Positions 1 through 64,000 of a DNA stretch of 64,000 nt are shown here, one piece after another. Source of the stretch: Streptomyces sp. R41 (GTDB taxonomy: Bacteria; Actinomycetota; Actinomycetes; Streptomycetales; Streptomycetaceae); the NCBI RefSeq assembly GCF_041053055.1, contig NZ_CP163443.1, positions 1,302,001 through 1,366,000 of the forward strand. The letters run 5' to 3'. Both the position numbers and the translations under genes were made by a program. Below the pieces are notes generated by a model. The model worked only from the letters and a program-made list of their open reading frames with translations, was not told where the DNA came from and ran no database searches. The stretch's first letter is position 1. Each line of letters opens with the position of its first letter.

Positions 1-1
1 C

Positions 2-223
2 TCCGACATCGAGGCGGCCCGGGCCGAGCTCGCCGACCGCGGCGTCGAGGTGAGCGAGGTGTTCCACGACGCGGACGGAGTGTTCCACCGCGCCGGGACC
101 GAAGGACGGGTGCCCGGCCCGGACCCGGAACGCCGCAGCTACACCTCGTTCGCTTCGTTCAGCGACCCGGACGGCAACGGCTGGGTGTTCCAGGAGATCA
201 CGACACGACTGCCGGGCCGGTGA
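2..223 (+). CDS. VOC (glyoxalase/bleomycin-resistance) family protein, C-terminal part
   Basis: Only the last 73 codons lie in the window; the start is upstream of base 1. The visible part has the layout of the second half of a VOC module: a helix (SDIEAARAELADRGVEV), a variable loop, then a closing strand with the hallmark DPDGNGWVFQEI, where the Glu is the usual metal ligand. The family holds metal-dependent dioxygenases, isomerases and antibiotic-binding proteins, so the substrate cannot be told. It reads toward a large hairpin at 323-401 that could end its transcript. Confidence 0.8.
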   Translation, partial: SDIEAARAELADRGVEVSEVFHDADGVFHRAGTEGRVPGPDPERRSYTSFASFSDPDGNGWVFQEITTRLPGR

Positions 224-322
224 CGGAATCCCCGGCCTGCCGTCTCGACCATTCGGTCGCAAGCAAACTTCCGGCCCGCGATCGGTATCCGGACCGGCAA
301 GCCTTGTGAGGGCCGGGCCTTA

Positions 323-401
323 CCCGCTTGGCGAATGGCGAATGGGCGTCTGCGCCGCCTTCCACGCGGCGCAGACGCCCATTCGCCATTCGCCAAGCGG
401 G
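323..401. repeat. Perfect 36-bp inverted repeat with 7-nt loop
   Basis: The left arm (323-358) and right arm (366-401) are exact reverse complements around the loop CTTCCAC. Each arm holds a short internal direct repeat (GCGAATG-GCGAATG). No T-run follows. It sits in the 374-bp gap between the VOC gene and the flavoprotein gene. The rest of that gap holds no convincing gene, only short frames inside the hairpin and its flanks. It may be a strong bidirectional terminator, a folded RNA, or a palindromic mobile or REP-like unit. The arm length and perfection exceed the 10-17 bp stems of the ordinary terminators elsewhere in this window. Confidence 0.9.
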
Positions 402-597
402 GAGTCCCTGCATCGCAGGCCACCGACACCCACCGCCGAGCGACATGGCGCCGTGGCCCATAGGCTGGCTTCAGGTCGCAGCGCCGCGCAATTCGCCGAC
501 GCTCCCGTCACCGCACGTCGCCGTCCCCCGCGGCACGTGCATTCACTACATTGCGCACCACCGCCGTCTCGGCGGACGGGCGATTGGGGAGGATCTC

Positions 598-2070
598 ATG
601 ATCGCAGCGGTGGACCCGGACCGCTCGGAGTGGGACGTGATCGTGCTCGGCGGCGCTGCCGCCGGTGAGAACGCCGCCCAGTACGCGAGCCAGTTCTCCG
701 GCCTGTCCTCGGTGCTCGTGGAGAACAGTCTGCTCGGCGGCGAGTGCTCGTACTGGGCATGCATGCCCAGCAAGGCGTTGCTCCGGCCAGTGGAGGTGGT
801 GGACGCGGCCGCCCATCTGTCAGGAGTGTCGACGCGGCTGGACCCCGCCGGGGTACTCGCCCGGCGCGACAGTGTGATCAACGGGCTGGACGACACCTCC
901 CAGGTGACATGGGCTCTGAACACCGGGATCGACGTGGTGCGCGGCTACGGGCGGCTGGCCGGTGAACGCACGGTCGTGGTGAGCCTGCCAAACGGTTCGA
1001 CCAGGACGCTGACGGCCAGGCATGCCGTGGTCATCGACACCGGTTCCTCGCCGGCCGTACCGGATGTCCCGGGATTGCGCGACGCGCTCGCGTGGACCTC
1101 ACGTGATGTGACCACGATGGGTGAAGTGCCACGTCGGGTGGTCGTCCTGGGCGGCGGAGTAGTCGCCTGCGAGGCCGCCACCTGGCTGAACGGGCTGGGA
1201 GCCGAGGTGACGATCGTCCATCGCGGCGAGCGGCTGCTGGCCCGGTACGAACCGTTCGCGGGGACGCTCGTCGGCGAGGAGCTGAAGGACGTAGGTGTGC
1301 GGCTGTGCACGGGACGCAGCCTGTCCCACGTGCAGCGGTCCGACGCTCGTGACACCGGCCAAGGCCGCGTACACGGCGGCGAGGTGAGTGTGACCCTCGA
1401 CGACGGCACGGTCATCGTGGCCGACGAGGTCGTCGTGGCCACCGGGCGCACCCCGAACACCGACGACATCGGCTTGGAAACTGTCGGCCTGTCCCCCGGT
1501 GGGTATATCGACGTCGACGACCACCAGTGTGTGCGGGGAGCGACAGGCAGCTGGCTGTACGCCATCGGCGACGTGTGCGGCCGCGCGCTCCTCACCCACA
1601 TGGGCAAATACCAGGCACGTATCGCCGGAGAGGTCATCGCGGCACGAGCCGACGGATCGGCCGACCTGCCGTCCGCCGCTGCGGGACACATCGGGTTGCC
1701 CCAAGTCGTCTTCACCACCCCCGAGGTCGGCAGCGCGGGCGCAACCGAGCAGCAGGCGCGGGAGGCGGGGATCGATGTCGAGGTCGTCGAGTACGACCTC
1801 GGCGCGCTCGCCGGAACCTACGTCATGCGCTCCGACTACCGCGGCCGGGCCAAACTCGTGATCGACCGTGCGGGCGATCTGGTGGTGGGGGCGACGTTCG
1901 TCGGCGCCGGCATCGCCGAACTCGTGCACTCGGCGACCACCGCGATCGTGGGACGCATCCCTCTGGCCACCCTGTGGCACGTCGTGCCCAGCTATCCCAC
2001 AGCCAGCGAGATCTGGCTACGCCTCCTGGAGACGCTGCGCTCGCAGCGCCATGCGGCACCCGGCGCGTGA
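598..2070 (+). CDS. FAD/NAD(P)-dependent pyridine nucleotide-disulfide oxidoreductase
   Basis: A 490-residue flavoprotein of the dihydrolipoamide dehydrogenase/mercuric reductase class. Visible motifs are the N-terminal FAD loop (GGAAAGENAAQYAS), the redox-active pair C50-x4-C55 in GGECSYWACMPSK, the NAD(P) loop VVVLGGGVVACEAATW near residue 185, the ATGRTPNT segment, and the second FAD contact YAIGDVCGRALLTH. The dimer-interface motif that carries the catalytic His in lipoamide dehydrogenase (HPTxSE) reads Y466-PTASE here, so the acid-base His is missing. The enzyme may reduce quinones, metals or small disulfides rather than lipoamide. The ATG at 598 was chosen because GGGGAGGATCTC precedes it; the frame stays open upstream through the hairpin. 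No E2/E3 partner genes lie nearby. Confidence 0.85.
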   Translation: MIAAVDPDRSEWDVIVLGGAAAGENAAQYASQFSGLSSVLVENSLLGGECSYWACMPSKALLRPVEVVDAAAHLSGVSTRLDPAGVLARRDSVINGLDDTSQVTWALNTGIDVVRGYGRLAGERTVVVSLPNGSTRTLTARHAVVIDTGSSPAVPDVPGLRDALAWTSRDVTTMGEVPRRVVVLGGGVVACEAATWLNGLGAEVTIVHRGERLLARYEPFAGTLVGEELKDVGVRLCTGRSLSHVQRSDARDTGQGRVHGGEVSVTLDDGTVIVADEVVVATGRTPNTDDIGLETVGLSPGGYIDVDDHQCVRGATGSWLYAIGDVCGRALLTHMGKYQARIAGEVIAARADGSADLPSAAAGHIGLPQVVFTTPEVGSAGATEQQAREAGIDVEVVEYDLGALAGTYVMRSDYRGRAKLVIDRAGDLVVGATFVGAGIAELVHSATTAIVGRIPLATLWHVVPSYPTASEIWLRLLETLRSQRHAAPGA

Positions 2071-2250
2071 GACGCCCCCGGTCCGCGAGGCTCCATCCCT
2101 GTCGACCACCGGCTTCCCGATCGGCTTCACGGGACAAGTACCTGCCAAGTGAGGGAAACGGCAGTTGAGAGAACGGTCGGATCACTACTATTCGATCAGT
2201 TTCGACTCCTGCCCTGTTTTCGGGCGGACAACTCTTCTCTACGGGGACAT

Positions 2251-3036
2251 ATGTTCATACGTTCTGCCGCTGTCGTCCTGTCGGGCGCTCTGGCCCTGTC
2301 CGCCCTCGCCGTTACGACGGCCGACGCCGATGCCGGCCAAGGGGACACCCAGGTCATCCAGGTCGTCGTCAACAACGGCAAGTCGGTGGTGGTCGGCGCC
2401 ACCGCGACGAAGACGATCACGCTCAGCATCACCGCCGATGACAACTCGGGGATCAAAGACGCCTACGGATGGCTCTACCACGGCCCGTTCGACAACCCCG
2501 ACGGCTTCGCCGGGCCCGGTTCCGACACTCCGCTGACCTGCGCCCCTGTCCCCGGAAGCGTCACCGCCTCCACCTGCACCGCCAGCATCACCATCGACCC
2601 CAATGCGACCCTCATCAACTCCAACGCCGGTACCTGGCACGTCTGGACCTCCGTCGACGCCAATGACTTCGACTTCGTCCAGAAGGACAGCGCGGGAACC
2701 TTCCTGATGAAGCGTGCCGCCAAGCTGACCGCCGATGCCTCCCCCGAGCCGGTGGCCGCGGGCAAGACCATCACCATCAAGGGTGCTCTGACCCGCGCCA
2801 ACTGGAACAACGGCACCTACGGCGGCTACACCGGCCAGTCGGTGAAGCTGCAGTTCCGCAAAGCCGGCACCACCACCTACAGCACCGTAAAGACGGTGAC
2901 CAGCGGTGTCGGCGGCGCTGTCACGGCCACCGCGACCGCCTCCGTGGACGGCTACTGGCGCTGGAGCTTCGCCGGGACCAGCACGACGGGGGCGGCCAAC
3001 GCCTCGGGTGACTACGTCGACGTGACAGCGGGCTGA
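2251..3036 (+). CDS. Secreted Ig-like/calcium-binding-type hypothetical protein
   Basis: 261 residues. A Sec signal peptide (MFIRSAAVVLSGALALSALAV, cleavage near ADA) is followed by a first beta-rich region with one conserved Cys pair (TCAPVPGSVTASTC) and Asp/Asn-rich loops, then a second Ig-like repeat (residues about 165-255, starting AAKLTADASPEPVAAGKTITI) that resembles the beta-sandwich modules of Streptomyces exported proteins. No catalytic motif is seen. The ATG at 2251 follows GGGGACAT; the frame is open further upstream but that part has no signal peptide. Function unknown; a surface or extracellular binding role is an inference. Confidence 0.75.
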   Translation: MFIRSAAVVLSGALALSALAVTTADADAGQGDTQVIQVVVNNGKSVVVGATATKTITLSITADDNSGIKDAYGWLYHGPFDNPDGFAGPGSDTPLTCAPVPGSVTASTCTASITIDPNATLINSNAGTWHVWTSVDANDFDFVQKDSAGTFLMKRAAKLTADASPEPVAAGKTITIKGALTRANWNNGTYGGYTGQSVKLQFRKAGTTTYSTVKTVTSGVGGAVTATATASVDGYWRWSFAGTSTTGAANASGDYVDVTAG

Positions 3037-3109
3037 CCTGGCGGGCACCGAACCGGGAAGGTGGCCGATGGCTTCCTGACCGGCCCGGAGGTACGGAGAA
3101 CCCGGTGCA

Positions 3110-3141
3110 CCGCCCCGGGGCCGGCATCGGCCTCGGGGCGG
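3110..3141. terminator. Hairpin terminator between convergent genes
   Basis: A 14-bp stem (3110-3123 with 3128-3141, one G-T type mismatch) closes on a GCAT loop. It lies between two genes that converge, so it probably ends transcription from both sides. Confidence 0.7.
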
Positions 3142-3178
3142 CCCGCCTGCTCGTCGCTCAGCGTGCCTGCCGCCGTGG

Positions 3179-4849
3179 TCAGCGCGCCGGAAGCGTCCGG
3201 GTCTGCTCGATGCGTACGGCGTCCAGGGCCTGCGGGTCGAGACCGAGCAGCCGCAGGATCGTCGGAGCGATCTGCGTGGTACGCACCGCTCCGCCGACGC
3301 GCACGCCGTGCGGGGTGGCGGCGCCGGAGACGACGAGCGGGACGTCGAGGTCGTCGGCGTGGGCACCGCCGTGCTCGGCGATCTTGCCCTTGCCGCCGGT
3401 GTAGACGACGCCGTACTGGGTGATGCCGACCAGGTCGGGCACACGGGGGTCGCCCTGCCGGACGTGGAAGTAACGGGCCGCGCCCGCACCGGCGTACAGG
3501 GTCTTCAGGCCGCTCGCCGTGAAGGACTTGGCCTCACCGCCGACGCCGTTGCCGGTGCCGGTCTGCGCGAGCAGGTACGCCTTGGCGAAGTCGGTGGCGG
3601 CCTTGGAGCGGTCGGTGAGCCAGACGAGCATGGCGTCGTCGTCCACGGCGTGTGCGACCAGGTCACCGGAGCCCGGGTGAGCCGTCTTCCAGGCGGAGTT
3701 GAGGCCGTCGAGCAGGGGACCGTCGTCGATGCGGGTCAGCGCCTTCGGGTCGGTGGGCGACTGCCCGTGCTTGGAGGACAGGATGACCGTGGTGCTGTCG
3801 TCGAGGTTCCGCTTGTGGAGTTCGGCGAGGAACACACCGACCTGCTGGTCGACGAAGGCGAGGTTCTTGGCCAGCAGCGGGCCGGGCACGCCCTTCGCCT
3901 GGTAACCGCCCGCCAGCCCGTCGGAGGTCGGCAGCTTCTGGGCGGTCGAGACGGACTGGAAGTTCATGCCGAAGACGGCCGGGGTTCCGACCTGGTGGGT
4001 GCCGCCGTGGTCGTAGCCGTCGATCTCGTTGAGGACGGCCCGCACCTTGTAGCCGTCGTACTGCTCGGTCGCCGCGTTGTCCTTCGTCCAGTCGTCGCCC
4101 GCCGGGTAACCGACCGCGGCGCTGTTGATCTCGGGGGCGAACAGGTCCTGGATGCCGTCGCCGGAAGGGCCGTTGAGGATGTCGTACGCGGCGTGCTTGT
4201 CGGACCACGCGGTCCGCAGCCCTGCCTTGCGGACCACGTTGAAGACCGTGTTCACCTTCAGGTACGAGTGCGGGTAGACCGGCGTGCAGGTCTTCGGGTC
4301 GACGGGCAGCTTCGACGAGTCGATGAGGCTTGCGGGGTCGCCGGTCATCTTGGGGATGCTGCCGGGCAGGCCGCTCAGACCCTGGCCCGCGTCGAGGGAG
4401 TCCTTGTTCTCGTCGAGGTCCTCGGTGAGGTCGACCTCTGCCCCGGGCTTGGCACCGGCGCAGGTGGTCGTGCCGGCCGGGAGGAGGGCGGAGTTGTACG
4501 TGTCGTCGTAGTAGACGCCCGTGGTGCTCGGGTTGCCGCCGGTGAGCTGGCCGACCATGCCGGGGAACGAGTCGGAGGGGACCGTGGTTCTCGCGTGGGT
4601 GTACTCGACACCGCCGGCGGTGAGCCCGGCGAGCGCCGAGTGGGGGTGGCGGGCGATGTACCAGGCCAGGTCGGACTGGTGCATGCCGTCGACGGACAGC
4701 AGCAGGACGTGCCGGGCCACCGGGTGTGCCTGCATGGGGACATGCGCCGAAGCGGGCGCTGCGGCCGTCGCGGTGAGTGCGCCGACCGCGGCGAGTGCAC
4801 CGGCAGCGGTCATGACGGTGTGAGCAGGGCGGAGTTGACGTCGGGTCAT
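3179..4849 (-). CDS. Secreted type I phosphodiesterase/nucleotide pyrophosphatase (alkaline-phosphatase superfamily)
   Basis: 556 residues. The signal peptide (MTRRQLRPAHTVMTAAGALAAVG..., cleavage near residue 35 at ASA-H) is followed by the metal-binding strand LLLSVDGMH (D54). The PSDSFPG segment takes the place of the family's nucleophile loop; the likely nucleophile is S94 instead of the usual Thr. Later metal ligands appear in ILSSKHGQSP and AEHGGAHADDLDVPLV. The family hydrolyses phosphodiester or pyrophosphate bonds in nucleotides or phosphonates outside the cell. The ATG at 4849 has AGGAGAACCCC in front. It is transcribed alone, in the same direction as the DUF1996 gene upstream but with a terminator between them. 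Confidence 0.88.
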   Translation of the reverse strand: MTRRQLRPAHTVMTAAGALAAVGALTATAAAPASAHVPMQAHPVARHVLLLSVDGMHQSDLAWYIARHPHSALAGLTAGGVEYTHARTTVPSDSFPGMVGQLTGGNPSTTGVYYDDTYNSALLPAGTTTCAGAKPGAEVDLTEDLDENKDSLDAGQGLSGLPGSIPKMTGDPASLIDSSKLPVDPKTCTPVYPHSYLKVNTVFNVVRKAGLRTAWSDKHAAYDILNGPSGDGIQDLFAPEINSAAVGYPAGDDWTKDNAATEQYDGYKVRAVLNEIDGYDHGGTHQVGTPAVFGMNFQSVSTAQKLPTSDGLAGGYQAKGVPGPLLAKNLAFVDQQVGVFLAELHKRNLDDSTTVILSSKHGQSPTDPKALTRIDDGPLLDGLNSAWKTAHPGSGDLVAHAVDDDAMLVWLTDRSKAATDFAKAYLLAQTGTGNGVGGEAKSFTASGLKTLYAGAGAARYFHVRQGDPRVPDLVGITQYGVVYTGGKGKIAEHGGAHADDLDVPLVVSGAATPHGVRVGGAVRTTQIAPTILRLLGLDPQALDAVRIEQTRTLPAR

Positions 4850-4997
4850 GGGGTTCTCCTCAGGCTGTGCGCGGTTCCGTGCGGGGCAGGTAGAGCCTGC
4901 GAACCGTGCACCGACATCCGAGAGGGCGAACGTGTACGGAAGCGGACTTCCGTACCGTGTCCTGCCCAAGAAACGCATCGGCGCGCGCAAAGACCTC

Positions 4998-5025
4998 GAG
5001 CCCGCCCCGTCGACGGGGCGGGCTC
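4998..5025 (-). terminator. Hairpin terminator after the DUF1996 gene
   Basis: A perfect 12-bp stem (4998-5009 with 5014-5025) with a TCGA loop, about 110 bp past the DUF1996 stop codon on the minus strand and upstream of the phosphodiesterase start. Confidence 0.75.
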
Positions 5026-5132
5026 CGGTCGCCGAAGTCAGCCGGCCTGCTTCACATCGGTGGAGCGACGGAGCCGACGCGTCCGTAACACGCCGCCCAC
5101 CGGGCGAGATACGGCGCCGAGCCGCGGCTGCG

Positions 5133-7175
5133 TCAGAAACGTCGCCTGGTACGGAGCAGGAACAGCAGGCCCGCGATCATGAGAACCGTTCCGGCCGCGG
5201 CCGGCCAAAGGGTCGTGCCGGTCTCGGCCAGCCCGCCCGTGACCGCCTGAGGCTCCGTCTGCGACCCGGCTGCGGGAGCGTCCCCGCCCGCGGGCGGCGT
5301 TTGAGTGCCGACTGCCGCCGCGGTGCTGTGCTCGTCGTCCGAGCCGGTCTGCGGCTGAACGGCCGCATCGGTCCCGGCGGCGGAGGGCGACGCGTAGGTC
5401 TTCGGCGTGGCAGAGACCTTGGGAGTGGCCGAAACCTTGGGAGTCGCACCGTTGTGGTCGTCGTCGCCGCCACTGCTACTGCCGCTGCCGCTGCCGCTGC
5501 CGCTGCCCGAAGGTGCCGTGCCCGGCGACGTGGTGGGGGGCTGTGACGACTGCTCGCCACCCGAGTTACCAGGGTCGGTATCGGAGTTACCGGGGTCGGC
5601 CCCGGCGCTGCCGCCGGACGAGGCGTCAGGAGATGGTGACGGCGTGTCCTGCGGCTGCTCACCGGCGCCGGCGCCGCAGTCACGACCGGAGTTGATGCAG
5701 TCCACCACCTGGTTCATCAGGTTCCCGGTCATGACGCTGATGAAGTCGTCGTGGTCGGTGATCGGCTTGTGCAGCTGCTCGGGGAAGCCGTCGACCGCGT
5801 AGGCGTTCTTCACCTGGCCGTCCTGGATGACCGGCTGCGGCACGCTGTACACCAGACGCATCGTCAGTTGCGGGATCGCCTTGAAGCCGCCCGTGCAGTT
5901 GCCGCCCGCGTCGGCGAACGCGACGTGCGTGCGGTGGTTGGCGCTGTCGATGTTCTGGCCGTCCCAGCAGCTCTGGAAGGCGAAGGTCCGGACCACATCG
6001 CTGCCCTGCGGGCAGATCGGGTACTTGTCCGTCAGCTGCACCTTGTTCTCGAAGCCGGTGCAGCTCCAATGCGCGTTGGCGTTGCCCGGGCCGTTGGTGA
6101 AGGCCTTCGCGTCACCGGTGATGATGCGCAGGAACTGCGGCATCGCGACGACCTTGCCGGTCGGGCTGCCGACGTACTCGATCTGCGCCTGCTCGGCCAC
6201 CAGGATCTTGCCGACGTTGCCTTCCTTTCCGCCGCCGTCGGCGTTCTGGTCGAAGTCCTGCGTACCGTCCTGGACACGGACCACCGGCCAGTAGTAGGCC
6301 GACAGGTCGTCCTTGTTCTGACAGCTGGTCCCGCCCTGGAGGAACGTGTCGTTGCTGGAGAACGCGTTGACCTTCTGGTTGCCGACGTAGTCGTGCAGGT
6401 GGTGTGCGCCGTTGGCCACGCCGGGCGCCACGATCACGTTGTCGGTGTTGTGGTTCCCGTTCGCGTTCTCACCGCACAGCGTGGTGAACGTACCCGTCGA
6501 GGCGTCGCGGGTCTTGCCCGGCTTCGCCGGGACGTTCGGCGCGACCTTCGTGATGTCGACGAAATCCGAGGCGACGGGACCGCCGGCGGCCTGACCGCCG
6601 TTGTTCTGTTGGCCGTTGTTCTGTTGACCGCCGCTCTGTTGGCCGTTGTCACTCGGGCCACCGGAGGCGTTCCGCGCCGGGTCGGCCGTCACTGCGGTGC
6701 ACGTCGCAAGGCCGTCGATCGCGCCCGGGGCGGTGCCGCCCACCTGCTGGTAATCGGCCTTGATCCGGCCAATGACGTCGGTCCGCTTGTCCTTGAGCGG
6801 CCCGAGAATCGTGTTCTGGACGTAGTCCGCGTCATTCGCCTGCGCCTGCCGCGTCGCGGCCAGCCGGGTGTACGCCTCGGTGATCTGCTTGTCGAGCGTC
6901 GCCAGCTCCGCGTCCACCTGCGACTTCGCCGCGCTGGGCACGTTGGTCAGTTTCTGGCCGACGTCGGGACAGTCGATCGTGGCCGTTGCCGACGCAGGAA
7001 GCTGGTCGCTTCCGCTCGGGTTCGGCTGCTGGACCGACTCGCCGCCCGAGCCGCTTTCGGTCGCGGAGGCGTAGACGTTCACCGCCACCAGCCCTCCGCC
7101 GCCCAACATCAGCGCGACCGCTGCAAAGGTCGCGCGCCGTGCGCCCGTAGGGCGTCTGCGCGTGCTGCGTCTCAA
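5133..7175 (-). CDS. Wall-anchored DUF1996 protein with LAETG sortase signal
   Basis: 680 residues. An Arg-rich signal peptide ([27 protein letters not shown]) leads to a helical region (about 75-140), an Asn/Gln/Gly-rich stretch (about 175-200), a DUF1996 domain (about 205-465, with conserved segments [22 protein letters not shown] and [13 protein letters not shown]), a long Ser/Pro/Thr linker with [15 protein letters not shown] repeats, then LAETG (649-653), a membrane helix and RTRRRF. LAxTG is the motif used by class E sortases in Streptomyces. DUF1996 has no settled function and is seen in fungal and actinobacterial secreted proteins. The TTG at 7175 was chosen because AGGAG lies 7 nt upstream and the signal peptide then starts at residue 1; a GTG at 7262 in the same frame is the alternative. 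Confidence 0.85.
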
Positions 7176-7258
7176 GGAAGTACTCCTGCGCCTCGTGGCC
7201 GACTGGCATGGAAATCCCCCGCCCCATACGGAAACCAGCTCGGCAGTGTTCAAACGCC

Positions 7259-7597
7259 TCACGAATTCACAGCAACCTGGTAGAAGGTGGCGACTCCTTC
7301 GTAGGTGACGTCGGGCCGTATTCGTCCCGCCAACGGTGCGCCGGCGGAAGCCGATCGCGGGGTGTCCGTGGCCGACGGCTCGGCCGACGCGGTGGTCGCG
7401 CCGGTGGACGCCGTCCGCTCAGTGATCTTGGCCGACGGCTTCGCCGACGCGGTGTTCGCACTGTTGGTGCCGAGAGCGGTCCTGGCGCTGCGCGATGGGG
7501 ATGGCGGATCCCTGCCGGACTCGCTGATCCGGCACCGACCTACCTGACCCCGTGGCAGACGACGGTCGCGGTTCTCGCCTTGGTCAAAGCGTTAAGC
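7259..7597 (-). pseudogene. Relic of an expansin-like (EXLX/RlpA-like) secreted protein
   Basis: An open frame on the minus strand (no start codon recognised) carries a Ser/Ala/Pro/Lys low-complexity linker with two copies of about 31 bp (ASAKPSAKI and ASAEPSATD), then [18 protein letters not shown]. That is the way Streptomyces expansin-like proteins enter their double-psi beta-barrel. After FYQ the frame runs into VAVNS and stops at 7259, so the whole catalytic-like and cellulose-binding part is gone. The DUF1996 gene begins right behind it on the same strand. The match is from memory of the family, not a search. Confidence 0.5.
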
Positions 7598-7689
7598 CGC
7601 GACCACGACACCGCACCCGGCGCCTCCCGTGGCACGGTCGACGAGGCCACATGAAATCCGACAACCCTTTCCTGAGCGCGGGCGACTGA

Positions 7690-7869
7690 CGCATAGTGAT
7701 GGCGCTGTTCTACGGCGTCGGCCATTGGAACAGCCGGTTCAACGTGATGCTTCACATGCCCGCGGACCGGACTCGCGCCGGCCCCATCGTGGTCGTCCCC
7801 CCGTTCGGACAGAAGCACTTCGCCGAGGGCGCCCTGACCGGGGCGACAACCCATGAAGGAACAAGATGA
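7690..7869 (+). pseudogene. Relic of a sugar ABC-transporter permease (LplC/YtcP-like), C-terminal remnant
   Basis: After an in-frame stop at 7687-7689 the frame reads MALFYGVGHWNSRFNVML, which matches the last periplasmic loop of LplC/YtcP-type permeases. A shortened link then leads to GPIVVVPPFGQKHFAEG-ALTGATTHEGTR and the stop at 7867-7869. The last segment matches the final helix and tail of this permease family (pattern PxxxVYPFLQKxFxxGxxxGAxKG). Membrane helices between the two parts are deleted. The stop overlaps the ATG of the ThuA gene as ATGA, the coupling expected of an intact operon. The binding protein and first permease that should precede it are absent. Confidence 0.6.
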
Positions 7870-8576
7870 CTCAGAAGAAGGCCCTGGTGGTCCGAGGCGG
7901 ATGGGAGGGACATCAACCGATCCAGGCCACGGAGCTGTTCCTGCCCTTCCTCCGAAGCAACGGGTACACCGTCCGGATCGAGGAGTCGACCGACATCTAC
8001 GCCGACGCCGCCGAGTTGGCCGGCACCGACCTCGTCGTGCAGTGCGTGACGATGTCGGAGATCACCGCCGAGCAGCTGTCCGGACTGAGCGGCGCGGTTG
8101 TGGCCGGCACCGGGTTCACCGGCTGGCACGGCGGCGTAGCCGACTCGTTCCGCGCCTCCTCCGACTATCTCCACCTGGTGGGAGCCCAGTTCGCGACCCA
8201 CCCGGGCAAGGAGCCGTGTGAGCGTCGGGGGGATGCGGAGGACAACTACCTGCCGCACGCCGTCAACATCACCGAGCTCGGCCGCGAGCATCCCATCACC
8301 GCGGGCATCGAGGACTTCGAGCTGTACACCGAGCAGTACTGGGTGCTCCACGACGACCTCTGCGACGTCCTGGCCACCACCACCCATCCCGCCCGGCCGT
8401 GGCAGCCCTGGCACCGGCCGGTCAGCTCGCCGGCGGTCTGGACCCGTCGGTGGGGCGCCGGGCGCATCGTGGTGACGACACCGGGGCACAGCCTCGACGT
8501 GCTGGAGAACCCCAACGTCCGCACCGTCATCGAGAGGGGCATGCTGTGGGCAACGCGCACCGCATCGGCGTCGTAG
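7866..8576 (+). CDS. ThuA-like domain protein (sugar utilisation)
   Basis: 236 residues, a glutamine-amidotransferase-like fold related to ThuA. Motifs: KALVVRGGWEGHQPIQATELF, AELAGTDLVVQCVTMSEIT, the loop GTGFTGWHGGVADSFR, and WGAGRIVVTTPGHSLDVLENP at the C-terminus. ThuA proteins are encoded in disaccharide catabolic operons beside Gfo/Idh dehydrogenases and are thought to help turn over 3-keto sugars. The ATG at 7866 overlaps the permease relic's stop, and the next gene starts inside its 3' end. The operon's transport part is broken, so its promoter and inducer are uncertain. Confidence 0.85.
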   Translation: MTQKKALVVRGGWEGHQPIQATELFLPFLRSNGYTVRIEESTDIYADAAELAGTDLVVQCVTMSEITAEQLSGLSGAVVAGTGFTGWHGGVADSFRASSDYLHLVGAQFATHPGKEPCERRGDAEDNYLPHAVNITELGREHPITAGIEDFELYTEQYWVLHDDLCDVLATTTHPARPWQPWHRPVSSPAVWTRRWGAGRIVVTTPGHSLDVLENPNVRTVIERGMLWATRTASAS

Positions 8577-9673
8577 GTCTCGGAGTGATCTCCCGTGCGT
8601 ACCTGGACACGCTCCTGGGCCATCCTGCCGTGCGCGTCACCGCGGTCGCCGACCTCGACGCCTCCCGGTCGGCCGCGGTCGCCGCCGAGCTGCCCGGCGT
8701 CGAGGCACTGACCGTCGAGGAGTTGCTGGGCACCCCGGACGTGGACACGGTGCTCAACCTCACGGTCCCCGCGGCCCATGCCGAGATCGCCCTCGGCGCC
8801 ATCGGCCGGGGGAAGAACGTCTACGGAGAGAAGCCGCTGGCCGCCACCCTCGTCGATGCCCTCGCCGTCATGGAGGCCGCCGCGAAGGCGGGAGTCGATG
8901 TGGGGTGCGCGCCGGACACCGTCCTGGGCACCGGAATCCAGACGGCGCGGGGGGCCGTTGAGGCGGGGAGCATCGGACGCCCCTTGTTCGCCTCGGCCGT
9001 GATGGTCACCCCGGGACACGAACGCTGGCATCCGCACCCCGACTTCTACTACACCGCCGGGGGCGGTCCCCTGCTGGACATGGGGCCGTACTACCTCGCG
9101 TCCCTGGTCCACCTGCTGGGTCCGGTGCGGGCCGTGATCGGGGCGTCCAGCCGGCTGCGCGCCGAGCGCGTCATCGGTTCCGGCCCGCGCGCCGGCGAGC
9201 GGATACCGGTCGAGGTGGACAGTCATGTCTCCGGTGTGCTCGAGCACGCGTGCGGGGCCCTGACGACGATCACGACGAGCTTCGACGGCGTGGCCACCAC
9301 GGCCGCGCCGATCGAGGTCCACGGTGAGACGGGGACCCTCACGGTTCCGGATCCGAACGGCTTCGACGGCGAGGTGCGGCTCCTCGAACTCGGCGACACG
9401 CACTGGCGCCCGCTCCCGCCGTCGGCGGGCTACGTCGGCGGCGCACGGGGTGTCGGCCTGCTCGACTTCATCGCCGCCGACGGGCAGCGCGCGCCCCGCG
9501 CGAGCGGTGATCTCGCCCTGCACGTGCTGGAGACGATGAGCGCCCTCCTGCGCTCGTCGGCCGAGGGGCGACGGATCGAGCTGACGACATCGACAGTTCC
9601 GCCCGTCCCCGTTCCGCTGACGACCGCCCAGGAGTGGAGAGGACACGCCGCCCGCCGACCCACATCACAGTGA
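8546..9673 (+). CDS. Gfo/Idh/MocA family sugar dehydrogenase
   Basis: 375 residues. The N-terminal Rossmann motif (IGVVGLGVISRAYLDTLL), the VADLDAS end of strand 2, and the family motif GEKPLA (catalytic Lys of E-K-P) are clear. The C-terminal alpha/beta half contains GGGPLLDMGPYYLASLVHLLGP. It likely oxidises a sugar or sugar acid with NAD(P). The GTG at 8546 lies inside the ThuA gene (31-bp overlap), so the two are translationally coupled. The next 430 bp hold no further operon gene. Confidence 0.88.
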   Translation: MGNAHRIGVVGLGVISRAYLDTLLGHPAVRVTAVADLDASRSAAVAAELPGVEALTVEELLGTPDVDTVLNLTVPAAHAEIALGAIGRGKNVYGEKPLAATLVDALAVMEAAAKAGVDVGCAPDTVLGTGIQTARGAVEAGSIGRPLFASAVMVTPGHERWHPHPDFYYTAGGGPLLDMGPYYLASLVHLLGPVRAVIGASSRLRAERVIGSGPRAGERIPVEVDSHVSGVLEHACGALTTITTSFDGVATTAAPIEVHGETGTLTVPDPNGFDGEVRLLELGDTHWRPLPPSAGYVGGARGVGLLDFIAADGQRAPRASGDLALHVLETMSALLRSSAEGRRIELTTSTVPPVPVPLTTAQEWRGHAARRPTSQ

Positions 9674-10105
9674 AGCCGATGGGCGCGATCGGCCTGCGGC
9701 AGCGCGGCATCCGGGCAGGCATGCCTCCAGCCGGGGCCAACGCGATCCGGACCGCAGCGAGGTGCGCTCACCATGACGCGCGTCGAGGGGCACACCGGAC
9801 GGAACAGGGACTTCCGGCAGCGCCTGACCAGCCTGCGGACGGGTGCCTGTCGGTGGGCATGCCACCGAAGGCGAACCGCGCCTGGCGCGCCGCGATCGCC
9901 CGCCGGGCGCCAGGAGTGGTCGGTGATGCTGAGCGACGCGCACGCCGCGTGACCCCATGACAGGCAGCGGCGACAAGGGAGGCGGCACCCATACGCCGGC
10001 AGGTGGGGTCTACCGGCCCCCTCGTCCTACCTGCCGGCCCACTGCGGCAGCCAGGGCGGGCGATTCCTCGCGCGGTGTTCAACCGTCCGCGCTCCGGCCG
10101 GGAGG
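9674..10105. other. Intergenic stretch without a recognisable gene
   Basis: 432 bp between the Gfo/Idh gene and the convergent TetR gene. Several short frames are open on both strands but none has a family-like sequence or a ribosome site. A weak 6-bp hairpin (CTGCCG/CGGCAG near 10030) is the only structure noticed. The size and the lack of a clear terminator fit a decayed operon end. Confidence 0.5.
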
Positions 10106-10804
10106 TCAGTTGCTCTTGTCCGGCTGCGGCGTGGTGGGGTCTGCAGGGTTGGCGCGGAGCATGGCCTTGTAGAGGGCGTCATGCTCGGGCGGGTCGGGCA
10201 GGAGGCCGCGGGCGGGGGCCTCCAAGGACTGGATCATGAGGCCGATGACGCGTCGCCAGGCGTCGGGGGCGGCGTCGCCGCAGGCGTTGACGACGCCGGC
10301 GTTGGCCATGTGGATCAGTACCAGGTCCGAGGGGTCGAAGTCCTCGCGCAGGCGGCCTGTGGCCTTCGCGCGGTTGATGAGCCGCACCATGGCCTCGTAG
10401 GCCTCGTTGCGGCGCTGTTCCAGGGCCTTGGCGGTGGGGAAGGTCGTGGTCAGGACGTCGGCGAAGCCGTAGTCGGCGGCCTGCATCGCGCAGGCGGCCT
10501 CGATATAGCCGGTGAAACCGTGCCAGGGGTCGGGGTCGTCGAGGGCGGTGGCGACCGCGTCGGCGTAGGCGTCCATCCGGTCCAGGAAGACGGCTTCGAC
10601 CAGCTCCTCCTTGGTGGGGAAGCGGCGGAACATGGTGGCGATCCCCACCCCTGCCTCCCGGGCCACGGAGGCCATGGAGGCGCCCAGGCCGTCGCGCCCG
10701 AACACCCTGCGCGCCGCGGCGATGATCCGCTCCCGGTTGCGCTCGGCGTCGCTGCGCAGAGGCTGCGCGGCGGGGTCGTCGGGGTGTTGGGCGCCAGGGG
10801 TCAT
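10106..10804 (-). CDS. TetR-family repressor, divergent from an SDR gene
   Basis: 232 residues. The N-terminal DNA-binding domain reads RERIIAAARRVFGRDGLGASMASVAREAGVGIATMFRRFPTKEEL (helix-turn-helix around residues 40-65), followed by a ligand domain with a run typical of the SBD/TetR_C type (NRAKATGRLREDFDPSDLVLI). It is divergent from the SDR gene at 11014, and the region between carries three copies of GGATAG-N2-CTATCC, almost certainly its operators. It likely represses itself and the SDR (plus the former DoxX gene) until a small ligand binds. Confidence 0.9.
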   Translation of the reverse strand: MTPGAQHPDDPAAQPLRSDAERNRERIIAAARRVFGRDGLGASMASVAREAGVGIATMFRRFPTKEELVEAVFLDRMDAYADAVATALDDPDPWHGFTGYIEAACAMQAADYGFADVLTTTFPTAKALEQRRNEAYEAMVRLINRAKATGRLREDFDPSDLVLIHMANAGVVNACGDAAPDAWRRVIGLMIQSLEAPARGLLPDPPEHDALYKAMLRANPADPTTPQPDKSN

Positions 10805-10823
10805 GCAGGCCAGTCTAGCAATC

Positions 10824-10908
10824 GGATTGCCCTATCCATTTTTGCTGGTACCGTGGTCAGGGACGAACCGGATAGGGCTATCCGGATCGAATTCGGATAG
10901 CCCTATCC
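10824..10908. promoter_or_regulatory. Three TetR-type operators, GGATAG-N2-CTATCC
   Basis: Site 1 at 10824-10837 has one mismatch (GGATTG-CC-CTATCC). Site 2 at 10870-10883 is perfect and extends to CCGGATAG-GG-CTATCCGG (10868-10885). Site 3 at 10895-10908 is perfect with CC at the centre. Sites 2 and 3 start 25 bp apart; sites 1 and 2 start 46 bp apart. They lie between the divergent TetR and SDR genes. Confidence 0.85.
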
Positions 10909-11013
10909 AGATTGGGCGTCTCCGAGGCGTCCGGTGCCTGCACCGGCGGCACGGAGCTCTCCATCGCCCGACACACCGAAATGCCCCGAACGAGGTTTTA
11001 CGAAAGGATCGCT

Positions 11014-11697
11014 GTGACCAGCATCGCCATCGTCGGAGCCGGCCCCCAGCTGGGCCTGGCCATCGCCCGCACCTTCGGCTCCCACGGCTTCGACGTCGCC
11101 CTGATCTCCCGCAACCGCGAGAAGCTCGACGGTCTCGTCGGCAAGCTCACCGCCGAGGGCATCACCGCCGCCGCGTTCCCCGCGGACGTACTCGACCGGG
11201 ACGCGCTCACCCAGGCGCTCAAGGACGCCGCCACGCAGTTCGGCGGGATCGACGTCCTGGAGTACTCCCCGGTCGGAACGTTCGGCATCACCGCTCTGAC
11301 CGCTCCGGCCGAGACCGAGCCGTCTCATGTGGAGTTCGAGATGAACTTCCAGCTGTACGGGGCCATCGTCGCCACCAAGGCGGTGCTGCCTGCGATGCGC
11401 GAGGCCGGCGCGGGCACCCTGCTCTACACCACCGGCGCCGGCTCGATCTGGCCCGACCCGCGGGTCGCCAACGTCAACGCCGCCGCCGCGGCGCTGCGCA
11501 ACTGGGCGATGAACCTGCACAAGGAGCTGGCCGACGCCGGCACCGGTATCCAGGCCGCCCACATCGGCATCGACTCGTCGATCGGCGTCTCCGTCATCCC
11601 CGGCGTCGAGGCGGCCAAGCCCGAGCAGATCTCCCCCCTCTACTGGGAGCTGCACACCACCAAGCGCGATGAGGCCGAGCTCGTCTTCAAGCTCTGA
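11014..11697 (+). CDS. Atypical short-chain dehydrogenase/reductase
   Basis: 227 residues with a Rossmann start (SIAIVGAGPQLGLAIARTFG), a DVALISRNREKL strand, and the NFQLYGAI helix of SDRs. The region that should carry the catalytic Tyr-x3-Lys reads ANVNAAAAALRNW after TTGAGSIWPDP, so both Tyr and Lys appear to be absent. It may bind NAD(P) without classical SDR chemistry, or use other residues. The GTG at 11014 was chosen because GAAAGGAT precedes it; an in-frame ATG at 10981 lacks a ribosome site. It is controlled by the divergent TetR (operators at 10824-10908) and followed by a strong terminator. Confidence 0.8.
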   Translation: MTSIAIVGAGPQLGLAIARTFGSHGFDVALISRNREKLDGLVGKLTAEGITAAAFPADVLDRDALTQALKDAATQFGGIDVLEYSPVGTFGITALTAPAETEPSHVEFEMNFQLYGAIVATKAVLPAMREAGAGTLLYTTGAGSIWPDPRVANVNAAAAALRNWAMNLHKELADAGTGIQAAHIGIDSSIGVSVIPGVEAAKPEQISPLYWELHTTKRDEAELVFKL

Positions 11698-11726
11698 GAC
11701 AGCACTGACTCCCTGGTCGAACCCTG

Positions 11727-11760
11727 ATCGCGCCGCGGCGGTGGCACGCCGCGGCGCGAT
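11727..11760 (+). terminator. Strong hairpin terminator after the SDR gene
   Basis: A perfect 14-bp GC-rich stem (11727-11740 with 11747-11760) and a GTGGCA loop, 29 bp after the SDR stop codon. Confidence 0.8.
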
Positions 11761-11782
11761 CCCAGAGAAGGGTTCCGCTCCG

Positions 11783-11811
11783 ATGAACGTGTTCCTGTGG
11801 ATCGTGCAGGG
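11783..11811 (+). pseudogene. Start of a beheaded DoxX-like membrane protein gene
   Basis: Just after the SDR terminator, AGAAGGG and then an ATG open the sequence MNVFLWIVQG, the characteristic first residues of Streptomyces DoxX-family membrane proteins, which often sit beside TetR/SDR pairs. After about ten codons the sequence becomes the 3' end of the opposite-strand operon at 11812, whose stop codon abuts the break. The remaining roughly 100 residues of DoxX are missing. I infer a recombination junction near 11810. Confidence 0.45.
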
Positions 11812-12456
11812 TCACCCGGCCGCGGCGCTGAGGTACGGCCCGGTGATGGACATGTCGCCGCCGAACTGGGCGACCTGTGAAACGGTCACGTTCTCGAAGG
11901 TGACTGTGCGGGTGGGAACTGCGGGGTGGGAGAGCCACGGGGGCAGCGCGTCGGGCGTGACGGTGACGCTGCGGTCGGCTGGGAGCGGAGCGCCGCCCAG
12001 TCCGACGAGCGTGCCGGACAGCTTCTGGGTGTACAGAGTCACCACGTCCTTGCCCTTGACCGTGGATGTGGTCGCGGGCTTGGCCCGCAGACGCATCGCC
12101 GCCCGGCCGCGGCCCGCCGTCAGGTCGAGGTCGCGGAAGTCCAGCGACCGTGCCGTGAACTTCAGGACCCGCTTGGACCCGGCCGCAGTGCGGACCGTGA
12201 CGACGCCGCGGAAGGCACTGCTGTGGAGCACGAGTCTGTCGGCGCGCAGCAACCAGGGGACGTTCGCCGGGCGGGCCGGCAGCTGGTCGACCGGCGCGCC
12301 GGCACCTGCTGGTGCCTTGGAGGTGTGGATGCCGCCAGGGACGAGCAACGCCTTCGAGGCCGCTGGTGTGGCGAGCTGTAGGACCAAGGGCAGGGCGGCC
12401 ACTGCCAGCGCGCAGGCGAGGGGCCGCAGCGGCCGGCCGGCCAAGCGGCTCTTCAC
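11812..12456 (-). CDS. Secreted hypothetical protein of the DUF6230/DUF6114 operon
   Basis: 214 residues. A signal sequence (KSRLAGRPLRPLACALAVAALPLVLQLA, cleavage near SKA) is followed by a beta-rich domain with repeated strands (LVLHSSAFRGVVTVRT, VLKFTARSLDFRDLDL, VTLYTQKLSGTLVGL). The residues DRLVLHSS and LDFRDLD recall the strand pattern of the DUF6230 protein upstream, so the two may be distant relatives. It is the third gene of the operon, 61 bp after the DUF6114 stop codon. The GTG at 12456 is chosen by the signal peptide; no good ribosome site is seen and an upstream start inside DUF6114 is possible. Confidence 0.65.
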   Translation of the reverse strand: MKSRLAGRPLRPLACALAVAALPLVLQLATPAASKALLVPGGIHTSKAPAGAGAPVDQLPARPANVPWLLRADRLVLHSSAFRGVVTVRTAAGSKRVLKFTARSLDFRDLDLTAGRGRAAMRLRAKPATTSTVKGKDVVTLYTQKLSGTLVGLGGAPLPADRSVTVTPDALPPWLSHPAVPTRTVTFENVTVSQVAQFGGDMSITGPYLSAAAG

Positions 12457-12517
12457 CGTACTGCCCAGATAGCAGGCCTCGGACTCCGGCCCGCTTGCTG
12501 CACAGCCGGTCAGGTCG

Positions 12518-13000
12518 TCACGTGCCACCGTGGTCCTCACCCGCGGGGATGGTCGTCGATGCACGGTTCGCTGCGGGCTGCGACCCGGCGGCGCCCGTCG
12601 GAGGAACCCAGGCACAGGCGAGGGATCCGCCGATCAGGCCGGAAATCAACCCGATGAAGAGGCCCCCGAAATTGGCGACGGGAAACGAGATGAGGGCAAG
12701 CAGAATGACCGTGATCCCTGCGAACAAGCGCACCTGCTGGTGAAACCAGAGGGAGATGCCCAGGGCCACGAGCAGGACCCCGATGATCAGCGACCCCGCG
12801 CCGGCGGAGGTCGACAGGGCCAGTGGGACGGCCCCGAAGTTCAAGTGCGCGTACGGAAAGTAGATGATGGGCAAGCCCGCCGCGAAGGTGAACAGTCCTG
12901 CCCAGAAGGGACGTTCGCCCCGCCAGGTCCTGAATCCCCGTCGGGCGTCGGCGGCAGCGACACGCAAGTTCCGGCGTCTGCCGAATAGTTCGAAGAACAC
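12518..13000 (-). CDS. DUF6114 multi-pass membrane protein
   Basis: 160 residues with four hydrophobic helices (about 30-50, 55-80, 85-105, 110-135) after RRGFRTWRGERPFWAG, a segment typical of DUF6114. Function is unknown. In Streptomyces these proteins are encoded next to DUF6230 proteins, as here. The GTG at 13000 was chosen because it gives a short cytoplasmic N-terminus; the frame stays open far upstream without homology. It lies 77 bp after the DUF6230 stop codon in the same direction. Confidence 0.8.
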   Translation of the reverse strand: MFFELFGRRRNLRVAAADARRGFRTWRGERPFWAGLFTFAAGLPIIYFPYAHLNFGAVPLALSTSAGAGSLIIGVLLVALGISLWFHQQVRLFAGITVILLALISFPVANFGGLFIGLISGLIGGSLACAWVPPTGAAGSQPAANRASTTIPAGEDHGGT

Positions 13001-13077
13001 GTGGGCTTTCCATGATGTGCGGCGGGCTGGAGTGTGCGGCGAGCGGGCGCGGAAGGTGCGTGCTCCGTGCCGATGGG

Positions 13078-13701
13078 TCAGAAGCACTCGTGGTGGCCTT
13101 GTTTGAGCCGCACATCGAGGCCCGGAACGTTGAACGTGGCGGCCGAGACTGCGACCGTGGTGAAGCGCACGTCGCTCAGGGAGGCCGAATCCGCCTGCTG
13201 GGCAACGCCGTTGGGATCGAAGAACCGGGAGCTCCTGTCCCCCCGACTGATCGGGCCCTTGCTGATCGCTCCCGTCGCCACACCGATGTCGAGGTCGTCG
13301 AAATTCGCCTGTTCGCTCGACAAGGATGTCGCGTCGAGGAACAAGTTCCTCGCCTCGATCCGCCTCCGTTCGCCGCCGGTGATCCTCAGCGTGTACGAGC
13401 CCAGGACCGGGATCGGGACCACCACGGACTGGCACAGCCCGCTGATCTCCGCACGGCTGGCCCCGGTGACCACGACCGGCACGAGGGTGCCCTTCCTCGT
13501 CACATCCACTGTGCCGTAAATGCTCAGACCACGGACGTCCAGAGTGTCCAGGGCCACCTGGAACTTCTGGCCGGAGATCAAGAACGACGCGGCCAGTGCT
13601 CCTTGCCCCATGCCGATACCGAGGGCCGCGGCGGCCAGGACACTCGGGACGAGAACGGTGGCGAAGCGCTTCCAGGAGGTCCTGCCGGCGCGGTGCAGCA
13701 T
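13078..13701 (-). CDS. DUF6230 family protein
   Basis: 207 residues. An N-terminal membrane/signal helix (RFATVLVPSVLAAAALGIGMGQGALA) precedes an exported beta domain rich in paired strands (FLISGQKFQVALDTLDVRGLSIYG, GASRAEISGLCQSVVVPIPVLGSYTLRI, LKQGHHECF at the end), with two conserved Cys. Members were once mis-annotated as cholesterol esterases; no esterase motif is present. The ATG at 13701 has GGAGGAG upstream; an in-frame ATG at 13719 has none. It is the first gene of a three-gene operon with DUF6114 and a secreted protein. Confidence 0.82.
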   Translation of the reverse strand: MLHRAGRTSWKRFATVLVPSVLAAAALGIGMGQGALAASFLISGQKFQVALDTLDVRGLSIYGTVDVTRKGTLVPVVVTGASRAEISGLCQSVVVPIPVLGSYTLRITGGERRRIEARNLFLDATSLSSEQANFDDLDIGVATGAISKGPISRGDRSSRFFDPNGVAQQADSASLSDVRFTTVAVSAATFNVPGLDVRLKQGHHECF

Positions 13702-14035
13702 CCCGTCTCCTCCGATCATGAGGTGGGCCCGCCGATGCCGGACAGGGGTGGGCGACGTCCCTTTCTCTAGTGGCGGATCCTAGGCTTCCCGGCCCGGCAG
13801 CCGACGGCACGTCAGGTCGGCCAGATGGGTGATGCAGTTTCCGTTGCGGCATCCGGATGACACGCGGTGCGGTGACACGATCGATGTCCGCGATCTGCCG
13901 GCGATCACCGAGTGGACGCACGTCGGGTTTCTGCGGTGGATGCCGTGCCGCTTCGACCCCGCAGTGCGGGGTCGCGATCCCTCACTGGGACGGGCTCCCG
14001 TAGAGCCACTTCGCCCAGCACACGTCAAGGCGTGG
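13702..14035. other. Intergenic stretch, promoter side of the DUF6230 operon
   Basis: 334 bp between the DUF6230 start and the stop of the next minus-strand gene (TetR). It should hold the DUF6230 operon promoter, but no clear -10/-35 stands out. A minus-strand frame ending at 13780 has a few residues like a DUF397 protein (SSGCRNGNC); this is too weak to call a gene. The hairpin at 13954-13974 is listed separately. Confidence 0.5.
13954..13974 (-). terminator. Hairpin downstream of the TetR gene
   Basis: A 9-bp stem CGACCCCGC/GCGGGGTCG with a three-base loop, about 60 bp past the TetR stop codon at 14036 on the minus strand. Confidence 0.5.
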
Positions 14036-14644
14036 CTAAGCCCGGTGCACGTCGTCGTGCACCAGGCCGGCGATGTGGGCGATGAGCGTCTCGAGGATGT
14101 CGGTCCAGGCGGACTCGTCACCAAGCACGAGGTAGTTGAGGGTCAGACCGTCGGTCATGGCAGCCAGATAGCGGGCCAGCACCGAGACGGGCACGCGGAG
14201 TTGGAGGTTCATGCTCCGGGTCAACTGGTCGATCAGAGCGGCGTACGCGTCGCTGTACAGCTCGTACTGCCGTCGGGCCAGATGCTCGAACCCCGGCTCT
14301 CGCAGGGCGTATTGCGTCAGTTCGTAGGTGAGCATGTGCTCGTCGGGGTGGGCGCGGACGTGGTCCCAGTACGCCTGGAAGCCGGCCCGGACCGTCTCCT
14401 CGAGCGTGGCCCTGGTTCGTAGCGCGTCCTTCACCACTGTCACGGAGTGGTCGGTGAGGGTCGTGATGACGGACTCGACCAGGGCCTGCTTGGAATCGAA
14501 GCAGTAGTGGAAGACGCTCAGGGACACGCTCGCCTCGGCGGCGATGGACCGGGTCGTCGTCTTGGCGACGCCGTCCCGGGCCATCGCCCTGATCGCCGCT
14601 TCCGTCAGCTGCCGGCGCCTTTCGGCCAACGGCATCCGTGCCAT
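14036..14644 (-). CDS. TetR-family regulator
   Basis: 202 residues. The N-terminus (RRRQLTEAAIRAMARDGVAKTTTRSIAAEASVSLSVFHYCFDSKQALVES) is a full TetR helix-turn-helix domain. The C-terminal half resembles the BetI/TetR_C_6 type (MLTYELTQYALREPG, LAAMTDGLTLNYLVLGD). The ATG at 14644 has AAGGACACCCGC before it. It lies 29 bp downstream of the secreted hydrolase gene in the same direction, so the two probably share a transcript and it may regulate that operon. Confidence 0.88.
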   Translation of the reverse strand: MARMPLAERRRQLTEAAIRAMARDGVAKTTTRSIAAEASVSLSVFHYCFDSKQALVESVITTLTDHSVTVVKDALRTRATLEETVRAGFQAYWDHVRAHPDEHMLTYELTQYALREPGFEHLARRQYELYSDAYAALIDQLTRSMNLQLRVPVSVLARYLAAMTDGLTLNYLVLGDESAWTDILETLIAHIAGLVHDDVHRA

Positions 14645-14673
14645 GCGGGTGTCCTTCGTGCTCGTGCCGCAAC

Positions 14674-16737
14674 TCAGCTGCTGTGGACGCCCACTTCGTA
14701 GAGCGAGTATCCCCAGTTGGTGCCGCGTTCCAGTCCGTGGATACGGACGTATCGGGCCGGCGTGCCGGTGAACCGGGTCGTGTCCAGGCCGCCGTCGCCG
14801 GACGTCGTGGACCAGGCGGTCTGCCAGTTCACTCCGTCGGTGGAGAGTTCGATGCGGTACGACTTGCCGTACGCACGCTCCCAGTCGAGCGTGACGCGCC
14901 CGACCAGGTGCGTGGAGCCGAGGTCGATGCGCAGCCACTGGTCGTCGCTCCAGCCGCTGGCCCAGCGGGTGTCCCGCGTGCCGTCCACGGCGCGGCCGGG
15001 TGCGTAGCTCGTGAACGGGTTCCACTCCGCCGAACTGGCCGTGGCCGCCGCGCCCTTGGCGAGGTTGGCTCCGGCCTGGTGCTTCTCGGTCGCGCCCCAC
15101 GTGCCGAGGTAGGACTCGGCGCCCCGGAAGAGGTCGTTCACCACGTCCTGTCCGCCGACGAGCCGGATGTCCTCGATCCAGTCCGGCACGAGGCCGTAGT
15201 GCGCGGCTCCGTCGGTGTTCAGGTCCCAGGTGCGCTCGCCGGTGGTCTGCCTGTCGATGACGGAGCCGCCGTCGACGCTGCGGAAGGGGTACGTGACCTT
15301 GTTGGCGGCGTCCGCGCCGCGCGGTGCCGGCCAGCCGCCGACGCCGTTCATGTCCGTTCCGTAGCCGTAACCGACGTCGTACTTGTCCCGCAGAGCCTTC
15401 GTGCGGTTGGCCTCGGCGACGAATCCCTGCGAGCCGTGCATGTACTGGGCGACGAAGCCGCCGAGGCCGTAGACCCGCTCGGTCCAGTTCAGATCCATCC
15501 AGCTGTGCGAGGAAATCACGCCGGGATACGAATCGGCCTCGAAGATGTCGAGCGCGCGACCGACGGCCTTGACGCTCATATGGTCGATCTCCAGCATCAT
15601 CTTGCGTTGCATCATGCCGCGCACGGCGTACTCACCGAGGTCCGTGAGACCGCGGGTGTTGCACTGGGCGTCGCTGTCGTACGAGGGGGCCTCCACGCCC
15701 GCCGGGAGTTTCCCCTCGGCCTCGGACGCCGAGGCTCCGTTGATGGGGTTGTCGTGCTGCGGGCCCGTGCACTTCTCCGTCTTCCAGAAAGTGCCGGTCG
15801 ACAGGAACTGCCCGACGTTGATGGCCGTTCCGAGCGCACCCTCGTCGAAGCGCACCCCGCACAGGGCGTTGTCGAACTTGTGGCACAGGAACATGCTGCG
15901 CACGCCCAGCGCGTACAGCTCGTCCAGCCCTGCGTCGATGTCGGCCTTGCTGCACTGCGCAATGTCCAGGACCTGCTTGCAGCCGAACGGCTCGGAGGTC
16001 TCGACGCCCAGGACGACCGCAAGTTTGCCCTGCTTGATGACCTCGCGGGCCTGCTCGCTGTCCGTGACGATCCGGAACCAGCCCTTGCCCGTACCGCCGT
16101 ACATCTTGTCGACGTACGCCTGCAGGTCGTACGTCAGCTTCGCCTGCAGTCGGATCGACGTCATCTCGTCGCAGCTGCGGTCCTTGAAGAAGTACACCGA
16201 GCAGATCACGCCGTTGGTGACGAGGTCGTTGACGAGCACCCGCTGGCCGCCGCGCCAGGCCCGTTCCACCCAGGCGTAGTAGTTCTGCTGGTGGGTCAGC
16301 GAGTCGTGCGCGGGCCAGTCCTGGAACGTGGGCCAGCCGACCGGGTCGTGTCGGCCGTCACCGCCCTTGGTGATGAAGTCGAAGACCGCGAGCGAACCGT
16401 CGGGGTAGTGCTCGGGACAGTCCTTGAGCGCGTCGGCGATCCCGGCCTCGGAGAACGTCTTGCCGCAGATGAGTCGCCCGCCGAAGGCCTCGTTGGCGAA
16501 GAGGTGGTCGTGGGCGTCGACGAAGCCGCGCACTTCTCCTTCGGCGTCGGTGCCCGTGAACGGCTCGCCGGTGACGTTGATCTGGGAGTCCGGGGTGGGG
16601 CGTGCGGTCGGAGTCCACCAGTCGTTGCCGGCGGCCGAACTCGGCGTGGGGCCGAGGGCCATGGCCAGCACGAGGAGGAGCAGCGACACAAGAGTGACGT
16701 CTTTGCGCCTGCGGCACGAGCATCGATCCACGGTCAT
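14674..16737 (-). CDS. Secreted metal-dependent hydrolase-like protein with C-terminal F5/8 type C (discoidin) domain
   Basis: 687 residues. A signal peptide (DVTLVSLLLLVLAMALG, cleavage near SSA) precedes a large amidohydrolase/membrane-dipeptidase-like barrel. Likely metal ligands are H76 and H78 in FVDAHDHLFANEAFGG, the LEIDHMS and ISSHSWMD histidines, and GYGTDMNG. Several Cys pairs suggest disulfides. From about 545 the sequence is a discoidin/CBM32-like jelly roll (RAVDGTRDTRWASGWSDDQWLRIDLGS, ending EVGVHSS) that binds sugars or surfaces. The substrate is unknown. The ATG at 16737 was preferred over 16746 because AGGG then sits 9 nt upstream. The TetR gene follows closely in the same direction. 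Confidence 0.75.
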   Translation of the reverse strand: MTVDRCSCRRRKDVTLVSLLLLVLAMALGPTPSSAAGNDWWTPTARPTPDSQINVTGEPFTGTDAEGEVRGFVDAHDHLFANEAFGGRLICGKTFSEAGIADALKDCPEHYPDGSLAVFDFITKGGDGRHDPVGWPTFQDWPAHDSLTHQQNYYAWVERAWRGGQRVLVNDLVTNGVICSVYFFKDRSCDEMTSIRLQAKLTYDLQAYVDKMYGGTGKGWFRIVTDSEQAREVIKQGKLAVVLGVETSEPFGCKQVLDIAQCSKADIDAGLDELYALGVRSMFLCHKFDNALCGVRFDEGALGTAINVGQFLSTGTFWKTEKCTGPQHDNPINGASASEAEGKLPAGVEAPSYDSDAQCNTRGLTDLGEYAVRGMMQRKMMLEIDHMSVKAVGRALDIFEADSYPGVISSHSWMDLNWTERVYGLGGFVAQYMHGSQGFVAEANRTKALRDKYDVGYGYGTDMNGVGGWPAPRGADAANKVTYPFRSVDGGSVIDRQTTGERTWDLNTDGAAHYGLVPDWIEDIRLVGGQDVVNDLFRGAESYLGTWGATEKHQAGANLAKGAAATASSAEWNPFTSYAPGRAVDGTRDTRWASGWSDDQWLRIDLGSTHLVGRVTLDWERAYGKSYRIELSTDGVNWQTAWSTTSGDGGLDTTRFTGTPARYVRIHGLERGTNWGYSLYEVGVHSS

Positions 16738-17211
16738 TACCCACATCCCTGGTCGGCGGGGATGACGCGGTCAACGAGCAGACCGGCGAGGGTCCGAAGA
16801 CAGCCCTCCGTCTTGTCATGACCGGTGCAAGTTACCGACGAGGATCACGGCTGACACATTCCGAGTCAAGAGTCCCGGACGATTGACCTGATGACCCCGT
16901 GACGCCCGTCCCCTCGGCCGGAGCATGTGGCCCGGGTCGGGAAACCTGGACTCCTTGGTCGTCACAGCAGCCGTCCCTTCGCATCAGCGCCGACGGCCAG
17001 GTCCGCCGACGGATGTCGGCTTTCGTACGGAGGCCCGCGAGTTGGGCGGGGGTGGGTGGGGTCCCGTACCGAGCCGGACAGGGCGGACCGGGGGACGGGC
17101 CCGACCCGTCGGCGCGCGCCTCGGTGATGGGAGCCGGACGTGACGCGGCTGTGACCCGGAACTATGACCTCCACCACAGTCCAGTCCCCCGGACCCTGAT
17201 GAGCTGGCCCG
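16738..17211. other. 474-bp divergent intergenic region
   Basis: It separates the start of the secreted hydrolase (minus strand) from the lipoprotein start (plus strand). On the minus strand a TTGACT box (complement of 16864-16869) could be a -35 element, but no convincing -10 pairs with it. Open frames here have no protein-like character. I see no operator-type repeat. Confidence 0.4.
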
Positions 17212-18174
17212 ATGCGCAGAGCCGCCCCCCTCTTAGTGGTCCTCACCTCAGCACTCGCCCTCACGGCGTGCGGGCACCAGGCCGACCCGCCCACATCCTC
17301 CGCGGGGCCCACCTCGTCGGACGACCCGAGGTTCCTGCCGCTGGCCGCGTACGACATGCCCGAAGACGACGGCCGTACGGTCGGCAGGGCCCGGTGGACG
17401 CTCGCCAAGGAGTGCATGGCCCGCCTCGGTTTCGACAGCCTGAAGAACCTCGCCACCGATCCCCAACCCGCCTGGCTCCAACGCCCCTCCGGCACGGGCG
17501 TGCTGACGGCCGTCCTGTACGCCTCGGACGACCTTCGCTACGGCATCCAGGACCCCGAGCAGGCCGCGCGGTACGGCTATCACGCGGCGCAGGCCGAGTA
17601 TCAGCGCCGCTACTCGGAGAAGAAGTGGTCCCTCCCCCAATACCTCGCGCTCACCGGCGAGTTCGTCGGGGACGACCCGAAGACCGTCCACGGCCACCGC
17701 ATCCCGGAACGCGGCTGTCTCGGCGACGCGGACCGCACGATCCACGGGACGAACCGGCAGGACCGGAAGGATCCGGTCCTGGACCTGGAGACCAAGAGCC
17801 TCCAACAGGGCATGCGGGAGCCGGCCTGGAAGAAGGCGGACAAGGCGTGGTCGGCCTTCATGCGGAAAGCGGGCTACCACTACGCCACCCCCAGGGACGC
17901 CGAGATCGGCAGCGACCGCAACCGCCAGGAGCTTCAGGAAGAGCTGACCGGGCGGCAGCACGACCCCGCCGTGCCGTCCGACCTCGAGAAGAAGACCGCG
18001 ACCGCCGACGCCCGCTGCAAGCGGCAGAACGGCTACGTCCGCACGGTGCACGCCATCGACGTTCGCATCCAGAACCAGCTCATCGCCAAGAACCGAACGA
18101 AGCTCGCGGAACAGCGCCGCTGGAACCGCGACGCGGCCCGTAAAGCCCACGACATCCTTGAGGACCGGTCATGA
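17212..18174 (+). CDS. Lipoprotein of unknown function, with a TTA codon
   Basis: 320 residues. The signal peptide MRRAAPLLVVLTSALALTAC ends in a lipobox (LTAC, C20), so the protein should be tethered to the outer face of the membrane. The rest is Arg/Lys/Gln-rich and largely helical, with Trp-rich helices (PAWKKADKAWSAFMRKAGYHY) and a helical C-terminus (IQNQLIAKNRTKLAEQRRWNRDAARKAHDIL). No enzyme motif is seen. Codon 8 is TTA (17233-17235), so translation should depend on the bldA tRNA. At the 3' end an ATGA overlap opens a 48-codon frame that might be a damaged partner gene. Confidence 0.7.
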   Translation: MRRAAPLLVVLTSALALTACGHQADPPTSSAGPTSSDDPRFLPLAAYDMPEDDGRTVGRARWTLAKECMARLGFDSLKNLATDPQPAWLQRPSGTGVLTAVLYASDDLRYGIQDPEQAARYGYHAAQAEYQRRYSEKKWSLPQYLALTGEFVGDDPKTVHGHRIPERGCLGDADRTIHGTNRQDRKDPVLDLETKSLQQGMREPAWKKADKAWSAFMRKAGYHYATPRDAEIGSDRNRQELQEELTGRQHDPAVPSDLEKKTATADARCKRQNGYVRTVHAIDVRIQNQLIAKNRTKLAEQRRWNRDAARKAHDILEDRS

Positions 18175-18566
18175 GGACCGGCCTGCCGCAACCCGCGCTC
18201 GTCGGCGTCCCGGGCCTGACCTTGTGCGGAGCGCGACGGCTGGTCCGGCGGTGCGGCGGTGTCGTCGAGGACGCCACAAGGCGACCCACTGGCCTTGAGA
18301 AGGCTCGCCGCTCCTGATCCGCCCTTCCAGCCGTCGCCGGCATCGCTGTGGCGTGGCCTGGGACTCCCCCTTTCGGGAGCTCTGGTCCGCAAGCTCAACT
18401 CGTGTCGACAACGGCAGCACCCGGCAGCCGCTTTCAGTCAGCGGCAGACGGGGCAACGAGCCATTTCAACTGGCGGTGAGCCTGAGCAGGAAATTGCAGC
18501 CGCTCTTCACTGCTCCAGCCAGTCTTCTCTCTTGCCTGACCTCCCCCACCGACCTAGCCTTACTTT
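18175..18566. other. Intergenic stretch with a possible decayed gene start
   Basis: 392 bp. The lipoprotein stop overlaps an ATG at 18171 (ATGA) that opens MRTGLPQPALVGVPGLTLCGA and runs 48 codons to a TGA near 18317. It looks vaguely like a damaged signal peptide, but no family can be named. The last 60 bp probably hold the MFS gene's promoter: TAGCCT lies about 7 nt before the GTG, fitting a leaderless mRNA. Confidence 0.35.
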
Positions 18567-19766
18567 GTGCCGCTAATAAACAAAACCCGATCGCACAGCG
18601 TCGTGCCGGGCAACGACCTCACCCGACTCCGCATCGCCCTCACCGTCTTCTTCGCCCTCGACGGCTTCATCTTCGCCGGATGGGTCGTCCGGATCCCGGC
18701 CATCAAGGAACAGACCGGTGCCTCCGCCAGCGCACTGGGGCTCGCCCTCCTCGGCGTCTCCGCCGGTGCGGTGATCACGATGACGCTCACCGGACGCCTG
18801 TGCCGCCGCTTCGGCAGCCACCCGGTGACGGTGGCCTGCGGCGTACTGCTCTCACTGAGCGTCGCCCTGCCCCCGCTGACCCACTCGGCGCTCGCCCTGG
18901 GACTCGTCCTGCTGATCTTCGGAGCCGCATACGGCGGGATAAATGTCGCCTTCAACAGCGCCGCCGTGGACCTGGTGGCCGCACTGCGGCGGCCGATCAT
19001 GCCCAGTTTCCACGGCGCCTTCAGCCTGGGCGGCATGATCGGCGCCGGGCTGGGCGGGCTGGTCGCGGGGTCCCTGTCCCCGACCCGCCATCTGCTCGGC
19101 CTCAGCCTGATCGGGCTGCTGGTGACCGCCGTCACCGGACGTGCCCTGCTGCGGCACGAGCCCCCGGCTCCGCCGGATCGAATGCCGCAGGAGGAGCGCG
19201 TCCCGCGTCGCCTGGACGCCCGCACCCGCGGACTGGTCGCCGTCTTCGGCCTGATCGCCCTCTGCACGGCGTACGGCGAAGGAGCCCTGGCCGACTGGGG
19301 CGCGCTGCACCTGGAGCAGGATCTGAAGGCCCACCCGGGCATCGCGGCCGCCGGCTACTCGTGCTTCGCCCTCGCCATGACCATCGGCCGACTCACCGGA
19401 ACGACGCTCCTGGAACGCCTCGGGCGGACCCGGACCGTGGTGGCGGGCGGCACCACGGCCGCAGCCGGAATGCTGCTCGGTGCTCTCGCCCCCTCGGTGT
19501 GGGCGGCCCTGCTCGGCTTCGCGATCACGGGCCTCGGGCTGGCCAACATCTTCCCGGTCGCCGTCGAACGCGCCGGCGCACTCGCCGGCCCCAGCGGTGT
19601 CGCGACCGCGTCCACCCTCGGCTACGGCGGCATGCTCCTCGGACCGCCCGCCATCGGGTTCATGGCGGACTGGTTCTCCCTGCCCGCCGCCCTCACCAGC
19701 GTCGCGGCGCTGGCGGCGGTCGCCGCCGTCATCGGATACGGGACACGGCGGGCAACGGCGAGCTGA
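18567..19766 (+). CDS. MFS transporter (FucP/YbjJ-like)
   Basis: 399 residues with twelve hydrophobic segments. Family features are the N-terminal FFALDGFIFAGWVVRIPAIKEQTGASAS, the GRLCRRFG loop between helices 2 and 3, and the helix NVAFNSAAVDLVAALRRPIMPSFHGAFSLGGMIGAG, the pattern of the YbjJ-type sugar/drug exporters. The substrate is unknown. The GTG at 18567 has no Shine-Dalgarno; TAGCCT just upstream suggests a leaderless transcript. It appears to be a single-gene unit. Confidence 0.85.
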   Translation: MPLINKTRSHSVVPGNDLTRLRIALTVFFALDGFIFAGWVVRIPAIKEQTGASASALGLALLGVSAGAVITMTLTGRLCRRFGSHPVTVACGVLLSLSVALPPLTHSALALGLVLLIFGAAYGGINVAFNSAAVDLVAALRRPIMPSFHGAFSLGGMIGAGLGGLVAGSLSPTRHLLGLSLIGLLVTAVTGRALLRHEPPAPPDRMPQEERVPRRLDARTRGLVAVFGLIALCTAYGEGALADWGALHLEQDLKAHPGIAAAGYSCFALAMTIGRLTGTTLLERLGRTRTVVAGGTTAAAGMLLGALAPSVWAALLGFAITGLGLANIFPVAVERAGALAGPSGVATASTLGYGGMLLGPPAIGFMADWFSLPAALTSVAALAAVAAVIGYGTRRATAS

Positions 19767-19819
19767 CAGCGCACCGTTACGCCACCGAGTTCCCGCTCAC
19801 CGGACGCATGGCCTACCGC

Positions 19820-19969
19820 TCAGGCCGCACCCTCGCGCGCCGTACGCGCGGCCCTGGCCAGGTCCATGTCGGTCGTCTCGGGATTCTCCAGGCGGCGTTC
19901 CAGCTCTTCCGGTGTCCAGCCGGCGGATGCGCGCCCCCGGGCCACTCCCCCGACCCGCCCACCGCACAC
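19820..19969 (-). CDS. Possible 49-residue small protein (or C-terminal gene fragment)
   Basis: In the gap between the MFS and MDMPI genes the minus strand carries an open frame ending WTPEELERRLENPE and DMDLARAARTAREGAA. Its charged, helix-like composition differs from the usual Arg/Pro-rich shadow frames of this genome. A GTG at 19969 with GAGGGCAA upstream gives 49 residues. It could instead be the tail of a deleted larger gene. No family is recognised. Confidence 0.35.
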   Translation of the reverse strand: MCGGRVGGVARGRASAGWTPEELERRLENPETTDMDLARAARTAREGAA

Positions 19970-20007
19970 CTTGCCCTCGACCGCACTTCATCCGGCACAC
20001 TCGCCGC

Positions 20008-20745
20008 ATGGAGATTCCGGAGTTCGTGGAAACCCTGGACAGGGAGGGCCGGTTGCTGGCCGCGGCGGCCGAGGAGGCGGGGGTCGACGCCAAGGTGGCG
20101 ACCTGCCCGGGCTGGCAAGTGCGTGATCTGGTGCGGCACACGGGGATGGTGCACCGTTGGGCCACCGCGTTCGTCGCCGAGGGATACACCTCCTACCACC
20201 CTGACGGAGGCGTGCCGGATCTCGACGGTGGTGAACTCACGGCCTGGTTCCGGGAGGGCCACCGGCGGCTCGTCGACACGCTCGCCGGCGCCTCGCCCGG
20301 GGTGGACTGCTGGAGTTTTCTGCCCGCGCCCTCGCCGCTCGCCTTCTGGGCGCGGCGGCAGGCCCACGAGACGACCGTACACCGGGTCGACGCCGAGTCG
20401 GCGCTCGGCGGGGAGCCGACCGCTGTGGCCACGGATTTCGCGGTGGACGGGATCGACGAGTTGCTGCACGGCTTCCACGCGCGCTCGAGGAGCAGGGTAC
20501 GGACGGAGGCGCCGCGCGTCCTTCGGGTGCGGGCCACGGATACCGAGGCGGTGTGGACCGTACGACTGTCGACGCAGCCGCCGGCCAGCGACCGGGAGGA
20601 GCGAGGAGACGCGGACTGCGAGCTGGCCGGACCGGCCGCGCGGATCTACCTGGCGCTCTGGAACCGTCTGCCGTTCCCTGGCGTGACGGGCGACGCCTCG
20701 CTCGCCGAGCTGTGGCGGGAGAAGTCGCGGATCACCTGGAGCTGA
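20008..20745 (+). CDS. Mycothiol-dependent maleylpyruvate isomerase-like (MDMPI/DinB-fold) protein
   Basis: 245 residues. The N-terminal DinB-like bundle has the family signatures ATCPGWQVRDLVRHTGMVHRW and ARRQAHETTVHRVDAE, which together hold the divalent-metal His/Glu ligands. The C-terminal part (about 155-245, ending FPGVTGDASLAELWREKSRITWS) matches the sterol-carrier-like second domain of this family. Members use mycothiol as cofactor or thiol donor in actinobacteria; the actual substrate is open. It stands alone and is followed by short tandem repeats. Confidence 0.85.
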   Translation: MEIPEFVETLDREGRLLAAAAEEAGVDAKVATCPGWQVRDLVRHTGMVHRWATAFVAEGYTSYHPDGGVPDLDGGELTAWFREGHRRLVDTLAGASPGVDCWSFLPAPSPLAFWARRQAHETTVHRVDAESALGGEPTAVATDFAVDGIDELLHGFHARSRSRVRTEAPRVLRVRATDTEAVWTVRLSTQPPASDREERGDADCELAGPAARIYLALWNRLPFPGVTGDASLAELWREKSRITWS

Positions 20746-20769
20746 CGGTGAGTCGTACGAGAGCGCCAT

Positions 20770-20856
20770 GAACTGACAGGGGCGAAGTACGAGTTGGCCT
20801 GAAGCTGACGCGGGCGAAGCATAAGATGGCCTGAAGCTGACGAGGCCGAAGCCCGA
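20770..20856. repeat. Three imperfect tandem repeats of about 32 bp
   Basis: Units start at 20770, 20801 and 20833 (the third is shorter). They share the core GAAGCTGACGCGGGCGAAG with small changes and mostly end in GGCCT. They fill the gap between the MDMPI gene and the convergent MarR gene. No protein frame explains them. Confidence 0.7.
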
Positions 20857-20916
20857 GGTCACCCGGGGCTGAGCGAAGCGGGTCCGGTCACCCGGAGCCG
20901 AGCGGGCCAGGCCCCA

Positions 20917-21330
20917 TCACTCGCAGGCGGTGGCCGGACCGCCCGCCAGCATCCGCGTCAGCACCGCGCGCTGCACCGGCAGTACATCGCCATGCAGCCG
21001 GCGCCCCTTCGGCGTGAGGCACACGCGGACGCCCCGCCGGTCCTCCTCGCACATCCCGCGCGTCACCAGACCGTCCTTCTCCAGGCGGCCGATCAGCCGC
21101 GACAGGGCGCTCTGGCTCAGGTGGACACGCTCGGAGATCTCCTGGACGCGGTACGAAGCGCCGCCGTCCGACGCGGTGCCCTCGGCCAGTACGTCGAGCA
21201 CCTCGAAGTCGCTGGCGCCGAGGCCGTGCGGATGCAGTTCGCGGTCGAGCTCGCAGAGGGTGCGCGCATGCACCGCGAGGATGTCGCGCCACTGGTTCAC
21301 GAGCCCTTGCTCGGCCTTCGTCGCCGCCAT
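20917..21330 (-). CDS. MarR-family regulator
   Basis: 137 residues with a winged helix (YRVQEISERVHLSQSALSRLIGRLEKDGLVTRGMCEEDRRGVRVCLTPKGRRL). The wing residues EEDRRG are typical of MarR. It is divergent from an MFS drug-type exporter at 21416. The region between holds two ATGCA-N2-TGCAT palindromes, so it very likely represses the exporter and itself until a toxic ligand binds. The ATG at 21330 has no ribosome site; TACGGT six bases upstream suggests a leaderless mRNA. Confidence 0.9.
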   Translation of the reverse strand: MAATKAEQGLVNQWRDILAVHARTLCELDRELHPHGLGASDFEVLDVLAEGTASDGGASYRVQEISERVHLSQSALSRLIGRLEKDGLVTRGMCEEDRRGVRVCLTPKGRRLHGDVLPVQRAVLTRMLAGGPATACE

Positions 21331-21374
21331 GGGCGCACCGTAGCAAAGAATCGACTTTGTTGCATCGGAATTAA

Positions 21375-21408
21375 ATGCATTTGCATTGGATGCATGTGCA
21401 TGTAGTGT
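21375..21408 (+). promoter_or_regulatory. MarR operators overlapping the exporter promoter
   Basis: Two palindromes, ATGCATTTGCAT (21375-21386) and ATGCATGTGCAT (21390-21401), are 15 bp apart. The -35 box TTGCAT (21381-21386) lies inside the first, a 16-bp spacer follows, and TAGTGT (21403-21408) is the -10 box. The exporter ATG is 7 nt further on, so the mRNA is probably leaderless. Binding at either site would block the polymerase. Confidence 0.75.
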
Positions 21409-21415
21409 CTCGGTC

Positions 21416-22897
21416 ATGACCTCTCCGCTCACCCACCCCGCGCCCCAGGGACGCTGGACCCCTCGACTGTGGGGCACCCTGCTCGTGCTCTGCGCCGCGA
21501 TGTTCCTGGACGCGCTGGACGTGTCGATGGTCGGCGTCGCCCTGCCGTCCATCGGTTCCGAACTCGACCTCTCCACCTCGACGCTCCAATGGATCGTCAG
21601 CGGCTACATCCTGGGATACGGCGGACTGCTCCTGCTCGGCGGACGCACGGCCGACCTGCTGGGCCGCCGCCAGGTCTTCCTGGTGGCCCTGGGCGTCTTC
21701 GCGCTCGCCTCGCTGCTCGGCGGACTCGTCGACTCGGGTCCGCTGCTGATCGCCAGCCGCTTCATCAAGGGCCTGAGTGCGGCGTTCACCGCGCCCGCGG
21801 GCCTGTCGATCATCACCACGACCTTCGCCGAGGGCCCGCTGCGCAACCGCGCGCTCTCGATCTACACCACCTGCGCGGCCACCGGCTTCTCGATGGGCCT
21901 CGTCCTGTCCGGCCTGCTCACCGAGGCGAGCTGGCGGCTGACCATGCTGCTGCCCGCGCCCATCGCGGTCATCGCGCTGCTCGCGGGTCTGAAGCTCATC
22001 CCGCGCAGCGAGCGCGAGAAGGACCATCGCGGTTACGACATCCCCGGCGCCATCATCGGCACCGCCTCGATGCTGCTGCTCGTCTTCACCGTCGTCCAGG
22101 CACCCGAGGTCGGCTGGGGCTCGGCGCGCACCCTGCTCTCCTTCCTCGCCGTCGCCGTGCTGCTCACCGTCTTCGTGACCGTCGAGCGACGCAGCCCGAG
22201 CCCGCTGATCCGGCTCGGAGTGCTGCGCTCCGGCAGTCAGATCCGCGCCCAGCTCGGTGCGATGGCATTCTTCGGCTCGTACGTCGGTTTCCAGTTCCTG
22301 GTGACGCTGTACATGCAGTCGCTGCTGGGCTGGTCGGCCCTGCACACCGCGCTCGCCTTCCTGCCGGCCGGAGCGCTGGTGGCGCTGTCCTCCACGAAGG
22401 TGGGGGCCGTGGTCGACCGGTTCGGGACCCCGCGGCTCATCGCGGTGGGCTTCGCCCTGATGGTCGTCGGGTACGCGCTCTTCCTGCGCGTCGACCTCGA
22501 CCCCGTGTACGCGGCGGTCGTCCTGCCGACGATGCTGCTGATCGGCGCGGCCTGCGCGCTGGTCTTCCCCTCGCTCAACATCCAGGCCACCAACGGCGTG
22601 GACGACCACGAGCAGGGCATGGTGTCGGGCCTGCTCAACACCTCGGTCCAGGTCGGCGGCGCGATCTTCCTGGCCGTCGTGACGGCGGTCGTGACCGCGA
22701 ACTCCTCCGAGGGCTCCTCGCCGCAGGCCGTCCTCGACAGTTACCGGCCCGGCCTGATCGTGGTGACCGGCATCGCTCTCGCGGGTCTGCTGATCACCCT
22801 GCCGGGCCTGCGGACACAGCGTCCGCAGCAGTCCATCGTCGTCGCCAAGTCCCTCCAGGAAGAGGCGGAAGCGGAACGCGTGGCGGTCCGCGACTAG
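21416..22897 (+). CDS. MFS multidrug exporter, DHA2 (EmrB/QacA) type
   Basis: 493 residues with about fourteen membrane helices. Family motifs: MFLDALDVSMVGVALPSIGSEL (helix 1 with the D-x-V-N/G-A-LP pattern), LQWIVSGYILGYGGLLLLGGRTADLLGRR (motif A) and AGLSIITTTFAEGPLRNRALSIYTTCAATGFSMGLVLSG (antiporter motif C region). It exports antibiotics or toxic compounds by proton antiport. It is divergent from and probably repressed by the MarR protein, and ends at a strong 17-bp hairpin. Confidence 0.92.
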   Translation: MTSPLTHPAPQGRWTPRLWGTLLVLCAAMFLDALDVSMVGVALPSIGSELDLSTSTLQWIVSGYILGYGGLLLLGGRTADLLGRRQVFLVALGVFALASLLGGLVDSGPLLIASRFIKGLSAAFTAPAGLSIITTTFAEGPLRNRALSIYTTCAATGFSMGLVLSGLLTEASWRLTMLLPAPIAVIALLAGLKLIPRSEREKDHRGYDIPGAIIGTASMLLLVFTVVQAPEVGWGSARTLLSFLAVAVLLTVFVTVERRSPSPLIRLGVLRSGSQIRAQLGAMAFFGSYVGFQFLVTLYMQSLLGWSALHTALAFLPAGALVALSSTKVGAVVDRFGTPRLIAVGFALMVVGYALFLRVDLDPVYAAVVLPTMLLIGAACALVFPSLNIQATNGVDDHEQGMVSGLLNTSVQVGGAIFLAVVTAVVTANSSEGSSPQAVLDSYRPGLIVVTGIALAGLLITLPGLRTQRPQQSIVVAKSLQEEAEAERVAVRD

Positions 22898-22912
22898 GGG
22901 GACGCCTCCAGC

Positions 22913-22953
22913 GCGTGCGTCCGGCGGGGGTCCCTGCCCCGCCGGACGCACGC
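22913..22953 (+). terminator. Strong hairpin terminator after the MFS exporter
   Basis: A perfect 17-bp stem (22913-22929 with 22937-22953) and a 7-nt loop, starting 16 bp after the stop codon. Confidence 0.85.
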
Positions 22954-22996
22954 CTGTTTGACTCGACGGATGGAGAGCAACGGGGGACGCGAGTGG

Positions 22997-23287
22997 ATGA
23001 GCCACACCAGGGAGCGGCGCACTCAGGACGAGCGGGACGCGGTCACCGTCGAGATCGGATACGCCCTGTTCAGCGCGGCGTTCGTGGCGGCGGTCGGGTT
23101 CGGGGTGGTGGCCGGACCGGCGCTGTTCCTCGATCTGTCGGGCGCCGCGGTGCGGACGCTGGTCGCCTCCGGGGCCACGCTCGCCGCCGTCCTCTTCGTG
23201 CTACGGGTCGCCACCGTGCTGATTCGCTTCGGGCGCGCGGGCGCGGCTCAGCCCAGCCAGCCCGGCCGTACCAACCCCGACTCGTAG
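22997..23287 (+). CDS. Small membrane protein, DUF6332-like
   Basis: 96 residues with two membrane helices (IGYALFSAAFVAAVGFGVVAG and VRTLVASGATLAAVLFVLRVAT) after the polar start RTQDERDAVTVE, the arrangement of DUF6332 proteins in Streptomyces. Function is unknown. The ATG at 22997 has GGGGGA nine bases upstream. Its last 40 bp overlap the 3' end of the convergent response-regulator gene. Confidence 0.65.
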   Translation: MSHTRERRTQDERDAVTVEIGYALFSAAFVAAVGFGVVAGPALFLDLSGAAVRTLVASGATLAAVLFVLRVATVLIRFGRAGAAQPSQPGRTNPDS

Positions 23288-23913
23288 GCGAGGACGACCA
23301 GTTGGGCCCGGTCGCGGGCGCCCAGTTTGACCATCGTGCGGCTGACGTGGGTCTTCGCCGTGAGCGGGCTGACGACCAGGCGGCGGGCGATCTCGTCGTT
23401 CGAGAGCCCGATGCCGACCAGGGCCATCACCTCCCGTTCCCGCTCGGTGAGTTCGGCGAGGGAGGCGGCGGCCGCGGGCTCCTTGGAGCGGGCCGCGAAC
23501 TCCGAGATCAGCCGGCGCGTCACCCCCGGGGAGAGCAGGGCGTCGCCCTCGACCACCGCCCGTACCGCGCGCAGGAGTTCCTCCGGCTCGGTGTCCTTGA
23601 CCAGGAATCCGGAGGCTCCGGACCGGATCGCCTCGAAGACGTACTCGTCCAGCTCGAAGGTGGTGAGCATGACCACCTTGACGTCCTTCAGGTCGGCGTC
23701 GTCGGTGACGCGGCGGGTCGCGGCGAGGCCGTCGAGCAGGGGCATCCGGATGTCCATCAGGACGACGTCGGGGCGCAGTTCGCGCACCTTGCGCACCGCC
23801 TCCTCGCCGTCGGCCGCCTCGCCGGCCACCTCGATGTCCGGCTGCGCGTCGAGCAGCGCCTTGAAGCCTGCCCTGACCAATGACTGGTCGTCGGCGAGCA
23901 GTACGCGGATCAC
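23248..23913 (-). CDS. NarL/LuxR-type response regulator
   Basis: 221 residues. The receiver domain (1-120) has the acidic pair D8/D9, the phospho-acceptor D54 in VVLMDIRMP and the conserved Lys in FLVKDTEP. The C-terminal LuxR helix-turn-helix (about 150-215) reads LTEREREVMALVGIGLSNDEIARRLVVSPLTAKTHVSRTMVKLG. The GTG at 23913 follows AGGAGGACCG and overlaps the stop of the histidine kinase gene by four bases (GTGA), so kinase and regulator are made together. Targets are unknown; no ABC exporter of the usual partner type lies next to it. Confidence 0.93.
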   Translation of the reverse strand: MIRVLLADDQSLVRAGFKALLDAQPDIEVAGEAADGEEAVRKVRELRPDVVLMDIRMPLLDGLAATRRVTDDADLKDVKVVMLTTFELDEYVFEAIRSGASGFLVKDTEPEELLRAVRAVVEGDALLSPGVTRRLISEFAARSKEPAAAASLAELTEREREVMALVGIGLSNDEIARRLVVSPLTAKTHVSRTMVKLGARDRAQLVVLAYESGLVRPGWLG

Positions 23914-25148
23914 CGGTCCTCCTTGACCCTCAGGGGCAGTACGGCCAGCACACGGAAGCCTCCGTCGTCGCGCGGGCCCGCCTCGATCGTGCCACCCAGG
24001 GCCGCGGCCCGCTCCCGCATTCCGGCGAGCCCGTTGCCGCTGCCGCCCGCGTCCGCGCCGGTCGCGGGGCCGTCGTCGTCGATCCGCAGCCGCAGCGCGC
24101 CCTCCGCGGATTCGAGCCGCACGCGCGCGTGCCGCGATCCCGAGTGCCGTACGACATTGGTGAGCGCTTCCTGGACGATGCGGAAGGCGGCCAGATCGGT
24201 GCCGGGCGGAAGCTTCGGGACCTCGCCCTCGATCTCGACCGTCAGGCCGGCGCCCGCCGCCTGTTCGACGAGTTCGGGGAGCCGGTCGAGTCCGGGCGCA
24301 GGCGCGCGCGGCGCCTCCCCCGGCGCACGCAGTGTGTCGAGCACCTGGCGGACCTCGCCGAGCGCCTCCTTGCTGGCCGCCTTGATGGTGGTGAGCGCCG
24401 TGCGCGCCTGCTCGGGGTCGGAGTCGAGGAGCGCGAGGCCGACGCCGGCCTGGACGTTGATGACCGAGATGCTGTGCGCCAGCACGTCGTGCAGCTCGCG
24501 GGCGATCCGCAGCCGCTCCTCGTCGGCGCGCCGCTTGGCGGACTGCGCGCGCTCGGCACGCTCGCGGGCCCACTGTTCACGGCGTACGCGGACCAGTTCC
24601 GACAACGCCACGATCGCCACGATCCAGGTGGCGACAATGCCCTCCTGCCCCCAGGAGGCGGGCCCGTCCCCCGCCGGCGGCAGCCATCGATAGAGCCAGT
24701 GCCCCACCAGCACATGCCCGACCCAGAACATCCCGACCGCCGCCCATGCCGCTCTGCGGTGCCCGGCGACGACCGCGCTGAAGCAGCCCAAGGCGACCAC
24801 GAGGAAGACGGGCCCGTACGGATATCCGGCGCCCAGATAGACCATGGCGACGGCGGCCGTGCCGAAGGCCACGAGCACCGGCTGCCGTCGCCGCCACAGC
24901 AGCAGGCCCGACCCCACCAGCAGCAGCGTCCGCGCGAAGAAGTCCAGGTGAGCTCGGTCGCCCGCCTGGGAGTGGGCCGCGACATTGGAGCCGATGAGCA
25001 CGAAGGCGGTCAGCAGCAGCGTGGAGCGCCACGGCCAGTGGGCGCGGCGCTCCTCGTCGTCCCAGCGGTTCCACCCGGGCGGCCCGTGCCGCCACCACGG
25101 GGGTGGACCGCCCCACGCCGGGGACCTGGGAGTGCGCTGCTCTTCCAT
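23910..25148 (-). CDS. Membrane sensor histidine kinase, HisKA_3 (NarL partner) type
   Basis: 412 residues. The N-terminal half has five or six membrane helices with almost no extracellular domain, as in intramembrane- or envelope-sensing kinases. The dimerisation helix carries the phospho-acceptor H220 in RIARELHDVLAHSISV. The ATPase part has the N-box (FRIVQEALTNVVRHSG), the D-box (RIDDDGPATG) and a G-box (GNGLAGMRERAAALGG). It phosphorylates the response regulator encoded 3' of it (4-bp overlap). The ATG at 25148 is the first start that gives a short cytoplasmic leader. Confidence 0.92.
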   Translation of the reverse strand: MEEQRTPRSPAWGGPPPWWRHGPPGWNRWDDEERRAHWPWRSTLLLTAFVLIGSNVAAHSQAGDRAHLDFFARTLLLVGSGLLLWRRRQPVLVAFGTAAVAMVYLGAGYPYGPVFLVVALGCFSAVVAGHRRAAWAAVGMFWVGHVLVGHWLYRWLPPAGDGPASWGQEGIVATWIVAIVALSELVRVRREQWARERAERAQSAKRRADEERLRIARELHDVLAHSISVINVQAGVGLALLDSDPEQARTALTTIKAASKEALGEVRQVLDTLRAPGEAPRAPAPGLDRLPELVEQAAGAGLTVEIEGEVPKLPPGTDLAAFRIVQEALTNVVRHSGSRHARVRLESAEGALRLRIDDDGPATGADAGGSGNGLAGMRERAAALGGTIEAGPRDDGGFRVLAVLPLRVKEDR

Positions 25149-25281
25149 GACCGCCACGCTAGACGGGACGGGGCGTCCGAGGCGTCCGCCGGGCGAGGTG
25201 ATCAGGCGTACTCCCCGCGGAGTACCGCTGGGCTTGCCGGCGCACGCCCAGCCGGTGGGCGGCGAGGTCCGTCCGAGGCAT

Positions 25282-26046
25282 TCAGGGCCCGGTCGCCCGG
25301 CCGGAACCCCTCCCCTTGCCGTTGGCGCCGGTGGTCGTGGTCGTGCCGGTCGGCCGAGGGAACACCAGTCCCACACCGTGGGCGAGCTGATCGGCCGCCT
25401 GCCGGAAGAACGTCTCGCGGTCCTCCACGACCCGGTTGAACTGCCCGAACAGTTCGAAACCGATCAGCCCGTAGAGCTGCGCCCACGCGGCCACGAGCGC
25501 CGTCACCACCTCCGGCGGAAGGTCGGGCGCGAGCTCGGCGGTCATCCGCTGCGCCTCGGCCTTCAGGTCGGTGGGCAACGGCGGACGGGCCACCCCCTCG
25601 CCCTGATGCGCGTCACGGACGATGCCGATCAGGAGCAGGCCCACGCGGGAAGCGGCCGGGACGGTCGTCTCCGGCGCGGTGTACCCGGGCACGGGCGAAC
25701 CGTAGATGAGCGCGTACTCGTGCGGATGCTCCAGTGCCCACCGGCGCGCCGCCGCGCACACAGCGATCCAGCGCTCCCGGGGACCGGCGTCGGCTACGTC
25801 GGCGTGCGCCGACTCCGCGGTCTCGCCAAGGGAGTCGTACGCGTCGATGATGAGCGCGGTCAGCAGGTCGTCGCGGCTGGGGAAGTAGCGGTACAGCGCG
25901 GAGGAGACCATGCCGAGCTCGCGGGCCACGGCCCGCAGCGAGAGCTTGGCAGCACCCTCCGCCGCGAGCTGTCTGCGCGCCTCGTCCTTGATGGCCGCGG
26001 TGACCTCGATCCTGGCTCGGGCCCGTGCCCCTCGTGCGGTACTCAT
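25282..26046 (-). CDS. TetR-family regulator, divergent from a deazaflavin-dependent reductase
   Basis: 254 residues. The helix-turn-helix domain (AAIKDEARRQLAAEGAAKLSLRAVARELGMVSSALYRYFPSRDDLLTALI) is followed by a WHG-type TetR C-terminal domain (RWALEHPHEYALIYGSPVPGY). The last 30 residues are a Thr/Gly-rich tail. The gap to the reductase gene is full of AGAGCA/TGCTCT half-sites, its likely operators, which implies autoregulation and repression of the reductase. Confidence 0.9.
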   Translation of the reverse strand: MSTARGARARARIEVTAAIKDEARRQLAAEGAAKLSLRAVARELGMVSSALYRYFPSRDDLLTALIIDAYDSLGETAESAHADVADAGPRERWIAVCAAARRWALEHPHEYALIYGSPVPGYTAPETTVPAASRVGLLLIGIVRDAHQGEGVARPPLPTDLKAEAQRMTAELAPDLPPEVVTALVAAWAQLYGLIGFELFGQFNRVVEDRETFFRQAADQLAHGVGLVFPRPTGTTTTTGANGKGRGSGRATGP

Positions 26047-26107
26047 GCGGGGCAGTGTGCCACATTTCCAGAGCAGTGCACACAAACGAGAGCAGCGAAC
26101 TAATTCG

Positions 26108-26172
26108 AGAGCACTGCTCTTGCTTTGGATCACCGATCTCGTGCAGACTGCTCTCAAGCGAGAGCAGTGCTC
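26108..26172. promoter_or_regulatory. TetR operator cluster (AGAGCA-N-TGCTCT)
   Basis: A perfect palindrome AGAGCACTGCTCT sits at 26108-26120. A second unit, ACTGCTCTC-N4-GAGAGCAGT, spans 26147-26168, and GAGCAGTGCTC (26162-26172) overlaps it. Single half-sites AGAGCAG occur near 26070 and 26090. The cluster lies between the TetR start and the reductase start. Confidence 0.8.
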
Positions 26173-26212
26173 ACAAAACGGAGCGGCGCTCTCTCAATCG
26201 ATGGGGGTCACC

Positions 26213-26662
26213 ATGTCCACTCACGTCCAGAAGCCGGGCTGGTTCACCGTGAACGTCTTCAACCGAGCGGTCGCCTGGATGACCCGCCGCGGCATCAGCG
26301 TCTGGGGCTCCCGGGTCCTGGCCGTGCGCGGCCGCAAGAGCGGCGAGTGGCGCACGACCCCGGTCAATCTGCTCACCGTGGACGGGCAGCAGTACCTGGT
26401 CGCCCCCCGCGGCCATGTCCAGTGGACGCACAACATGCGGGCCGCGGGAGGGGGCGAGCTGCGACTCGGCAAGAACGTGGACGCGTTCACCGCGACCGAG
26501 GTCGCCGACGACGACAAGGTCCAGCTGCTGCGCGCCTACCTCAAGCGCTGGAAGGCCGAGGTCGGTGTCTTCTTCAACGGCGTCGGCCCCGACTCGTCGA
26601 ACGAGGAGCTGCGACGCATCGCCCCCGACCACCCGGTGTTCCGGATCACGGTCAAGCCGTGA
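26213..26662 (+). CDS. Deazaflavin (F420)-dependent nitroreductase family protein (DDN-like)
   Basis: 149 residues with the split-beta-barrel pattern of the DDN family: PGWFTVNVFNRAVAWMTRRGISVWGSRVLAVRGRKSGEWRTTPVNLLTVDGQQYLVAPRG, where the R-G-R-K-S-G-x-x-R-T-T-P segment binds the F420 phosphate. These enzymes reduce quinones or nitro compounds with F420H2. The ATG at 26213 follows GGGGG by 7 nt; an in-frame ATG at 26201 is possible. Expression is probably controlled by the divergent TetR. Confidence 0.88.
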   Translation: MSTHVQKPGWFTVNVFNRAVAWMTRRGISVWGSRVLAVRGRKSGEWRTTPVNLLTVDGQQYLVAPRGHVQWTHNMRAAGGGELRLGKNVDAFTATEVADDDKVQLLRAYLKRWKAEVGVFFNGVGPDSSNEELRRIAPDHPVFRITVKP

Positions 26663-26669
26663 CCCTCTG

Positions 26670-26688
26670 AGGGCGGGCCGTCCGCCCT
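26670..26688. terminator. Short hairpin between convergent genes
   Basis: A 7-bp stem AGGGCGG/CCGCCCT with a GCCGT loop, directly after the reductase stop codon and touching the stop of the convergent FAD oxidoreductase gene. Confidence 0.5.
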
Positions 26689-27892
26689 ACCGGTCGAGCG
26701 CGGTCAGGGCGCGCCCGGCCATCGGGTGGCTGCGGACGAGCTCGCCGAGCGAGGTCGAACCGCGCGTTATCCCCGTGAAGGCCTTCCAGGCGGGCCTGAA
26801 ACTCGTGATCGCCGCGTGGAACATGCCCGGGCGGCGCTCGAAGACGGTCAGCAGGCGCTTGCCGACACTCATCTCGACGCCGAGTCCAGCCTTGATCGCG
26901 AAGGCGTAGTTCAACGCCTGGCGCCGGGTGTCCACCGCGTCGTGCGCCTCGGCGATCCGTACCGCCCACTCGCCCGCGAGCCGCCCGGAGCGCAGTGCGA
27001 AGGAGATGCCCTCACGGGTCCAGGGTTCGAGCAGTCCCGCCGCGTCACCGCACACCAGCACCCGGCCGCGCGAGAGCGGCGAGTCGTCGGCGCGGCAGCG
27101 CGTCAAGTGGCCGGAGGAGATGGCCGGTTCGAAGCCGGCGAGCCCGAGGCGGGCGATGAAGTCCTCCAAGTACCGCTTGGTGGCGGCGCCTTCGCCGCGC
27201 GCGGAGATCACGCCGACGGTGAGCGTGTCCCCCTTGGGGAACACCCACCCGTAACTGCCCGGCATGGGGCCCCAGTCAATGAGAACCCGTCCCTGCCAGT
27301 CCTCAGCGACCGTCTCCGGCACCGGGATCTCCACCTCCAGGCCGAGATCGACCTGGTCGAGCTTCACGCCGACGTGCGCTCCTATCCGGCTGGCGCTGCC
27401 GTCGGCGCCGACGACCGCCCGCGCCAGCACGGTCTCACCGCCCTGCAACACCACCGCGACGGTGCGCCGGTCCGGTACGGCCGACCCGTGCTGTTCGACG
27501 CGCGAGACCGTGACGCCCGTACGCAACTCTGCGCCCGCCTTCTGGGCGTGCTCGACGAGCTGCTGGTCGAAATCGGGCCGGTTGATCAGCCCGAACAGCA
27601 TCTGCTTGGAGCGGCGGGTACGCACGAAGCGGCCGTCGAGCGAGAACGTGACCGCATGCACCCGGTCCCGGAGCGGCAGCTCGAAGCCGGGCGGCAGCGC
27701 ATCGCGCGAGGGGCCGATGATGCCGCCGCCGCACGTCTTGTAGCGGGGCAGCTCCGCCTTCTCCAGCAATAGGACGCTGCGTCCCGCGACCGCTGCCGCG
27801 TAGGCGGCCGAGGCCCCGGCGGGCCCCGCGCCGACCACGACGACGTCCCACACCCGCTGCCCGTCGTCCGCCGAAGAGTTCTCGCTGCTCAC
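26687..27892 (-). CDS. FAD-dependent oxidoreductase, geranylgeranyl reductase family
   Basis: 401 residues. The N-terminal dinucleotide loop VVVVGAGPAGASAAYAAAVAG, the RYKTCGGGI segment, and the C-terminal CGDAAGLLEPWTREGISFALRSG match the geranylgeranyl-reductase/digeranylglycerophospholipid-reductase group. In actinobacteria such proteins saturate isoprenoid chains, for example of menaquinone, but other substrates exist. It starts with GTG at 27892. It is divergent from the dipeptidase gene at 28077 and has no operon partner. Confidence 0.85.
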   Translation of the reverse strand: MSSENSSADDGQRVWDVVVVGAGPAGASAAYAAAVAGRSVLLLEKAELPRYKTCGGGIIGPSRDALPPGFELPLRDRVHAVTFSLDGRFVRTRRSKQMLFGLINRPDFDQQLVEHAQKAGAELRTGVTVSRVEQHGSAVPDRRTVAVVLQGGETVLARAVVGADGSASRIGAHVGVKLDQVDLGLEVEIPVPETVAEDWQGRVLIDWGPMPGSYGWVFPKGDTLTVGVISARGEGAATKRYLEDFIARLGLAGFEPAISSGHLTRCRADDSPLSRGRVLVCGDAAGLLEPWTREGISFALRSGRLAGEWAVRIAEAHDAVDTRRQALNYAFAIKAGLGVEMSVGKRLLTVFERRPGMFHAAITSFRPAWKAFTGITRGSTSLGELVRSHPMAGRALTALDR

Positions 27893-28076
27893 GATGGTCT
27901 ACTGCTCCCAGTCCAGCCGTCTTCCGCACGTGTCTCCCGCATCCTACGGCGGGCATCGCCGCAGGCCGCTGTGGGAGGATCGGCAGCGTATGCGCCCTGC
28001 ACACCAGTACGCGCGTACGCACCACACGATCACCTGTACACAGAAGTACAACGTCGCACCTACAAGGAGCGTGCCC

Positions 28077-29432
28077 ATGTCGTCGAATCCGGTCGCCGAG
28101 ACCGTCGCCTCGCTCATGCCCCGGGCGAAGGCGGAGCTCACCGAGCTGGTGGCCTTCAAGTCGGTGGCGGACTTCGACCAATATCCCAAGAGCGAGAGCG
28201 AGGGCGCCGCGAACTGGGTCGCCGACGCGCTGCGCGCCGAGGGCTTCCAGGACGTGGCATTGCTCGACACCCCGGACGGCACGCAGTCGGTGTACGGCTT
28301 CCTGCCCGGGCCCGAGGGCGCGAAGACCGTCCTGCTGTACGCGCACTACGACGTGCAGCCGCCGCTGGACGAAGCGGCCTGGGTGACGCCCCCGTTCGAG
28401 CTGACCGAGCGCGACGGCCGCTGGTACGGACGCGGCAGCGCCGACTGCAAGGGCGGCGTCATCATGCATCTGCTCGCCCTGCGTGCGCTGAAGGCGAACG
28501 GTGGCGTTCCGGTGCACGTCAAGGTGATCGTCGAGGGTTCGGAGGAGCAGGGCACGGGCGGCCTGGAGCGGTACGCCGAGGAGCACCCGGAGCTGCTGAC
28601 CGCCGACACCATCGTCATCGGCGACGCCGGTAACTTCCGGGCCGGGCTGCCGACGGTCACCGCGACCCTGCGCGGCATGACCCTCGTACGCATACAGGTG
28701 GACACCCTGGAAGGCAACCTGCACTCCGGGCAGTTCGGCGGCGCGGCCCCCGACGCGCTCGCCGCGCTGATCCGCGTACTGGACTCGCTGCGGGCCGAGG
28801 ACGGTTCGACGACGGTCGACGGGCTTGTCGGCGACCAGGAGTGGGACGGCCTGCAGTACGAGGAGGAGGCGTTCCGTGAGGACGCCAAGGTGCTCGACGG
28901 TGTGGAGCTGATCGGTTCCGGCACGGTCGCCGACCGTGTCTGGGCACGTCCGGCCGTCACCGTCCTCGGCATCGACTGCCCGCCGGTCGTCGGCGCGACT
29001 CCGTCCGTGCAGGCGGGCGCCCGCGCGCTGATCAGCCTGCGCGTGCCGCCGGGCATGGACGCGGCGGGGGCGACCAAGCTGCTCCAGGCCCATGTGGAGG
29101 CGCACACGCCGTGGGGCGCGCGCGTCAGCACCGAGCAGATCGGCCAGGGACAGGCGTTCCGTGCCGACACCTCCAGCCCCGCGTACGCATCGATGGCCGA
29201 GGCGATGGCTGTCGCCTACCCGGGCCAGGAGATGCAGTACGCGGGCATGGGCGGCTCCATCCCGCTGTGCAACACTCTCGCCTCGCTGTACCCGCAGACG
29301 GAGATCCTGCTCATCGGCCTCAGCGAGCCGGAGGCGCAGATCCACGCGGTGAACGAGGGCGTCTCGCCGGACGAGTTGGAGCGGCTGTCGGTCGCGGAGG
29401 CGCTGTTCCTGCGGAACTACGCCGGAAGCTGA
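28077..29432 (+). CDS. M20 family dipeptidase/metallopeptidase
   Basis: 451 residues. Metal-ligand motifs of the M20 family are visible: LLYAHYDVQPP (His and bridging Asp), GRGSADCKGG, VEGSEEQGTGGLE (catalytic Glu), IVIGDAGNF, and a distal His in EAQIHAVNE. A dimerisation domain is inserted around 190-310 (RIQVDTLEGNLHSGQFGGAAP). It is probably a cytoplasmic zinc dipeptidase that releases amino acids. The ATG at 28077 has AAGGAGCGTGCCC in front. It is transcribed alone. Confidence 0.92.
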   Translation: MSSNPVAETVASLMPRAKAELTELVAFKSVADFDQYPKSESEGAANWVADALRAEGFQDVALLDTPDGTQSVYGFLPGPEGAKTVLLYAHYDVQPPLDEAAWVTPPFELTERDGRWYGRGSADCKGGVIMHLLALRALKANGGVPVHVKVIVEGSEEQGTGGLERYAEEHPELLTADTIVIGDAGNFRAGLPTVTATLRGMTLVRIQVDTLEGNLHSGQFGGAAPDALAALIRVLDSLRAEDGSTTVDGLVGDQEWDGLQYEEEAFREDAKVLDGVELIGSGTVADRVWARPAVTVLGIDCPPVVGATPSVQAGARALISLRVPPGMDAAGATKLLQAHVEAHTPWGARVSTEQIGQGQAFRADTSSPAYASMAEAMAVAYPGQEMQYAGMGGSIPLCNTLASLYPQTEILLIGLSEPEAQIHAVNEGVSPDELERLSVAEALFLRNYAGS

Positions 29433-29497
29433 GGCGTTCTCGGGGGACATGAAGCCCCTCGACATGTCGTCGCTGTGCGCCTCGCCGCGCACAGCGA

Positions 29498-29611
29498 CGT
29501 GCCCGCATCCTGGCCCTGTGCAGCGACCACGAACTGGGAGAACTGGTCGCTGCGGGCCGGCCCCTCGGCTCCGGTATCGGCGGCAGATCCGCGCTGCTGG
29601 ACGTCGCGGGC
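29498..29611 (+). pseudogene. Relic of a protein kinase N-lobe
   Basis: Between the dipeptidase gene and the convergent NUDIX fusion, one plus-strand frame reads RARILALCSDHELGELVAAG followed by RPLGSGIGGRSALLDVAG. This looks like the start of a Streptomyces protein-kinase-like protein in which GSGIGGRS is the glycine-rich loop. After VAG the resemblance stops and the frame becomes Arg-rich shadow sequence. No start codon with a ribosome site was found. Identification rests on memory of the family. Confidence 0.4.
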
Positions 29612-29658
29612 CCTCTCGCTTCCCCTCGGAACTCCACGCGCCGAGCAAAGTCGCGACG

Positions 29659-30699
29659 TCAGCCGACCGGGACCCCGGCCTCCAGATAGAGCGCCGCTCC
29701 GCGTTCGCGCGCCCGCAGGGCCCAGCGCAGCCGCTCGTAGCGCACGGGCGGCAGCAGATCGGCGGCCTCCTGCTCGGTGGCGAAGCGCCAGTCGCGCAGT
29801 TCGGGTCCGGGCAGCAGCAGACGGCTCGCCGCTGCCGTGTCGAGTCGGCCGCCGTCGAACAGGAGACGCAGGCCGCCGAATCCGGGGGGCGCCGGCGACT
29901 CCCAGTCGACGACGAGAAGGCGGGGCACCTCGTCGAGCGTGATGCCGGTCTCCTCGACGACCTCGCGCATGCCGGCGCGCGCCGGGGCCTCACCGGGTTC
30001 GACGACGCCTCCGGGGAATTCCCAGCCGGCCTTGTACGTCGGGTCGACGAGCAGCACCCGGTCCTGCTCGTCGAAGAGGAGCACGCCCGCGGCGACGGTC
30101 TCCGCGGTGGGTTCGGGGGTCTGCACGATGTCGCACACGGGTACATCCCCGGTGCGTACGGCATCGGCGATGCGCAGGGCGGTCTCGTACGGGGTGAGCG
30201 CGCTGGTGTCCACGGGGTGAGCGTCGGCGGTGAGCCAGGAGGCGAGCGCGGCGCGATAGGGCTCGATGTGGTCGTAGGACCACTGGCGCACGCGCATCTC
30301 ACCGTCGGGCAGGTCCGGGGGCACCTCGCGCCCAGCTATTCGCTCGCGCAGGATCGTTTCCGCCGGGGCGAGGAGCACGTGCCGTACGGGGATCCGGCGT
30401 GCGGCGAGGCCGCCGAAGATCTCGTCGCGGTACTCCTGGCGGAGCAGGGTCGTCGGGACCACGAGGACGCCGCCGAGTTCGGCGAGCATGGCGGCCGCGG
30501 TGTCGACCACGAGGCGTCGCCAGATCGGCAGGTCCTGGAAGTCACCGACCTCGGCGAGGCGTTTGGCCGGCAGCAGGTGCGTGAGTGTGCCGCCGATGAC
30601 CTCGGGGTCGAAGAGCGTGCTGTTCGGGATCAGCTCGATCAGTTCCCGTGCGGTGGTGGTCTTCCCCGCACCGAACGCACCGTTGATCCAGACGATCAC
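29659..30699 (-). CDS. Fusion of P-loop kinase and NUDIX hydrolase
   Basis: 346 residues. Residues 1-180 form a small AAA/shikimate-kinase-like P-loop domain ([21 protein letters not shown], Walker A at GAFGAGKT; the [13 protein letters not shown] strand; Arg-rich lid). Residues about 200-335 are a NUDIX domain with a complete box (G-x5-E-x7-REVVEE-x-GI in [20 protein letters not shown]). The fold pair suggests a nucleotide- or sugar-phosphate-processing enzyme with two activities on one metabolite; the substrate is not known. It starts with the ATG at 30699. The gene stands alone on the minus strand. Confidence 0.85.
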
Positions 30700-30785
30700 G
30701 GTTCCCCCTCTTCTGTTGGCCCCCTGTGGCTTGCCCGCTCCACCCTGCCACGGAAACCAGGCCCTGATGAGGGCGCCGACAGCGC

Positions 30786-30819
30786 GGCGCCGGTGCCCCG
30801 TCCCGGGGGCACCGGCGCC
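30786..30819 (-). terminator. Hairpin terminator after a small secreted-protein gene
   Basis: A perfect 14-bp stem (30786-30799 with 30806-30819) with a 6-nt loop, just past the stop codon at 30834 on the minus strand. Confidence 0.75.
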
Positions 30820-30833
30820 ATGGTCCGAACCCG

Positions 30834-31028
30834 TCAGCCGTTGCGTCCCGGTGCCTTCTCGTCCACGGCCGGGCTGTCGCTGCCGATCGTGTGATCGACG
30901 GTGCTCAGCGTGTCGTTGACGTTCAGATCGCCGAGGACGTCGCCGTCGACGGCGTGGGACGGGGTGATCGCCGCGACGACGAACCCGGTGGCGAGGGAGG
31001 CGATGGCGAGCATGCTGCGCTTCTTCAT
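30834..31028 (-). CDS. Small secreted protein of unknown function
   Basis: 64 residues. A Sec signal peptide ([25 protein letters not shown]) leaves a mature acidic peptide of about 38 residues ([22 protein letters not shown]...), with no Cys. Many Streptomyces genomes encode such short exported peptides; no function can be given. The start is an ATG with a weak ribosome site (GGGC). A terminator hairpin follows closely, which supports a real transcript. Confidence 0.65.
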
Positions 31029-31150
31029 GCCCGGTTCAACTACGGACCCGACGACGAGTCACGGGTAGGTCACGCAACTTCATCTCGCCCTCATCGGACA
31101 CATCCACAGCACTACCGTCATCCCACTCGAAACATCCCAGGGGGGACGAG

Positions 31151-31612
31151 ATGACCAATCCGTACACCACACCACAGGCCCCAACCACCCGCACCGCTCC
31201 GGGCTGGGCCCGCAAGCGCTACGTCCTGCCCGCGCTCGCCGTGACCCTCTTCATCGGTGTCGGCATAGGCGCGAGTGGCGGGAACAAGACCGAGAACGCC
31301 GCGGCGAAGCCCCGCCCGACCGTCACCGCCACAGTCACGGCGGAGGCCACGGCCACCCGGACCGCGATGGAGACGGTCACGGCGACGCCCTCCGCCACCG
31401 TGACCGTCCGCACGACGAAGACCGTACGGGCGACCGTCACCGCGCAGCCCGCCGCGGGCGGTGGCGGCACCGACGACAACAGCGGCGGGGGCACCGTGTA
31501 CTACGAGAACTGCGACGCCGCGCGTGCGGCGGGGGCCGCGCCGGTACGCGTGGGAGACCCCGGCTACGGCCGGCACCTCGACCGGGACGGGGACGGCGTC
31601 GGGTGCGAGTGA
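31151..31612 (+). CDS. Membrane-anchored protein with excalibur calcium-binding domain
   Basis: 153 residues. A short cytoplasmic start precedes one membrane helix (YVLPALAVTLFIGVGIGAS), a Thr/Val/Ala-rich extracellular stalk (about 50-105, with repeated TVTA/ATRT units), a Gly-rich joint, and a C-terminal excalibur domain (YYENCDAARAAGAAPVRVGD ending RDGDGVGCE) with the D-x-D-x-D-G-x-x-C calcium loop. These domains occur on wall-associated nucleases and on isolated surface proteins. The ATG at 31151 has GGGGGGACGAG upstream. Confidence 0.88.
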   Translation: MTNPYTTPQAPTTRTAPGWARKRYVLPALAVTLFIGVGIGASGGNKTENAAAKPRPTVTATVTAEATATRTAMETVTATPSATVTVRTTKTVRATVTAQPAAGGGGTDDNSGGGTVYYENCDAARAAGAAPVRVGDPGYGRHLDRDGDGVGCE

Positions 31613-31628
31613 GGGCGCATCAGCCGGC

Positions 31629-32084
31629 TCAGTCGAGGGTGAAGGGGTCCCTGGACAGCGACTGCCTCTGGTCGGAGAAAAGCCCTTCCGGCGGCGGCGC
31701 GATCGGCAGCGGCTCGTGGTCCTGGTGACCGTCGGCGCAGCGCGCGAACGGCCCTGTGACAGGGTCCATCAGAGCACGCACATGCGGGTCGACGTGGTGG
31801 AGCCACCAGTTCGACATCCCCAGGGGACCGTCCCAGCGCAACGCCTCCCAGGCACGCCAGACACAGTCCAGCCGAGAGAGCGCCTCGGCGTGGCGAAACC
31901 ATTCCGGGCACCATACGCGCCCGGAGTCAGGGGTGGGACTCGGAATGAAATAGACGAACCGGTCGGCTACGAATTCGCTGACGTTCGGATACCACAGTTC
32001 CGCCGGGCGGGCGGCGCTCTCCTCGTCCCTCCTGATGTCCTCGGCCGACTCGCCCCGCTCCTCGTCATGGAGTGGTGATGTCAT
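31629..32084 (-). CDS. DUF4913 domain protein, last gene of the Trypco2/protease-STAND operon
   Basis: 151 residues. The core from LWYPNVSEFVADRFVYF through VWCPEWFRHAEALSRLDCVW and RAWEALRWDGPLGMSNWWLH to HHVDPHVRALMDPVTGPFARC is the DUF4913 pattern, rich in Trp and with conserved His/Cys. DUF4913 has no assigned function; in actinobacteria it is often encoded on plasmids and integrative elements. Here the ATG (32084) lies only 4 nt after the stop of the 1323-residue protease/NTPase gene, and that gene's last codons supply the ribosome site (AGAGGAGC). It is therefore translated from the same operon and may be its third component. Confidence 0.82.
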   Translation of the reverse strand: MTSPLHDEERGESAEDIRRDEESAARPAELWYPNVSEFVADRFVYFIPSPTPDSGRVWCPEWFRHAEALSRLDCVWRAWEALRWDGPLGMSNWWLHHVDPHVRALMDPVTGPFARCADGHQDHEPLPIAPPPEGLFSDQRQSLSRDPFTLD

Positions 32085-32088
32085 GGCG

Positions 32089-35000
32089 TCATGCTCCTCT
32101 TCGCAGCCGTACGTCAGTGGCCTCGCTGTGAAGGCCGATGCGGTCCAGAACCCTCGCGAGCCGGGTGACGGCCCATCTCAGGTCGGCCTGCCTGCTCGGG
32201 TCCCGGTCCACCAGACCCCGGTAGAGGCGGACGGCCCGTCGCGCCGGTGCCACCGCCCGGGCGGCCCGCCGCACGTCGTGTCGGCCGCACAGGCTCAGCG
32301 TCCCGGCCAGTCGGGAAAGGAGCCATGCGGTCCGGTCCGGTCGTTCGTCGGAGCGCCCGGCCAGCTCCTGGCAGACCTCCTCCGCCTCGAGCGCGGTGAG
32401 CCAGGCCGCGACCTCCTCCCCTGCCATGGCCCGCCCGTCGGCCAGCCGCAGGAGAGCGCGGCACAGGGGCTGCTCGTGGCCGGCCCGGTCCGCGGTGATC
32501 AATTGGCGTCGAAGGCGCACCTCGTGCTCCGAGATACGGACGGAGTCGCGGAAGCGGTTCGTCCTCAGCAGCGCACGGCTCAGCTCCGCACAGGTGTTGG
32601 CCAGGTCCACCTCATGTCTCGCGTCCCCGGCCGACAGCTCCACGCGCAGCTCATACGCCTCACTCAGTACGGGAACCGCCCGGTCGGCCGTAGCCCAGAA
32701 CATCCCGTAGCTGGTGCCGAGGTCATGCAGGCAGAAGGCCAGCCCCTGGCGTCCCTCCGCGTCGACGTGGGACAGCCGGCGGTAGAGGGGCAGCGCCTGG
32801 CGGAGCAGGATGCGCACCGCGACGTGCCGGTCGTGCTTCCAGTAGAGGTCGGAGCCGTCGTGGAGGCTGGTGGCATACCCCTGCGTGTAGAGGCTGGGGG
32901 CGTATTCACTGAGGCGGCGCCCGATGGCAAGGGCCTGGTTCTGGACGGCGAGCGCGTCCGCTGGGCGGCCCAGGACGTCGTAGGAGCGGGCGAGCTTGAG
33001 AGCGATTCCGGACTGCGCCTCCAGGTTGCTCGCGCTGAGCGGCAGTCTGGCGCGTGCGCAGATCTCGAGGGCCTCCTTGAATCGCTCCACCGCCGCCTGG
33101 TGGTCGCCGGCACCCGCGTGGAAGGTGGCGAGCATGCTGACCGAATGGGCCCAGCCGGGCTCGATGATCCCGTACGGATCGCGTGCCAGAGCCCGCCGAT
33201 GCTCGATGGCCTCTCCGATGGTCTCCCGCGCCGCGGCGTAATCCCCCTCGTCGAAGTGCTCACAGGCGAGGTTGTGCAGCAGCTGCGCCAAGGTGGAGCG
33301 GTGGACTGCGGGAAGATCCCCGGCCAGCGGGCGCAGCAGTTCGATCGCCTCCCGTTCCAGCGCCATGGACTCGCCGCCCGGCCGTGAGGCGGCGTTGTAG
33401 TCGACCGCCAGGCCCATCAGAGCGCGCGCGAGGTCGGCGGAATAGGCGTCGCGGTTCTCTCGCGCCAACTGGCGGGAGGTCTCGACCGCCTCCTCGCTCA
33501 GAGACAACGACTCCGTATTACGCTGCAGGCGCCAGAGGTTCGCACCTCGTGCCACCAGCGCCTTGGGGAGCAGGAGCGGGTCCAGATCGGGGTGTCCGGC
33601 CACCAGTACGCGGGCGCGCCGGACGGCCTCGTCCGTGTGGTCGTCGGACCTGGCGATCTGGTCGAAGGGAATCGAGCTCGGGTCGAGCTGCCAGACCACG
33701 TGCGACTGGTTGATGAGTGCCCGCACCAGGCCGCTCTCGCGCTTCTCCCCCTCCTCGCCGCCCTCAGCAGTCAGCGTGCGGAAGAGGCTCAGCGCCTGAT
33801 CGCCGACGCGGTGCGCCTCCATCAGACATCCGGTCATGCGCAAGGCGTGCGACAGCGCCAGCAGCGAGTCGGCCCGGTCCGCGCGGTGCGTCATCGCTCC
33901 GTCGTCCGCCAGCCCCTCGCGGATCGCCGCCGCGTCACCCGCCGCCTGCCGGGCGTCCTCCCAGTCGCCGACCGCCAGGTGCCGCTCGGCCAGGTTGTGC
34001 AGCGCCCACGCGCGGTCGCGGAGCGACTGTGGGTCGTCGCCCTTGGCGCGGCACAGCCCGCTCAGTTCGCGAGCGACGTCGAGCGCGTACTCGCGCAGCA
34101 CATGGGACTGGTCCGGCAGTGTGTCGGAGTGTGCGCGCAGCACGGTGGCGGTCAACGGCGCGTCGGCGGGCACGGAGCGCAGCACCTCGCGCAGCCGGTC
34201 GATGACGATGTGCGCCCAGCGCGTGCGGCCCTCGTTGGCGTGGGCCACGGCAGACCGGGCCAGCACGGTGAGGGTCTGCACGCGCTGGTGGTCCGGGGCC
34301 CGGGCGAACAGTCTCCCCAGCAGTCCCGCGTCGCGGATGATCTGCTCGGAGGCGTGGTACTCCGCCAGCCGGTCCGGCTCCAGCTGGCCCCAGTAGCGGT
34401 CCTCGGACGACGGATACAGGTCACGCAGCCAGTCGGCGATCTCCGAGATGAGCCATGGCGGTTCATCGGGCAGCAGCCGGGCGATGGTCCCCCGAGCCTC
34501 CCGCTCCTCCTGTGCGGGACACAGCACGGCCGCCGCCACCGCCTGCGCGAGCAGGTTCTTCTCCCGCCGCCCCATGCCCCGCTCGTCGGCGGTGTCCTGC
34601 CAGTACCTCTTCTCGTGGCCCAGGAGCTCGGCCTCCAGCGCGCCGTCCCCGGTCGACCCCTTGTCTCCCTTGGGGGTTCGAGCGCGGCGCAGCAGCGTGA
34701 CCAGGGCCGCCATCTGCACGGCCAGCGCTGTCTCAGCCCCCGGGCCCGCGCCGGGGCGGCGGGCGACCGGGACGGCGTCCGCGAGCCCGGGCCAGTCGAG
34801 GTCCGGCTCGCCGGTCGCCTCCGCCAGGCGGCGGGAGAAGTCCCGGGCCGCCGCCCGGAACGCATGCTCCCGGTCCGCGACGCCGGGGCTGAGCGCGTGC
34901 AGCCTGGTCTCGCGGAGGGCGCCGGTCGCTCTGTCCTGCCACGAGCCCAGTGAACGGGCAAGCAGCAGCAGGCGTACCGGATGTCCGGCCTGCTCGGTGT

Positions 35001-36060
35001 GCTCCCGCAGCTTCCTGACCAGGTCGGGCCGGGTCTCGGCGTAGTCGACGACCAACAGCAGCGGGTGCTGGACGGCGCGCAGCACGTGCAGGTCGCCCGG
35101 CTCGCGGGCCACCTGACCGGCGACCCAGCCGAGGCCCCGCAGCCGCGCCATCAGCTGCCGTGCCAGCCGGGTCTTGCCCTGCCCGCCCGGGGCGGTGAGT
35201 ACGCGGACAGCGGGCAGGCCGTCCGGCTCCGTCCGGCACCACCGCTCCAGGTCGTCGAGCGTGTCCTGTCTGCCGTGGAACGACACCACCTCGGCGTCGG
35301 CCCGCAGCAGCATGGTGGGGGAGGACACCTCCCGTTTGGGCGGCGCCGGCTCCAACAGGTGGGCGAGCTCGGCCGGTTCGGGCTGAGGGTCCACTGAGGT
35401 CGCCTCGCGGACCACCGCCCGGAAGTCGTCACAGGCCAGCAGGTCCTCGCTGCGGGTGTACGTCAGCCGCGTGCCCTGCCTTGGCCGACGGTCCGCTCGC
35501 ACGACGCCGATCAGGAGCTTCTCACCGGAAAGGAAGACGGCCGCGCCCGACATCCCGGACCACGGGGTGGACTTCGCGGCGGTCTCCTCGTCGAGCCCCG
35601 CGGTGTCGATCTCCAGCAGTCCGGTGGTGTCGTGGATCTCGAAGGGCACGCCACCGTGCGGCCTGATCCGGCCGATCAGCAACTCCCTGTTCCGGCCGGC
35701 ATTCGTTTTCTGCTGCCGCGGGAATCCCAAAGCGGCGACCTGAATTTCGGACCCGCCCGTCACGCACCGGCCCCAGCGCTGCGGGCGGCGGCCCAGGGCG
35801 CCGCGCAGCGAGTCGGGCGTCGGCCATTCCGGGTCGTCGGCCGGGATCTCCAACAGGGCTGCGTCCACGGTGTCGTCATACCGTCGCCACCTGACCTTCG
35901 CGGGGGACCGCCCAGCCGACTCCGGGAGGGACACGGTGATCCCCCCTTGCACGTTCAGCGGTGGCAGCAGATGCGCGGCGGTCAGGACGAGCCGCGGCGC
36001 GATCAGATAGCCGCTGCCGAAGCTTGCGGCGCGGACCTGGACTACCTGCTGTGTCTGCAT
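32089..36060 (-). CDS. Trypsin-like protease - STAND NTPase - TPR protein (probable conflict/defence system)
   Basis: 1323 residues, no signal peptide, so cytoplasmic. Residues 1-215 form a trypsin-like domain with a full triad: H30 (LVLTAAH), D66 (TVDAALLEI) and S171 (WSGMSGAAVF). Residues about 260-600 form a STAND-type NTPase: FHGRQDTLDDLERW lead-in, Walker A PGGQGKTRLA (G292-T297), Walker B LLLVVDYAE (D339). Residues about 610-1310 are a long array of TPR-like helical repeats (for example ALHNLAERHLAVGDWEDAR and LLHNLACEHFDEGDYAAAR). By analogy to known STAND proteins, the repeats would sense an invader signal, the NTPase would oligomerise, and the protease would act as effector. It lies between the Trypco2-like and DUF4913 genes. 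The ATG at 36060 has CCGGGGGCG upstream. Confidence 0.85.
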   Translation of the reverse strand: MQTQQVVQVRAASFGSGYLIAPRLVLTAAHLLPPLNVQGGITVSLPESAGRSPAKVRWRRYDDTVDAALLEIPADDPEWPTPDSLRGALGRRPQRWGRCVTGGSEIQVAALGFPRQQKTNAGRNRELLIGRIRPHGGVPFEIHDTTGLLEIDTAGLDEETAAKSTPWSGMSGAAVFLSGEKLLIGVVRADRRPRQGTRLTYTRSEDLLACDDFRAVVREATSVDPQPEPAELAHLLEPAPPKREVSSPTMLLRADAEVVSFHGRQDTLDDLERWCRTEPDGLPAVRVLTAPGGQGKTRLARQLMARLRGLGWVAGQVAREPGDLHVLRAVQHPLLLVVDYAETRPDLVRKLREHTEQAGHPVRLLLLARSLGSWQDRATGALRETRLHALSPGVADREHAFRAAARDFSRRLAEATGEPDLDWPGLADAVPVARRPGAGPGAETALAVQMAALVTLLRRARTPKGDKGSTGDGALEAELLGHEKRYWQDTADERGMGRREKNLLAQAVAAAVLCPAQEEREARGTIARLLPDEPPWLISEIADWLRDLYPSSEDRYWGQLEPDRLAEYHASEQIIRDAGLLGRLFARAPDHQRVQTLTVLARSAVAHANEGRTRWAHIVIDRLREVLRSVPADAPLTATVLRAHSDTLPDQSHVLREYALDVARELSGLCRAKGDDPQSLRDRAWALHNLAERHLAVGDWEDARQAAGDAAAIREGLADDGAMTHRADRADSLLALSHALRMTGCLMEAHRVGDQALSLFRTLTAEGGEEGEKRESGLVRALINQSHVVWQLDPSSIPFDQIARSDDHTDEAVRRARVLVAGHPDLDPLLLPKALVARGANLWRLQRNTESLSLSEEAVETSRQLARENRDAYSADLARALMGLAVDYNAASRPGGESMALEREAIELLRPLAGDLPAVHRSTLAQLLHNLACEHFDEGDYAAARETIGEAIEHRRALARDPYGIIEPGWAHSVSMLATFHAGAGDHQAAVERFKEALEICARARLPLSASNLEAQSGIALKLARSYDVLGRPADALAVQNQALAIGRRLSEYAPSLYTQGYATSLHDGSDLYWKHDRHVAVRILLRQALPLYRRLSHVDAEGRQGLAFCLHDLGTSYGMFWATADRAVPVLSEAYELRVELSAGDARHEVDLANTCAELSRALLRTNRFRDSVRISEHEVRLRRQLITADRAGHEQPLCRALLRLADGRAMAGEEVAAWLTALEAEEVCQELAGRSDERPDRTAWLLSRLAGTLSLCGRHDVRRAARAVAPARRAVRLYRGLVDRDPSRQADLRWAVTRLARVLDRIGLHSEATDVRLRRGA

Positions 36061-36084
36061 GAGTACGCCCCCGGGTTACTCGAC

Positions 36085-36393
36085 TTACTCGACGTCGCCC
36101 ACGGCCACGTCCCCGCCGCCGCGGTGCTCCGGGTTCAGGCGTAGGGTCACGCGCTGGGTGGACCGTGCCGAGCGCTCCCGGCGGGCGTCGGCCTCCACGA
36201 CGCCGAACCGCAGCTTCCCGCCGCCGCCCCCTGTCCGCACCAGCTCGATCTCGAACTCCGCGGTGATCTCGCCCAGCACAAAGCGCAGTTGGGAGTCCTG
36301 GCCGCGGCGCTGCGCCTCCGACAGCTGGGTTCGCAGCACCTCGATGGCGTCAGCGAGGTCCAACCAGTCCTCGTCGTCCTCACTGCGCATCAT
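36085..36393 (-). CDS. Trypco2-like (trypsin-co-occurring) domain protein
   Basis: 102 residues. WLDLADAIEVLRTQLSEAQRRGQDSQLRFVLGEITAEFEIELVR followed by a Gly-rich turn, LRFGVVEADARRERSARSTQRVTLRLNP, matches the trypsin-co-occurring domain found next to trypsin-like proteases in bacterial conflict systems. It probably forms a small beta-sheet adaptor that senses or regulates the protease. The ATG at 36393 has GGAAGG upstream; the frame is open further up (MSAHDDVVSEVGRWH) without a ribosome site. The stop is part of a 9-bp tandem repeat (GTCGAGTAA twice, giving two in-frame stops), and the protease gene starts 24 nt later. Confidence 0.78.
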   Translation of the reverse strand: MMRSEDDEDWLDLADAIEVLRTQLSEAQRRGQDSQLRFVLGEITAEFEIELVRTGGGGGKLRFGVVEADARRERSARSTQRVTLRLNPEHRGGGDVAVGDVE

Positions 36394-36598
36394 GTGCCAC
36401 CTTCCGACCTCCGACACCACGTCATCATGCGCAGACATCGTAATGCTCTGAGTCTTCAGGAATTCGCAGAACTGTCGTACGGCGCCCTGGTACTTACGTA
36501 GGGCTGGCGTGGACGCAGCCGTGCACGACCCGCAGATCGGACGACCAGTCATCGGCGTGCCGTGTACCGCTGCCTGGGTAGGCGGTGCAAGTTCAGCC

Positions 36599-37522
36599 TC
36601 AGCCCTTGGTCGACCCCAGCGTCAGCCCCGCGATGAAGTGCCGTTGCAGCAGCAGGAACACCAGGATCGTCGGGAGGGCGACGAGGACCGAGCCCGCGGC
36701 CAGCAGGTTGTAGTCGGTGAAGAACTGGCCGCGGAGGTTGTTCAGGGATGACGTGACGGGGAGCTTGTCGGGGTTGGAGATGAAGATCAGGGCCCAGAGG
36801 AAGTCGTTGTAGATCCAGGTGAATTCGAGGGTGCCGAGGGCTGCGAGGGCGGGGCGGCAGAGCGGGAGCGTGATGCGCCAGAACTGGGTCCAGACGCCCG
36901 CGCCGTCGACGATGGCGGCCTCCAGGATCTCCTGCGGCAGCGTCCGCATGAAGTTGGCCAGCACGAAGACGCAGAAGCCCAGTTGGAAGCCGATGTTGAC
37001 GATGATGACGGCCCAGTAGGAGTCATACATCGTGAGTGAGTCGGACATCCACCAGGGCAGCGGGATCTTGTTGAACAGGACGTACAGCGGGGTCACGATC
37101 ACCTGCTGGGGCAGCAGGTTGCCCGCTGTGAAGAACATCAGCAGCACCAGGCCGCCGCGCAGTTTGAGACGGGAGACCGCGAAGGCGACGAACGAGGCGA
37201 GGAACAGGGTGATCAGAACGCCGGGCACGGCGATGAGCAGCGTGTTCGTGAAGTACTTGCCCATGCCCGACTCGGTGTAGGCCCGGCGGTAGTACTCGAA
37301 GGACAGGTGCTTGGGGAAGGAGAAGTAGCCGTGCTGTGCCGTCTCCTCGTACGGGCGCAGCGAGGCGTACACGGCGAGCAGGAGGGGCGCGAGGAAAGCC
37401 AGGGAGACGCCCATCAGGAAGATGTGCACACCCCAACGGCCCCGGCGCACAGGGGGCTTAGGGGCGTCGACGGGCGCGGCGGCCCGTCGGGTGGCCGCGC
37501 CGGCGCGGATGTCGGCTGTCAT
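36599..37522 (-). CDS. Carbohydrate ABC transporter permease (MalG type)
   Basis: 307 residues, six membrane helices. The EAA loop that contacts the ATPase reads EILEAAIVDGAGVWTQFWRITLPLCRPAL. The C-terminus LLLQRHFIAGLTLGSTKG is typical of the second permease of CUT1 sugar importers. The ATG at 37522 overlaps the upstream permease stop by four bases (ATGA). The operon is binding protein, permease 1, permease 2, with no ATPase gene, so it probably uses a shared multi-sugar ATPase (MsiK) as known in Streptomyces. The divergent alpha-galactosidase points to alpha-galactosides such as melibiose or raffinose. Confidence 0.93.
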   Translation of the reverse strand: MTADIRAGAATRRAAAPVDAPKPPVRRGRWGVHIFLMGVSLAFLAPLLLAVYASLRPYEETAQHGYFSFPKHLSFEYYRRAYTESGMGKYFTNTLLIAVPGVLITLFLASFVAFAVSRLKLRGGLVLLMFFTAGNLLPQQVIVTPLYVLFNKIPLPWWMSDSLTMYDSYWAVIIVNIGFQLGFCVFVLANFMRTLPQEILEAAIVDGAGVWTQFWRITLPLCRPALAALGTLEFTWIYNDFLWALIFISNPDKLPVTSSLNNLRGQFFTDYNLLAAGSVLVALPTILVFLLLQRHFIAGLTLGSTKG

Positions 37523-38433
37523 CGGTCGCGCGCACCTCGCAGCTCTTGGACCAGGAACGTCACGATGAACCCCAGGGAGACGGTGAGCAGGACGACCGCG
37601 ATCGCCGAGCCGAATCCGATGCGGCTGGCCTCGCCGATGATGTTGTCCGTGATGAGGACCGAGAGAAGTTCCAGGCCGTTGCGGCCCTTGTTCACCGCGT
37701 AGACGATGTCGAACGCGCGGAGCGCCTCGATGACCGTGATGACGCCGACGATGACATTGACGGGCCGCAGGGTCGGGAAGACGACGCGGAAGAAGGTCTG
37801 GCGGGCGTTCGCGCCGTCGATCGCGGCCGCTTCCTTCAACTGCGGGTCCACGGACTTGAGTCCGGCCAGGTAGAGGATCATGACGTAGCCCGTGTGCCGC
37901 CAGCTCGCCGCGATCATCATCATCCAGAGGTTGAGGTGCGAGTCGCCGAGCCAGTCGATGGGGTCGTCGTGGTTGTTCAGGATCGTGTTGACCACGCCCT
38001 GGTCGGTGCCCAGGATCAGCTGCGCGATGAAGCCGACGATGGCGAGCGAGAGCACCACCGGCATGTAGATCGTCGACTGGTAGAAGCGGCTGAAGCGGAC
38101 GCCCCGGTCGATGAGGACGGCCAGGAACAGGCCGAAGGGCGTCGCGATCAGGCCGAGGAAGAGCAGCCACAGGACGTTGTGGCGGACGGCCGGCCAGAAG
38201 ACCGGGTAGTTCTCGACCATGTTCTTGTAGTTGTCGCCGCCGACCCAGTGGATGTCGCCGACGCCGTCCCAGGAGGTGAAGGACAGTCCGATGGAGGCCA
38301 GCGTCGGACCCCAGATGATGACGATGTCGAGCAGGATCGGTATGCCGAGGAGCACGCTGAGGACGACGACGTCGCGGCGGGTGAACCGCCGCAGCCGCCG
38401 CCCTCCGGTGCGCCGTGGGATGTTGAGCGCCAC
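37519..38433 (-). CDS. Carbohydrate ABC transporter permease (MalF type)
   Basis: 304 residues with six membrane helices after an Arg-rich cytoplasmic start. The EAA loop is LKEAAAIDGANARQTFFRVVFPTLRPV. It pairs with the MalG-type permease (4-bp overlap) to form the membrane channel of a CUT1 sugar importer. The GTG at 38433 has GGGGGAAG upstream. It lies 19 bp after the binding-protein stop codon, in one operon. Confidence 0.93.
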   Translation of the reverse strand: MALNIPRRTGGRRLRRFTRRDVVVLSVLLGIPILLDIVIIWGPTLASIGLSFTSWDGVGDIHWVGGDNYKNMVENYPVFWPAVRHNVLWLLFLGLIATPFGLFLAVLIDRGVRFSRFYQSTIYMPVVLSLAIVGFIAQLILGTDQGVVNTILNNHDDPIDWLGDSHLNLWMMMIAASWRHTGYVMILYLAGLKSVDPQLKEAAAIDGANARQTFFRVVFPTLRPVNVIVGVITVIEALRAFDIVYAVNKGRNGLELLSVLITDNIIGEASRIGFGSAIAVVLLTVSLGFIVTFLVQELRGARDR

Positions 38434-38452
38434 GGAACGTCTTCCCCCAGGT

Positions 38453-39778
38453 TCAGCCGACGGGCGACGAGAAGATGGTCTTCTTCTGTCGTTCGATGCT
38501 GTTGCAGAGACCGTCGACGTCCTTCGGATTGCCGATGAAGTCCTGGATCGCCTTGATCATCACGGTCGAGGCGAAGTCGGGCCGGGTGTCGCGGTCCATG
38601 AACTGTGAGATCTGTTTGGCGCCCGAGACGAGTTGGGCCGATTTCTTCTGCAGGGCGCTGTACTTGGAGGTGTCGGCGCCGTCGTTGACCGCCACATTGT
38701 TGGGGTCGAGGGCGAGGTAGGTGTCCTCGGCCTTGGGTGTGCCGAGCCACTTCAGCAGGGCCCTGGCGCCGTCGAGGTTCTTCGACTTCTTGGCGACGAG
38801 GAACCCGTCGATGGGCGCCTCCACTGCGTCCTGCGCGTACTGCGGGTCGATCTCGGGGAAGGCGAAGAAGTCGATGTCGTCACGCTCGCTCGCAGGGAAC
38901 TGGGTGCCGGGGTGCGGCATTCCGAAGACCGCCATGCCCGTCTTGCGCTGCTGGAGGCTCTGCCCGGCCTCCTCCCAGGTACGGCCGAGGGCGCCCTTCT
39001 GGTAGTACGGCATGAGTTCGCGCCAGGTGTCGAAGACCTTCTTGACCTTGGTAGCGGTCCACGACTCGTCGCCCGCCATCAGCGACTTGTGGAAGTCGTA
39101 TCCGTTCAGACGCATGTTGATGTAGTCGAAGGTGCCCATCGCGGGCCAGCCGTCCTTGTCGCAGAAGGCGACCGGAGTGCCGTCCTTGGACATCTTCTTG
39201 GCGAGCGCGATGAACTCGTCCCAGGTCTTCGGCTGTTGGTAACCCTTGCTCTGGAAGAGGCTCTTCCGGTGGAAGACCGCCCACGGGTAGTAGTAATAGG
39301 GCACGAAGTACTGCTTGCCCGCGTGCGTGGACTGTTCCTTGAGCGCGTCGGAGAATCCGCTGAAGCCGCTCCACACGTCGCTGATCTCGTGCAGGAGCCC
39401 CTTCTCCGCGAAGTACTGCATGCGATATCCGGCGAACCACATGAAGACGTCGTCGGGCGTGCCCTGGAGATAGCGGTTGATGTTCTCCTGGAAGTCGTTG
39501 TGGTCCTTGGTGTTGACCTTGACCTTCTTGCCGGACTTCTTCTCGTACGCCGCGAAGGCCGCCGCGTACGCCTTCTTGGGGACCGGGTCCGACGCGTTGG
39601 ACCCCACCGTTACTTCGTTCTTGTTTCCACCGGGTCCGTCGCCGCACGCGGACAGCAGGGCGGGGAGTGTGAGCGCGCCGGCTCCGACGGCCGCACCACG
39701 CAAGAGATTTCGCCGGGACATCCGATGTCCTGTCGTGCCTCCGGGCACGATGAGCCCCTTCAACGATGACTGTGCCAT
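38453..39778 (-). CDS. Sugar ABC transporter solute-binding lipoprotein
   Basis: 441 residues. The N-terminus carries a twin-arginine motif (MSRRNLLRGAAVGAGALTL, R22-R23) and a lipobox ending at C45 (PALLSAC), so it is likely exported folded by Tat and lipidated. The body is a family 1 extracellular solute-binding protein (VKVNTKDHNDFQENINRYLQGTPDDVFMWFAG, YYPWAVFHRKSLFQSKGYQQPKTWDEFIALAKKMS). As first gene of the operon it sets sugar specificity, probably alpha-galactosides. The ATG at 39778 has GAGGAGGGGGAC before it. The promoter lies in the 210-bp gap shared with the alpha-galactosidase. Confidence 0.92.
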   Translation of the reverse strand: MAQSSLKGLIVPGGTTGHRMSRRNLLRGAAVGAGALTLPALLSACGDGPGGNKNEVTVGSNASDPVPKKAYAAAFAAYEKKSGKKVKVNTKDHNDFQENINRYLQGTPDDVFMWFAGYRMQYFAEKGLLHEISDVWSGFSGFSDALKEQSTHAGKQYFVPYYYYPWAVFHRKSLFQSKGYQQPKTWDEFIALAKKMSKDGTPVAFCDKDGWPAMGTFDYINMRLNGYDFHKSLMAGDESWTATKVKKVFDTWRELMPYYQKGALGRTWEEAGQSLQQRKTGMAVFGMPHPGTQFPASERDDIDFFAFPEIDPQYAQDAVEAPIDGFLVAKKSKNLDGARALLKWLGTPKAEDTYLALDPNNVAVNDGADTSKYSALQKKSAQLVSGAKQISQFMDRDTRPDFASTVMIKAIQDFIGNPKDVDGLCNSIERQKKTIFSSPVG

Positions 39779-39988
39779 GTCCCCCTCCTCGGGGTGCCAC
39801 CCAACACAACCGAACGCGAGGCTTGGATCTCACTCCCAAGTGGGGGTGCCGTCAAGGGTTCCGACGAGATATCGAACAACCGTTACCACTTCTCTTCCAA
39901 CAGAGTCGGACAGGTCCTACCGTAAACGCGCACCATTGTCGCGGACATGTAGACATCCAACCTTTCGCGAGTTCGGAGGAACGTAACG

Positions 39989-42010
39989 ATGCGTCACCTT
40001 CACACCCGCACAACCCGCCGAAGAGTGGTCGGAGCGCTGGCCGCAGGACTGTTGTGTACGACCGGGCTCATGGCGCCCGCCTTCGCCGCCCCCGCCCAGG
40101 AACCCGGCTCCCCCACGACGGCGGACGGCCTCGCCCTCACCCCGCCGATGGGCTTCAACAACTGGAACTCCACGCACTGCCGCGCCGAGTTCAACGATGA
40201 CATGGTCAAGGGCATCGCGGACATCTTCGTCGACAAGGGCCTCAAGGACGCCGGGTACCAGTACGTCAATCTGGACGACTGCTGGGCCCTGCCGTCCCGA
40301 GACGCGAACGGCAAGTTGGTGCCCGACCCGGTGCGATTCCCCCATGGAATCAAGGCGGTTGCCGACTACGTGCACGCCAAGGGGCTCAAGCTCGGCATCT
40401 ACACCAGCGCGGGCACCAAGACGTGCAACAGCGCGGGATTCCCCGGCGCTCTCGGCCACGAGTACAGCGACGCCCAGCAGTTCGCCGACTGGGGTGTCGA
40501 CTACCTCAAGTACGACAACTGCAACAACCAGGGCGTGGACGCCAAGTTGCGGTACACCACAATGCGTGACGCTCTGAAGGCGACCGGGCGCCCCATCGTC
40601 TACAGCATCTGCGAGTGGGGCCAGAACAAGCCCTGGGAATGGGCGTCGGACGTCGGACATCTGTGGCGTACGACCGGGGACATCAGCGACAGTTGGGGCT
40701 CGATGCTGTCGATCCTCAAGCAGAACCTGCCGCTCGCCCCGTACGCCGGTCCCGGGCACTGGAACGACCCGGACATGCTGGAGGTCGGCAACGGCGGCAT
40801 GACCGACACCGAGTACCGCTCGCACTTCTCCATGTGGTCGATCATGGCGGCGCCGCTGCTGATCGGCTCCGATCTGCGCAAGGCGTCCGCCGCGACCTTC
40901 GACATCCTCGACAACAAGGAGGTCATCGCGGTCGACCAGGACCCGCTGGGCAAGCAGGGCACCGTGCTCTCCTCCGAGGGCGGACGCTGGGTCGTCGCCA
41001 AGGAGATGAAGGACGGCAGCCGGGCGGTGGCGCTGTTCAACGAGACAGGCAGCGCGCAGCGGATCGCCACGACCGCGCGGGACGTGGGCCTGCCCGAGGC
41101 GGACGCCTACACACTGCGCGATCTGTGGCAGCACAAGAGCTACAACACCGCGGGCACCATCTCGGCGACCGTCCCCGCGCACGGAACCGTGCTGGTACGG
41201 GTCTCGGTCGACCCCCAGTGGGCCAAGAACCCGCCCGCCGTGGAACTCGGACTGGACGGAAGCCCGTTGGTCGAGGCGGGCAGGACGGCCTCCCTGACGT
41301 CGACTGTCACCGACCTCGGCCGGACGCCCGCGCAGCGCGTCTCCGTGACCTTGAGCGGACCGGAGGGCTGGACGGTCGCGGCGACCTCGCCGACGGGCGC
41401 GGGCACGGTGCCGACGGGCCGAGCCCTGCGTACGCAGTGGAAGGTCACCGCCCCCGCCGGCGCGGCCTCGGGCGCGTACGACCTGACGCTGAAGGCCACT
41501 TACCGCTCACCGACCGGTGGACGCGCCGAGAGCGTGCTGCCGCTGAAGGCTTCCGTGGTCGTGGCGCCGCCTTCCGGGGTCTCCTCCCTAGGTGACCTTC
41601 CGTGGCTGTCAACGGCCAACGGCTGGGGGCCGGTTGAGCGCAATACGAGCAATGGTGAGAGCGCCGCGGGCGATGGTCATCCGATCACTCTGGGCGGAGT
41701 CGTATACGCCAAGGGGCTCGGAGTGCACGCCGAGAGCGCCGTCGAGTACTACACGGGCAAGGCGTGCGAGACGGTCACCGCCGACGTCGGCGTCGACGAC
41801 GAGAAGGGCGCCAAGGGCACCGTCGCCTTCGAGATCTGGGCCGACGCAACGAAGGTCGCCTCGACCGGAGTCCTCACCAACGCTATGCCGGCCCAGCCGA
41901 TCACTGCCGACGTGACCGGTGCCCAGGTGGTCCGACTCGTCGTCACCGACGGCGGCGACGGGATCGACTCGGACCACGCGGACTGGGGGAACGCCCAGCT
42001 CAGCTGCTGA
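39989..42010 (+). CDS. Secreted alpha-galactosidase, GH27, with NEW3 and NPCBM domains
   Basis: 673 residues. A signal peptide (TRRRVVGALAAGLLCTTGLMAPAFA, cut near residue 34) precedes a GH27 barrel: LTPPMGFNNWNSTHC, nucleophile D176 in YLKYDNC, acid/base D231 in WRTTGDISDSW, and GPGHWNDPDML. A C-terminal beta domain (about 300-395) is followed by a NEW3-type module (about 405-505) and an NPCBM carbohydrate-binding module (about 520-673, TLGGVVYAKGLGVHAES). It releases galactose from raffinose-type or galactomannan substrates outside the cell. The ATG has CGGAGGAACGTAACG. It is divergent from the sugar importer, with LacI and ROK genes downstream. Confidence 0.93.
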   Translation: MRHLHTRTTRRRVVGALAAGLLCTTGLMAPAFAAPAQEPGSPTTADGLALTPPMGFNNWNSTHCRAEFNDDMVKGIADIFVDKGLKDAGYQYVNLDDCWALPSRDANGKLVPDPVRFPHGIKAVADYVHAKGLKLGIYTSAGTKTCNSAGFPGALGHEYSDAQQFADWGVDYLKYDNCNNQGVDAKLRYTTMRDALKATGRPIVYSICEWGQNKPWEWASDVGHLWRTTGDISDSWGSMLSILKQNLPLAPYAGPGHWNDPDMLEVGNGGMTDTEYRSHFSMWSIMAAPLLIGSDLRKASAATFDILDNKEVIAVDQDPLGKQGTVLSSEGGRWVVAKEMKDGSRAVALFNETGSAQRIATTARDVGLPEADAYTLRDLWQHKSYNTAGTISATVPAHGTVLVRVSVDPQWAKNPPAVELGLDGSPLVEAGRTASLTSTVTDLGRTPAQRVSVTLSGPEGWTVAATSPTGAGTVPTGRALRTQWKVTAPAGAASGAYDLTLKATYRSPTGGRAESVLPLKASVVVAPPSGVSSLGDLPWLSTANGWGPVERNTSNGESAAGDGHPITLGGVVYAKGLGVHAESAVEYYTGKACETVTADVGVDDEKGAKGTVAFEIWADATKVASTGVLTNAMPAQPITADVTGAQVVRLVVTDGGDGIDSDHADWGNAQLSC

Positions 42011-42108
42011 AGCCACGGAGGCGGGGTGAAGTCATGTCGGCCGGTCCCCCACGCTCGCCGTGTCCGCCGGCTTCGCCCTGAGCCCTGAGCCTGAGCCCTG
42101 AGTGGGGA

Positions 42109-42149
42109 AAGGGGGCGGTTGGGGGTTTGTTTCGCCCCCTCCGCCCCTT
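42109..42149 (+). terminator. GC-rich hairpin after the alpha-galactosidase
   Basis: AAGGGGGCGG...GGGGG pairs with CCCCC-T-CCGCCCCTT (42109-42149) with small bulges. It lies in a 242-bp gap that also has short CCTGAG repeats (42079-42103) and, near 42185-42215, an AATCGCCGGAGG stretch that resembles a sequence common downstream of Streptomyces genes. It separates convergent genes. Confidence 0.55.
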
Positions 42150-42252
42150 CCCGTCCCGTACCGGGGCGCTCCCCCCAGACCCCGCACCTCAATCGCCGGA
42201 GGTGCTGAAACTTACCCGCGCTGGAGGGTCCAGAGCGGCCGACCCTGGCCGC

Positions 42253-43206
42253 TCAGACGCCCGCCGCCGTCGCGCTCGGATTCCTGCTGAGCGCGGCCGC
42301 GGCCGCGCCGACCAGACCGGCGTCCGTGCCCATGAGGGCGGGCGCCACAATCAGCCGCCGTACGAAGGACAGTGTCGCGTAGTTGGCCAGGGCCTCGCGC
42401 AGCGGCGCGAACAGGACGTCGCCCGCCTTGCCCACTCCCCCGCCGATGACGGCGATGTCGATCTCGACGAGGGTCGCCGTGGCCGCGATGCCCGCGGCGA
42501 GCGCCTGCGCGGCCCGTTCGAAGGAGGCCACGGCCACCGGGTCGCCCGCACGGGCGGCCTCGGCCACCGCGGCGGCCGAGGTGTCGCCGTCGGGGCCGGG
42601 CCGCCAGCCGCCCTCCAGCGCGCGGCGGGCGATGTTCGGACCGCTCGCGATGCGCTCGACGCAGCCGCGGGAGCCGCACGGGCAGGCGTCGCCGTCGAGG
42701 TCGACGCTGATGTGCCCGATGTGGCCGGCGTTGCCCGTGGGGCCGGGGTGCAACTGCCCGTTCAGGACGAGCCCGCCGCCCACGCCCGTGGACACCACCA
42801 TGCACAGCGCGTTGTCGTGGCCGCGGGCGGCGCCCTGCCAGTGCTCGGCCGCCGTGATGGCCACGCCGTCGCCGATCAGCCCGACGGGCAGCCCCGCCGT
42901 GGCCATGCGAACCCTCTCGACCAGCGGGTAGTCGCGCCAGCCCGGAACATTCACGGGGCTCACCGTGCCCGCGGAGGCGTCCACCGGGCCCGCGCTGCCG
43001 ATGCCGACGGCCCGCGCCCTGCTCCACAGCGGGGAGACCGACAGCTCGCCGATGACCTCCTCGACGGCCCGCATCACGGTGTCGCCGTCCTCCTGCGCGG
43101 GCGTCGCGCGCTGCGCGCGCAGGAGGATCCGGCCGTGGCCGTCCACCAGCGCTCCGGCGATCTTGGTGCCGCCGATGTCGAGCGCGGCCACGAGGTCGGT
43201 GTGCAT
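42253..43206 (-). CDS. ROK family sugar kinase (glucokinase-like)
   Basis: 317 residues. The phosphate-1 motif (VAALDIGGTKIAGALVD), the catalytic Asp region (PVNVPGWRDYPL), the GVGGGLVLNG strand and the ROK zinc signature (GHIGHISVDLDGDACPCGSRGC) are all present. With no N-terminal helix-turn-helix it is a kinase rather than a repressor. It likely phosphorylates glucose or a related hexose released by the neighbouring alpha-galactosidase locus. The ATG at 43206 has GGGAG eleven bases upstream. It is divergent from the LacI gene. Confidence 0.9.
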   Translation of the reverse strand: MHTDLVAALDIGGTKIAGALVDGHGRILLRAQRATPAQEDGDTVMRAVEEVIGELSVSPLWSRARAVGIGSAGPVDASAGTVSPVNVPGWRDYPLVERVRMATAGLPVGLIGDGVAITAAEHWQGAARGHDNALCMVVSTGVGGGLVLNGQLHPGPTGNAGHIGHISVDLDGDACPCGSRGCVERIASGPNIARRALEGGWRPGPDGDTSAAAVAEAARAGDPVAVASFERAAQALAAGIAATATLVEIDIAVIGGGVGKAGDVLFAPLREALANYATLSFVRRLIVAPALMGTDAGLVGAAAAALSRNPSATAAGV

Positions 43207-43304
43207 CTGAGTCAGGTCTCCCGGTGAACCTTGAGAAAAGGGCAGGCCGGTCTCGCGGTGCGGGCGCAGGCCAGAGATTGCGGTGGACAGTCTCTCCCGC
43301 ATCT

Positions 43305-43316
43305 GACAACGTTGTC
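43305..43316. promoter_or_regulatory. LacI-type operator palindrome
   Basis: A perfect 12-bp palindrome GACAACGTTGTC, inside TGACAACGTTGTCCA, has the central CG and AAC/GTT arms typical of LacI/GalR operators. It lies between the divergent ROK and LacI genes, 84 bp before the chosen LacI start. It implies autoregulation and control of the ROK gene. Confidence 0.8.
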
Positions 43317-43399
43317 CAGGCTCTATGCTCGACGCCACATCCTCATACAACCCCATGGACCGACGCATCCCCGTGGACGACAGGACAGGACAGCACATC

Positions 43400-44449
43400 G
43401 TGGCCGAGACCGCCCACCGAGCAGACCGCCACTCCGGAACTCGCTACGGAAACCGTCCGACCATGAAGGACGTAGCGGCGCGTGCGGGAGTCGGCCTCAA
43501 GACTGTCTCGCGTGTAGTCAACGGCGAGCCGGGGGTCACCCCGGACACCGAGCGCCGCGTCCAGGAGGCCATCGACGCGCTGGGCTTTCGCCGCAACGAC
43601 AGCGCGCGGGTGCTGCGCAAGGGCCGCACCGCCAGCATCGGCCTCGTCCTGGAGGACCTCGCGGACCCGTTCTACGGGCCGCTGAGCCGCGCGGTGGAGG
43701 AAGTGGCCCGTGCCCACGGCGCCCTGCTGATCAACGGCTCCAGCGCCGAGGACCCGGACCGCGAGCAGGAACTGGTCCTCGCCCTGTGCGCGCGCCGCGT
43801 GGACGGGCTCGTCGTCATTCCGGCCGGTGACGACCACCGCTATCTGGAGCCCGAGATAAAGGCGGGTGTCGCCACCGTCTTCGTGGACCGCCCGGCCGGA
43901 AAAATCGACGCCGACGTCGTCCTGTCGGACAGCTTCGGCGGAGCCCGGGACGGTGTCGCCCACCTCATCGCCCACGGCCACCGCCGGATCGGCTTCATCG
44001 GCGACATGCCCCGCATCCACACCGCCGCCGAGCGGCTGCGCGGCTACCGAGCCGCCATGGAGGACGCGGGCATACCGGTCGAGGACACCTGGATGTCCCT
44101 CGGCGTCACCGACCCGCAGCGGGTGCGCAAGGCGGCCGAGGACATGCTGTCCGGCCCCTCCCCCGTCACCGCGATCTTCGCCGGCAACAACCGCGTCACC
44201 GTCACGGTCGTCCGTGTCATCGCCGAGCGCGGCCGTCCCGTCGCCCTCGTCGGTTTCGACGACATCGAGCTCGCCGACCTCCTCCAGCCCGGCGTGACCG
44301 TCGTCGCCCAGGACGCCGCCGCGCTCGGCCGCACCGCCGCCGAGCGCCTCTTCCGTCAGCTCGACGGCCATCTCGTCACCCCGGAGCGCATCGAACTCCC
44401 GACGCGCCTGATCACGCGCGGCTCGGGGGAACTGCCGCCCGCGCACTGA
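43400..44449 (+). CDS. LacI-family transcriptional repressor
   Basis: 349 residues. The helix-turn-helix and hinge read TMKDVAARAGVGLKTVSRVVNGEPGVTPDTERRVQEAIDALGFRRNDSARVLRKG (residues 21-75). The effector domain is of the periplasmic-binding type (SIGLVLEDLADPFYGPL, AHLIAHGHRRIGFIGD, ALVGFDDIELADLLQPGVTVVAQD). It likely senses a sugar and controls the ROK gene, itself, and perhaps the alpha-galactosidase/importer locus. The GTG at 43400 follows AGGACAGGACAG; upstream in-frame ATGs (43325, 43355) lie close to the operator and lack a ribosome site. Confidence 0.9.
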   Translation: MAETAHRADRHSGTRYGNRPTMKDVAARAGVGLKTVSRVVNGEPGVTPDTERRVQEAIDALGFRRNDSARVLRKGRTASIGLVLEDLADPFYGPLSRAVEEVARAHGALLINGSSAEDPDREQELVLALCARRVDGLVVIPAGDDHRYLEPEIKAGVATVFVDRPAGKIDADVVLSDSFGGARDGVAHLIAHGHRRIGFIGDMPRIHTAAERLRGYRAAMEDAGIPVEDTWMSLGVTDPQRVRKAAEDMLSGPSPVTAIFAGNNRVTVTVVRVIAERGRPVALVGFDDIELADLLQPGVTVVAQDAAALGRTAAERLFRQLDGHLVTPERIELPTRLITRGSGELPPAH

Positions 44450-44452
44450 GCC

Positions 44453-45199
44453 ATGGGCGCCCCGGACCCCCGTACGCTCGAAGCCCTCGGCCTCGCCGAG
44501 GCACCGCGCGACCATCCGTTGAGCTATCCGGGCGCGTGGCCCGAGGAGTCCGGACTCCTCGACGGGGACCGGCTGTTGCCCCTGACACGCCTGGTGCACG
44601 AGGACCGCGTCCCGGTCGTGGCCGTCGGCTCCAACGCCTGCCCCGGCCAACTCCGGCACAAGATGGCGGAGTTCGAGGTGTCCGGCACGATTCCGATGGT
44701 GAAGGCGCGGGTCGCCGGCATCGGCGTCGGCGTGTCCGCCCACGTGAGCCTCATGGGGTACGTGTCCGCGTCGCCGTTCCATGCGCCAAGTGCGGTCAGC
44801 GAGTTGTTCGTCACCTGGCTCGACTCGGACCAGCTCGACGTCATCGACAGGAGCGAGGGAGTTTCCTCGGCGACCGGGGCGTACGACCGGGCGTGGCTTC
44901 CCTCGTCCGACATCCGGATCGAGTTGGAGTCCGGTGAGCGGCTGCCCGGTGCGTACGTCTACGTCAACCGGCGTGGGGTCCTTCACGACGGTGCCGCGGT
45001 GCCCCGCGCGCACCTCGGCGAGCGTGCGCTGCTCGTTTCGCTCCTCGCCGAATCACCGCGCCTGCGGGAGCTGTTCGGGCGGACGCCCGAGGAGTTCTGC
45101 GCGCGGGCGCGCTTCGACAGGGCGCTCTGCGCGCGTGGAACCCTGCTGTTCGCCGAGGAGCGGCTCACCATGGCCTCCGGTCTGGAGGGATACGTCTAG
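44453..45199 (+). CDS. Hypothetical protein with gamma-glutamylcyclotransferase-like motif
   Basis: 248 residues. VVAVGSNACPGQLRHKM resembles the YGSN-x3-xQL substrate loop of the gamma-glutamylcyclotransferase fold, followed by KARVAGIGVGVSAHVSLMGYVSASPF. No clear catalytic Glu motif was identified, so the assignment is tentative. The ATG lies 3 nt after the LacI stop codon, so the two genes are probably co-transcribed, though no functional link to sugar use is evident. Confidence 0.65.
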   Translation: MGAPDPRTLEALGLAEAPRDHPLSYPGAWPEESGLLDGDRLLPLTRLVHEDRVPVVAVGSNACPGQLRHKMAEFEVSGTIPMVKARVAGIGVGVSAHVSLMGYVSASPFHAPSAVSELFVTWLDSDQLDVIDRSEGVSSATGAYDRAWLPSSDIRIELESGERLPGAYVYVNRRGVLHDGAAVPRAHLGERALLVSLLAESPRLRELFGRTPEEFCARARFDRALCARGTLLFAEERLTMASGLEGYV

Positions 45200-45304
45200 G
45201 TGGGTCGCTCCGCCCTCGACGGTGCGGGCCACATGCGGCTGGTCACGCCCACGTGGCGGCGGAGCCGCGCAATCTCACGGCCCCGCGCCCCTTGCGGTGG
45301 CTCT

Positions 45305-46609
45305 CTACTTCCCCGAGATGGTCAAGTCTCCTCGCCTCGGGCTCGCAAAGCCCTCCAGGCCCGCCCGCGTCAGACCCGTGACCCTCGCGACCTCCGCGAT
45401 GTCCAGGGCGCCGCAGTCCAGGCCGCGCAGGAGGTAGCCGCTGAGGGCCTTGGCGGTGGCGGGCTCGTCCATGACGTCGCCTCCGGCGTGGGCGGCGTAG
45501 CGGGCGAGGCGGGCGGCGGCCTGCTCGAAGCCCTCGCGGTAGAAGGCGAAGACGGCCGCGTAGCGGGTGGGGATGTGGCCGGGGTGCATGTCCCAGCCCT
45601 GGTAGTAGGCGCGGGACAGGGCACGGCGGGTGAGGCCGTAGTGCAGGCGCCAGGCGTCGTGGACCTTCTCGGTCGGGCCGATGGGCAGGACGTTGGTGGA
45701 GCCGTCGCAGACGCGTACGCCGGTGCCCGCGGCGGCGACCTGCATGATCGCCTTGGCGTGGTCGGCGGCGGGGTGGTCGCTGGCCTGGTAGGCGGCGGAG
45801 ACGCCGAGGCAGGCGCTGTAGTCGAAGGTGCCGTAGTGCAGACCGGTGGCGCGGCCCTCGGCGGCCTGGATCATCCGGGCGACGGTCGCGGTGCCGTCGG
45901 TGGCGAGGATGGACTGGCTGGTCTCGATCTGGATCTCGAAGCCGATCCGGCCGGGCTCCAGGCCGCGCGCCTTCTCGAACTCCTCGAGGAGCCGGACCAT
46001 CGCGGTGACCTGCTCCGCGTACGTCACCTTCGGCAGCGTAAGGACGAGCCCGTCGGGCAGGCCGCCGGCCTCGATCAGGCCGGTGAGGAAGATGTCGAGG
46101 GTGCGGATGCCCCGGTCGCGTACCGGCGCCTCCATGCACTTCATGCGGATGCCCATGTACGGGGCCGCCGTGCCGCTCTCGTACGCCTCGGCGATCAGCC
46201 GGGCCGCGCGCGCCGCCGCCTCGTCCTCCTCGGCGTCCGGGCGCGGTCCGTAGCCGTCCTCGAAGTCGACGCGCAGGTCCTCGATGGGTTCGCGCTCCAG
46301 CTTGGCGCGTACGCGGTCATAGACGGGCTCGGCGAGCTCGTCGCTGAGGCCGAGGACGGCGGCGAAGGAGGCGGCGTCCGGGGCGTGCTCGTCGAGGGCG
46401 GCGAGGGCCTGGTCGCCCCAGGAGCGGATGGTGTCGGCGGCGAACACGTCACCGGGGACGTAGACGGTGTGGACGGGCTGCCGGGTGCCGGGGTCTCCGG
46501 GGTAGCGGCGCTCCAGTTCGGCGTCGACCGGGGCGAGGGAGGCGCTGATCTCCTCGCTGACGGCGCCCGCGAGGCTCGTCGCCACCTTCTCCTGCTGACC
46601 CTGACCCAT
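45305..46609 (-). CDS. DUF6986 family protein (HpcH/HpaI/citrate-lyase-like barrel)
   Basis: 434 residues. VHTVYVPGDVFAADTIRSWGDQAL, IEDLRVDFEDGYGPRPDAEEDEAA (acidic metal-binding segment), YMGIRMKCMEAPVRDRGIRTLDIF, LTLPKVTYAEQVTAM and FEIQIETSQSI follow the order of the citrate lyase beta/malyl-CoA lyase TIM barrel. In Streptomyces such genes are found with allantoin and glyoxylate metabolism, so a role in C-C bond cleavage or formation there is plausible. The ATG at 46609 has GGAGGGTGTGG. Two overlapping inverted repeats lie just upstream. Confidence 0.8.
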   Translation of the reverse strand: MGQGQQEKVATSLAGAVSEEISASLAPVDAELERRYPGDPGTRQPVHTVYVPGDVFAADTIRSWGDQALAALDEHAPDAASFAAVLGLSDELAEPVYDRVRAKLEREPIEDLRVDFEDGYGPRPDAEEDEAAARAARLIAEAYESGTAAPYMGIRMKCMEAPVRDRGIRTLDIFLTGLIEAGGLPDGLVLTLPKVTYAEQVTAMVRLLEEFEKARGLEPGRIGFEIQIETSQSILATDGTATVARMIQAAEGRATGLHYGTFDYSACLGVSAAYQASDHPAADHAKAIMQVAAAGTGVRVCDGSTNVLPIGPTEKVHDAWRLHYGLTRRALSRAYYQGWDMHPGHIPTRYAAVFAFYREGFEQAAARLARYAAHAGGDVMDEPATAKALSGYLLRGLDCGALDIAEVARVTGLTRAGLEGFASPRRGDLTISGK

Positions 46610-46625
46610 CCCACACCCTCCACTT

Positions 46626-46654
46626 TTCCGCACTACGGAATCAACAATCCGTAG
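46626..46654. promoter_or_regulatory. Overlapping inverted repeats upstream of the DUF6986 gene
   Basis: TTCCG-N5-CGGAA (46626-46640) overlaps CTACGGA-N8-TCCGTAG (46633-46639 with 46648-46654). The second continues into an AT-rich stretch likely to hold the promoter. The layout looks like an operator for a dimeric repressor of IclR or GntR type, but the regulator is not in the window. Confidence 0.6.
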
Positions 46655-46804
46655 AATGAAGTTATCTGGGGACCTTCCCGCCGGTCAACACCCTCTTGGA
46701 TCGCGGGACACCCCGACGCCCCGGCCCGTTCACTCTTGTCTCCGTTCCTTCTTCCACACTGCGGTGCACACCCTTCATCCTGACTCGCGACCGAAGGAGC
46801 GCAC

Positions 46805-47698
46805 GTGTCGAACTCCACCAGAGTGACCCGGCGCATGGGGCTCAGGACCGCGGCGGCCGCCGCGATCGCCATGCCCCTGCTCAGTACGGCGCAGGCCTCC
46901 GCCACCCGGCACGGCGGCCGCCGCCTGGACGTCATGACCTTCAATCTCCGCTTCGCGAGCGGCGCCGAACCGAACAGCTGGAAAGCGCGCCGCCCCGTCA
47001 TGCGCGAGCTGCTGCGCCGGGAGCGGCCGCATGTCTTAGGCACCCAGGAGGGTCTCTACCAGCAGGTCCGTGACGTCGGGACCGACCTCGGCCCGCACTA
47101 CGAGTGGATCGGCACCGGCCGCGGGGGCGGCAGCCGCGACGAGTTCGTGGCGGTCTTCTACGACACCCGCCGCCTCGCACCGGTGGAGTACGACCACTTC
47201 TGGCTCTCCGACACCCCCGCGGTGATCGGTTCGAACACCTGGGGCGGCGTCTGCATCCGTATGGTCACCTGGGTCCGCTTCCGTGATCGGCGCGACGGGG
47301 AGCGGGAGTTCTATTTCCTCAACACCCACCTGGACAGCGCGAGTCAGAACGCACGCGCGCGTGGCGCCGCTCTGATCCGCGAGCGGATCGCCGGCCTCGA
47401 CCGCTCTCTGCCGCTGCTCGCGACCGGCGACTTCAATGTCGCGGCCCACAAAAATCCGGTCTACGACACGATGCTGGGCGCCGGTCTCGTCGACACCTGG
47501 GACACGGCGGCCGAGCGCGGCCCGCTGTACGCCACCTTCCACGGCTACAAGCCACTGGTCCCGGACGGCGACCGGATCGACTGGATCCTCGCCACGCCGG
47601 GCGTGACCGCACACCGGGCGGCGATCAACACGTACGCCCTCAGCGGTCAGTTCCCGAGCGACCACCTGCCCGTGCAGGCGTCTCTGACCCTGGGATGA
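46805..47698 (+). CDS. Secreted endonuclease/exonuclease/phosphatase family protein, with a TTA codon
   Basis: 297 residues. A twin-arginine-like signal (TRRMGLRTAAAAAIAMPLLSTAQASA) precedes an EEP fold: DVMTFNLRFASG (N), RPHVLGTQEG (catalytic Glu), EFYFLNTHLDSASQNAR (His), LLATGDFNVAAHKNPVYD (D-x-N) and the closing FPSDHLPVQASL (S-D-H). Substrates may be nucleic acid, phosphoinositide or sphingomyelin. Codon 78 is TTA (47036-47038), so bldA control is expected. The GTG at 46805 follows AAGGAGCGCAC. Confidence 0.9.
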   Translation: MSNSTRVTRRMGLRTAAAAAIAMPLLSTAQASATRHGGRRLDVMTFNLRFASGAEPNSWKARRPVMRELLRRERPHVLGTQEGLYQQVRDVGTDLGPHYEWIGTGRGGGSRDEFVAVFYDTRRLAPVEYDHFWLSDTPAVIGSNTWGGVCIRMVTWVRFRDRRDGEREFYFLNTHLDSASQNARARGAALIRERIAGLDRSLPLLATGDFNVAAHKNPVYDTMLGAGLVDTWDTAAERGPLYATFHGYKPLVPDGDRIDWILATPGVTAHRAAINTYALSGQFPSDHLPVQASLTLG

Positions 47699-47700
47699 GC

Positions 47701-47737
47701 CGAGGCCCCCGTGACCGCGACGGTCACAGGGGCCTCG
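47701..47737. terminator. Hairpin terminator between convergent genes
   Basis: CGAGGCCCC-C-GTGACCG pairs with CGGTCAC-A-GGGGCCTCG around a CGA loop (16 pairs, one mismatch). It lies between the endonuclease and etfA stop codons. Confidence 0.75.
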
Positions 47738-47751
47738 TGCCTCGGGGATGC

Positions 47752-48714
47752 TCAGCCCTTGCGGGACTTGATCTCCTCGGTGAGCTGCGGGACGACGTCG
47801 AAGAGGTCGCCGACCACGCCGTAGTCGACCAGGTCGAAGATCGGGGCCTCGGCGTCCTTGTTGATCGCCACGATCGTCTTGGACGTCTGCATACCGGCGC
47901 GGTGCTGGATCGCGCCGGAGATGCCGGAGGCGATGTACAGCTGCGGCGAGACGGACTTACCGGTCTGGCCGACCTGGTTGGAGTGCGGGTACCAGCCGGC
48001 GTCGACCGCGGCGCGCGAGGCGCCCACGGCGGCACCGAGGGAGTCGGCCAGCGCCTCGATGATCGAGAAGTTCTCGGCGCCGTTGACACCACGGCCGCCG
48101 GAGACCACGATCGCGGCCTCGGTCAGCTCGGGGCGGCCGGTCGACTCGCGCGGAGTGCGCGCGGTGACCTTGGTGCCGGTGGCCTTCTCCGAGAAGGAGA
48201 CGGACAGTGCCTCGACGGTGCCGGCGGCCGGGGCGGCCTCGACGGGAGCCGAGTTCGGCTTGACCGTGATGACCGGGGTGCCCTTGGAGACGCGGGACTT
48301 GGTGGTGAAGGAGGCGGCGAACGCGGACTGCGTGGCCACCGGACCCTCGTCACCGGCCTCCAGGTCGACGGCGTCGGTGATGATGCCGGAGCCGATACGG
48401 ACCGCGAGGCGGGCCGCGATCTCCTTGCCCTCGGCGGAGGACGGGACGAGCACGGCGGCCGGGGAGACGGCCTCGTACGCGGCCTGGAGCGCGTCCACCT
48501 TCGGGACGACCAGGTAGTCGGCGTACTCGGCGGCGTCGTGCGTGAGGACCTTCACCGCGCCGTGCTCGGCGAGCTGGGCGGCGGTGTTCTCGGCACCGGA
48601 GCCGAGGGCGACGGCGACGGGCTCGCCGATGCGGCGGGCCAGCGTCAGCAGCTCCAGGGTGGGCTTGCGGACGGCACCGTCCACGTGGTCGACGTAGACG
48701 AGAACTTCAGCCAT
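47752..48714 (-). CDS. etfA: Electron transfer flavoprotein, alpha subunit
   Basis: 320 residues. The C-terminal FAD domain has SGGRGVNGAENFSIIEALADSLGAAVGASRAAVDAGWYPHSNQVGQTGKSVSPQLYIASGISGAIQH and ending segment IVAINKDAEAPIFDLVDYGVVGDLFDVVPQL, the classic EtfA FAD-binding region. The N-terminal domain pairs with EtfB. The dimer passes electrons from acyl-CoA and other dehydrogenases to the quinone pool. The ATG at 48714 has AGGAGACC upstream. etfB lies 99 bp upstream, with a hairpin in between. Confidence 0.96.
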   Translation of the reverse strand: MAEVLVYVDHVDGAVRKPTLELLTLARRIGEPVAVALGSGAENTAAQLAEHGAVKVLTHDAAEYADYLVVPKVDALQAAYEAVSPAAVLVPSSAEGKEIAARLAVRIGSGIITDAVDLEAGDEGPVATQSAFAASFTTKSRVSKGTPVITVKPNSAPVEAAPAAGTVEALSVSFSEKATGTKVTARTPRESTGRPELTEAAIVVSGGRGVNGAENFSIIEALADSLGAAVGASRAAVDAGWYPHSNQVGQTGKSVSPQLYIASGISGAIQHRAGMQTSKTIVAINKDAEAPIFDLVDYGVVGDLFDVVPQLTEEIKSRKG

Positions 48715-48782
48715 GGGATTGGTCTCCTGCGGATTGCGAAGTCTGAGGGGCGTTAAGGGGGTTGGGCCTTCAATGCTGTGCC

Positions 48783-48806
48783 GGTCCGGGGGACGCCCCC
48801 CGGACC
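48783..48806 (-). terminator. Hairpin between etfB and etfA
   Basis: A perfect 10-bp stem GGTCCGGGGG/CCCCCGGACC with a 4-nt loop, 8 bp after the etfB stop codon. It could cause partial termination or act as a stability element that adjusts the EtfB:EtfA ratio. Confidence 0.6.
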
Positions 48807-48813
48807 CCGGCAA

Positions 48814-49599
48814 CTAGATGAACTTCTGGCCCGCGAGGAACTCAGCGAGCTGCTTGCCGCCCTCGCCCTCGTCCTTGACGATCGTGCCGGCGGTGCGCGC
48901 CGGGCGCTCGGCCGCGGAGTCCACCTTGGTCCAGGCGCCCTCGAGACCGACCTCGTCCGCCTCGATCTCCAGGTCCTCCAGGTCCCAGGACTCCACCGGC
49001 TTCTTCTTGGCGGCCATGATGCCCTTGAAGGAGGGGTAACGCGCCTCACCCGACTGGTCGGTGACCGACACGACGGCCGGGAGGGAGGCCTCCAGCTGCT
49101 CCGAGGCGGAGTCGCCGTCGCGGCGGCCCTTGACCACGCCGTCCTCGACGGAGACCTCGGAGAGCAGCGTGACCTGCGGGACGCCCAGGCGCTCGGCCAG
49201 CAGCGCGGGGACGACACCGGCGGTGCCGTCGGTGGAGGCCATGCCGGAGATGACCAGGTCGTAGCCGGCCTTCTCGATCGCCTTGGCCAGCACCAGCGAC
49301 GTACCGATGACGTCGGTGCCGTGCAGGTCGTCGTCCTCGACGTGGATGGCCTTGTCCGCGCCCATGGAAAGCGCCTTGCGCAGCGCGTCCTTGGCGTCCT
49401 CGGGGCCGACGGTCAGCACGGTGATCTCGGCGTCGTCGGCGTCCTCGGCGATCTGCAGCGCCTGCTCCACCGCGTATTCGTCGAGCTCCGAGAGCAGACC
49501 GTCCACGTCGTCACGGTCGACGGTCAGGTCATCGGCGAAGTGCCGGTCGCCAGTGGCGTCGGGCACGTACTTCACAGTGACAACGATCCTCAAGCTCAC
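48814..49599 (-). CDS. etfB: Electron transfer flavoprotein, beta subunit
   Basis: 261 residues. Signature regions are RIVVTVKYVPD at the start, ELDEYAVEQALQIAED, the AMP-binding loop near DLVISGMASTDGTAGVVPALLAERLG, and the acyl-CoA-dehydrogenase recognition loop KGIMAAKKKPVESW. With EtfA it forms the soluble electron carrier of fatty-acid and amino-acid oxidation. The GTG at 49599 has AGGAGAGCC upstream. It is the first gene of the etfBA operon. Confidence 0.96.
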   Translation of the reverse strand: MSLRIVVTVKYVPDATGDRHFADDLTVDRDDVDGLLSELDEYAVEQALQIAEDADDAEITVLTVGPEDAKDALRKALSMGADKAIHVEDDDLHGTDVIGTSLVLAKAIEKAGYDLVISGMASTDGTAGVVPALLAERLGVPQVTLLSEVSVEDGVVKGRRDGDSASEQLEASLPAVVSVTDQSGEARYPSFKGIMAAKKKPVESWDLEDLEIEADEVGLEGAWTKVDSAAERPARTAGTIVKDEGEGGKQLAEFLAGQKFI

Positions 49600-49818
49600 G
49601 CCGGCTCTCCTACTGCATCGTCATTTCTGGGCTGCCTTCTTTCAGGCAGCATAGGCGCCTGAAGCGGCCGATCCCGGTCGGGGCGACCCGCGCTCCGAAC
49701 GAAATATTACTCGTCAGTACACCCACTGAATGCCCACTAAGCAAGCGCTTTGAACTGTGACCTTGGCAACGCTGCGTAACCGACGGGTAGGACCGGCGAG
49801 TAGGACTGCCGAGTAGCT

Positions 49819-50328
49819 TCAGTCGCGCAGCCCGTTGAACCGCCCCTGGTGGTACAGGAGCGGGCGGCCCGCGCCCGAGGGGTCGCCGAGAACGACCTCG
49901 GCCAGCACGATGCGGTGATCGCCCGCGGGCACACGCGCGACGACCCGGCAGACGAGCCAGGCGAGCACGTCGTCGAGGACGGGAACTCCCTCGGGCCCTT
50001 TACGCCATCGGGTGGGCGCGCCGAAGCGGTCGGCGCCGCTCCTGGCGAAGGTGGCGGCCAGCTCCTGCTGGTGTTCGCCGAGTATGTGGACGCCGACGTG
50101 ATCGGACTCGGAGATCGCGGGCCAGCTGGAGGCGCCGGTGCCTATGCCGAAGGAAATGACCGGGGGCTCGGCGGAGACCGAGGTGAGCGAGGTGGCGGTG
50201 AAGCCAACGGGGCCCCCGCCGCCAGGAGCCGTGATCACGGCGACACCGGCCGCGTGCCGCCGGAAGACGGAGCGCAGCAGGTCCGCAGAGGCGAGCTGAG
50301 GGGTGCCGAGGTCGGGCGTGGCCGTCAT
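49819..50328 (-). CDS. Flavin reductase family protein
   Basis: 169 residues. FRRHAAGVAVITAPGGGGPVGFTATSLTSVSAEPPVISFGIG is the FMN-binding start of the HpaC-like flavin reductase fold, and VLDDVLAWLVCRVVARVPAGDHRIVLAEVV is the conserved dimer segment ending in the GDH motif. It would supply reduced flavin to a monooxygenase, which is not encoded nearby. The ATG at 50328 has AAGGACAG eight bases upstream. Single-gene unit. Confidence 0.9.
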   Translation of the reverse strand: MTATPDLGTPQLASADLLRSVFRRHAAGVAVITAPGGGGPVGFTATSLTSVSAEPPVISFGIGTGASSWPAISESDHVGVHILGEHQQELAATFARSGADRFGAPTRWRKGPEGVPVLDDVLAWLVCRVVARVPAGDHRIVLAEVVLGDPSGAGRPLLYHQGRFNGLRD

Positions 50329-50535
50329 GGAACTGTCCTTCTGGGTGGAATGACGAGCGGGTCCGTGGCTGCTCAACAGCCAGGACACCGCGCACTCGCG
50401 GTGCGGGCCAGGTCCACGTGGACGCGCTCGAAGAGAAGGAGTTCCGGGGGCATACGGTCAGGCTGACGATAGTTGGTGCGCGCAGTCAAGTACGTCCCGG
50501 CATCTGGGAGATGCGTCACCATGATCGCCACGGCC

Positions 50536-50964
50536 TCACACGGCCTCTCCCAGCGCGGCGATCACATCCGCTTTGCGGGGCTGACCGGTGGCGCGCCGCA
50601 CGACCCGCCCTTCCGCGTCGAGCACCAGCACGGTCGGGGTCTTCAAGATGTCGAGTTCGCGGACGAGTTCCAGGCGGTCCTCGGCGTCGATCTCGATGTG
50701 GGACACGCCCGGGACCATCTCGGCCACCTCGCCGAGGACCCTGCGTGTCGCCCGGCACGGGGCACAGAAGGCGCTGGAGAACTGGACGAGTGTGGCCCGT
50801 TCGCCGAGCCCTTCCCCCAACTCCGCCGCGCCGAGCCGCTTTCCGCCGTCGCGCCCGCGCACTCTCACCCTCCCGCTCCGCCGCTGATGCAGCACTCCGT
50901 ACGCGCTCGCCAGCGCGAGCACCACCACGCACACCACAAGTCCGGTCATCCTCTGCACAAGCAT
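50536..50964 (-). CDS. Membrane-tethered thioredoxin family protein
   Basis: 142 residues. An N-terminal membrane helix (MTGLVVCVVVLALASAYGVL) leads to a thioredoxin domain with the active site SSAFCAPCRATRRVL (C-A-P-C) and the cis-Pro loop LKTPTVLVLD. It probably faces the outside and reduces or exchanges disulfides. It is divergent from the DUF4395 gene, a pairing common in actinobacteria. The start may be the ATG at 50964 or the one at 50949; neither has a strong ribosome site. Confidence 0.85.
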   Translation of the reverse strand: MLVQRMTGLVVCVVVLALASAYGVLHQRRSGRVRVRGRDGGKRLGAAELGEGLGERATLVQFSSAFCAPCRATRRVLGEVAEMVPGVSHIEIDAEDRLELVRELDILKTPTVLVLDAEGRVVRRATGQPRKADVIAALGEAV

Positions 50965-51024
50965 TCACGAGACCGCAAAGATTCCCGACTCCACGAATCC
51001 CGCCCCGTACGGAATGCTTGATTC

Positions 51025-51441
51025 ATGGACATCGATGTGAGGGGCCCACGATTCGGCGCGGCCGTGACGACCGTCGTGCTGGCGGTCGTGCTGATCACCG
51101 GCAGCGCATGGCTACTGGCCTGGCAGGTACTGGCGTTCGCGCTGGGCGCGGCGGGCGGAGTGGCGCGCTCTCCGTACGGCTGGCTGTTCCGGAAGGTCGT
51201 ACGCCCGCGTCTTGGGCCGCCGACGGAGTTCGAGGCGCCCGAACCGCCGCAGTTCGCGCAGGCGGTCGGACTCGTCTTCGCCGTGGTGGGACTGATCGGC
51301 TACACGGCGGGACCGCAGTGGCTTGGGCTCGCGGCGGCCGGCTGCGCGCTCGCGGCCGCGTTCCTCAATGCGGCGTTCGGGTACTGCTTGGGATGCGAGA
51401 TGTACCTGGTCGTGCGGCGCGTAACGGTTCGCTCGGAGTAA
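51025..51441 (+). CDS. DUF4395 membrane protein
   Basis: 138 residues with four hydrophobic helices and the family segments VDVRGPRFGAAVT-like start, RSPYGWLFRKVVRPRLGPPTEFEAPEPPQFAQAVG, and the ending AAFGYCLGCEMYLVV with a conserved C-x-x-C. DUF4395 proteins are encoded beside thioredoxins and sulfurtransferases and are thought to take part in sulfur or redox transport. Here the divergent thioredoxin gene starts 60 bp away. No ribosome site is obvious before the ATG. Confidence 0.85.
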   Translation: MDIDVRGPRFGAAVTTVVLAVVLITGSAWLLAWQVLAFALGAAGGVARSPYGWLFRKVVRPRLGPPTEFEAPEPPQFAQAVGLVFAVVGLIGYTAGPQWLGLAAAGCALAAAFLNAAFGYCLGCEMYLVVRRVTVRSE

Positions 51442-51627
51442 AGGTGAGTTAAAAGCCCGAGGTGGATCAAGCGGGTTACGTGACGAGGATCTCGCCGCTC
51501 CGCGGCACCAGGACTGGCCACTCGTTCGTTCTTGGGGCACGATCTGCGCAATGCCGTAAACCTACGGCTGCGTAACTTTCCCGCCGGGAGACCCCTTCCC
51601 AGGCAGAGAGAAGGGTCCACCCCGTCC

Positions 51628-52356
51628 ATGGCTGAGCTTGTCTACCGTCCCGTCGTCGGTCTCGCCCAGACGTTGTTCAAGGCTTGGGACCTCAAGATCG
51701 ACTGCAAGGGATCGGAGAACATTCCGCGCTCGGGCGGCGCCGTGCTGGTGAGCAATCACATCAGCTATCTGGACTTCATCTTCGACGGTCTGGCCGCCCT
51801 GCCGCAGAAGCGTCTGGTGCGCTTCATGGCGAAGGAGTCGGTGTTCCGGCACAAGATCTCCGGTCCGCTCATGCGCGGCATGAAGCACATCCCGGTCGAC
51901 CGCAAGCAGGGCGAGACGGCCTACGAGCACGCGCTGAAGTCGCTGCGCTCCGGCGAGATCGTCGGCGTCTTCCCCGAGGCGACCATCTCGCAGTCCTTCA
52001 CCCTGAAGAGCTTCAAGTCGGGTGCCGCGCGCATGGCCCAGGAGGCCGGCGTCCCGCTGATCCCGATGGCCCTGTGGGGCACCCAGCGGCTGTGGACCAA
52101 GGGCCACCCGCGCAACTTCAGGCGCAGCCACACCCCGATCACCATCCGGGTCGGCGAGCCGATGGAGGCGCCCCAGGACCAGTACGCGGGCGCCATCACG
52201 CGTCGGCTGCGCGAGCGCGTCCAAGAGCTCCTGGAGGCCGCGCAGCGCGCCTATCCCGTACGGCCCAAGGGTCCGGACGACACCTGGTGGATGCCCGCCC
52301 ATCTCGGCGGCACGGCACCGACCCCCGAAGAGGTGAAGGCGGCCGAGAGCCGCTGA
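51628..52356 (+). CDS. 1-acyl-sn-glycerol-3-phosphate acyltransferase family (PlsC-like)
   Basis: 242 residues. The acyltransferase motifs are VSNHISYLDFIF (H-x4-D), MKHIPVDRKQG (block 2), GVFPEATISQS (block 3) and VPLIPMALWGTQRLW (block 4). It transfers acyl chains to lysophosphatidic acid or a related glycerolipid at the membrane. The ATG at 51628 is the first start with the conserved AELVYRPVVG beginning. It is followed by the convergent broken B3/B4 gene. Confidence 0.92.
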   Translation: MAELVYRPVVGLAQTLFKAWDLKIDCKGSENIPRSGGAVLVSNHISYLDFIFDGLAALPQKRLVRFMAKESVFRHKISGPLMRGMKHIPVDRKQGETAYEHALKSLRSGEIVGVFPEATISQSFTLKSFKSGAARMAQEAGVPLIPMALWGTQRLWTKGHPRNFRRSHTPITIRVGEPMEAPQDQYAGAITRRLRERVQELLEAAQRAYPVRPKGPDDTWWMPAHLGGTAPTPEEVKAAESR

Positions 52357-52392
52357 ATCTTCACCTCCGGCTCGGCCGGGGGTGCTGAATCG

Positions 52393-53140
52393 TCACTCCG
52401 GGGCGTGCACGGTGATCTGCGCCCCGGGGCTGAACTTCTCCAGCAGCTCGGCGAGTTCGGCGCCCGCGGCCTCGACATCGGCCACCGGCATCGGCGCCAG
52501 GCTCTCCAGGAGGAAGATCGCCGACACGGACTCTTCGGTGAGCCGGGTGCGCGGCCCCTGGCGCCAGTTCCAGCGTCGGCAGGTCACGCCCGCGTCGTCG
52601 CGCCACACCACCTCGCCCGTGTCGGGGTGCTCGACGACCTCCTCGCCGCCCGCGACGGTCACGAAGTCCTCGTCGCCCGTGGCGCGCACGAGCCGCATCG
52701 CGCCCTGGATGTGGCCGGTGTCCTCGCCGCCGACCGGGATCAGGTGGGCGACGCTGATCGCGTTGTAGACGTCCACGAGGACATTGATCCTGGGCAGTCC
52801 GGCGTCCGAGAGGGCGCGCTTGGCCAGGGCCTCCGCGGAATTACGGGTGCGCGACGGCTTGGAGCCGAACGCCGCGTACACCTCCCGCCAGGCCACCATG
52901 TGCGGGTCCTCGTGCGGAGCCGAACGCCGCGTACACCTCCCGCCAGGCCACCATGTGCGGGTCCTCGTGCGGAGCTCGACCGTCCAGTCGCCGTGCCAGT
53001 CGCCGGGCCGCGTCGTCGAGCAGCGCCGAAGTCCCCTCGGTGCTGGGCCCGTTGACCAGTGCGTACGCCTCGATGGCGACGTGGGTGAAGCCGGGCGCGA
53101 GGGTGCGCACCTGGTCGGACACGGTGAGCGTGAGAGTCAT
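52393..53140 (-). pseudogene. B3/B4 (tRNA-binding) domain protein, frameshifted by a 55-bp tandem duplication
   Basis: The ATG at 53140 opens TLTVSDQVRTLAPGFTHVAIEAYALVNG, the start of a stand-alone PheRS B3/B4-like domain protein. The frame runs into a second copy of a 55-bp block (52861-52970) and ends early at 52841. The rest of the protein (SRTRNSAEALAKRALSDAG to the C-terminal ITVHAPE) continues in another frame to 52393. Removing one copy restores an uninterrupted 230-codon gene. The family resembles the editing domain of phenylalanyl-tRNA synthetase and may hydrolyse mischarged tRNA or bind sugars. As written, no full-length protein can be made without recoding. Confidence 0.88.
52861..52970. 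repeat. Exact 55-bp tandem duplication, two copies
   Basis: 52861-52915 and 52916-52970 are identical base for base. Each copy starts with GGAGC, and GGAGC occurs again at 52971, so 5-bp microhomology flanks the unit. 55 is not a multiple of three, which shifts the frame of the B3/B4 gene. Confidence 0.95.
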
Positions 53141-53162
53141 CGTCCGCCTTGCCTGCCTTGCC

Positions 53163-53756
53163 TCAGAGTGCGGTGGGAAGCGTCTGCCACAGGGAGGGCC
53201 GGTCCGAGGCCTCCCTGAGGGCGCGCAGAACGGCCGGGTGAGGTTCAGCGTACAGTACCGGGTAGTCCACCTCACTGGACTTCGGGTCGGGAGTCCAGGC
53301 CAGCCGCTCGCCGTCGAGCGAGAACTGCGCGTCGACGCCGGGCTTGTTCCCCCGGCAGTCCTGCCGATGCCAGGCCCCGTCGAACCGGACGGCCACCAGA
53401 CCGTGCACGGCATGCCCACTGCCGTCGTCGTGCAGCAGCGACTGGTAACACAGGGCGGTCGGGATGTCCTCCGCCCGCAGCAGCGCGGCCAGCGCGTGCG
53501 CCTTGGCGTGGCAGATGCCGGTGCGCAGTTCCAGCACGTCGGACGCGCGCCAGGTGACGCGCAGGTCACCGGCGTCCTGCGAGTGCGGAATCGCGTCGCG
53601 CACGAACTCGTACGCGGCCTGCGCATAGCCATACGAGTCGGCGGCGCCCTTCGCGAGGCGTGCGACCACCTCGCGGACAACCGGATGATGATGGTCGATG
53701 ACCTCGTCGGCGACCAAGTAGGCGGACAGGTCAGGGGTTTCCTGGATGAGCTGCAC
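53163..53756 (-). CDS. Transglutaminase-like cysteine protease-fold protein
   Basis: 197 residues. TCH-type triad region: LRTGICHAKAHALAALLRAEDIPTALCYQ (Cys), GHAVHGLVAVRF (His) and the AWHRQDCRGN segment (Asp). The N-terminus (QETPDLSAYLVADEVIDHHHPVVREVVARL) is typical of bacterial transglutaminase-like proteins. It may act as a peptidase or amidase; the substrate is not known. The GTG at 53756 is the only start near the N-terminus. It lies just upstream of the B3/B4 gene in the same direction, 22 bp apart, so they form an operon. Confidence 0.85.
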   Translation of the reverse strand: MQLIQETPDLSAYLVADEVIDHHHPVVREVVARLAKGAADSYGYAQAAYEFVRDAIPHSQDAGDLRVTWRASDVLELRTGICHAKAHALAALLRAEDIPTALCYQSLLHDDGSGHAVHGLVAVRFDGAWHRQDCRGNKPGVDAQFSLDGERLAWTPDPKSSEVDYPVLYAEPHPAVLRALREASDRPSLWQTLPTAL

Positions 53757-53836
53757 GCCCGCAGAGCATAGGAATACGACCGACCGAGAGTCAATGACTT
53801 TTCGATCGGCCGTATATCTATGCACTGCTGCCCAGG

Positions 53837-54910
53837 CTAGTGGTGGGCCATCTCCTCCTTGAGAGCCGCCACGAACCCGTCGACATCGTCCTCGGTCGTG
53901 TCGAAGGAGCACATCCAGCGGACGTCGCCCGCGGCCTCGTCCCAGAAATAGAAGCGGTAGCGCTTCTGCAGGCGCTCGCTCACGTCGTGCGGCAGCCGCG
54001 CGAAGACCGCGTTGGCCTGGACCGGGTAGAGGATCTCGACGCCGTGCACCGCGCGCACGCCCTCGGCCAGCCGCTGCGCCATCTCGTTCGAGTGCCGGGC
54101 GTTGCGCAGCCACAGGTCCTTGGCGAGCAGCGCCTCCAGTTGTACGGAGACGAAGCGCATCTTGGAGGCGAGCTGCATCGACAGCTTGCGCAGATGCTTC
54201 ATATGGCTGACTGCGTCCTGGTTGAGGACGACGACGGCCTCGCCGAACAGCGCGCCGTTCTTCGTCCCGCCCAGCGACAGGAGGTCGACGCCGACCGCGT
54301 TGGTGAACGTCCGCATCGGGACGTCCAGGGAGGCGGCCGCGTTGGATATCCGGGACCCGTCCAGGTGCACCTTCATGCCGTGCGCGTGGGCGTGGTCGCA
54401 GATCGCGCGGATCTCGTCGGGCGTGTAGAGAGTGCCCAGCTCGGTGCTCTGGGTGATCGAGACGACCTGCGGCATCGCGCGGTGCTCGTCGTCCCAGCCG
54501 TACGCCTGCCGGTCGATCAGCTCGGGGGTGAGCTTGCCGTCGGGCGTGGGCACCGTGAGCAGCTTGAGGCCGCCCATGCGCTCGGGGGCGCCGCCCTCGT
54601 CGACGTTGATGTGCGCGCTCTCCGCGCAGATCACCGCGCCCCAGCGGTCGGTGACCGCCTGGAGCGCGACCACGTTCGCGCCGGTGCCGTTGAAGACCGG
54701 GAAGGCCTCGGCCGTGGCACCGAAGTGGCTGCGGATGATCTGCTGGAGATTCGCCGTGTAGTCGTCCTCGCCGTACGCGACCTGGTGTCCGCCGTTGGCC
54801 AGGGCCAGGGCGGCGAGCACCTCGGGGTGAGCCCCCGCGTAGTTGTCGCTGGCGAAGCCGCGGACGGCCGGGTCGTGGTGACGCCGGGCGTCGGTCTTCG
54901 GAGGGTTCAC
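53837..54910 (-). CDS. Threonine aldolase family PLP enzyme (low-specificity, beta-eliminating lyase group)
   Basis: 357 residues. FASDNYAGAHPEVLAALALAN at the N-terminus, FNGTGANVVALQAVT, AESAHINVDEGGAPE, KVHLDGSRISNAAASL and the PLP-Lys motif DLLSLGGTKNGALFGEAVV match L-allo-threonine aldolases. It would split threonine-type beta-hydroxy amino acids into glycine and an aldehyde. The GTG at 54910 overlaps the upstream SDR stop by 4 bp (GTGA); an in-frame GTG at 54928 inside the SDR gene is the alternative. Third gene of the DUF6421/SDR operon. Confidence 0.92.
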   Translation of the reverse strand: MNPPKTDARRHHDPAVRGFASDNYAGAHPEVLAALALANGGHQVAYGEDDYTANLQQIIRSHFGATAEAFPVFNGTGANVVALQAVTDRWGAVICAESAHINVDEGGAPERMGGLKLLTVPTPDGKLTPELIDRQAYGWDDEHRAMPQVVSITQSTELGTLYTPDEIRAICDHAHAHGMKVHLDGSRISNAAASLDVPMRTFTNAVGVDLLSLGGTKNGALFGEAVVVLNQDAVSHMKHLRKLSMQLASKMRFVSVQLEALLAKDLWLRNARHSNEMAQRLAEGVRAVHGVEILYPVQANAVFARLPHDVSERLQKRYRFYFWDEAAGDVRWMCSFDTTEDDVDGFVAALKEEMAHH

Positions 54911-55653
54911 GGCTTCTCGGTCAGCCACAGACGGTTTCCGTTCACTTCAGCGGCGGACTTCTCCCAGACGCCGGCGATGGCCTCGGCCAGGTCCTTGACG
55001 TCCGTGAAGCCCGCGAACTTCGCGTTCGGGCGCTCGGCGCGCATCGCGTCGTGCACCAGTGCCTTGACCACCAGGATCGCAGCCGCCGACGTCGGCCCCT
55101 CGGCGCCCCCGGCCTTGTGGAAGAAGTCGGCCATGGCCAGCGTCCACGCCTCGGCGGCGGCCTTGGCGGCGGCGTAGGCGGCGTTGCCCGCGGTGGGCTT
55201 GCTGGCGCCCGCGGCGCTGATCAGGAGGTACCGGCCACGGTCGCTGCGCTGCAACGCCTCGTGGAAGGCGAGGGTGGTGTGCTGCACCGTGCGGATGAGC
55301 AGCAGCTCCAGGAAGTCCCAGTCGTCGAGGCTGGTCTTGGTGAATGTCTCGCTGCCGCGCCAGCCGCCCACGAGGTGGACCAGGCCGTCGACGCGGCCGA
55401 AGTCCTTCTCGATGCGGGTGGCCCAGTCGCGGGTCGACTCCAGGTCGAGCAGGTCGACCGTGTCCCCGACGACGGTGGCGCCGCCGTGCCCGTAGCGGGC
55501 CGCGTCCACGGCCTCCGCCAGACGCTCGGGGTCATTGTCCGAACCGACGACGGTCGCGCCCGCGTCGGCAAGCCGGGCCAGCGTCGCGCGCCCGGCGGGT
55601 CCACCCGCGCCGGCCACCGCGATCACCGCACCGCTGAGAGCTCCGTTGCCCAT
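54907..55653 (-). CDS. Short-chain dehydrogenase/reductase
   Basis: 248 residues. VIAVAGAGGPAGRATLARLADAGATVVGSD is a nucleotide-binding loop (GxGGxxG). The LVHLVGGWRG strand and LLISAAGASKPTAGNAAYAAAKAAAEAW give the catalytic Tyr-x3-Lys (YAAAK). The ATG at 55653 follows AGGAGGCGAAGAAG. It lies 35 bp after the DUF6421 stop codon and overlaps the threonine aldolase start, so the three proteins are made together. The shared pathway is not known. Confidence 0.9.
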   Translation of the reverse strand: MGNGALSGAVIAVAGAGGPAGRATLARLADAGATVVGSDNDPERLAEAVDAARYGHGGATVVGDTVDLLDLESTRDWATRIEKDFGRVDGLVHLVGGWRGSETFTKTSLDDWDFLELLLIRTVQHTTLAFHEALQRSDRGRYLLISAAGASKPTAGNAAYAAAKAAAEAWTLAMADFFHKAGGAEGPTSAAAILVVKALVHDAMRAERPNAKFAGFTDVKDLAEAIAGVWEKSAAEVNGNRLWLTEKP

Positions 55654-55688
55654 CTTCTTCGCCTCCTGAGCGTCCTGGACGCGGGCGC

Positions 55689-57086
55689 TCACGCGGCGGC
55701 CCGCTCGGCGCTCGCCGCGGTGATGCCCTTGGTGGAGGCGATCACGTTCTTCAGCTTCTTGGAGAGCGCCTCATAGAACATGCTCAGCGGAAACTCGTCC
55801 GGAAGCACGTCGTCCACGAGCTTACGCGGCGGCTGGGTCAGATCCAGGGCGTCCGGACCCTTGGCCCAGCGGGAGCCGGGGTGCGGGGCGAGGTAGGTGG
55901 AGACCAGCTCGTACGCCTTGAACCAGTGGACCAGCTTGGGGCGGTCGATGCCGGCCCGGTAGAGGTCCTCGATCTCGGCGCACAGCTGGTTGGTGACCTG
56001 CGGGGCGCGCTGCCAGTCGATGTGCAGCTTGTTGTCGGTCCAGCGGACGACGTCGTGCTTGTGCAGGTACGCGAAGAGCAGCTGACCGCCGAGGCCGTCG
56101 TAGTTGCGGACGCGCTCGCCGGTGACCGGGAAGCGGAACATCCGGTCGAAGAGCACCGCGTACTGCACGTCACGGCCCTGCGGGAAGCCGTCGGCCTCCA
56201 GCTTCACGGCCTCCTTGAAGGCGGTGAGGTCACAGCGCAGCTCCTCCAGGCCGTACATCCAGAACGGCTGGCGCTGCTTGATCATGAACGGGTCGAACGG
56301 CAGGTCGCCGCGGCTGTGGGTGCGGTCGTGGACCATGTCCCACAGCACGAAGGCCTGCTCGCAGCGCTGCTGGTCGTGGACCATGGCGGCGACGTCCTCG
56401 GGCAGCTCCAGGCCCAGGATGCCCACGGCCGCGTCGGTGACGGCGCGGAAGCGGGCGGCCTCGCGGTCGCAGAAGATGCCGCCCCAGGAGAAGCGCTCGG
56501 GCGCCTCGCGCACCGCGATGGTCTCGGGGAAGAGAACGGCCGAATTCGTGTCGTAGCCCGCGGTGAAGTCCTCGAAACTGATGCCGCAGAAGAGCGGATT
56601 GTCGTAGCGGGTGCGCTCCAGTTCGGCCAGCCAGTCCGGCCACACCATGCGCAGGACGACCGCTTCGAAGTTGCGGTTCGGGTTGCCGTTCTGCGTGTAC
56701 ATCGGGAAGACGACCAGGTGCTGGAGCCCGTCCTCGCGGTCCGCGGCGGGCTGGAAGGCCAGCAGCGAGTCGAGGAAGTCGGGCACCTGGAAGCCGCCGT
56801 CGGCCCAGCGCCGCAGATCCTTCATGAGCGCCTCGTGGTAGGCCGCGTCATGCGGCAGCAGCGGGGCGAGCTGCTCGATGGCGTCTATGGCACGGCGTAC
56901 GGCCAGATCGGCGTCGGACGCGTCGGGGGCGCCCTCCGCCTCGAAGTCGATGGAGCCGTCCTTGGCCTGCCAGGGCCGGATCTCCTCCACGGCATCCTTG
57001 AGCACGGGCCATGCCGGGTGCTCCACCACCCTGGCCACGGGAGGAACCCGCTCCTCCGTACCCACCTGCACAAGAATTTCCGTCAT
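55689..57086 (-). CDS. DUF6421 family protein
   Basis: 465 residues. A soluble protein rich in aromatic residues, with conserved stretches VVFPMYTQNGNPNRNFEAVVLRMVWPDWLAEL, FEDFTAGYDTNSAVLFPETIAVRE, EQAFVLWDMVHDRTHSRGDLPFDPFMIKQRQPFWMYGLEELRCDLTAF, and LFAYLHKHDVVRWTDNKLHIDW. The D-x-x-H-D-R-x-H segment could hold a metal. No enzyme class can be assigned. The family is found in Streptomyces, and here it heads an operon with an SDR and a threonine aldolase. The ATG at 57086 has GGAGGATGGGAC. Confidence 0.85.
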   Translation of the reverse strand: MTEILVQVGTEERVPPVARVVEHPAWPVLKDAVEEIRPWQAKDGSIDFEAEGAPDASDADLAVRRAIDAIEQLAPLLPHDAAYHEALMKDLRRWADGGFQVPDFLDSLLAFQPAADREDGLQHLVVFPMYTQNGNPNRNFEAVVLRMVWPDWLAELERTRYDNPLFCGISFEDFTAGYDTNSAVLFPETIAVREAPERFSWGGIFCDREAARFRAVTDAAVGILGLELPEDVAAMVHDQQRCEQAFVLWDMVHDRTHSRGDLPFDPFMIKQRQPFWMYGLEELRCDLTAFKEAVKLEADGFPQGRDVQYAVLFDRMFRFPVTGERVRNYDGLGGQLLFAYLHKHDVVRWTDNKLHIDWQRAPQVTNQLCAEIEDLYRAGIDRPKLVHWFKAYELVSTYLAPHPGSRWAKGPDALDLTQPPRKLVDDVLPDEFPLSMFYEALSKKLKNVIASTKGITAASAERAAA

Positions 57087-57167
57087 GTCCCATCCTCCAC
57101 GGGAGAACCTCGCGTTTGGACACCGTATGCAAGTGAGGTTCCTTCCCGCAAGGGGAGACTCTGGAGA

Positions 57168-58223
57168 TTATCCTGCACACCCCCCGTCTTCACCGCTCTT
57201 TTTCCTGTCGGACACCGCGGAGGCGATTACTTCCGCTACGCGCCACTGGGCTGCGCGGGCATCCGCGAGAAGCTCGGGGAAGCCGAAGAATCCGTGGAAC
57301 ATACCCGGATGGTGATCCTCGGTGACCGGTATGCCTGATTTACGCAATTTATCCGCGTATGCACGACCTTCGCCACAGAGGAGATCGAAGCCCGCGGTGA
57401 CGATGTGGGTCGGCGGCAGGCCGTGCGGATCGGCCAGCAGGGGGGAGGCGTGCGGGTGCGTCCGGTCGCCGTCGGGCCCGAAGTACTGCTCGACGAACCA
57501 GCGGCCATGGGCCGGCTTGAGGAAATACCCCTCGCCGCCCCACCGGGAGGTGTCGCCCCGTGGCCGTACGTCGGTCGCGGGATAGATGAGCACCTGGAGT
57601 GCGAGCTCCGGTCCGCCCCGGTCGCGGGCGATGAGCGCGGCGACGGCCGCCAGGTTTCCGCCCGCGCTGTCGCCGGCGGCCACCAACGCGCCCGGATCCC
57701 CGCCCAGTTCGCCGATGTGCTCCGCGGCCCAGCACAGCGCGGCGTACGCGTCGTCGACGGCCGCGGGGAAGCGGGCCTCCGGCGCGAGCCGGTAGTCGAC
57801 CGAGACGACGACCGCACTGGCGTCCCGGCACAGGGCCCGCGTGATGGGGTCGTGGGTGTCCAGGCCGCCGATGACCCATCCGCCGCCGTGGAAGAAGACG
57901 ACCGTGGGGCGCGGCGCGGGTGGCTGAGCCCGATCCGAATCCGGCTGCGCCTCCTGCCGCGGCTCCCGCTCCGGCTGTGACAGCGGCTGCGGCTGCGGCT
58001 GCGGCCGATAGATCCGCACGGGGATCTCCGGTGCCCCCTTCGGACCCGGTATCGCCCGGTTCTCGACCGAGCCCACGGCCGGCGGCTCGAAGGGCCACGC
58101 GGGCGCGGCGGCCAGGATGCGGCGGGCCTCGGCCGCGTCGGTGACGGCGCCTCCGAGGTCCGGGAAGTGGACACTGATGGCGTCGATGAGGGCGAGGACG
58201 TCGGGCGCGGGTTCGGTGGGCAT
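57168..58223 (-). CDS. Alpha/beta-hydrolase, hormone-sensitive-lipase-like esterase
   Basis: 351 residues. The oxyanion motif VVFFHGGGWVIGG, the nucleophile loop ALVAAGDSAGGNLAAVAAL (G-D-S-A-G-G), an acidic residue in VTAGFDLLCGEG, and the catalytic His in HHPGMFHGFFGFPELL define an HSL-family esterase. A low-complexity insert of about 30 residues (PQPQPQPLSQPEREPRQEAQ) sits between the N-terminal cap and the core; it is encoded partly by three GGCTGC hexamers on the plus strand. No signal peptide. Substrate unknown; short-chain esters are typical. Confidence 0.9.
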   Translation of the reverse strand: MPTEPAPDVLALIDAISVHFPDLGGAVTDAAEARRILAAAPAWPFEPPAVGSVENRAIPGPKGAPEIPVRIYRPQPQPQPLSQPEREPRQEAQPDSDRAQPPAPRPTVVFFHGGGWVIGGLDTHDPITRALCRDASAVVVSVDYRLAPEARFPAAVDDAYAALCWAAEHIGELGGDPGALVAAGDSAGGNLAAVAALIARDRGGPELALQVLIYPATDVRPRGDTSRWGGEGYFLKPAHGRWFVEQYFGPDGDRTHPHASPLLADPHGLPPTHIVTAGFDLLCGEGRAYADKLRKSGIPVTEDHHPGMFHGFFGFPELLADARAAQWRVAEVIASAVSDRKKSGEDGGCAG

Positions 58224-58521
58224 CGCGGCACCTCTCCAGGGGGTGGAATGAACTCCCTTGCCTGAGCAGAGACATGACTAGCCGTCAGTTCTACAAGTGG
58301 CAAGGGCGGCGGCCGCCGGTCAACCGTCACGGGACTCGCCCACCCCAGAGTGACCCGTCCCGGCCGCCCGACATGGATCTTCCCTGCCAGGCGCCGCCAT
58401 TGCCCCGCGTACGAACGGGTACATCGCACAGCGGGGCCATTAGGCTGCGGCCTTGCCGCGTGGGCGCCGCCGTCGGTTCCACGCGCGAGCCGAGCCGCCG
58501 TCGACGGAAGCGAGTCGAATC

Positions 58522-59205
58522 TTGAACTTCCTCACCATCGGTCATCGCGGAGTGATGGGTGTCGAACCCGAAAACACCCTCCGTTCCTTCATCGCCGCCC
58601 AGCACGCGGGCCTCGACCTGATCGAACTCGATCTGCATCTGAGCAAGGACGGCGCTCTCGTCGTCATGCACGACGCCGAAGTGGACCGTACGACCGACGG
58701 CTCGGGGCCGATCGCCGAGAAGACGCTCGCCGAGCTGCGCGCGCTGGACGCGGGACACGGTGAGCGCGTCCCCGTCTTCGAGGAGGTCCTGGACGCCGTC
58801 AGGACGCCGCTGCAGGCCGAGATCAAAGACCTGGCGGCGGCCAGGGCACTGGCCGAGGTCATGCACCGGCGGGACCTGGTCGGGCGGGTCGAGGTGTCGT
58901 CGTTCCACGACGAGGCGATCGCGGAGATCGCCCGCCTCGTGCCGGGCGTCCGCACCGCGCTCATCGCGAGCCGCTATGGCATCGATGTCGTGGAGCGCGC
59001 CACGGAGGCCGGTGCCGAGACGGTCTGCCTCAACATCCGCCGGCTGAGCCTGGAGGTCGTCGAGGCCGCCCGCAAGGCCGACCTGCGGATCATCGGCTGG
59101 GTGGTGAACACCCAGGACCAGCTGCGGCTGGTGCGCGCCTTGGAGCTGGACGGCGCGACCACCGACTATCCCGAGATCAAGCGCACCGGCCGCTTCACCG
59201 CGTGA
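58522..59205 (+). CDS. Glycerophosphodiester phosphodiesterase
   Basis: 227 residues, no signal peptide. Motifs of the GDPD barrel: FLTIGHRGVMGVEPENTLRSF (catalytic His and E-N-T), LIELDLHLSKDGALVVMHDAEVDRTTDGSG (metal Glu/Asp and second catalytic His), QAEIK (metal Glu) and IGWVVNTQDQL at the end. It releases sn-glycerol-3-phosphate from deacylated phospholipids. The start is a TTG at 58522 preceded by GGAAGCGAG; no ATG or GTG fits before the first conserved strand. It converges on the GNAT gene with 3 bp between the stops. Confidence 0.92.
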   Translation: MNFLTIGHRGVMGVEPENTLRSFIAAQHAGLDLIELDLHLSKDGALVVMHDAEVDRTTDGSGPIAEKTLAELRALDAGHGERVPVFEEVLDAVRTPLQAEIKDLAAARALAEVMHRRDLVGRVEVSSFHDEAIAEIARLVPGVRTALIASRYGIDVVERATEAGAETVCLNIRRLSLEVVEAARKADLRIIGWVVNTQDQLRLVRALELDGATTDYPEIKRTGRFTA

Positions 59206-59208
59206 ACG

Positions 59209-59751
59209 TCACGCCAGCGGCTTGACCAGCAGCTCGAACTGCAGGTCGTCGCGCTGCGGAATGCCGAAGCGCTCGTCGCCGTACGGGAAGGGCGTCATCT
59301 TTCCCGTACGGCGGTAGCCGCGCCGCTCGTACCAGGCGATGAGGTCGTCGCGTACGGAGATCACGGTCATGCACATCTCCGCGACACCCCAGATCTCCCG
59401 CGCGTGCCGCTCCGCCTCCGCGATGATCACCTTGCCCAGGCCCCCGCCCTGCAGCGTGGGGCTGACCGCGAACATGCCGAAGTAGGCGTGGTCGCCGCGG
59501 TGCTCGAGCTGGCAGCAGGCGACGACCGCGCCGTCCCGCTCCACCGTCAGCAGTCGGCTGTCGGGCGAATTGATGACGGCGAGCACGCCCTCGGGGTCGG
59601 TCCGCTGCCCTTCGAGGATGTCCGCCTCCGTGGTCCAGCCGGTGCGGCTGGAGTCTCCGCGGTACGCCGACTCGATCAACGCGACCAGGGCGTCCACATC
59701 GGAGTCGGTGGCATCGCGGAAGGTCAGTCCGGTGGAAGCGGCGGTGTCCAT
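59209..59751 (-). CDS. GNAT family N-acetyltransferase
   Basis: 180 residues. The acetyl-CoA loop is YFGMFAVSPTLQGGGLGKVIIAEAERHAREIWGV (motif A, Q-G-G-G-L-G), followed by motif B ISVRDDLIAWYERRGYRRTGKMTPFPYGDERFG. The substrate (small molecule or protein N-terminus) is not known. The ATG at 59751 follows a GGAG-like stretch (AACGCTCC context) only weakly. It is divergent from the VOC gene, with 70 bp in between. Confidence 0.9.
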   Translation of the reverse strand: MDTAASTGLTFRDATDSDVDALVALIESAYRGDSSRTGWTTEADILEGQRTDPEGVLAVINSPDSRLLTVERDGAVVACCQLEHRGDHAYFGMFAVSPTLQGGGLGKVIIAEAERHAREIWGVAEMCMTVISVRDDLIAWYERRGYRRTGKMTPFPYGDERFGIPQRDDLQFELLVKPLA

Positions 59752-59821
59752 GGAGCGTTTCTCCGTTCGGTGGCGCGGCTCGGGCACCGACGAGCGTAAC
59801 CCTCCCCTAGGCTCCGGCTGC

Positions 59822-60208
59822 ATGGTGCATGTACTGAGCAGCCGGACCCTCCTGCGCCCCACCGACCCGGAGCGCTCCCGGACCTTCTACGGCGAACAGC
59901 TGGGCCTGGCCGTCTACCGCGAGTTCGGCACGGGCCCCGAGCGCGGGACCGTCTACTTCCTCGGCGGCGGCTTCCTGGAGGTCGCGGGCCGCTCCGAGAC
60001 GCCGCCCTCCCCCGCGCTCAAGCTGTGGCTCCAGGTCGCGGACGTGACGGCTGCGCACGAAGAGCTGACGGCCGCCGGTGTCGAGGTGCTGCGGCCGCCG
60101 GTGAAGGAGCCGTGGGGGCTGATCGAGATGTGGATCGCGGACCCGGACGGGACCGAGATCGTGATCGTGGAGATCCCCGCCGAACACCCGCTGCGCTACC
60201 GCCCCTGA
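59822..60208 (+). CDS. VOC (glyoxalase-fold) family protein
   Basis: 128 residues, one full VOC unit pair: SRTLLRPTDPERSRTFYGEQLGLAVYREFG, GTVYFLGGGFLEVAG, then VTAAHEELTAAGVEVLRPPVKEPWGLIEMWIADPDGTEIVIVEIP with the closing metal-ligand Glu. Substrate unknown. TAGGCT lies 7 nt before the ATG and no ribosome site is present, fitting a leaderless mRNA. It is not co-transcribed with the SARP gene that follows. Confidence 0.9.
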   Translation: MVHVLSSRTLLRPTDPERSRTFYGEQLGLAVYREFGTGPERGTVYFLGGGFLEVAGRSETPPSPALKLWLQVADVTAAHEELTAAGVEVLRPPVKEPWGLIEMWIADPDGTEIVIVEIPAEHPLRYRP

Positions 60209-60233
60209 GGGCATCTCCAAAAGGATTGAACTC

Positions 60234-60400
60234 TGTTCAGGAAAAGCTGAGCCTTGTTCAGGAATCGACTTTCGCCCGGATTATTGAGCCGCAAACAAAG
60301 CCCTTAACTCAACATCAACCTTACTGACGCGTATTCAGAAACAACCAAATCCAGCCCTTCCGCTGGAATTAACAATTCCACATCCAGTGGTGCATAGAAT
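60234..60400 (+). promoter_or_regulatory. SARP-gene control region with direct and inverted repeats
   Basis: The 260-bp leader is AT-rich compared with the rest of the window. TGTTCAGGAA occurs at 60234-60243 and again, exactly, at 60255-60264 (21 bp apart); a weaker TATTCAGAAA lies near 60332. A 17-bp inverted repeat TGGAATT-AAC-AATTCCA spans 60364-60380. TAGAAT at 60395-60400 is a good -10 box with no clear -35, as in activator-dependent promoters. The direct repeats could be SARP heptamer sites. Confidence 0.6.
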
Positions 60401-60468
60401 GGATCAACCATGGCCCGTCACGGGGCACCCGCGAGCTCCGGCAGGGACTTCGGAGCAGGGGAGGGCAA

Positions 60469-63400
60469 GTGGAGAAGCCGCTGCGCTTCAAGATTCTCGG
60501 TCCGCTGAGCGTGCTCGCGGACGACGGACAGGTGAAGGTGGGCGGGCCGCGCCACCGGACCATTCTGGCACTGTTGTTGCTGAATCCGGAGAGGACCGTA
60601 TCGGTCGACAAGCTGGTCGACGCGGTCTGGGGAGACCAACCGCCCGCCACGGCACGTACACAGGTATCGATTTGCATAGCCGCCTTGCGCAAATCATTCA
60701 GGAAAGCTGGAATCGCCGAGGAAGTCATCGTCACGGCCCATCCGGGATATCTGCTGCGCGCCAGTGGACATCTGCTGGACAGCCTCGAATTCTCGGCGCT
60801 CGTCTCCGCTGCCGAGCGCGCCGTGCAGGAGAAGCGGCTGTCCGATGCTGCCCGGCACTACGCCGAGGCGTTGCGGCTGTGGCACGGTCCCGCGCTGGCG
60901 GGCGTGACCGGAGCGGCGGTGGAGGACGAGGCGCGGCGTCTGGAGGAGTTACGTCTCAACACCTATGACGACGCGATCGCCGTCGAGCTGGAACTCGGCC
61001 ATCACCAGAGAATCATTCCGGAACTCGATGCCACGGTGCGCGCGCACCCCATGCGTGAGCGCACCCGGCACCATCTGATCACCGCGCAGTACCGTTCCGG
61101 CCGCCGTGCCGAGGCCATGGAAACGTTCCGCCTCGGGCGCCGCCTGTTCATCGATGAGCTCGGCCTCGAACCGGGCCCCGCTCTACGCGAGTTGCACGAC
61201 GCGATCCTGCACGACGACGTATCTCCGGCCGCGGGCGAGCGGGGGCCGTCCGCCGCGGAGCACGAGCAACCGCGGGATCCGGTGGGCAAGCCCTTCGAAC
61301 TTCCCCCGGACGTACCGGGATTCACCGGACGTGTACGGGAAATGGCACTGCTGGACGCCCTGCTCGAGCGCACCGACGAGGTGCGCGGGCCGACGGCCGG
61401 GCTCATCACCGGAGTCGGCGGACTGGGCAAGACCTGCCTGGCCGTGCACTGGGCGCACAGCGTCTCCGAACACTTCCCCGACGGTCACCTCTTCGCCGAC
61501 CTCCGCGGATACGACGAGAACCACGAGCCGGCCCCGGTCGGCGAGGTCCTCGGCCGGTTCCTGCGCTCGCTGGGTGTACCGGGCGACCGGATCCCGGTCG
61601 GTCTCGAGGAGCGGGCCTCGCTGTATCGCAGCATCCTGGCCGAGCGGCGGGTGCTCGTGGTCCTCGACAATGTGCATTCCTACCCGCACATCGTGCCGCT
61701 GCTGCCGAGCAGCCCCGGCTGCTGTGTGCTGATCACCAGCCGGGAGCAGCTCGCCGAGCTGGTCGCCTGGCCGCCGCAGTGCCGGGTGCAGCTGGGCCGG
61801 CTGACCGGACCCGAGGCGGTGGAGCTGCTCGGCCGCATCGTCGGTGAGCGGCGCGTCGCCGACGATCCCGCGTCCGTCGCCCGGGTCGCGGAGCTGTGCG
61901 ACCGACTGCCGCTGGCCCTCAGGATCGCCGGGGCGCGACTCGCCGCCAAGCCGCACTGGACGGTGGCGCGGCTCGTCTCCCTGCTCAGCGACGAGCGCCG
62001 CCGGCTGGACGAGCTGAGCGAAGGCGAGTCACAGGTCAGGGCGGGCTTCGCGCTGAGCTATCGGTGCCTGAGCGACGAAGCGGCCCGGCTCTACCGGCTC
62101 CTCGGGCTCCTGGAGGTACCGGACTTCGCGCCCTGGCTGGGCGCCGCGCTCGTCGACGCGGATCCCGCGACGGCGGAGCGGCTCCTGGAGCAACTGGTCG
62201 ACGCCCAGTTCCTGGACGTGACCGGCGCGGACGCGATGGGCCGGCCGCGCTACCGCTTCCAGAACCTCTTGCGGCTGTACGCCCACGAGCGCGCCCACGG
62301 CGAGGAGTCCGAGCAGGAGCGGCGGACCGCCCGTGAACGGGTCTTCCGCAGCGCGCTGTCCCTGGCGGAACTGGCCCACCGGCGCTTCTACGGGGGTGAC
62401 TTCAGCGTCCTGCACGGCACGACCCCGCGCCGCCCGCTGCCCGACGACGTCGCCACAGATCTCGCGGCCCGGCCGCTGCGGTGGCTGGAGGCGGAGCGGC
62501 TCACCCTGTCCGCGCTGGTGGAGCAGGCGGCGGAGCTCGGTCTGGACGAACTGGCCTGGGATCTCACCATGTCCACGGTGGTGCTCTTCGAGACCCGTGA
62601 CCACACCGACGACTGGCGTGCCTGCGCGGAGCGCGCCCTCGCCGCGACGCGGGCCGCCGGGAACGTCCGGGGGCAGGGCGCGATGCTGCACATCCTGGGT
62701 GCGCTGGAGATGCGGCTGCGGAGGTTCCCGGAGGCCGACGAGTGCTTCGCCGCCGCGCTGGCGCTGCACACACGGGCCGGGGAGCGGCACGGGCGGGCGC
62801 TGGTGCTGCGCAGCATGGCGATGATCGACGAGATGCGCGGCGAGCTGACGAGAGCGATGAGCCGCAGCACCGAGGCACTGGAGGTCTTCCGCGAGGTGGG
62901 TGACCTCTCCTCGGAGGCCCATGTGCTCAACAACATGGCGCAGATCGAGCTCGACCGCGGTCATGTCGACCGGGCGGCCGAGCTGGGCCGGGAGTCCGTC
63001 CGGGTCGCCGAGGCCATCGGTGACGGCGGCTCGCGCAGTGTCGCGCTCGCCACCCACCGGCTGGGCCGGGTGCTGCTGGCCCAGGGCCGTTTCGCGCGGG
63101 CCGAGGAGGCCCTGCTGCGCATGGTGCGGATCGTGCAGGACAACGCCGACATGCTGGGGCTCGCGCACGGGCTGCTGGCGCTCGGGGAGGTACGGCTCGG
63201 GGCGGACCGCCCGGAGCAGGCCCGGATGACGTTGACGCAGGCCCTCGACGCGGCGGAGCAGGTCAGCAATCCGCTGGTCGAGGGGAAGATCAAGCTGGTG
63301 CTGGGCGAGGCCTGCGGGAAGTGCGGTCACCGTGCCCGCGCGCTGCGGTATCTGGCGGAGGCCCGGGACTGCTTCGCCCGTATCGATGTGAAGCCCTGGC

Positions 63401-63543
63401 TGGAGCGAGTCGACCGCGCCCTCGAAGCGCTGGGCTCCGAAAGGGCTCCGGCACTTCCGGCGCAGACGTCCACCGCGGGCGGGTCACCGGATCGTGCGAG
63501 CACGGCGCGGGCTGCGGCCGCGACGTCGGGACGACGCCGCTGA
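60469..63543 (+). CDS. SARP/AfsR-type transcriptional activator with NB-ARC and TPR domains
   Basis: 1024 residues. An OmpR-like winged helix (1-95: RFKILGPLSVLADDGQVKVGGPRHRTILALLLL), a bacterial transcriptional activation domain (100-245: WHGPALAGV, ending GLEPGPALRELHDAIL), an NB-ARC ATPase (285-560; Walker A GVGGLGKT at 315-322, Walker B VLVVLDNVHSYP) and TPR repeats (about 730-1005). AfsR-like proteins activate secondary-metabolite or regulatory genes and are switched by nucleotide binding and sometimes Ser/Thr kinases. Residue 161 is encoded by TTA (60949-60951), so it needs the bldA tRNA. The GTG at 60469 has GGGGAGGGCAA upstream. Confidence 0.93.
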   Translation: MEKPLRFKILGPLSVLADDGQVKVGGPRHRTILALLLLNPERTVSVDKLVDAVWGDQPPATARTQVSICIAALRKSFRKAGIAEEVIVTAHPGYLLRASGHLLDSLEFSALVSAAERAVQEKRLSDAARHYAEALRLWHGPALAGVTGAAVEDEARRLEELRLNTYDDAIAVELELGHHQRIIPELDATVRAHPMRERTRHHLITAQYRSGRRAEAMETFRLGRRLFIDELGLEPGPALRELHDAILHDDVSPAAGERGPSAAEHEQPRDPVGKPFELPPDVPGFTGRVREMALLDALLERTDEVRGPTAGLITGVGGLGKTCLAVHWAHSVSEHFPDGHLFADLRGYDENHEPAPVGEVLGRFLRSLGVPGDRIPVGLEERASLYRSILAERRVLVVLDNVHSYPHIVPLLPSSPGCCVLITSREQLAELVAWPPQCRVQLGRLTGPEAVELLGRIVGERRVADDPASVARVAELCDRLPLALRIAGARLAAKPHWTVARLVSLLSDERRRLDELSEGESQVRAGFALSYRCLSDEAARLYRLLGLLEVPDFAPWLGAALVDADPATAERLLEQLVDAQFLDVTGADAMGRPRYRFQNLLRLYAHERAHGEESEQERRTARERVFRSALSLAELAHRRFYGGDFSVLHGTTPRRPLPDDVATDLAARPLRWLEAERLTLSALVEQAAELGLDELAWDLTMSTVVLFETRDHTDDWRACAERALAATRAAGNVRGQGAMLHILGALEMRLRRFPEADECFAAALALHTRAGERHGRALVLRSMAMIDEMRGELTRAMSRSTEALEVFREVGDLSSEAHVLNNMAQIELDRGHVDRAAELGRESVRVAEAIGDGGSRSVALATHRLGRVLLAQGRFARAEEALLRMVRIVQDNADMLGLAHGLLALGEVRLGADRPEQARMTLTQALDAAEQVSNPLVEGKIKLVLGEACGKCGHRARALRYLAEARDCFARIDVKPWLERVDRALEALGSERAPALPAQTSTAGGSPDRASTARAAAATSGRRR

Positions 63544-63703
63544 GGGGTGCGGCGGCAGGCCGGACTGCCGGCGGAGTGCGGGACGAAGGCGGATCGATAG
63601 TGGCCCGAAGCCGCATGTCTCTAGTTTCGATTGCGAACGAAGGGGACGGCGCCGGGCGCTTTCCCCTCACCCGCACCCGCTACGGCAAGACTCGGGAGTC
63701 GCA

Positions 63704-63862
63704 ATGCAGAACATCTGGAGCACGACGGCCAGGCAGATAGTGATGGTCTGGATCATCGCGCTCTGCGCGCTCGGCGCGGCAGGTTCCCTGGCCGCCGCCT
63801 CCACCGGCGCCGGCCCGGCCAGCACGACGGTCGTCAGCCCCGACGAGGAGGACTGGCACTGA
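63704..63862 (+). CDS. 52-residue membrane peptide downstream of the SARP gene
   Basis: The ATG at 63704, with GGGAG five bases upstream, opens MQNIWSTTARQIVMVWIIALC: a short positive start, one membrane helix (IVMVWIIALCALGAAGSLAAA), then a polar tail ending SPDEEDWH. The terminator hairpin 22 bp after the stop codon supports a real transcript. Small peptides behind AfsR/SARP genes are known in Streptomyces (AfsS is one), but this one does not have the AfsS repeat motif. It could be a membrane regulator or signal precursor. Confidence 0.65.
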   Translation: MQNIWSTTARQIVMVWIIALCALGAAGSLAAASTGAGPASTTVVSPDEEDWH

Positions 63863-63883
63863 GGTACCCGCCGTCGACTGACC

Positions 63884-63913
63884 GGTCCGGCTCCGCTGCT
63901 GCGGAGCCGGACC
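63884..63913 (+). terminator. Strong hairpin terminator after the SARP/peptide unit
   Basis: A perfect 13-bp stem GGTCCGGCTCCGC/GCGGAGCCGGACC with a TGCT loop. The remaining 87 bp to the window end hold nothing recognisable. Confidence 0.85.
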
Positions 63914-64000
63914 TGTGTCGGCCCGATTCAGGCCGGATGTGGAGCCGTTGGCAACGCTGTCATCAGTGCGCCGCGGTGGACCGTTCCCGTTCGCGATGTG

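Follow-up and report, generated by a model that had tools for sequence, protein, structure and literature searches.

Trypco2 was defined as a neighbor of trypsin-like peptidases, and in the NTP-dependent ternary conflict systems of multicellular actinobacteria its gene adjoins one for a trypsin-like peptidase that is joined to a large regulatory protein (PMC7159879). In AVAST type 1, a trypsin-like protease is joined to a STAND-type NTPase, and a small partner gene encoding an MBL-fold pro-nuclease lies upstream (PMC12799240). The CARD-NLR-like LypABC also holds a trypsin-like peptidase, an NLR-like ATPase, and TPR repeats within one system, as separate proteins with a CARD-like domain (PMC13236601). 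These comparisons, here and below, draw on portions of the three papers. The present study concerns a 64-kb stretch of the Streptomyces sp. R41 genome (64,000 nucleotides; contig NZ_CP163443.1, positions 1,302,001 to 1,366,000), hereafter the window, which contains a three-gene operon resembling each of these systems in part. As in the ternary conflict systems, a Trypco2 gene adjoins the gene for a large regulatory protein with a fused peptidase; PF19631 and PF13365 exceed their cut-offs in the adjacent genes. Unlike those systems, operon loci share three genes only, none of them MoxR, vWA, or VMAP, Pfam gives no vWA or MoxR match for the large protein, and the peptidase shares its chain with a STAND NTPase and TPRs. 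The likeness to AVAST type 1 lies in the protease–NTPase chain and the small upstream partner gene; that partner, however, is Trypco2 and not an MBL-fold pro-nuclease, no such pro-nuclease gene lies beside the protease gene, the Avs1b profile stays below its curated score, and the third gene encodes DUF4913. In contrast to LypABC, the parts are united in one chain, in which Pfam finds no CARD-like domain, although such domains can escape profiles. The Trypco2–core–DUF4913 gene set is not described in the portions consulted of the papers found to mention Trypco2, among them PMC7159879, the text of which contains no occurrence of DUF4913; nor was the name DUF4913 found in the literature searched.

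Organization of the operon

The three genes lie on the minus strand, as do all of the domains described here. The Trypco2 gene (36085..36393; 102 aa; PF19631) is followed after 24 nt by the core gene (32089..36060; 1323 aa), which encodes a trypsin-like peptidase, a STAND-type NTPase, and a TPR array, and after a further 4 nt by the DUF4913 gene (31629..32084; 151 aa; PF16259), in which the domain spans residues 32–131 between conserved N- and C-terminal tails. These coordinates bear out the co-directional arrangement and spacing given in the original prediction. The Trypco2 frame is open from 36552; the start at 36393 is favored over that of the longest frame because relatives are called at 101–107 aa and homologs are mostly 101–112 aa long.

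A Pfam scan of the three proteins, which the original prediction had proposed, placed Trypco2 (84.7 bits; cut-off 24.2), DUF4913 (112.3 bits; cut-off 25), Trypsin_2 (PF13365; 34.1 bits; cut-off 27.6), and the repeats TPR_12, TPR_2, and TPR_10 above their cut-offs. The nSTAND_NTPase5 match of the core fell slightly under (30.7 bits vs. cut-off 34); PF25199 is listed for the core, and likewise for many homologs, in precomputed protein annotation. The Trypsin_2 domain (35503..36018; residues 15–186) includes H30, D66, and S171. The NTPase region (34822..35280; residues 261–413, the span of a weak AAA_16 match) carries Walker A, GGQGKT, at 292–297 and Walker B at D339, and the TPR region (32101..34011; approximately residues 684–1320, lower end estimated) begins with TPR_10 at 684 and has four TPR_12 stretches, the best at 977–1046. 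The catalytic triad, Walker motifs, and TPR array attributed to the core were thus found where the original prediction had placed them. No signal peptide is apparent on reading the core sequence. Among 120 core homologs listed out of 1304 proteins, the core itself counted, S171, K296, and D339 are invariant (120/120), and alignment gaps replace D66 in one sequence and H30 in three (present in 119 and 117, respectively); loss of these residues, which had been named as counting against a defense role, was not seen.

A conserved three-gene unit

Trypco2, core, and DUF4913 form a real conserved unit beyond chance, because other genomes repeat this gene set and its order, as a neighborhood comparison suggested by the original prediction established; a scattering of the three genes, which had been named as refuting the candidate system, was thus not seen. 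The core is followed by DUF4913 in nine further loci (L021–L028 and L032), with Trypco2 also visible in eight; at L028 the contig ends upstream, before the Trypco2 position. The full order is kept in all six other orthologs of 61–72% identity (L021–L026) and in the more distant L027 and L032, while L030, cut before the third-gene position, is excluded from DUF4913 counts. Seven different gene surroundings accommodate these nine loci: L021 and L024 share a site, as do L027 and L028, the flanking genes are otherwise unrelated, and comparison of the flanks found no fourth gene common to the operon loci. At least 20 further core/DUF4913 pairs occur in the protein database on contigs of equal size, a proxy for linkage. 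They extend to Kutzneria and Amycolatopsis, and Trypco2 was also matched in 5 of them. These pairs come from the first 66 of 120 entries of one set, 51 of 115 of another, and part of a third, and are a lower bound because only those entries were compared.

The operon is an accessory, patchily distributed element. At E 1e-100, the only threshold at which matches were counted, the core is present in 10 of 199 genus genomes, 7 of 177 genomes of an order sample, and 2 of 197 of a class sample, these samples overlapping and this genome being counted in each; a core of at least 65% identity occurs in 4 of the 199 genus genomes, this one included. Together with a 64-aa frame and an Excalibur-domain gene (31151–31612, plus strand), both outside the module, the operon fills a slot between a NUDIX gene and a sugar ABC permease gene (30700..36598). 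The Excalibur gene adjoins the operon and was not found in the flanks of other operon loci. In four relatives (L141–L144) the permeases are ~82–83% identical and the surrounding order is kept as far as the stretches reach, with the permease followed by NUDIX and, in three, an M20 peptidase and an oxidoreductase also present. The slot is empty in L144 (93 bp) and holds one other gene each in L141, L142, and L143 (FG-GAP-like, amidase-like, and a small ORF, names read by eye). It therefore carries different cargo in different relatives, and no integrase or tRNA explains it; the 64-kb window has no tRNA gene. PADLOC gave partial matches for just two of ten flanking proteins, up to 33.5 bits, so no defense island is evident.

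Two-gene relatives, with Trypco2 and core and without DUF4913, occur on plasmids. Three of these, on Streptomyces plasmids (L147, L148, and L149), are flanked by Tn3 transposase and recombinase genes and resemble transposon cargo. This genome also has a second Trypco2 gene (L043, C1 999000–1018999; 9923–10198 of that stretch, minus strand; 65.9 bits), which has no core homolog within its stretch and is flanked on either side by a Mutator-type transposase gene copy (5079–6350 and 17989–19260); an MBL-fold hydrolase gene (3496–4341) lies in the same stretch.

DUF4913 as a conjugation-linked family

The original prediction recorded DUF4913 as a third gene of the operon and left it unexplained, although this gene is the strongest clue to the role of the module. 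Its presence is confirmed, and the family is chiefly one of conjugation genes, most members of which neighbor a coupling-protein gene in conjugation systems of actinobacteria. Of 72,556 plasmid records 379 match DUF4913, a search of 50,697 phage records gave no match, and most of the plasmid regions read are conjugation operons; the emphasis on phage in the original prediction is not supported by these counts. In 12 of 13 plasmid regions, chosen for genus spread among the best 60 of the 379 records, DUF4913 comes immediately after the coupling-protein gene, within a run that includes a SCO6880-family gene; in one of these (L052) the coupling protein is unannotated and was located by tblastn. 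The thirteenth (L053), an unannotated megaplasmid stretch, has no T4SS or core match.

Genomic copies give a similar picture. Among 178 class genomes, 47 places exceeded the cut-off and 46 were examined (3 in this genome and 43 fetched), the omitted place being a single match at 25.9 bits. A coupling protein lies within 6 kb of 30 of the 45 copies outside the operon, a count in which L124 and L128 adjoin one same coupling protein and several stretches end at contig ends; none of the 45 stretches contains a core homolog. Where the two genes are adjacent, 16 of 20 cases have an in-frame start that shares a 4-nt overlap with the stop of the coupling-protein gene. Both further copies in this genome lie in T4SS-type loci, one next to a coupling protein and the other 3.8 kb from a coupling protein that Pfam confirms. 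By contrast, tblastn of six proteins (coupling-protein, VirB4-like, VirB6-like, and SCO6880 queries; E 0.01) gave no match in the 64-kb window around the operon copy.

The family is not confined to conjugation, because a coupling protein within reach is missing for 1 of the 13 plasmid regions and for 15 of the 45 genomic copies. Four of these 15 have limited or no room upstream or lie on a short contig, and one has a SCO6880-family gene on the other strand. The surroundings of L117, L118, and L120 look mobile-element-like by eye, whereas L126 and L127 are among those with DUF4913 amid ordinary chromosomal genes. In L117, L118, and L120 a DNA methyltransferase-like gene and membrane genes of conjugation-like appearance accompany DUF4913, and these loci are perhaps integrative elements of another type. 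In L125, L126, and L127, from one genus and a related genome, the gene lies between ordinary chromosomal genes with no conjugation gene in the stretch, and is perhaps a domesticated copy. Pfam recognizes no nuclease, pore, or enzyme domain in DUF4913, and structural comparison gave no clear match.

Divergence of the operon copy

The operon DUF4913 has the same Pfam domain as the conjugation copies. Of the 29 positions conserved among 42 conjugation copies, 24 have the same residue in at least 70% of the 10 operon rows, and the exceptions are positions 49, 63, 67, 74, and 75. The window copy and a copy on a Streptomyces plasmid (H15) share 55.9% identity over 101 residues. Unlike the conjugation copies, it has conserved tails of its own. 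Across the window copy and 82 homologs, the N-terminal motif around IRRDE has I17 in 78 of 83, D20 in 79, and E21 in all 83, and the C-terminal motif GLFxDQR...DPF.L has R140 in 80 and P147 in 82. The termini of 12 plasmid copies look different and variable.

In a DUF4913 tree with all rows kept, close operon copies and homologs alone form a 30-row set (SH-aLRT 95); Streptomyces plasmid copies and distant operon copies fall nearby without resolved placement. In the core tree, the 18 DUF4913-positive rows make up one side of a single branch, equivalent to one change of presence, with SH-aLRT 78, below the 95 mark, and with 8 of the 18 rows assigned by equal-size contigs only. DUF4913 is absent from the fetched stretches around all 15 plasmid-borne cores (14 of 22 plasmid records plus L033, a 110,082-base contig from the genome collection of the same size as a plasmid record). 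This absence may fit a module that plasmid hosts cannot tolerate, and kinship alone could explain it.

Discussion

The part of the original prediction that proposed a candidate defense system stands as far as a three-gene unit of NTP-dependent conflict type is concerned, on the strength of co-occurrence, conserved residues, patchy distribution, and the systems described in the relevant portion of PMC7159879; its phage focus is not supported. The new element of the finding is the link to conjugation, which also makes it testable. Because the third gene resembles a part of the conjugation machinery, plasmid transfer may be what the module senses, in place of viruses or in addition to them. Our tentative preference, to which we give somewhat less than an even chance, is to see in the operon an accessory conflict module of NLR-like type, a protease receptor that has captured a conjugation subunit to serve as its bait or trigger. 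Counting for this interpretation are the conservation of the unit and of its active-site and Walker residues, the position of family members after the coupling protein, the mostly retained conserved positions and the distinct tails of the operon copy, the accessory placement, the single DUF4913 change on the core tree, and the absence of DUF4913 from every plasmid-borne relative examined. Counting against it are the occurrence of the family beyond conjugation, the branch support of 78, the confounding of the plasmid pattern by kinship, and a failed expectation of depletion. Operon-bearing genomes were predicted to be depleted of other DUF4913 copies and are not: such copies occur in 5 of 10 of these genomes and 14 of 45 others (Fisher p 0.29), this genome having two. 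Exclusion of all DUF4913-type elements by the operon is rejected because this prediction failed; a narrower class of elements, or a role on entry only, is possible.

Alternatively, the operon could be an AVAST-like anti-phage module in which the TPR array would sense a phage protein, the STAND NTPase oligomerize, and the protease act, with DUF4913 an auxiliary whose kinship with conjugation is incidental. The general architecture is that of protease-carrying Avs1 (PMC12799240), PADLOC gives a weak Avs1b match, and the existence of two-gene relatives that lack DUF4913 means that the core may be a sensor in its own right. However, the PADLOC match scores 16.7 bits and covers 67 of 1924 profile positions, the NCBIfam Avs1b profile reaches 15.2 bits vs. 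a cut-off of 1500, and DUF4913 is absent from the phage records; this explanation, which we consider rather unlikely, does not account for the conjugation link of DUF4913. A second alternative casts DUF4913, or Trypco2, as an inhibitor or a zymogen-like effector cleaved by the core after sensing. Avs1b and protease-HamA provide the precedent, each cleaving a pro-nuclease encoded beside the protease (PMC12799240), and the operon-specific tails could be cleavage or docking sites. Set against this are the lack of any recognized effector domain or clear structural match in DUF4913 and the conjugation relatives of the protein, which have no core homolog nearby, and we judge such a role unlikely. 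The last alternative is a cellular regulator of development or protein quality control with no part in conflict. STAND-TPR proteins also act as ordinary regulators in Streptomyces, and in two pairs of loci the module occupies a shared site; the patchy distribution, the varying sites, the slot found empty in relatives, and the plasmid-borne two-gene relatives next to Tn3 transposase genes make this the least credible of the explanations, and quite improbable.

If the module is indeed a receptor for conjugation, the core would at rest be held off together with Trypco2, and the DUF4913 subunit would be a captured conjugation component. Its conserved domain might still meet a conjugation partner, be it the coupling protein, the relaxosome, or the transferred DNA, while the operon-specific tails would dock on the receptor. 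A conjugative element active in the cell would then bind or displace DUF4913, the STAND NTPase would switch and oligomerize, and the activated protease would kill or arrest the cell or cut a transfer component. We infer TPR sensing, NTP-driven oligomerization, protease activity, its target, and killing, and base the receptor–bait–protease scheme on analogy with systems that proceed from sensing through oligomerization to a protease, as set out in portions of PMC12799240 and PMC13236601. A more specific form, doubtful as it stands, is an NLR-like immune receptor with a decoy trigger, in which the coupling apparatus of an element would bind a look-alike of its own partner and the protease would fire on plasmid or ICE transfer.

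Plant NLRs are known for integrated decoys. We know of no bacterial NLR-like system demonstrated to use a piece of the conjugative machine as bait, and none appeared in the open-license papers searched. If the proposal is true, NLR-like immunity would be tied to the control of plasmids in antibiotic-producing bacteria, DUF4913 would gain a functional context, and the question of what the receptor senses would become a simple mating assay.
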